From: Anaerolineales bacterium
Lineage (GTDB): Bacteria; Chloroflexota; Anaerolineae; Anaerolineales; UBA6663
DNA: 12,959 bases
Assembly: GCA_016789245.1 (NCBI GenBank)
Contig: JAEURM010000015.1
Span: 4,084 to 17,042, forward strand
Direction: 5' to 3'
Below are positions 1 through 12,959 of the stretch, piece by piece. Each line of letters begins with the position of its first letter. Positions within the stretch are counted from its first letter, which is position 1. The translations under genes and the position numbers were made by a program. The notes beneath the pieces were generated by a model. It ran no database searches, was not told where the DNA came from, and saw nothing but the letters and a program-made list of their open reading frames with translations.

Positions 1-120
1 CGTCCGGGGCTGTCCGGCCGGCTGGCCGGTCACCGGCCGGACCCGTGCCGGTCACGTCCGGGAGGCTGTCCGGGTCGATCAGCCACCCGGCGGCCGTCCG
101 CTCACCCGAAACCCGGCCAT
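1..120. other. GC-rich left edge, possible chimeric join
   Basis: By direct count 93 of these 120 bases are G or C, against about 60% in the next 60 bases. All three forward frames and at least one reverse frame are open, as expected for very GC-rich DNA, so open frames say little here. Translated in the frame of the following gene, the segment gives a Pro/Gly/Arg-rich stretch that does not resemble the barrel strands expected upstream of the R-P-E-T-M-G-K motif of the endonuclease IV-like family. A reverse frame reads like GC-rich coding DNA (an acidic, mixed-residue peptide). It may be a foreign piece joined during assembly, or a real recombination junction near base 120-130. Confidence 0.55.
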
Positions 121-541
121 CCTCCGCCCAGAGACGATGGGCAAGAGCGCCATGCTTGGCTCACTGGAAGATACGTTGGTGATGGCGGCGGAGATTGAAG
201 GCGTTCTGCCGTGTATTGATTTTGCCCACTTGCACGCGCGGCCCGGTGATGGCTCGGCTAACTCTTACGAAGAGTGGGTGAGCATGTTGAAGCTGGTGAA
301 GAAGCGCCTCGGCGCGGGCGCACTCAAGCAATTGCACATTCACCTTTCTGGCATTGAGTACGGCCCCAAAGGCGAGAAGCACCACCTCACGCTGGCCGAA
401 GCCGATTTGAAGTACAAAGATTTGTTCAAAGCCTTACATGAAATGAAGTGCGCGGGCCGCGTTCTGTGTGAAAGCCCCATCATAGAAGAAGATGCGCTGG
501 TGATGCAGAAGACGTGGGGCAAGATTGCCAAAAGCGGATAA
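2..541 (+). CDS. Endonuclease IV-like (AP endonuclease family 2) TIM-barrel protein, 5'-truncated
   Basis: This is the C-terminal half of a protein of the xylose isomerase-like/AP endonuclease family 2 (TIM barrel) superfamily, whose best-known member, endonuclease IV, cuts DNA at abasic sites with three metal ions. Reliable homology begins at R-P-E-T-M-G-K (about bases 125-145), whose Glu matches a metal ligand. It continues with C-I-D-F-A-H-L-H-A-R (the D-x-x-H ligand pair), L-H-I-H-L-S-G (His ligand) and the late C-E-S-P glutamate. The reading frame stays open to the left edge, but the part before about base 120 looks foreign, so the true N-terminus is missing. The ATG at 137 is internal to a conserved motif and is not a credible start. 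The stop TAA is at 539-541, six bases before the first palindromic array. A sugar isomerase-like role cannot be excluded. Confidence 0.75.
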   Translation, partial: VRGCPAGWPVTGRTRAGHVREAVRVDQPPGGRPLTRNPAILRPETMGKSAMLGSLEDTLVMAAEIEGVLPCIDFAHLHARPGDGSANSYEEWVSMLKLVKKRLGAGALKQLHIHLSGIEYGPKGEKHHLTLAEADLKYKDLFKALHEMKCAGRVLCESPIIEEDALVMQKTWGKIAKSG

Positions 542-546
542 TGCCC

Positions 547-616
547 CGTATTCCGTGTTGCGTATTCCGTAACATGCAATACGCAACACGGAATACGCAA
601 TACGTTTTACGCTTCA
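547..616. repeat. Heptamer-phased palindromic array A
   Basis: Ten consecutive 7-bp units in strict register; nine begin with CG. The first units (CGTATTC, CGTGTTG) are the reverse complements of later ones (GAATACG, CAACACG in shifted register), so the array folds into a perfect 20-bp stem, 547-566 paired with 578-597, around an 11-nt loop. It starts 5 bases after the stop codon of the endonuclease IV-like gene and ends 10 bases before the first aminotransferase start. It shares the units CGCAATA and TGCAATA with the array at 1806-1868. No T-run follows the stem, so it is not a textbook terminator. Confidence 0.9.
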
Positions 617-626
617 CTTATTCCCA

Positions 627-1817
627 ATGCCTTTCACTCCCGCTCACCGCGTTGCCAACTTCGGCACTACTATTTTTAGTGAAATGTCTAAGCTGGCCGT
701 GGAACATCAGGCCGTTAACTTAGGGCAAGGCTTCCCAGATTTCGATGGGCCGGAGGCCGTAAAAGAAGCCGCCCGCGCCGCCATTACGGCCGGACAAAAC
801 CAGTACGCCGTGGGCATTGGCCAGCCCGCTTTGCGGCAAGCCATCGCCGCGCACGCCCAACGTTTTTATCAGCAAGCGGCCAATCCCGAAACAGAAATCA
901 CCATCACCAGTGGCGCAACGGAAACGTTGTTTGCGGCCATTCAGGGCTTGGTGAACCCGGGGGATGAAGTAGTGGTGATTGAGCCATTTTACGATGCGTA
1001 CGTGCCAGATATTACGATGGCGGGCGGTGTGCCGCGCTGTGTGCCTCTGCGCCCAACGGCCAGCGGCGAGTGGTTGCTAGATGGTGATGAACTCCGCGCG
1101 GCGTTTAGTAACCGCACACGGCTGATTTTGTTCAACTCGCCGCACAACCCCACCGGCAAAGTGTTTACGCGGGCTGAGATGGAGCTGATTGCGGCCCTGT
1201 GCCAACAGTGGAACGTGATTGCAGTAACGGATGAAGTGTATGAGCACCTCACCTTTGATGAGGCGGCGCATATCCGTTTGGCCACCTTGCCCGGTATGGC
1301 AGAGCGCACCGTTACCATTAGCAGTTTGGGCAAAACGTTTAGCTTTACGGGCTGGAAGATTGGCTGGAGCATTGCGCCGCCGGATTTAACCAGCGCGGTA
1401 CGGCGCGCGCATCAATGGATAACGTTTGCCACTTCCACGCCCATGCAGGCCGCAGGCGCGGTGGCGCTAGGTTTGGGTAGTGAATTTTTCACCGGCTTTA
1501 GGCAAGAGTTTCAGCAGAAGCGTGATTACGCACTGAGCGTTTTGCGGGAAGTGGGCTTCCGCGTGAGTGTGCCGCGCGGCACGTACTTCATCATGGCCGA
1601 TTTTTCGCCGTTCGGCTTTCAGGGTAATGATGTGGAGTTTGCCAAATGGCTCATCCGTGAAATTGGCGTGGTGGTGATTCCGCCCAGCGTGTTCTTCTCT
1701 GAGGCGCACAAATCCATTGCCCACAACTGGGCGCGGTTTGCCTTTTGCAAAAGGCCAGAAGCTTTAGCTCTTGCGGCCGAAAAACTGCGGCGGTTAGTGG
1801 AACACCGTAGTGCGTAG
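627..1817 (+). CDS. Class I/II PLP aminotransferase, kynurenine/glutamine transaminase K-like (copy 1)
   Basis: A 396-residue fold-type I aminotransferase of full length for the family. The N-terminal N-L-G-Q-G-F-P-D-F segment (31-39) is typical of the kynurenine aminotransferase/cysteine-S-conjugate beta-lyase/methionine aminotransferase group. PLP-site residues are visible: N174 in H-N-P-T-G-K, D202 and Y205 in T-D-E-V-Y-E-H, the Schiff-base lysine K236 in S-S-L-G-K-T-F, and R370 (W-A-R-F-A-F-C), expected to bind the substrate carboxylate. It probably moves amino groups between amino acids and 2-oxo acids in the cytoplasm; the substrate cannot be read from sequence. It is followed 66 bases later by a paralogue in the same orientation. 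The last codons (Arg-Ser-Ala-stop) lie inside the heptamer array at 1806-1868. No convincing Shine-Dalgarno precedes the ATG. Confidence 0.92.
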   Translation: MPFTPAHRVANFGTTIFSEMSKLAVEHQAVNLGQGFPDFDGPEAVKEAARAAITAGQNQYAVGIGQPALRQAIAAHAQRFYQQAANPETEITITSGATETLFAAIQGLVNPGDEVVVIEPFYDAYVPDITMAGGVPRCVPLRPTASGEWLLDGDELRAAFSNRTRLILFNSPHNPTGKVFTRAEMELIAALCQQWNVIAVTDEVYEHLTFDEAAHIRLATLPGMAERTVTISSLGKTFSFTGWKIGWSIAPPDLTSAVRRAHQWITFATSTPMQAAGAVALGLGSEFFTGFRQEFQQKRDYALSVLREVGFRVSVPRGTYFIMADFSPFGFQGNDVEFAKWLIREIGVVVIPPSVFFSEAHKSIAHNWARFAFCKRPEALALAAEKLRRLVEHRSA

Positions 1818-1868
1818 TGCGTGTTCCGTAGTACGCACTACGCACTACGCAATATGCAATAGGTTTCA
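1806..1868. repeat. Heptamer-phased palindromic array B
   Basis: Nine 7-bp units in register, including CGTAGTG twice and its inverted form CGCACTA twice, then CGCAATA and TGCAATA, which also occur in array A. They fold into a perfect 17-bp stem, 1806-1822 with 1833-1849, around a 10-nt loop. The TAG stop of the first aminotransferase (1815-1817) lies inside the second unit, so the array encodes that protein's last three residues. The second aminotransferase starts 15 bases after the array. There is no U-tract after the stem. Confidence 0.9.
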
Positions 1869-1883
1869 AGTTTCACGCCCTCG

Positions 1884-3056
1884 ATGTTCCCCCTCGCGCA
1901 CCGCATCTCCGGTTTTGGCACTAGCATCTTCTCAGAAATGAATCGGTTGGCGGCAGAGTACAACGCCATCAACCTCGCGCAAGGCTTCCCAGATTTTAGC
2001 GGGCCAAGCGCAGTGATTGAAACGGCCAAGGCCGCCCTGCGCGCCGGACAAAACCAGTATTCGCCCATGCCCGGCTTGCCCGTTTTGCGGCAGGCGGTGG
2101 CCGCGCACGCGCAACGGTTCTATCAGCAAGCGGTTGAAGCGGAAAGTAACATCACCATCACCGCCGGCGCGTTGGAAGCGTTGTATTGCTCCTTTGCCGC
2201 CTTCCTCAACCCCGGAGATGAAGTGGTGGTGTTTGAGCCATTCTTTGATTGTTACTTGGCGCACGCGCAAATGATGGGCGCTGTGGTGCGCTTTGTGCCG
2301 CTCCGCCCAACGGCCAGCGGCGAATGGGGGTTTGATGAATCAGAACTCCGCGCGGCGTTCAACAACCACACGCGGCTGTTGGTGCTAAACACGCCGCACA
2401 ACCCCACCGGCAAAGTGTTCACGCGCGCCGAGATGGAATTGATTGCGGAGTTGTGCCAGCAGTGGAACGTGATTGCGGTGACCGATGAAGTGTACGAGCA
2501 CATTGTTTACAACGGCGCGCAACACCTGCGGCTGGCCACTTTCCCCGGCATGGAGGAGCGCACCATCACCATTAGCACGCAGGGCAAGATGTTCAACTTC
2601 ACTGGCTGGCGCGTGGGTTGGGCCATTGCGCCGCCGTTGCTCACGGCGGGTTTGCGGCGCGTGCATCAGTTCACCACGTTTTGCGCGCCCACGCCCCTGC
2701 AAGCCGCCACCGCCAAAGCGTTGGCACTAGATGACGAGTATTTTGAATCGCTCGCCGCAGATTTCCGGCACAAGCGTGATTTTCTGGCGCCCACCGTGCA
2801 AAAATTGGGCTTCCAAGTGAGTGTGCCCAACGCCACTTACTTCCTCATGGCGGATTTTTCGGCGCTAGGCTTTGACGGAGATGATGTGGCGCTCTGCCGC
2901 TGGCTGGCGCGCGAGGCGGGCGTGGTGCTGGTTCCCGCCAGCGCCATGTACAGTGAAGAACACCGTGCGCTAGGCCAACACTGGGTGCGCTTTGCGTATT
3001 GCAAAACAATGGAAACTTTGGAGCAAGCGGTGGAGCGGCTGAGGAAAATGTTTTAG
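1884..3056 (+). CDS. Class I/II PLP aminotransferase, kynurenine/glutamine transaminase K-like (copy 2)
   Basis: A 390-residue paralogue of the preceding gene, alignable end to end. It keeps the family residues: N173 (H-N-P-T-G-K), D201 and the Y of D-E-V-Y-E-H, the PLP lysine K235 and the carboxylate-binding R369 (W-V-R-F-A-Y-C). Around the lysine it reads S-T-Q-G-K-M-F-N-F instead of S-S-L-G-K-T-F-S-F, so a threonine replaces the serine three residues before the lysine and a methionine follows it. Other pocket positions also differ (for example F-F-D-C-Y for F-Y-D-A-Y), which suggests a different amino-acid preference. Residues 170-206 are nearly identical to the first copy although the rest has diverged. 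The gene probably shares a transcript with copy 1 and is closed by the bidirectional terminator at 3132-3170. No clear ribosome-binding site is seen. Confidence 0.92.
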   Translation: MFPLAHRISGFGTSIFSEMNRLAAEYNAINLAQGFPDFSGPSAVIETAKAALRAGQNQYSPMPGLPVLRQAVAAHAQRFYQQAVEAESNITITAGALEALYCSFAAFLNPGDEVVVFEPFFDCYLAHAQMMGAVVRFVPLRPTASGEWGFDESELRAAFNNHTRLLVLNTPHNPTGKVFTRAEMELIAELCQQWNVIAVTDEVYEHIVYNGAQHLRLATFPGMEERTITISTQGKMFNFTGWRVGWAIAPPLLTAGLRRVHQFTTFCAPTPLQAATAKALALDDEYFESLAADFRHKRDFLAPTVQKLGFQVSVPNATYFLMADFSALGFDGDDVALCRWLAREAGVVLVPASAMYSEEHRALGQHWVRFAYCKTMETLEQAVERLRKMF

Positions 3057-3131
3057 CGTATTTCTAACTTGTAGCCTTTCAGGCCAGACCGACGCGGTCT
3101 ATGACAAACATAGAAACCTATCGTTAAACAA

Positions 3132-3170
3132 AAAAGCCCTTCGCTGGCTTGAAGCCAGCGAAGGGCTTTT
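3132..3170. terminator. Bidirectional intrinsic terminator
   Basis: A perfect 17-bp stem (3132-3148 with 3154-3170) and a 5-nt loop, with A-runs and T-runs at the stem ends. It lies between two convergent genes, the second aminotransferase (+) and pnp (-). Read on the minus strand the stem is followed by a run of six T and more T-rich sequence; on the plus strand by four T. It can serve both sides and is stronger for pnp. The remaining spacer (3057-3131) holds only a small 6-bp hairpin at 3086-3100. Confidence 0.9.
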
Positions 3171-3178
3171 ACTAAACC

Positions 3179-5455
3179 TTAGTCTTTCCGCCCGCCCCGG
3201 AAGCTTCCGCGGCCACCGCGGTCACGGTCACCGCCGCCGCGCCGGTCACCACCCCCGCGTCCACCACGGTCACCGCCTCGGCCACCACCACCGCCGCCGC
3301 GCCCACCGCGGTCTGCGGCTTGCGCTTCTTCCAGCGTCCAGCCTTCCAGCACGGCTTGGCGGCTCAAACGCACTTTGCCGCTTTCATCCACCGCCGTCAC
3401 CATCACCGTCAGCTCATCGCCGACTTGGCAAATATCTTCCACCTTGTTCACGCGCTCAGAAGCAAGTTGGGAAATATGCACCATGCCGTCTTGGCCGGGC
3501 GTCAGTTCCACAAACGCGCCGAACGATTCCACGCGCACCACTTTGCCGGTGTAAATCGTGCCGGGCTTAATGGTCTCGGTCAGGCCTTCAATCGCCTCGC
3601 GCGCGCGCTGAGAGCCAGCGCCATCTACACCCGAGATGTACACCGTGCCGTCGTCATCAATATCAATCTTGGTATTGGTATCTTCTTGCAGTTTGCGGAT
3701 GTTCTTGCCGCCCGGGCCAATGATAGCGCCTATCTTTTCCGGATTGACGTGCACCGTGATGATGCGGGGCGCAAACGGTGAAAGTTCCGCGCGCGGGGCC
3801 GGGATGAGGCCCGTCATAAACTCCAGAATTTCACCGCGCGCCTCGCGGGCTTGCGCCAGCGCTTCAGAAAGAATTTGAGTGGTGAGGCCCTTAATCTTGA
3901 TATCCATTTGCAGGGCAGTGATGCCGAGCGCTGTGCCCGCCACCTTGAAATCCATATCGCCCAAGTGGTCTTCAATTCCCTGAATATCCGTCAGCACCGC
4001 GTACTTGCCGCTTCCGCTGTAAATATCCGTCACCAAGCCCATGGCAATGCCGGCCACTGGTGCTTTGATGGGCACACCCGCATCCATCAGCGCCAAAGTA
4101 GAGCCGCAGGTAGACGCCATAGACGTGGAACCATTGGAGGAGAGCACCTCGCTCACCACGCGAATGGTGTACGGAAATTCTTTTTCGTCCGGCAGAACGG
4201 GGACGATGGCGCGTTCGGCCAAAGCCCCGTGGCCCACCTCGCGGCGGCTTTGCCCACGCAGAGGCCGCACTTCACCCACGCTGAACGGTGGGAAGTTGTA
4301 GTGATGCAGATAGCGCTTCTCGTTTTCCGGCGAGAGCGTATCCAGTTCTTGTTTATCACCCGGCGTGCCGAGGGTGGCCAAGCTGAGAGCTTGCGTTTCA
4401 CCGCGCGTGAACAAGCCAGAGCCGTGCGCACGCGGGCTGAGGCCTACCTCACCCCACAACGGGCGAATTTGTTTGCCGTTCCGGCCATCCGGGCGCACGC
4501 CCTTGTTCAGGATGCTATCGCGCACCGCTTCCTGCTCCAAATCATGCAAAATGCCAAAGAGCGTGCTGGCTTTTACGTCCGCATTTTCTTTGTACGCCGT
4601 CATCACATCATTCTGAATTACATCGCGCACAGCGGCCCGGCCTTGCTTATCAGCCGGTTCGGCTACGTGGGCCATGCGGCCGGCCACAATCTCACGCACC
4701 TTGGCCACCAAATCCGCCGGATAGCCAAACTTGGGGTAATCCGTTTTCTTGGGCTTGCCCGCCAACTTTTGCAGTTCTTCCTGCAAATCAATCAGCGGCT
4801 GAATGGCCTTGTGGCCAAACTCCAGCGCGGCCACCATTGTTTCCTCGGGCACTTCGTTGGCCCCGCACTCCACCATCACAATGGCATTGCGCGTGCCCGC
4901 TAACCGCAAATCCAAATCACTGTGGTCCATATCCTCAAAAGAGGGGTTGGTGACGAACTCGCCATCAATCAGGCCCACGCGCACCGCGCCCACCGGCCCA
5001 TCAAACGGCGCAATGCCAAACGGCACATCGCTCACAGTTAGGGCGGCGGAGGCGGCCACAATCGCCAGCACATCCGGCTGATGCACTTGATCAACCGAAA
5101 GCGGCGTAACAATGATTTGCACGTCATTGCGGAAATCATCGGGGAATAGCGGGCGGATGGGCCGGTCAATCAGCCGCGCGGTGAGGATGGCGCTTTCACC
5201 CGGGCGGCCTTCGCGCCGGAAGAAACTACCGGGGATGCGGCCTGCGGCGTACAACTTCTCTTCGTACTCCACGCTCAGCGGGAAGAAATCAATGCCCTCG
5301 CGCGGCGAACCAGACATGGTGGCCGCGGCTAGAATCATCGTATCGCCCGTGCGGATGGTCACCGCGCCGCCCGCGAGACCGGCCAGTTTGCCGGTTTCGA
5401 GCGTGAGGGTGCTACCCGCAAATTCAATACTGACTTGTTTTACGTTGGATGACAT
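3179..5455 (-). CDS. pnp: Polyribonucleotide nucleotidyltransferase (PNPase)
   Basis: A 758-residue PNPase, which degrades RNA 3'-to-5' by phosphorolysis and is usually a trimer in the cytoplasm. Domains in order: first RNase PH domain (about 10-145), all-alpha linker, second and catalytic RNase PH domain (about 320-550) with [12 protein letters not shown] and [10 protein letters not shown] motifs and the conserved acidic D-H-L-G-D-M-D-F-K at 496-503, KH domain with I-I-G-P-G-G-K-N-I (578-586), and S1 domain (about 630-700). It then carries an extra 44-residue tail (715-758) made almost only of Gly, Arg and Asp with repeated RGG. The start is set by a strong Shine-Dalgarno (AAGGAG, 10 bases upstream). 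It lies downstream of rpsO in the classical order. A leader hairpin at 5479-5511 could serve autoregulation. Confidence 0.98.
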
Positions 5456-5465
5456 GGGTTTAAAA

Positions 5466-5471
5466 CTCCTT
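5466..5471 (-). promoter_or_regulatory. Shine-Dalgarno site of pnp
   Basis: Read on the minus strand, AAGGAG sits 10 bases before the ATG. It is one of only two strong ribosome-binding sites in the window (the other is rpsO) and it fixes the pnp start. Confidence 0.8.
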
Positions 5472-5478
5472 ATATGCC

Positions 5479-5511
5479 GGGCGTACGCTCAACGTAATTA
5501 GGCGTAGGCCC
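5479..5511 (-). promoter_or_regulatory. pnp leader hairpin
   Basis: Inverted repeat of 10 bp with one mismatch (5479-5488 with 5502-5511) located just upstream of the pnp Shine-Dalgarno. In Escherichia coli the pnp leader forms a stem cut by RNase III, and PNPase then represses its own mRNA. A similar role here is inference from position only. Confidence 0.45.
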
Positions 5512-5529
5512 CAAATGACCCGGCGCTAA

Positions 5530-5594
5530 GGTTAGGGACTGGAGATTGGTGACAACGGGCCTCAGCCCGTTGAACCAGTATCCAATTCCCAACC
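5530..5594. repeat. Nested fold-back element in the rpsO-pnp spacer (array D)
   Basis: An outer imperfect inverted repeat (5530-5550 with 5574-5594; 16 of 21 positions match) encloses an inner perfect 8-bp stem (5553-5560 with 5565-5572, loop CTCA). The whole 65 bases can fold as one long hairpin. The inner CAACGGGC/GCCCGTTG stem looks like a dispersed REP-type hairpin. The outer arms are made of GGAGATTGG-like words resembling those of the other arrays, but strict phasing is not kept. Confidence 0.7.
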
Positions 5595-5611
5595 GCCATG
5601 CGCGGGGCTGA

Positions 5612-5662
5612 GAAAATCAGTAAAGAAAACGAGTAGATGGAAGAACCAGCCCATCTACTCGT
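5612..5662 (-). terminator. Intrinsic terminator downstream of rpsO
   Basis: A perfect 12-bp stem (5629-5640 with 5651-5662, 10-nt loop) begins 12 bases after the rpsO stop. On the minus strand it is followed by a T-rich stretch starting TTTTCTTTA. It would end or attenuate rpsO transcription before pnp, so pnp may depend partly on read-through or on its own promoter. An mRNA-processing stem is an alternative. Confidence 0.7.
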
Positions 5663-5674
5663 CTTCTCATTTCA

Positions 5675-5950
5675 CTATTTTGTGCGGCGCAGGCCGAGCT
5701 TGGCAATCAACTGCTCATAGGCCTGTGGGTTTTGCTTACTCAGGTAAGCAAGGTGGCGGCGACGCGCACCCACCATTTTGAGCAAACCCCGGCGCGAGGC
5801 TTGGTCACCTTTGTGCGCCTTCAGGTGCTCGGTGAGATATTTAATGCGCTTCGTCAGAATGGCCACCTGCACTTCCGGCGAGCCGGTGTCGCTATCGTGC
5901 CGGTGATGATCCGAGATAATCTGTTGTTTGGCGTTCTTATCTAAAGTCAT
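5675..5950 (-). CDS. rpsO: 30S ribosomal protein S15
   Basis: A 91-residue S15, normal length for the family. It binds the central domain of 16S rRNA early in small-subunit assembly. Diagnostic stretches are [11 protein letters not shown] (about 18-28), [14 protein letters not shown] (about 36-49), [18 protein letters not shown] (about 53-70) and a basic C-terminus. The start is supported by a strong Shine-Dalgarno (GGAGG, 9 bases upstream). An overlapping ATG seven bases upstream is in another frame. The promoter is at 6038-6066. The gene precedes pnp as in many bacteria, with a terminator-like stem directly after it. An S15 leader often mediates autoregulation; the 80-base leader here has only weak visible structure. 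Confidence 0.98.
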
Positions 5951-6037
5951 GACTCATGCCCTCCTCAGGCAAGTCGCCCAGCGCCGAGTGTTTCATTCCA
6001 CCAAGCGCGGGCCTAGTCGGTAAATTTTGCGGACGGA

Positions 6038-6066
6038 ATTATAGCGTGGAGCGGGGGTGAAGTCTA
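6038..6066 (-). promoter_or_regulatory. Sigma-70-type promoter of rpsO
   Basis: On the minus strand a perfect -10 box TATAAT (6038-6043) is preceded at 17 bp by TAGACT (6061-6066; four of six matches to TTGACA). Transcription would start near 6030, giving an untranslated leader of about 80 bases before rpsO. Confidence 0.75.
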
Positions 6067-6084
6067 GGATGGAAGAAAATTCGA

Positions 6085-6126
6085 GGAAAGGAAGGAAAGA
6101 AGGGTTTCCTTCCTTTCCCTTCTTTC
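6085..6126 (-). terminator. Purine/pyrimidine fold-back with two mutually exclusive stems
   Basis: Just after the HEAT-repeat gene stop (6132) lies a perfect 14-bp stem (6085-6098 with 6105-6118) and a competing perfect 10-bp stem (6095-6104 with 6117-6126). One strand is almost pure purine from about 6068 to 6104 and pyrimidine after that. On the minus strand the larger stem is followed by AATTTTCTT, so it could act as a terminator before the rpsO promoter. The build from short GGAA/GAAA words resembles the palindromic arrays elsewhere. Confidence 0.65.
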
Positions 6127-6131
6127 TGCTT

Positions 6132-6929
6132 TTAGCTCCGCATCATCTTCACCAACTCTGCCTGCTCAGCGGCGGGCAGGGCTTTGAGCGTGGCGCGCAA
6201 AATGGTGTGCGTGTGATGGTTAGACCGGCGGGCGTGCTCACGCAAAAAACGCGTCATGGTGTTCAGGTCACGCGGCGCGAGGCCGTTCAGGGCCGCAATC
6301 ACCGCCTGCCGCACGCTCGGGTCGCTTTCGGTCATCAGGCCGCGCAAAATATCCAACGCCGAGGGCACATCATCCCACTGGCGCACTTTGGCCAAAGCCG
6401 CAATCACCATCACGCCAAAGTAACGCGCCCATTTGTTGGGTTGTTTTAGCCACTGCCGCGCACGGTATAAATGCCCGGGCGGGTCAGCGGGCAGTAGCGG
6501 GCTTAGGGCCAGCTCCGCCACTTCGTTCGCTGTGGTGGAGCTTTCTAACTCCGGAACCCAACTATCAATCAGCGCCAATGCTTCAGCAGGCAAGCGGAGC
6601 GCCACTAGGCCTAACAATTCCACCGCAATCCGCCGCTCCTCGCGAGAGCCTTTGGCCCACAAATGTTTGGCGGTATCAATAGCTTCGGCAGGTGCTTTCT
6701 GCGCCGGTTTGCGCAGAGCAGTGAGGATGGCGCGCACCACCGGCGGCGGCGTTTTAAACGTGGGCGTAGGTGCGGTGCGCTCAGCCAGCTTGGGGCTAAA
6801 CCGGTGAGAGCGGTCAGCGTAATCATCCAGCACGCGGTGAACGGCGGCCGCACACTCCGCTGGATTCACAGAAAGCCGCACGGCAATTTCAGCGGCCTGC
6901 GTCCGGAGTTGGGTGGGATCTATCGGCAT
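6132..6929 (-). CDS. HEAT-repeat protein, possibly of the AlkD-like DNA-glycosylase superfamily
   Basis: A 265-residue, mostly alpha-helical soluble protein with no signal peptide or membrane segment. After a polar N-terminal 60 residues come repeated helical pairs rich in Ala/Leu. L-W-A-K-G-S-R-E-E-R-R-I-A-V-E-L-L (90-106), R-Q-W-L-K-Q-P-N-K-W-A-R-Y-F-G-V (158-173) and D-P-S-V-R-Q-A-V-I-A-A-L (203-214) resemble the helices of AlkD-type DNA alkylation-repair HEAT proteins. However, the Trp/Asp pair expected near S-W-V-P-E-L-E-S-S-T-T-A-N-E (123-136) is not convincingly present, so glycosylase activity is doubtful. The start at 6929 is preferred because the 16-residue extension upstream would be encoded by the repeat array 6930-6981. 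There is no Shine-Dalgarno; the array itself supplies the CAATG start context. A generic protein-interaction scaffold is an alternative. Confidence 0.7.
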   Translation of the reverse strand: MPIDPTQLRTQAAEIAVRLSVNPAECAAAVHRVLDDYADRSHRFSPKLAERTAPTPTFKTPPPVVRAILTALRKPAQKAPAEAIDTAKHLWAKGSREERRIAVELLGLVALRLPAEALALIDSWVPELESSTTANEVAELALSPLLPADPPGHLYRARQWLKQPNKWARYFGVMVIAALAKVRQWDDVPSALDILRGLMTESDPSVRQAVIAALNGLAPRDLNTMTRFLREHARRSNHHTHTILRATLKALPAAEQAELVKMMRS

Positions 6930-6981
6930 TGAGTGATTGAGTGATTGAGTGATTGGCGCAATCGCCAAATCGCCCAATCAC
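6930..6981. repeat. Octamer-phased palindromic array C
   Basis: Six 8-bp units in register fill the whole 48-base gap between two genes. Read in gene direction there are three GATT-type units (such as GATTGGGC) and then three CAATCACT units, their inverted counterparts. GTGATTGG (6949-6956) pairs perfectly with CCAATCAC (6974-6981). The TGA stop of the acetyltransferase begins at the first unit and the next CAAT provides the AT of the ATG of the HEAT-repeat gene. Confidence 0.88.
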
Positions 6982-7571
6982 ACATTCGGTTGAAGTTTTT
7001 CTTCTAGCCGCGCTTTCACAACAGGCCACTCACGCGCCAAAATGCTGTAGTACACGGAACTGCGGCGGTAGCCGTCCGGCATGATGATGTGCTCCCGGAG
7101 CACGCCCTCCCGCGCCGCGCCCAACCGTTCAATGGCGCGTTGTGAGCGCTCGTTGCGCAAATCGGTTTTGATTTGCACGCGGGCTACCCCGAGTTCTTCA
7201 AACGCGTGCGTGAGCAGAAGCAATTTGCATTCCGTGTTCACCGGCGTACGCTGGTGAGCGGGCGCGTACCATGTGCCGCCAATCTCTAGCGCGTTGTTCT
7301 GCGGCTGAATATCCATGTAACGCGTACTGCCCACCGCCCGCCCGCTGGCCAAGTGAATCACAGCAAACACCAAATCAGTGCCCCGCGCCTGCCGCGCAAG
7401 AATCTCGCGCACCCACGCCAACATTTTTTCTTGGGTGGTTACAACGCCATACGGCATCCAGCGCCAAATGGTTTCATCCGCGCCGGCCACCGCCAAATCG
7501 GGCGCGTGGCTTTCTGCCAACGGCTCTAAGCGCACATGTTGGCCAGTGAGGGTGAGAGGTTGAACGTTCAT
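6978..7571 (-). CDS. GNAT N-acetyltransferase, RimJ/RimL type
   Basis: A 197-residue GCN5-related acetyltransferase, normal length for the RimJ/RimL-like (Acetyltransf_3) group, which transfers acetyl from acetyl-CoA to a protein N-terminus, amino acid or small amine. Visible features are the N-terminal L-x-G-x-x-V-R-L-E-P-L strand (7-18), the V-G-S-T-R-Y strand (80-85), E-I-G-G-T-W-Y (96-102) and the conserved C-terminal D-L-R-N-E-R-S-Q-R-A-I-E-R-L-G-A (137-152), whose Asn and Ser are the usual cofactor-side residues. Then comes G-V-L-R-E-H and the Y-Y-S-I-L strand (174-178). The substrate is unknown. It lies 51 bases downstream of proS, across an inverted repeat (7579-7618), and its stop codon touches array C. 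The ATG at 7571 has no clear Shine-Dalgarno. Confidence 0.9.
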   Translation of the reverse strand: MNVQPLTLTGQHVRLEPLAESHAPDLAVAGADETIWRWMPYGVVTTQEKMLAWVREILARQARGTDLVFAVIHLASGRAVGSTRYMDIQPQNNALEIGGTWYAPAHQRTPVNTECKLLLLTHAFEELGVARVQIKTDLRNERSQRAIERLGAAREGVLREHIIMPDGYRRSSVYYSILAREWPVVKARLEEKLQPNV

Positions 7572-7578
7572 CGTATTT

Positions 7579-7618
7579 GTAGAGACGCGCTGTATAAGCG
7601 AAACGACTGCGTTTCTAC
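7579..7618. repeat. Inverted repeat between proS and the acetyltransferase gene
   Basis: GTAGAGACGC (7579-7588) and GCGTTTCTAC (7609-7618) are inverted with one mismatch, 20 bases apart, starting four bases from the proS stop codon. GTAGAGACGC-type ends are familiar from dispersed bacterial intergenic repeats. No unit phasing or T-run is seen. Confidence 0.6.
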
Positions 7619-7622
7619 GGAT

Positions 7623-9062
7623 TTAATACGCCCGCGCGAAGATGACTTTTTGCGTGGCTGGTTTGCCGGTGAGCACGCAAACGCCCTCGCCGCCTTCTTG
7701 TTCCAGCGGCACACAGCGGATGGTGGCCTTAGTTTCTTCTTTCACCTTGGCTTCATCCTCGCGGCTTCCGGCCCACCACACATGCGCCCAGCCGTTCTCC
7801 ACCACTTGCTTGAAATCCGCATAATTTTCAGGCGAGTGCGTGTTGGTCTTACGGAATGTGAGCGCGCGCTCAAACAGCCCGGCTTGTACTTCCATTAATT
7901 TCTCGGCCACTTGGTCAGCAATGCCAGTTTGCGGCACAAAGCTTTTGCCCTCTTTGCCCGGCTTATCGCGCCGTGCCAACGCCACTGTGCCTTTTTCCAC
8001 ATCCTTTGGCCCCACTTCCATGCGGAGCGGCACGCCGCGCAGTTCCCAATCATTGAACTTGAAGCCCGGGCTCACCGTATCCCGCTCATCCACTTTCACG
8101 CGGATATCAGCGGCCAGCAAATCCATTTTTAAGCGGCTCACTGCTTCCAACACTGGGCCTTTTTCGGCGTCATTCTTATAAATCGGCACCATCACCACTT
8201 GCCACGGCGCTAATTTAGGCGGCAAGATGAGGCCCTGGTCATCGCCGTGCGTCATGATGATGGCCCCAATGATGCGCGTGGATAAGCCCCAAGATGTTGT
8301 CCAGCAAAACTGTTGCGCGTTGTTTTGGTCAACGTATTGAATGTTGAACGCTTTGGCAAAGTTCTGGCCGAGGTTGTGTGACGTGCCAGATTGCAAGGCT
8401 TTGGTATCGCCCATCATCGCTTCAATCGTGTAGGAACGAAGTGCGCCGGCAAACTTTTCGCTCTCGGTTTTCATACCCTTCACCACCGGAATGGCCGCAT
8501 CATTCATGGCAAAGTCCACGTACACATCTAACATTTGGCGCGTTTCGGCTTCCGCTTCTTCATACGTGGCGTGCGCGGTGTGGCCTTCTTGCCACCAAAA
8601 TTCTGCCGTGCGCAAAAACAGTTTAGTGCGCAATTCCCACCGCACCACGCTATTCCACAAGTTAATCAGCACCGGCAAATCACGGTAGCTCTTAATCCAC
8701 TTGGCATACGTGTGGCCGATGATGGTTTCAGACGTAGGCCGCACCACCAGCGGCTCTTCTAATTCTTCGCCGCCGCCCACCGTTACCACGGCCAACTCTG
8801 GTGAAAAGCCTTCCACGTGCTCCTTCTCTCTATCTAAGAAGGATTTGGGGATGAACATGGGGAAACCGGCGTTGAGGTGGCCGGTGGCCTTAAAGCGCCG
8901 GTCTAGCGCCTGCTGGATGTTTTCCCACAGCGTCCAGCCGTACGGCTTCACAATCATGCAACCGCGCACGGGGGCGTAATCGGCCATATCGGCGCGGAGC
9001 ACCAGTTGGTTGTACCACTCGCTAAAATCTTCCGCGCGGGTGGGTAATTTAGTATCAGACAT
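7623..9062 (-). CDS. proS: Prolyl-tRNA synthetase, type 3 (archaeal/eukaryote-like)
   Basis: A 479-residue class II synthetase that charges tRNA-Pro with proline, of the short type lacking the bacterial editing insertion. Motif 2 region: R-P-T-S-E (108-112), R-W-E-x-R-T-K-x-F-L-R-T-x-E-F (141-155) and W-Q-E-G-H-T-A-H (157-164). Motif 3: S-T-R-I-I-G-A-I-I-M-T-H-G-D-D-x-G-L-I-L-P-P (261-282). The anticodon-binding domain follows (about 286-385, G-V-P-L-R-M-E-V-G-P-K-D). The protein ends F-A-R-A-Y, the C-terminal tyrosine typical of this type. The zinc knuckle seems degraded: A431 and D436 stand where cysteines are expected, and of the last pair only C462 remains (T465 replaces the other). The start at 9062 is chosen because the family begins about here; the 24 residues upstream run through the octamer repeat. 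Confidence 0.96.
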   Translation of the reverse strand: MSDTKLPTRAEDFSEWYNQLVLRADMADYAPVRGCMIVKPYGWTLWENIQQALDRRFKATGHLNAGFPMFIPKSFLDREKEHVEGFSPELAVVTVGGGEELEEPLVVRPTSETIIGHTYAKWIKSYRDLPVLINLWNSVVRWELRTKLFLRTAEFWWQEGHTAHATYEEAEAETRQMLDVYVDFAMNDAAIPVVKGMKTESEKFAGALRSYTIEAMMGDTKALQSGTSHNLGQNFAKAFNIQYVDQNNAQQFCWTTSWGLSTRIIGAIIMTHGDDQGLILPPKLAPWQVVMVPIYKNDAEKGPVLEAVSRLKMDLLAADIRVKVDERDTVSPGFKFNDWELRGVPLRMEVGPKDVEKGTVALARRDKPGKEGKSFVPQTGIADQVAEKLMEVQAGLFERALTFRKTNTHSPENYADFKQVVENGWAHVWWAGSREDEAKVKEETKATIRCVPLEQEGGEGVCVLTGKPATQKVIFARAY

Positions 9063-9080
9063 TTTATAGAACGCTCCAGA

Positions 9081-9104
9081 GGAGAATTGGAGGATTAGAG
9101 AATT
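9081..9104. repeat. Octamer half-array E1 in the proS leader
   Basis: Three adjacent 8-bp units, GGAGAATT, GGAGGATT and AGAGAATT, lie 18 bases upstream of the proS start. They are inverted counterparts of the CTAATTCT/CCAATTCT units at 9336-9359, about 230 bases away. Confidence 0.8.
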
Positions 9105-9227
9105 TACAAACTCAGTCCACAGGCTTTGGCTCACATTGATTGAGCCAGAGATTCTTCGCGCCCAACGGTTTTACAAATTTGAGCCTGTTCATTCGCACTC
9201 AGAAAGACAGGCCTTACGGATTGGACT

Positions 9228-9290
9228 GTCACTCCCGCGAAAGCGGGAGTCCACGGGCGGCTTATGGATACCCGCTTTCGCGGGTATGAC
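9228..9290. repeat. REP-type double hairpin
   Basis: Two hairpins with 8-bp stems and 4-nt loops (9231-9238/9243-9250, loop GAAA; 9268-9275/9280-9287, loop TTTC) sit head to head. The outer 26-base arms are inverted copies matching at 22 positions, and all four differences are compensatory, keeping each stem paired. This is the widespread CCCGCGAAAGCGGG-type REP family, whose chance translation gives the familiar P-R-K-R-E-S ... I-P-A-F-A-G-M-T peptide. Such elements are moved by REP-associated tyrosine transposases elsewhere in a genome; none is in this window. Confidence 0.92.
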
Positions 9291-9335
9291 GCTCATCGGG
9301 ATGATGGCCTGTACAAAGTGAGATTCTTAGGTCTA

Positions 9336-9359
9336 CTAATTCTCCAATTCTCTAATTCT
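9336..9359. repeat. Octamer half-array E2 over the phosphotransferase stop codon
   Basis: Three 8-bp units, CTAATTCT, CCAATTCT and CTAATTCT. The TAG stop of the phosphotransferase gene (minus strand, 9352-9354) is inside the third unit, so the array provides the stop and the codon before it. Confidence 0.82.
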
Positions 9360-10446
9360 CAATGTATAAAACACCCCGCAAGCGCCGCCGCGCGGCTTCG
9401 AGCACGGGCATGAGCCAAATATCACGGAAGGCCGTTTCATGATTGGCAAAATCTTCTTGCGTGGCATTGGCGGCCCAGTTCAACATTTCCTGCGTAAAAC
9501 ACCACATCAGCGCGTGGTCTAGCACTTCAGACCATTCAGCATCAGTGAGTTTTAGGCCCACGCGCAGGGCCATTTCATCGCGATAAATTTCAAACAGCCG
9601 TGCGGGCGCAATCGGCAAATCCGTCCGCTCCCAACGGCAGGCGTTAATAAAGGCCACCAAATCCACCACGCCCGGCCCCACACTCGCCAACTGCCAATCA
9701 TACACCGCCACTTCATCCTCTTCCATCAAGTTGATGTTGCCCGGATGAAAATCACCGTGCAAAAGCGTGGCCGGGAACTTCCGTAACTTGGCCGCCATGG
9801 GTTCCACTTGCGTGAGCAATAAGCCCAAACCGTTCAACACTTCAGTAGAGCCGGTGATAAGTGGATGGCGGTTATCGACCATCATCTTTTCCATCGCCCC
9901 CACCGCGGCCAACACGTAAATTTCGTAATCACTGGTGAGGGGGCGGGCCAGCCAGGTATAAACGGCCAAGTCATCGGCCAAGCCCCAAAAGCGTTCATGG
10001 ATGCCGCACAACGCCCGCACCGCGCGCTCATAATGCGCGGCCTGCCACGGAGCCATATCTTGCTCCACCGCTTCCAAAATCAGCCACGCGCCAGAAGCAT
10101 CCGCCGCAATGAGGGCGGGCGTTTGCACCGGGAGTTGGGAGGCGAGGGAACGGTACACGCCCATTTCTCGCCGGCCGCCACTGGCCAAACCGGCGCGTGA
10201 GGTGCCACGCGGCTCTTTCACCACGCAATTCACGTTAAGGGAACGGCCCCGCATTTGCCCGCCCGCCATGCTCCCCGCCACGTAATCCACCCGCAAGCCG
10301 CGCACCGCCGAGGGCAAAATCGATTCGGGCGTACGCGGCAGTGCAACTTCCGAGTAAGCTTTGACGATTAAGGATGAATCGCCAAAATACCGGCGTAAGC
10401 CAGCCGTTAGTTGAGCCGAGGAAAAAGGCCACAGGATTCCGGTCAT
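9352..10446 (-). CDS. APH/choline kinase-type phosphotransferase
   Basis: A 364-residue protein with the aminoglycoside phosphotransferase/choline-kinase fold. The N-lobe has the likely ATP-binding lysine K77 (V-V-K-E). The C-lobe shows the Brenner-type catalytic loop H-G-D-F-H-P-G-N (230-237; D232 as catalytic base, N237 as metal ligand) and the metal-binding V-Y-D-W (D250) that replaces the DFG of protein kinases. A helical C-terminal region follows. The substrate could be an aminoglycoside, a sugar, an amino alcohol or a small metabolite; nothing in the sequence decides. Its ATG overlaps the stop of the DGHHR gene (ATGA, 4 bases), so the two are translationally coupled. This association argues for a housekeeping or unknown pathway rather than acquired antibiotic resistance. 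The stop codon is embedded in half-array E2. Confidence 0.9.
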   Translation of the reverse strand: MTGILWPFSSAQLTAGLRRYFGDSSLIVKAYSEVALPRTPESILPSAVRGLRVDYVAGSMAGGQMRGRSLNVNCVVKEPRGTSRAGLASGGRREMGVYRSLASQLPVQTPALIAADASGAWLILEAVEQDMAPWQAAHYERAVRALCGIHERFWGLADDLAVYTWLARPLTSDYEIYVLAAVGAMEKMMVDNRHPLITGSTEVLNGLGLLLTQVEPMAAKLRKFPATLLHGDFHPGNINLMEEDEVAVYDWQLASVGPGVVDLVAFINACRWERTDLPIAPARLFEIYRDEMALRVGLKLTDAEWSEVLDHALMWCFTQEMLNWAANATQEDFANHETAFRDIWLMPVLEAARRRLRGVLYIEN

Positions 10447-11333
10447 TCTTTCAACTCTTCAGTGGGGTTGGCTTGCCCGGCAAAGTAGGCCCGCAAAAAT
10501 TCTTCGGCGGCCTGCCCCGGCTCCACCAAATGGGCTTGGCCCTGCGCCACCAAATAGTGGCGATGGTCTAACACCCACAAATAAAAGTCCGCTTCGGTGC
10601 GGCCCGTAAAAGCCGCCAAAATTTCCGATTCACGGATGACGTTCATGATGGGCAAGTAAACGGTATCATACCAATGCGCTACGGCTTCTTCATCCGCCAC
10701 ATCGCGCTGAAACTCTAAGCCCATAAAGTAGCGGTGTACCGCAATATGTTCCAACATGCGTTCATAGCCGCCTAAAATCGTCACTGCCACACGCGCATCT
10801 GGCCGCAAACGGTCTAAGTTGGTGCGCTCTAAAAATTCGGCGCGCGCGCCCAGCACTTCCAAATCATCCGGGTTAATTTCAGCCGTTAGCGGCACCCGCA
10901 CCGCGCACTCGCGCACTTCGGCTTCAATGGCTTCTTGGCCCTTCTCCCGTGCCACCGAAACGCGGTGATGCCCATCCACCACAAAATATACTTCACCTAC
11001 TTTGTACAGCAAAATGGGCGGCAGGCTAATATCTTGATACCACGCGCGCGTTACTTTCTGCCAACGCTCGGCCATAAAATCCTGTTTGGGTAAAAAGGCG
11101 CGGTCAAAATCGCGGTAACGGTCAACGCTCCCCACAATTTGCGCAATGGAGACGGTGCGCACGCCACGGTAAATGGGGCCGCCAATGTGTAACTTCTCCC
11201 GCACCGCCTCAAAGGCCAGCAAATCATTCGGTTGGCCGGTGAGAAAGGCGAGGAGATTGCGAAATAAAGCTTTTAGCCGCGCGGAGGCAAAATCGGCCTG
11301 CGTTTTCCAACTCAGATTGGGATCTTCAGACAT
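10443..11333 (-). CDS. ParB/sulfiredoxin-fold-like protein with DGHHR motif, function unknown
   Basis: A 296-residue soluble protein. The central part carries I-V-G-S-V-D-R-Y-R-D-F-D-R-A-F-L-P (66-82), L-P-P-I-L-L-Y-K-V-G-E-V-Y-F-V (104-118) and D-G-H-H-R-V-S-V-A-R-E-K-G (120-132). This pattern resembles the ParB N-terminal/sulfiredoxin-like fold, where a D-G-x-H-R or G-x-x-R loop binds nucleotide phosphates (CTP in ParB, ATP in sulfiredoxin). No HTH motif typical of true ParB is evident, so chromosome partitioning is unlikely. The C-terminal 150 residues are not recognised. The start at 11333 overlaps the metallophosphoesterase stop by 8 bases (ATGTCTGA); an alternative ATG at 11345 would add four residues. 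It lies between a phosphoesterase and a phosphotransferase, which suggests phosphate or nucleotide chemistry; that is inference. Confidence 0.75.
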   Translation of the reverse strand: MSEDPNLSWKTQADFASARLKALFRNLLAFLTGQPNDLLAFEAVREKLHIGGPIYRGVRTVSIAQIVGSVDRYRDFDRAFLPKQDFMAERWQKVTRAWYQDISLPPILLYKVGEVYFVVDGHHRVSVAREKGQEAIEAEVRECAVRVPLTAEINPDDLEVLGARAEFLERTNLDRLRPDARVAVTILGGYERMLEHIAVHRYFMGLEFQRDVADEEAVAHWYDTVYLPIMNVIRESEILAAFTGRTEADFYLWVLDHRHYLVAQGQAHLVEPGQAAEEFLRAYFAGQANPTEELKE

Positions 11334-11976
11334 AGTTTTTACCAAATTCTATTAACCGATACGGATACACATTTAATACCTGCGTGTCTTTGTAGCGCGT
11401 GGCCGTCACGGCATCATTGCGATAGACGTGCGAGTGGCCGTGGAGCAAATATTTGGGCCGGAAGCGATCCATCAGCGTGCAGAACGCTTCAAAGCCGGTG
11501 TGAGCAAAATCGCCGCTTTCATGAATGCCGCGCGGCGGTGCGTGGGCAATCAGAATATCCAAAAAGCGCCCGTGCCGCACGCGGTTGGTCAACAGCGCGG
11601 GTGAAAGGTTGAGCAGGCGGGCATTCATTTCCGCTTGCGTGAACTGGTGCGGGCCAACGTTATAGCGGATGGAGCCGCCCAGCCCGGCCACCAGCGCGGA
11701 AGTTCCGTTGGCCGTGATTTTTAATACTTGGTTTTCAAGGCTCTCACACCCTTCCGCTCGGTCAATAATGCGGCCATCGCTCAAGTACTGGGAAGGTTTA
11801 TCATGATTACCGTGCACGTAATACAACGGTTTGCCCAAAATCGTCACCATGAATTCCAGATAGAAAAACGGCAAATCGCCACAACCCAAAATCACATCCA
11901 CATCGCCAAACCGGTCTTTAATTTCCGGGCGATAGAGCGATTCAACCACTTCGTCACTGAGGGCGAGGATTTTCAC
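11326..11976 (-). CDS. Calcineurin-like metallophosphoesterase
   Basis: A 216-residue single-domain metallophosphoesterase. Motifs in order: S-D-E-V (D8), G-C-G-D-L-P (D34), G-N-H-D (57-59), A-H-A-P-P (H145) and H-G-H-S-H (179-183). These are the usual two-metal ligands, except that the first motif is D-x-V instead of the normal D-x-H. The substrate may be a phosphodiester, nucleotide or phosphoprotein; unresolved. The start is GTG at 11976, the only possible start because an in-frame TAA lies two codons upstream. The gene follows the MazG-like gene after 47 bases filled mainly by array F and overlaps the DGHHR gene downstream, making it the head of a compact three-gene unit. Confidence 0.9.
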   Translation of the reverse strand: MKILALSDEVVESLYRPEIKDRFGDVDVILGCGDLPFFYLEFMVTILGKPLYYVHGNHDKPSQYLSDGRIIDRAEGCESLENQVLKITANGTSALVAGLGGSIRYNVGPHQFTQAEMNARLLNLSPALLTNRVRHGRFLDILIAHAPPRGIHESGDFAHTGFEAFCTLMDRFRPKYLLHGHSHVYRNDAVTATRYKDTQVLNVYPYRLIEFGKNYV

Positions 11977-11983
11977 GGTTTAG

Positions 11984-12032
11984 TTGGTGGTTATTAGTGA
12001 TTGGGAAATTAAATAACCAATGACTAATAACT
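11984..12032. repeat. Heptamer-phased palindromic array F
   Basis: Seven 7-bp units in register: three (TTGGTGG, TTATTAG, TGATTGG), a central GAAATTA, then three inverted ones (AATAACC, AATGACT, AATAACT). The stem 11990-12004 with 12017-12031 has 14 of 15 pairs. The TAG stop of the MazG-like gene (minus strand, 12024-12026) lies inside the array, and the metallophosphoesterase GTG start is 7 bases beyond it. Confidence 0.9.
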
Positions 12033-12332
12033 TTCTTTGGGCCAGTCACGTTGATAATTGCGCCGCAATTTTTCAAGAATGGCCTGCTCTAAATCAATAT
12101 TGGTGAGGCTGGCCAGTTGGAGCAAGTATAAGGCTACATCAGCCAACTCACCGGCGAGTTTAGCGTTATCAGCAGAGTCTCGCCACTGATAGTGCTCCAG
12201 CACTTCGGCGGCTTCCACGGCCAGCGAGGCCGCAATGTTGCGAGGCGTTTGCGGGCGCGCGCTCTCCGGTGCATACCAACCTTTAGCGGCCACAAAGCGG
12301 TTCATTTCAGCGGTGAGTTCGGAGAGAGTCAT
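12024..12332 (-). CDS. MazG-like nucleotide pyrophosphohydrolase (dCTPase/RS21-C6 type)
   Basis: A 102-residue all-alpha NTP pyrophosphohydrolase-like protein of the small MazG-like/RS21-C6 group, which hydrolyses (d)NTPs to monophosphates and pyrophosphate to clean the nucleotide pool. The metal-binding pattern is visible: E40-x-x-E43 in A-V-E-A-A-E-V-L-E-H-Y-Q-W and E62-x-x-D65 in G-E-L-A-D-V-A-L-Y-L-L. The P-R-N-I-A-A-S-L motif (30-37) and the C-terminal R-x-K/R-x-x-N-Y region also fit. The start at 12332 (M-T-L-S-E-L) gives the standard length; longer in-frame starts run back into the hydrolase gene and add unrelated residues. It lies 11 bases after the alpha/beta hydrolase stop, probably co-transcribed. 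Its last two codons and stop lie in array F. Confidence 0.88.
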   Translation of the reverse strand: MTLSELTAEMNRFVAAKGWYAPESARPQTPRNIAASLAVEAAEVLEHYQWRDSADNAKLAGELADVALYLLQLASLTNIDLEQAILEKLRRNYQRDWPKESY

Positions 12333-12343
12333 AGAGGCAGGGG

Positions 12344-12959
12344 TTATGAGTCTAGAAAGTTTTGGATGAGTTGGGCCACTTCGGCGGGCCGCGTCATGAT
12401 GGGCACATGGCCTGCGCCGTTGATAATCTTGAGTTGCGCGTTGGGCAAGTTCTGCGCCAACCACTGAGAAGAAGCGAGCGGCAGAATCGGGTCAGCATCG
12501 CCATGTAAGATGAGGGTGGGCTGGGTGATGGCTGGCAACTGCGCGCGCAAATCCAACGTGCGGGTGATTTGATACAACGCGAGGGCGGCCTCCGGTTTAG
12601 CGCGGCTCAAAATTTGCCGCCCCCAATGTTTAATAGGTTCGCTCTCTGGCTCGGGCACGCACCACTGTATAAACTGCTCTAGCGTTGGCGCGTACGCGTG
12701 GCGCAGGCCGTGTAGAAAATCATCTTGTGCTTCCGGCACGTTCCACACATAAGCGCCGTTCACAATAATCAAACGCGAAAAGCGTTCCGGCTGACGCAGG
12801 GCCGCACCGAACGCCACCGCCGCGCCCATGGACATGGCGGCCAACGTACACTGCTGGACGCCGTAATAATCCAGCACGGCAAACACATCGTCCACCAACG
12901 CTTCATACGTGATGGATTCAACCGGCGCCAGCGTTGCGCCACTGCCGCGATGGTCATAG
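12344..12959 (-). CDS. Alpha/beta hydrolase, N-terminus beyond the right edge
   Basis: The 204 C-terminal residues of an alpha/beta-hydrolase-fold enzyme; the gene runs off the window. The visible part opens with the oxyanion-side D-H-R-G-S-G motif typical of this fold. It then has the nucleophile elbow A-M-S-M-G (Ser at visible residue 43; the first Gly of G-x-S-x-G is Ala), the acid in H-G-D-A-D-P (Asp 156) and the base in G-A-G-H-V-P (His 184), so the catalytic triad is complete. The closest character is of the small esterase/lactonase/3-oxoadipate enol-lactonase-like group; substrate unknown. A TTG at 12898 is an internal codon and not a credible start, because the D-H-R-G motif lies upstream of it. 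The gene is followed closely by the MazG-like gene. Confidence 0.9.
   Translation of the reverse strand, partial: YDHRGSGATLAPVESITYEALVDDVFAVLDYYGVQQCTLAAMSMGAAVAFGAALRQPERFSRLIIVNGAYVWNVPEAQDDFLHGLRHAYAPTLEQFIQWCVPEPESEPIKHWGRQILSRAKPEAALALYQITRTLDLRAQLPAITQPTLILHGDADPILPLASSQWLAQNLPNAQLKIINGAGHVPIMTRPAEVAQLIQNFLDS

What the first reader, a model, noticed from the sequence alone, without database searches (positions are those of the whole stretch)
547..12032. A family of 7/8-bp-phased fold-back arrays placed on gene ends
Sites 547-616, 1806-1868, 6930-6981 and 11984-12032, and the split site 9081-9104/9336-9359, share one architecture. Units of exactly 7 or 8 bp run in one orientation, then the same or similar units run inverted, giving a long hairpin. 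Unit sequences differ between most sites, so they are not copies of one mobile repeat. The stop codon of the upstream gene falls inside or at the edge of the array in four of five sites and 5 bases before it in the other. Tandem heptamer repeats (STRR) are known from cyanobacteria, but the orientation switch at the centre and the link to stop codons go beyond that. Possible explanations are template-switch synthesis of short words, a gene-end mark that stabilises or terminates mRNA, or a mobile element class with free unit sequence.
Basis: partly seen in the sequence, partly recalled or inferred. Interest (0 to 1): 0.82.

Follow-up and report, generated by a model that had tools for sequence, protein, structure and literature searches.

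The report
Swappable repeat hairpins behind bacterial genes
Short gaps between neighbouring genes in this uncultured Chloroflexi-like bacterium hold long hairpins built from 7- or 8-letter words, a kind known from cyanobacteria, and in related bacteria the same gap often holds a hairpin made of quite different words.

Summary
Four of five sites have 7- or 8-bp phasing beyond shuffles; the fifth (11984-12032) is marginal in phase (P 0.047) but a clear hairpin. The stop-codon statement is exact. No genome is held for the window, so I sampled relatives. Three samples drawn from seven genomes show an excess of intergenic repeats at 7 and 8 bp; G023 and G048 do not. Strictly defined phased fold-backs (17 in 631 gaps) all lie between genes of the same direction, 15 nearer the upstream stop; arrays as such show no such bias. 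Orthologous gaps in one genus hold hairpins of unrelated words, unphased palindromes, or nothing. Many hairpins fold better than the same words in random order. Papers describe cyanobacterial 7-bp STRR hairpins between genes and wholesale exchange of heptamer hairpins in a Nostoc intron, so the orientation switch is not new. Best reading: STRR-type hairpins in Chloroflexota, working like REP elements as exchangeable post-stop hairpins. Function is inferred; there are no RNA data. New variant of a known kind.

The parts
546..604 (+). Site 1: 7-bp phased fold-back (CGTATTC/CGTGTTG words, then inverted), 5 bases behind the stop of the AP-endonuclease-like gene
1806..1861 (+). Site 2: 7-bp phased fold-back (CGTAGTG words, then inverted); stop TAG 1815-1817 of the first aminotransferase gene inside
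6928..6981 (-). Site 3: 8-bp phased fold-back (GAGTGATT words and inverted, with AATCGCC words); stop TGA 6978-6980 of the GNAT gene inside
11980..12032 (-). Site 4: hairpin with weak 7-bp phase; stop TAG 12024-12026 of the MazG-like gene inside
   Evidence: (phase P 0.047)
9336..9360 (-). Site 5, arm at the end of the APH-like gene (AATTCTCC 8-bp words); stop TAG 9352-9354 inside
9081..9104 (-). Site 5, second arm, before the ProRS gene
   Evidence: 94% complementary to the first arm, 237 nt away
9228..9290 (.). Inverted pair (26-nt arms, 85% complementary) between the arms of site 5; REP-like by look only
6085..6118 (-). Further fold-back, best period 9, 13 bp behind the stop of the gene 6132-6929; not in the finding
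   Evidence: phase significance not tested

Best explanation
The sites are STRR-type (short tandemly repeated repetitive) hairpins: degenerate 7- or 8-bp words, tandem in one orientation and then inverted, sitting just behind or across the stop codon of the upstream gene in gaps between genes of the same direction. They most likely work like REP elements: a hairpin in the joint mRNA behind an upstream reading frame, protecting its 3' end and perhaps pausing or partly ending transcription, without a U-tract. They most likely grow and change by copying slippage in 7- or 8-nt steps plus strand switching that writes an inverted copy, and because the fold rather than the sequence counts, a hairpin can be replaced by another of unrelated words. 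Shown: phase, fold, placement, different words at orthologous gaps, arrangement beyond word content. Inferred: the RNA-level role, slippage and strand switching, and selection for the hairpin.
For: Phase peaks at 7 and 8 in three samples. 17 of 17 phased fold-backs in tandem gaps against 82 of 128 unphased (P 0.0015), 15 of 17 nearer the stop (P 0.002), median 8 bp from it. 41 of 80 phased spacers fold better than the same blocks in random order and 27 of 80 better than blocks permuted within halves, 4 expected. Orthologous gaps keep a hairpin while the words differ: ProRS gap 11 of 12 and grpE-like gap 11 of 14 species with arms scoring 9 or more, against a base rate of 64 of 148; median longest common stretch between species 6 nt. 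Same kind of hairpin, with transcript stability, coupling or termination suggested, in cyanobacteria (PMC2670836, passages).
Against: No RNA data. The other two fold-back loci (7 of 12, 4 of 10) are near the base rate, and control A, chosen for lack of a hairpin in G005, has one in 5 of 9 species, so keeping of the hairpin at a given gap is shown at two loci only, without correction for relatedness. In the L127 locus 5 of 16 other species have gaps of 40 bp or less. Placement near the stop may only reflect keeping clear of the next ribosome-binding site. Against slippage: neighbouring units in the ACTG family are no more alike than permuted ones (27 of 145 against 30.2; only lag 2 is raised, P 0.022). 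The first order test was null.
Confidence: 0.5

Rival explanations
1. Neutral by-product: slippage and strand switching throw up phased palindromes, which survive where they harm least, in gaps between co-directional genes, away from promoters and ribosome-binding sites. They do nothing.
For: Depletion in divergent gaps (4 of 99, P 0.04); hairpin occupancy at the base rate in two of four loci and in control A; empty gaps in some species.
Against: Hairpins of unrelated words above base rate at the ProRS and grpE-like gaps; folding better than permuted blocks, although inverted copying alone could give that.
Confidence: 0.27
2. A mobile element class (REP, MITE or similar) in which each word family is one element spread by a transposase.
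For: One ACTG-type array gives 92 matches in genome G005. In G102 an orthologous gap of 639 bp (L222) contains a Y1 transposase reading frame. Unphased palindromes that look mobile occupy the same gaps. Phased hairpins also lie inside longer repeated elements in G005 (by eye).
Against: No long near-identical second copy: best others 46 bp at 89%, 34 bp at 97%, 65 bp at 79% (40 of 53 candidates scored). Y1 transposases do not follow phasing: none found in G011 and G001, which are phased; 5 in G023, which is not (drafts, one family only). 28 of 325 pairs of ACTG arrays share a 10-mer in their 60-bp flanks (no null computed).
Confidence: 0.15
3. Ordinary intrinsic transcription terminators.
For: Hairpins behind stop codons with strong folds.
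Against: 1 of 17 phased fold-backs is followed by a U-tract against 20 of 128 unphased hairpins, a difference that is not significant (P 0.47); none of the 17 lies in a convergent gap, where 42 of 128 unphased hairpins lie.
Confidence: 0.08

Closest known systems
Cyanobacterial STRR hairpins, e.g. between hupS and hupL (PMC2670836, passages)
   Same: Usually 7-bp repeats between genes that can form a hairpin; [quoted passage not shown] function unknown
   Different: Cyanobacteria; in the passages seen no 8-bp units and no genome-wide placement or exchange is described
Nostoc trnL intron P6b stem, Class I TDNGATT and Class II NNTGAGT (PMC4476775, passages)
   Same: Stem paired by 7-nt repeat motifs; two unrelated word classes with similar fold; several independent replacements at the same place
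   Different: One intron stem, not gaps behind genes; two word classes only
Geobacter metallireducens tandem heptamers and octamers (PMC2700814, passages, mostly supplement legends)
   Same: Units MTYCTGA (7), GTTGCTYN and TWGTTGAY (8) in tandem, several on both strands
   Different: Read there as regulator-binding sites; conserved words within one genome
TAACTGA heptamer repeats of Beggiatoaceae (PMC4679880, abstract and passages)
   Same: Intergenic 7-bp direct repeats, some overlapping the upstream stop codon
   Different: One word, mostly just upstream of start codons, one indirect repeat only
REP/BIME elements and RAYT transposases (PMC3733652, passages; PMC2817692, listing only)
   Same: Extragenic palindromes near genes; GTAG REPs often supply the stop codon TAG; GTAG repeats are reported from Chloroflexi
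   Different: REPs share family sequence with a tagged end; no unit phase in what I read

Membership tests
STRR | Tandem degenerate 7-bp units between genes | tested here: met
   sites 1 and 2 clear, site 4 marginal; sites 3 and 5 have 8-bp units
STRR | Ability to form a hairpin | tested here: met
   many arrays elsewhere are one-way (22 of 26)
STRR | Same unit words, or common origin with cyanobacterial STRRs | not tested
   no cyanobacterial genome was searched
REP/BIME | Family-wide palindrome sequence with tagged end | tested here: not met
   words differ between sites and between orthologous gaps; GTAG or CGTC tags were not searched for as such
REP/BIME | Presence of a Y1 (RAYT-type) transposase with the repeats | tested here: not met
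   none found in G011 and G001 (phased), 5 in G023 (not phased); draft genomes
REP/BIME | Effect on mRNA 3' end or stability | not testable with these tools
   needs RNA data
Intrinsic terminator | Hairpin followed by a U-tract | tested here: not met
   1 of 17 phased fold-backs
MITE | Shared ends and near-identical dispersed copies | tested here: inconclusive
   no long near-identical second copy of one array in G005; flank sharing without null; target duplications not tested systematically

The most novel reading that the evidence does not exclude
Some Chloroflexota keep a hairpin slot behind genes inside operons in which the fold and a 7- or 8-nt word length are kept but the words are free, and a replication-coupled process writes new words as tandem plus inverted copies, so that unrelated hairpins replace one another at the same slot within a genus.
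Probability: 0.3. Interest if true: 0.75.

Novelty: new variant of a known kind. Interest (0 to 1): 0.55.

Why it matters
It extends STRR-type hairpins to Chloroflexota and gives a natural experiment: at the same gene end many species carry hairpins of unrelated sequence. That makes two old questions testable: what the 7-bp repeat hairpins of cyanobacteria do, and why intergenic repeats favour units of 7 and 8 nt. It also warns that sequence-based searches will miss elements whose fold, not sequence, is kept.

Tried and rejected
Census in the window's own genome: not possible. Rfam: no match at gathering score. Polarity of G-rich against C-rich arms relative to transcription: not significant (10 against 6 of 17). 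Flank and unit-order test on single runs: 9 of 68 arrays with an inverted copy at P 0.05 (3.4 expected), order part null; runs often span both arms, so I replaced it by the block test, whose shuffles also break unphased hairpins lying in the same gap (for example in the two control A spacers it includes). The 10-bp peak in G005 is largely one repeated element that holds a phased hairpin (by eye) and is not used as support. Core-versus-variable positions in ACTG units (first four 0.91-0.99 conserved, last three 0.85 or less): the search pattern favours ACTG and variants may be inherited, so not used as proof of constraint.

Rows dropped and limits: the 55 rows include one run of N (L107). For one search, gaps over 300 bp and loci without the same next gene were left out: ProRS L139, L141, L144; GTACACAG locus L222, L229, L230; grpE-like locus L244; L127 locus L267; control A L282; control B 12 of 18 loci. 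Control A was given 15 of its 18 loci. L231 (31% identical) and L150 (early stop in the reading frame) were kept. The base rate was measured with 20 bp of gene on each side, the orthologous gaps with 12 and 3 bp. The 17 fold-backs include the ProRS gap of both G005 and G068 and one that looks like an unphased palindrome, so they are not 17 independent cases. Samples: 158 kb G011, 400 kb G005, 139.6 kb G068, 33 kb G101, 17 kb G091, 400 kb G090, 200 kb each G023 and G048, 17 kb L001. Genes were called with my own simple caller; starts are uncertain. The names ProRS, PNPase, S15, GrpE and DnaK are recalled from the sequences, no family search was made for them; the other names come.
Full report
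What is there. The window is 12,959 bases of an Anaerolineae-like bacterium: the closest prolyl-tRNA synthetase matches found are 82% (L001, Anaerolineales bacterium UBA6663) and 84% (G011). No whole genome is held for it. The five sites exist as described. Against shuffles of each spacer, 7/8-bp phase reaches the smallest possible P in sites 1, 2, 3 and 5 and is marginal at site 4 (P 0.047), where the hairpin is clear. Site 5 is not one hairpin: its arms are 237 nt apart with another inverted pair between them. My first, stricter detector found only sites 1 and 2 (2 against a mean of 0.1 in 20 shuffles). A further fold-back with best period 9 lies at 6085-6118.

More than local chance. In samples of relatives I called genes and counted exact 6-mer repeats by distance in intergenic gaps. 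G005 (224 gaps): distance 7 gives 159 against 11.5 in shuffles, distance 8 gives 113 against 12.2. G011 with L001 (114 gaps): 113 against 4.9 and 37 against 4.5. Distances 4, 5, 6, 11, 12 and 13 are at most about 2.2 times the shuffles. Distance 9 is 29 against 9.6 and 24 against 4.9, distance 10 is 90 against 12.4 and 94 against 7.5, in G005 largely through one repeated element. In one search G090 shows a weaker and less clean pattern (7: 49 against 6.6; 8: 27 against 10.8; 9: 53 against 11.4; also 5: 25 against 5.6). G023 and G048 show no excess at 7 or 8 (1 and 3; 6 and 3), though distance 14 is raised in both (28 against 3.0; 14 against 4.6) and 23 in G023. Among the loci, 37 Chloroflexi loci peak at 7 (154 against 15), 36 acidobacterial loci weakly (41 against 14), 6 rokubacterial loci not (2 against 4); 79 of 80 loci were given. 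The pattern belongs to some lineages and not others.

Placement. Periodic runs scoring 10 or more occur in 68 of 697 gaps of the G005-genus sample, G090 and G011/L001 (0.6 in shuffles): 57 of 510 tandem, 7 of 88 convergent, 4 of 99 divergent gaps (P 0.04 for divergent by gap); in G023 and G048 in 1 of 188. In tandem gaps 31 of 57 are nearer the stop and 25 nearer the start; 17 overlap the stop and 10 the start. So arrays as such are not gene-end marks. Strict fold-backs are: 145 of 631 gaps hold a strong inverted repeat (2 in shuffles), 17 of them phased. All 17 are tandem, against 82 of 128 unphased (P 0.0015), and 15 of 17 are nearer the stop (P 0.002), median 8 bp from the stop and 26 bp from the next start; one of 17 has a U-tract. 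Keeping clear of the next ribosome-binding site could produce part of this bias.

Arrangement. For 80 phased spacers, four window sites included, the real sequence folds better at P 0.05 than dinucleotide shuffles in 50, than the same 7/8-bp blocks in random order in 41, and than blocks permuted within each half in 27 (4 expected). Window sites 1 and 2 pass the last test (P 0.008, 0.033), sites 3 and 4 do not (0.124, 0.091). An earlier flank test was weak and its order part null. So the inverted arm is more than a by-product of word content, by copying or by selection.

Orthologous gaps of the window (read by eye). Between the APH-like gene and ProRS the window has 8-bp AATTCTCC words, G011 GATTTTCG/AATCGAAA words and L001 7-bp GGCGTCG words. 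Behind GNAT the window has GAGTGATT words, G011 9-bp TCAGCGCTC words, L001 only a short overlap region. At MazG-MPE the window has a fold-back, L012 another one, G011 none, and L001, L073 and L075 only a short gap. The window's APH-like and MazG-like proteins end in extra residues encoded by the array where relatives stop earlier.

Orthologous gaps in one genus. In the 18 genomes of the G005 genus I followed four fold-back gaps and two control gaps. Behind ProRS, species carry CAGTGAT, AATTGCC, GTTTCAA, GTATCTC or TATCAGG words, or unphased palindromes of the CATTGCGAG and GTAGGGGCGGGG types, or almost nothing; the grpE-like gap behaves alike. Over the four loci, in 60 gaps of species other than G005, 35 have arms scoring 9 or more, 33 fold with z -2.5 or lower and 22 are phased at P 0.02; control A gives 6, 7 and 2 of 13, control B 1, 0 and 0 of 5. 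The longest common stretch between species has median 6 nt at the four loci and control A and 9 at control B. For gaps of 40-150 bp, against a base rate of 64 of 148, ProRS (11 of 12) and the grpE-like gap (11 of 14) are high; the other two (7 of 12, 4 of 10) and the controls (5 of 9, 1 of 5) are not. Relatedness was not corrected for. Between the close pair G005 and G068 one gap of 42 compared shows complete replacement of words, one differs by 14 nt, and one fold-back is nearly unchanged (by eye).

Source. One ACTG-type array gives 92 matches in G005 with no long near-identical second copy. Of 26 distinct arrays among 30 loci fetched, 22 are one-way by a strict core count. Y1 transposases do not follow the phasing: none found in G011, G001 and G048; 5, 7, 4, 6 and 5 matches in G005, G068, G090, G102 and G023. 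One of those in G102 lies inside the 639-bp gap of L222. I prefer in-place generation by slippage and strand switching to transposition, but neighbouring units in the ACTG family are not more alike than permuted ones, so this step is inference.

Print. PMC2670836 (passages): STRR sequences, usually of 7-bp repeats, can form hairpins and lie between hupS and hupL in several cyanobacteria; function unknown, with transcript stability, translation coupling or termination suggested. PMC4476775 (passages): the Nostoc trnL P6b stem is paired by 7-nt repeats of two classes, with several independent replacements. PMC2700814 (passages, mostly legends): tandem 7- and 8-mers, some on both strands, in Geobacter. 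PMC4679880 (abstract and passages): TAACTGA repeats, and the view, cited there, that heptamers are commonest and may reflect polymerase contact. PMC3733652 (passages): GTAG REPs, also in Chloroflexi, often supply a stop codon. PMC12306157, PMC4060949 and PMC4853749 (passages) and PMC13289151 (abstract) gave background only. In searches of the open library I saw no description of phased fold-backs in Chloroflexota; I judged listings and abstracts, and most subscription papers are not held.

Verdict. A new variant of a known kind: STRR-type hairpins that work, I infer, like REP elements without being members of that family.

Noticed in passing
window 9336-9360 and 12024-12041: The APH-like and MazG-like proteins end in extra residues encoded by the array, while relatives stop earlier: arrays seem to have taken over these stop codons.
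   Followed up: partly
window 1-120: The first 100 bases have 80% G+C against about 50-60% further on, and the first gene is cut there: possibly a chimeric contig end.
   Followed up: no
window 627-3056: Two neighbouring class I/II aminotransferase genes are separated by site 2.
   Followed up: no
L222 (G102), gap of 639 bp: An orthologous gap contains a Y1 transposase reading frame with inverted sequences on both sides.
   Followed up: partly
L113-L132 (G005), several gaps listed: A repeated element with ends like TAGC...GCTA carries a hairpin of 10-bp phased words (by eye).
   Followed up: no
L286, L287, L291, L292, L295 (control B gap): A shared promoter-like stretch around GTAGAATAGGAAA is kept in the gap while no strong hairpin is present in most of them (by eye).
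   Followed up: no
L194-L213 (G023, G048): Repeats at distance 14, and in G023 also 23, are raised although 7 and 8 are not.
   Followed up: no
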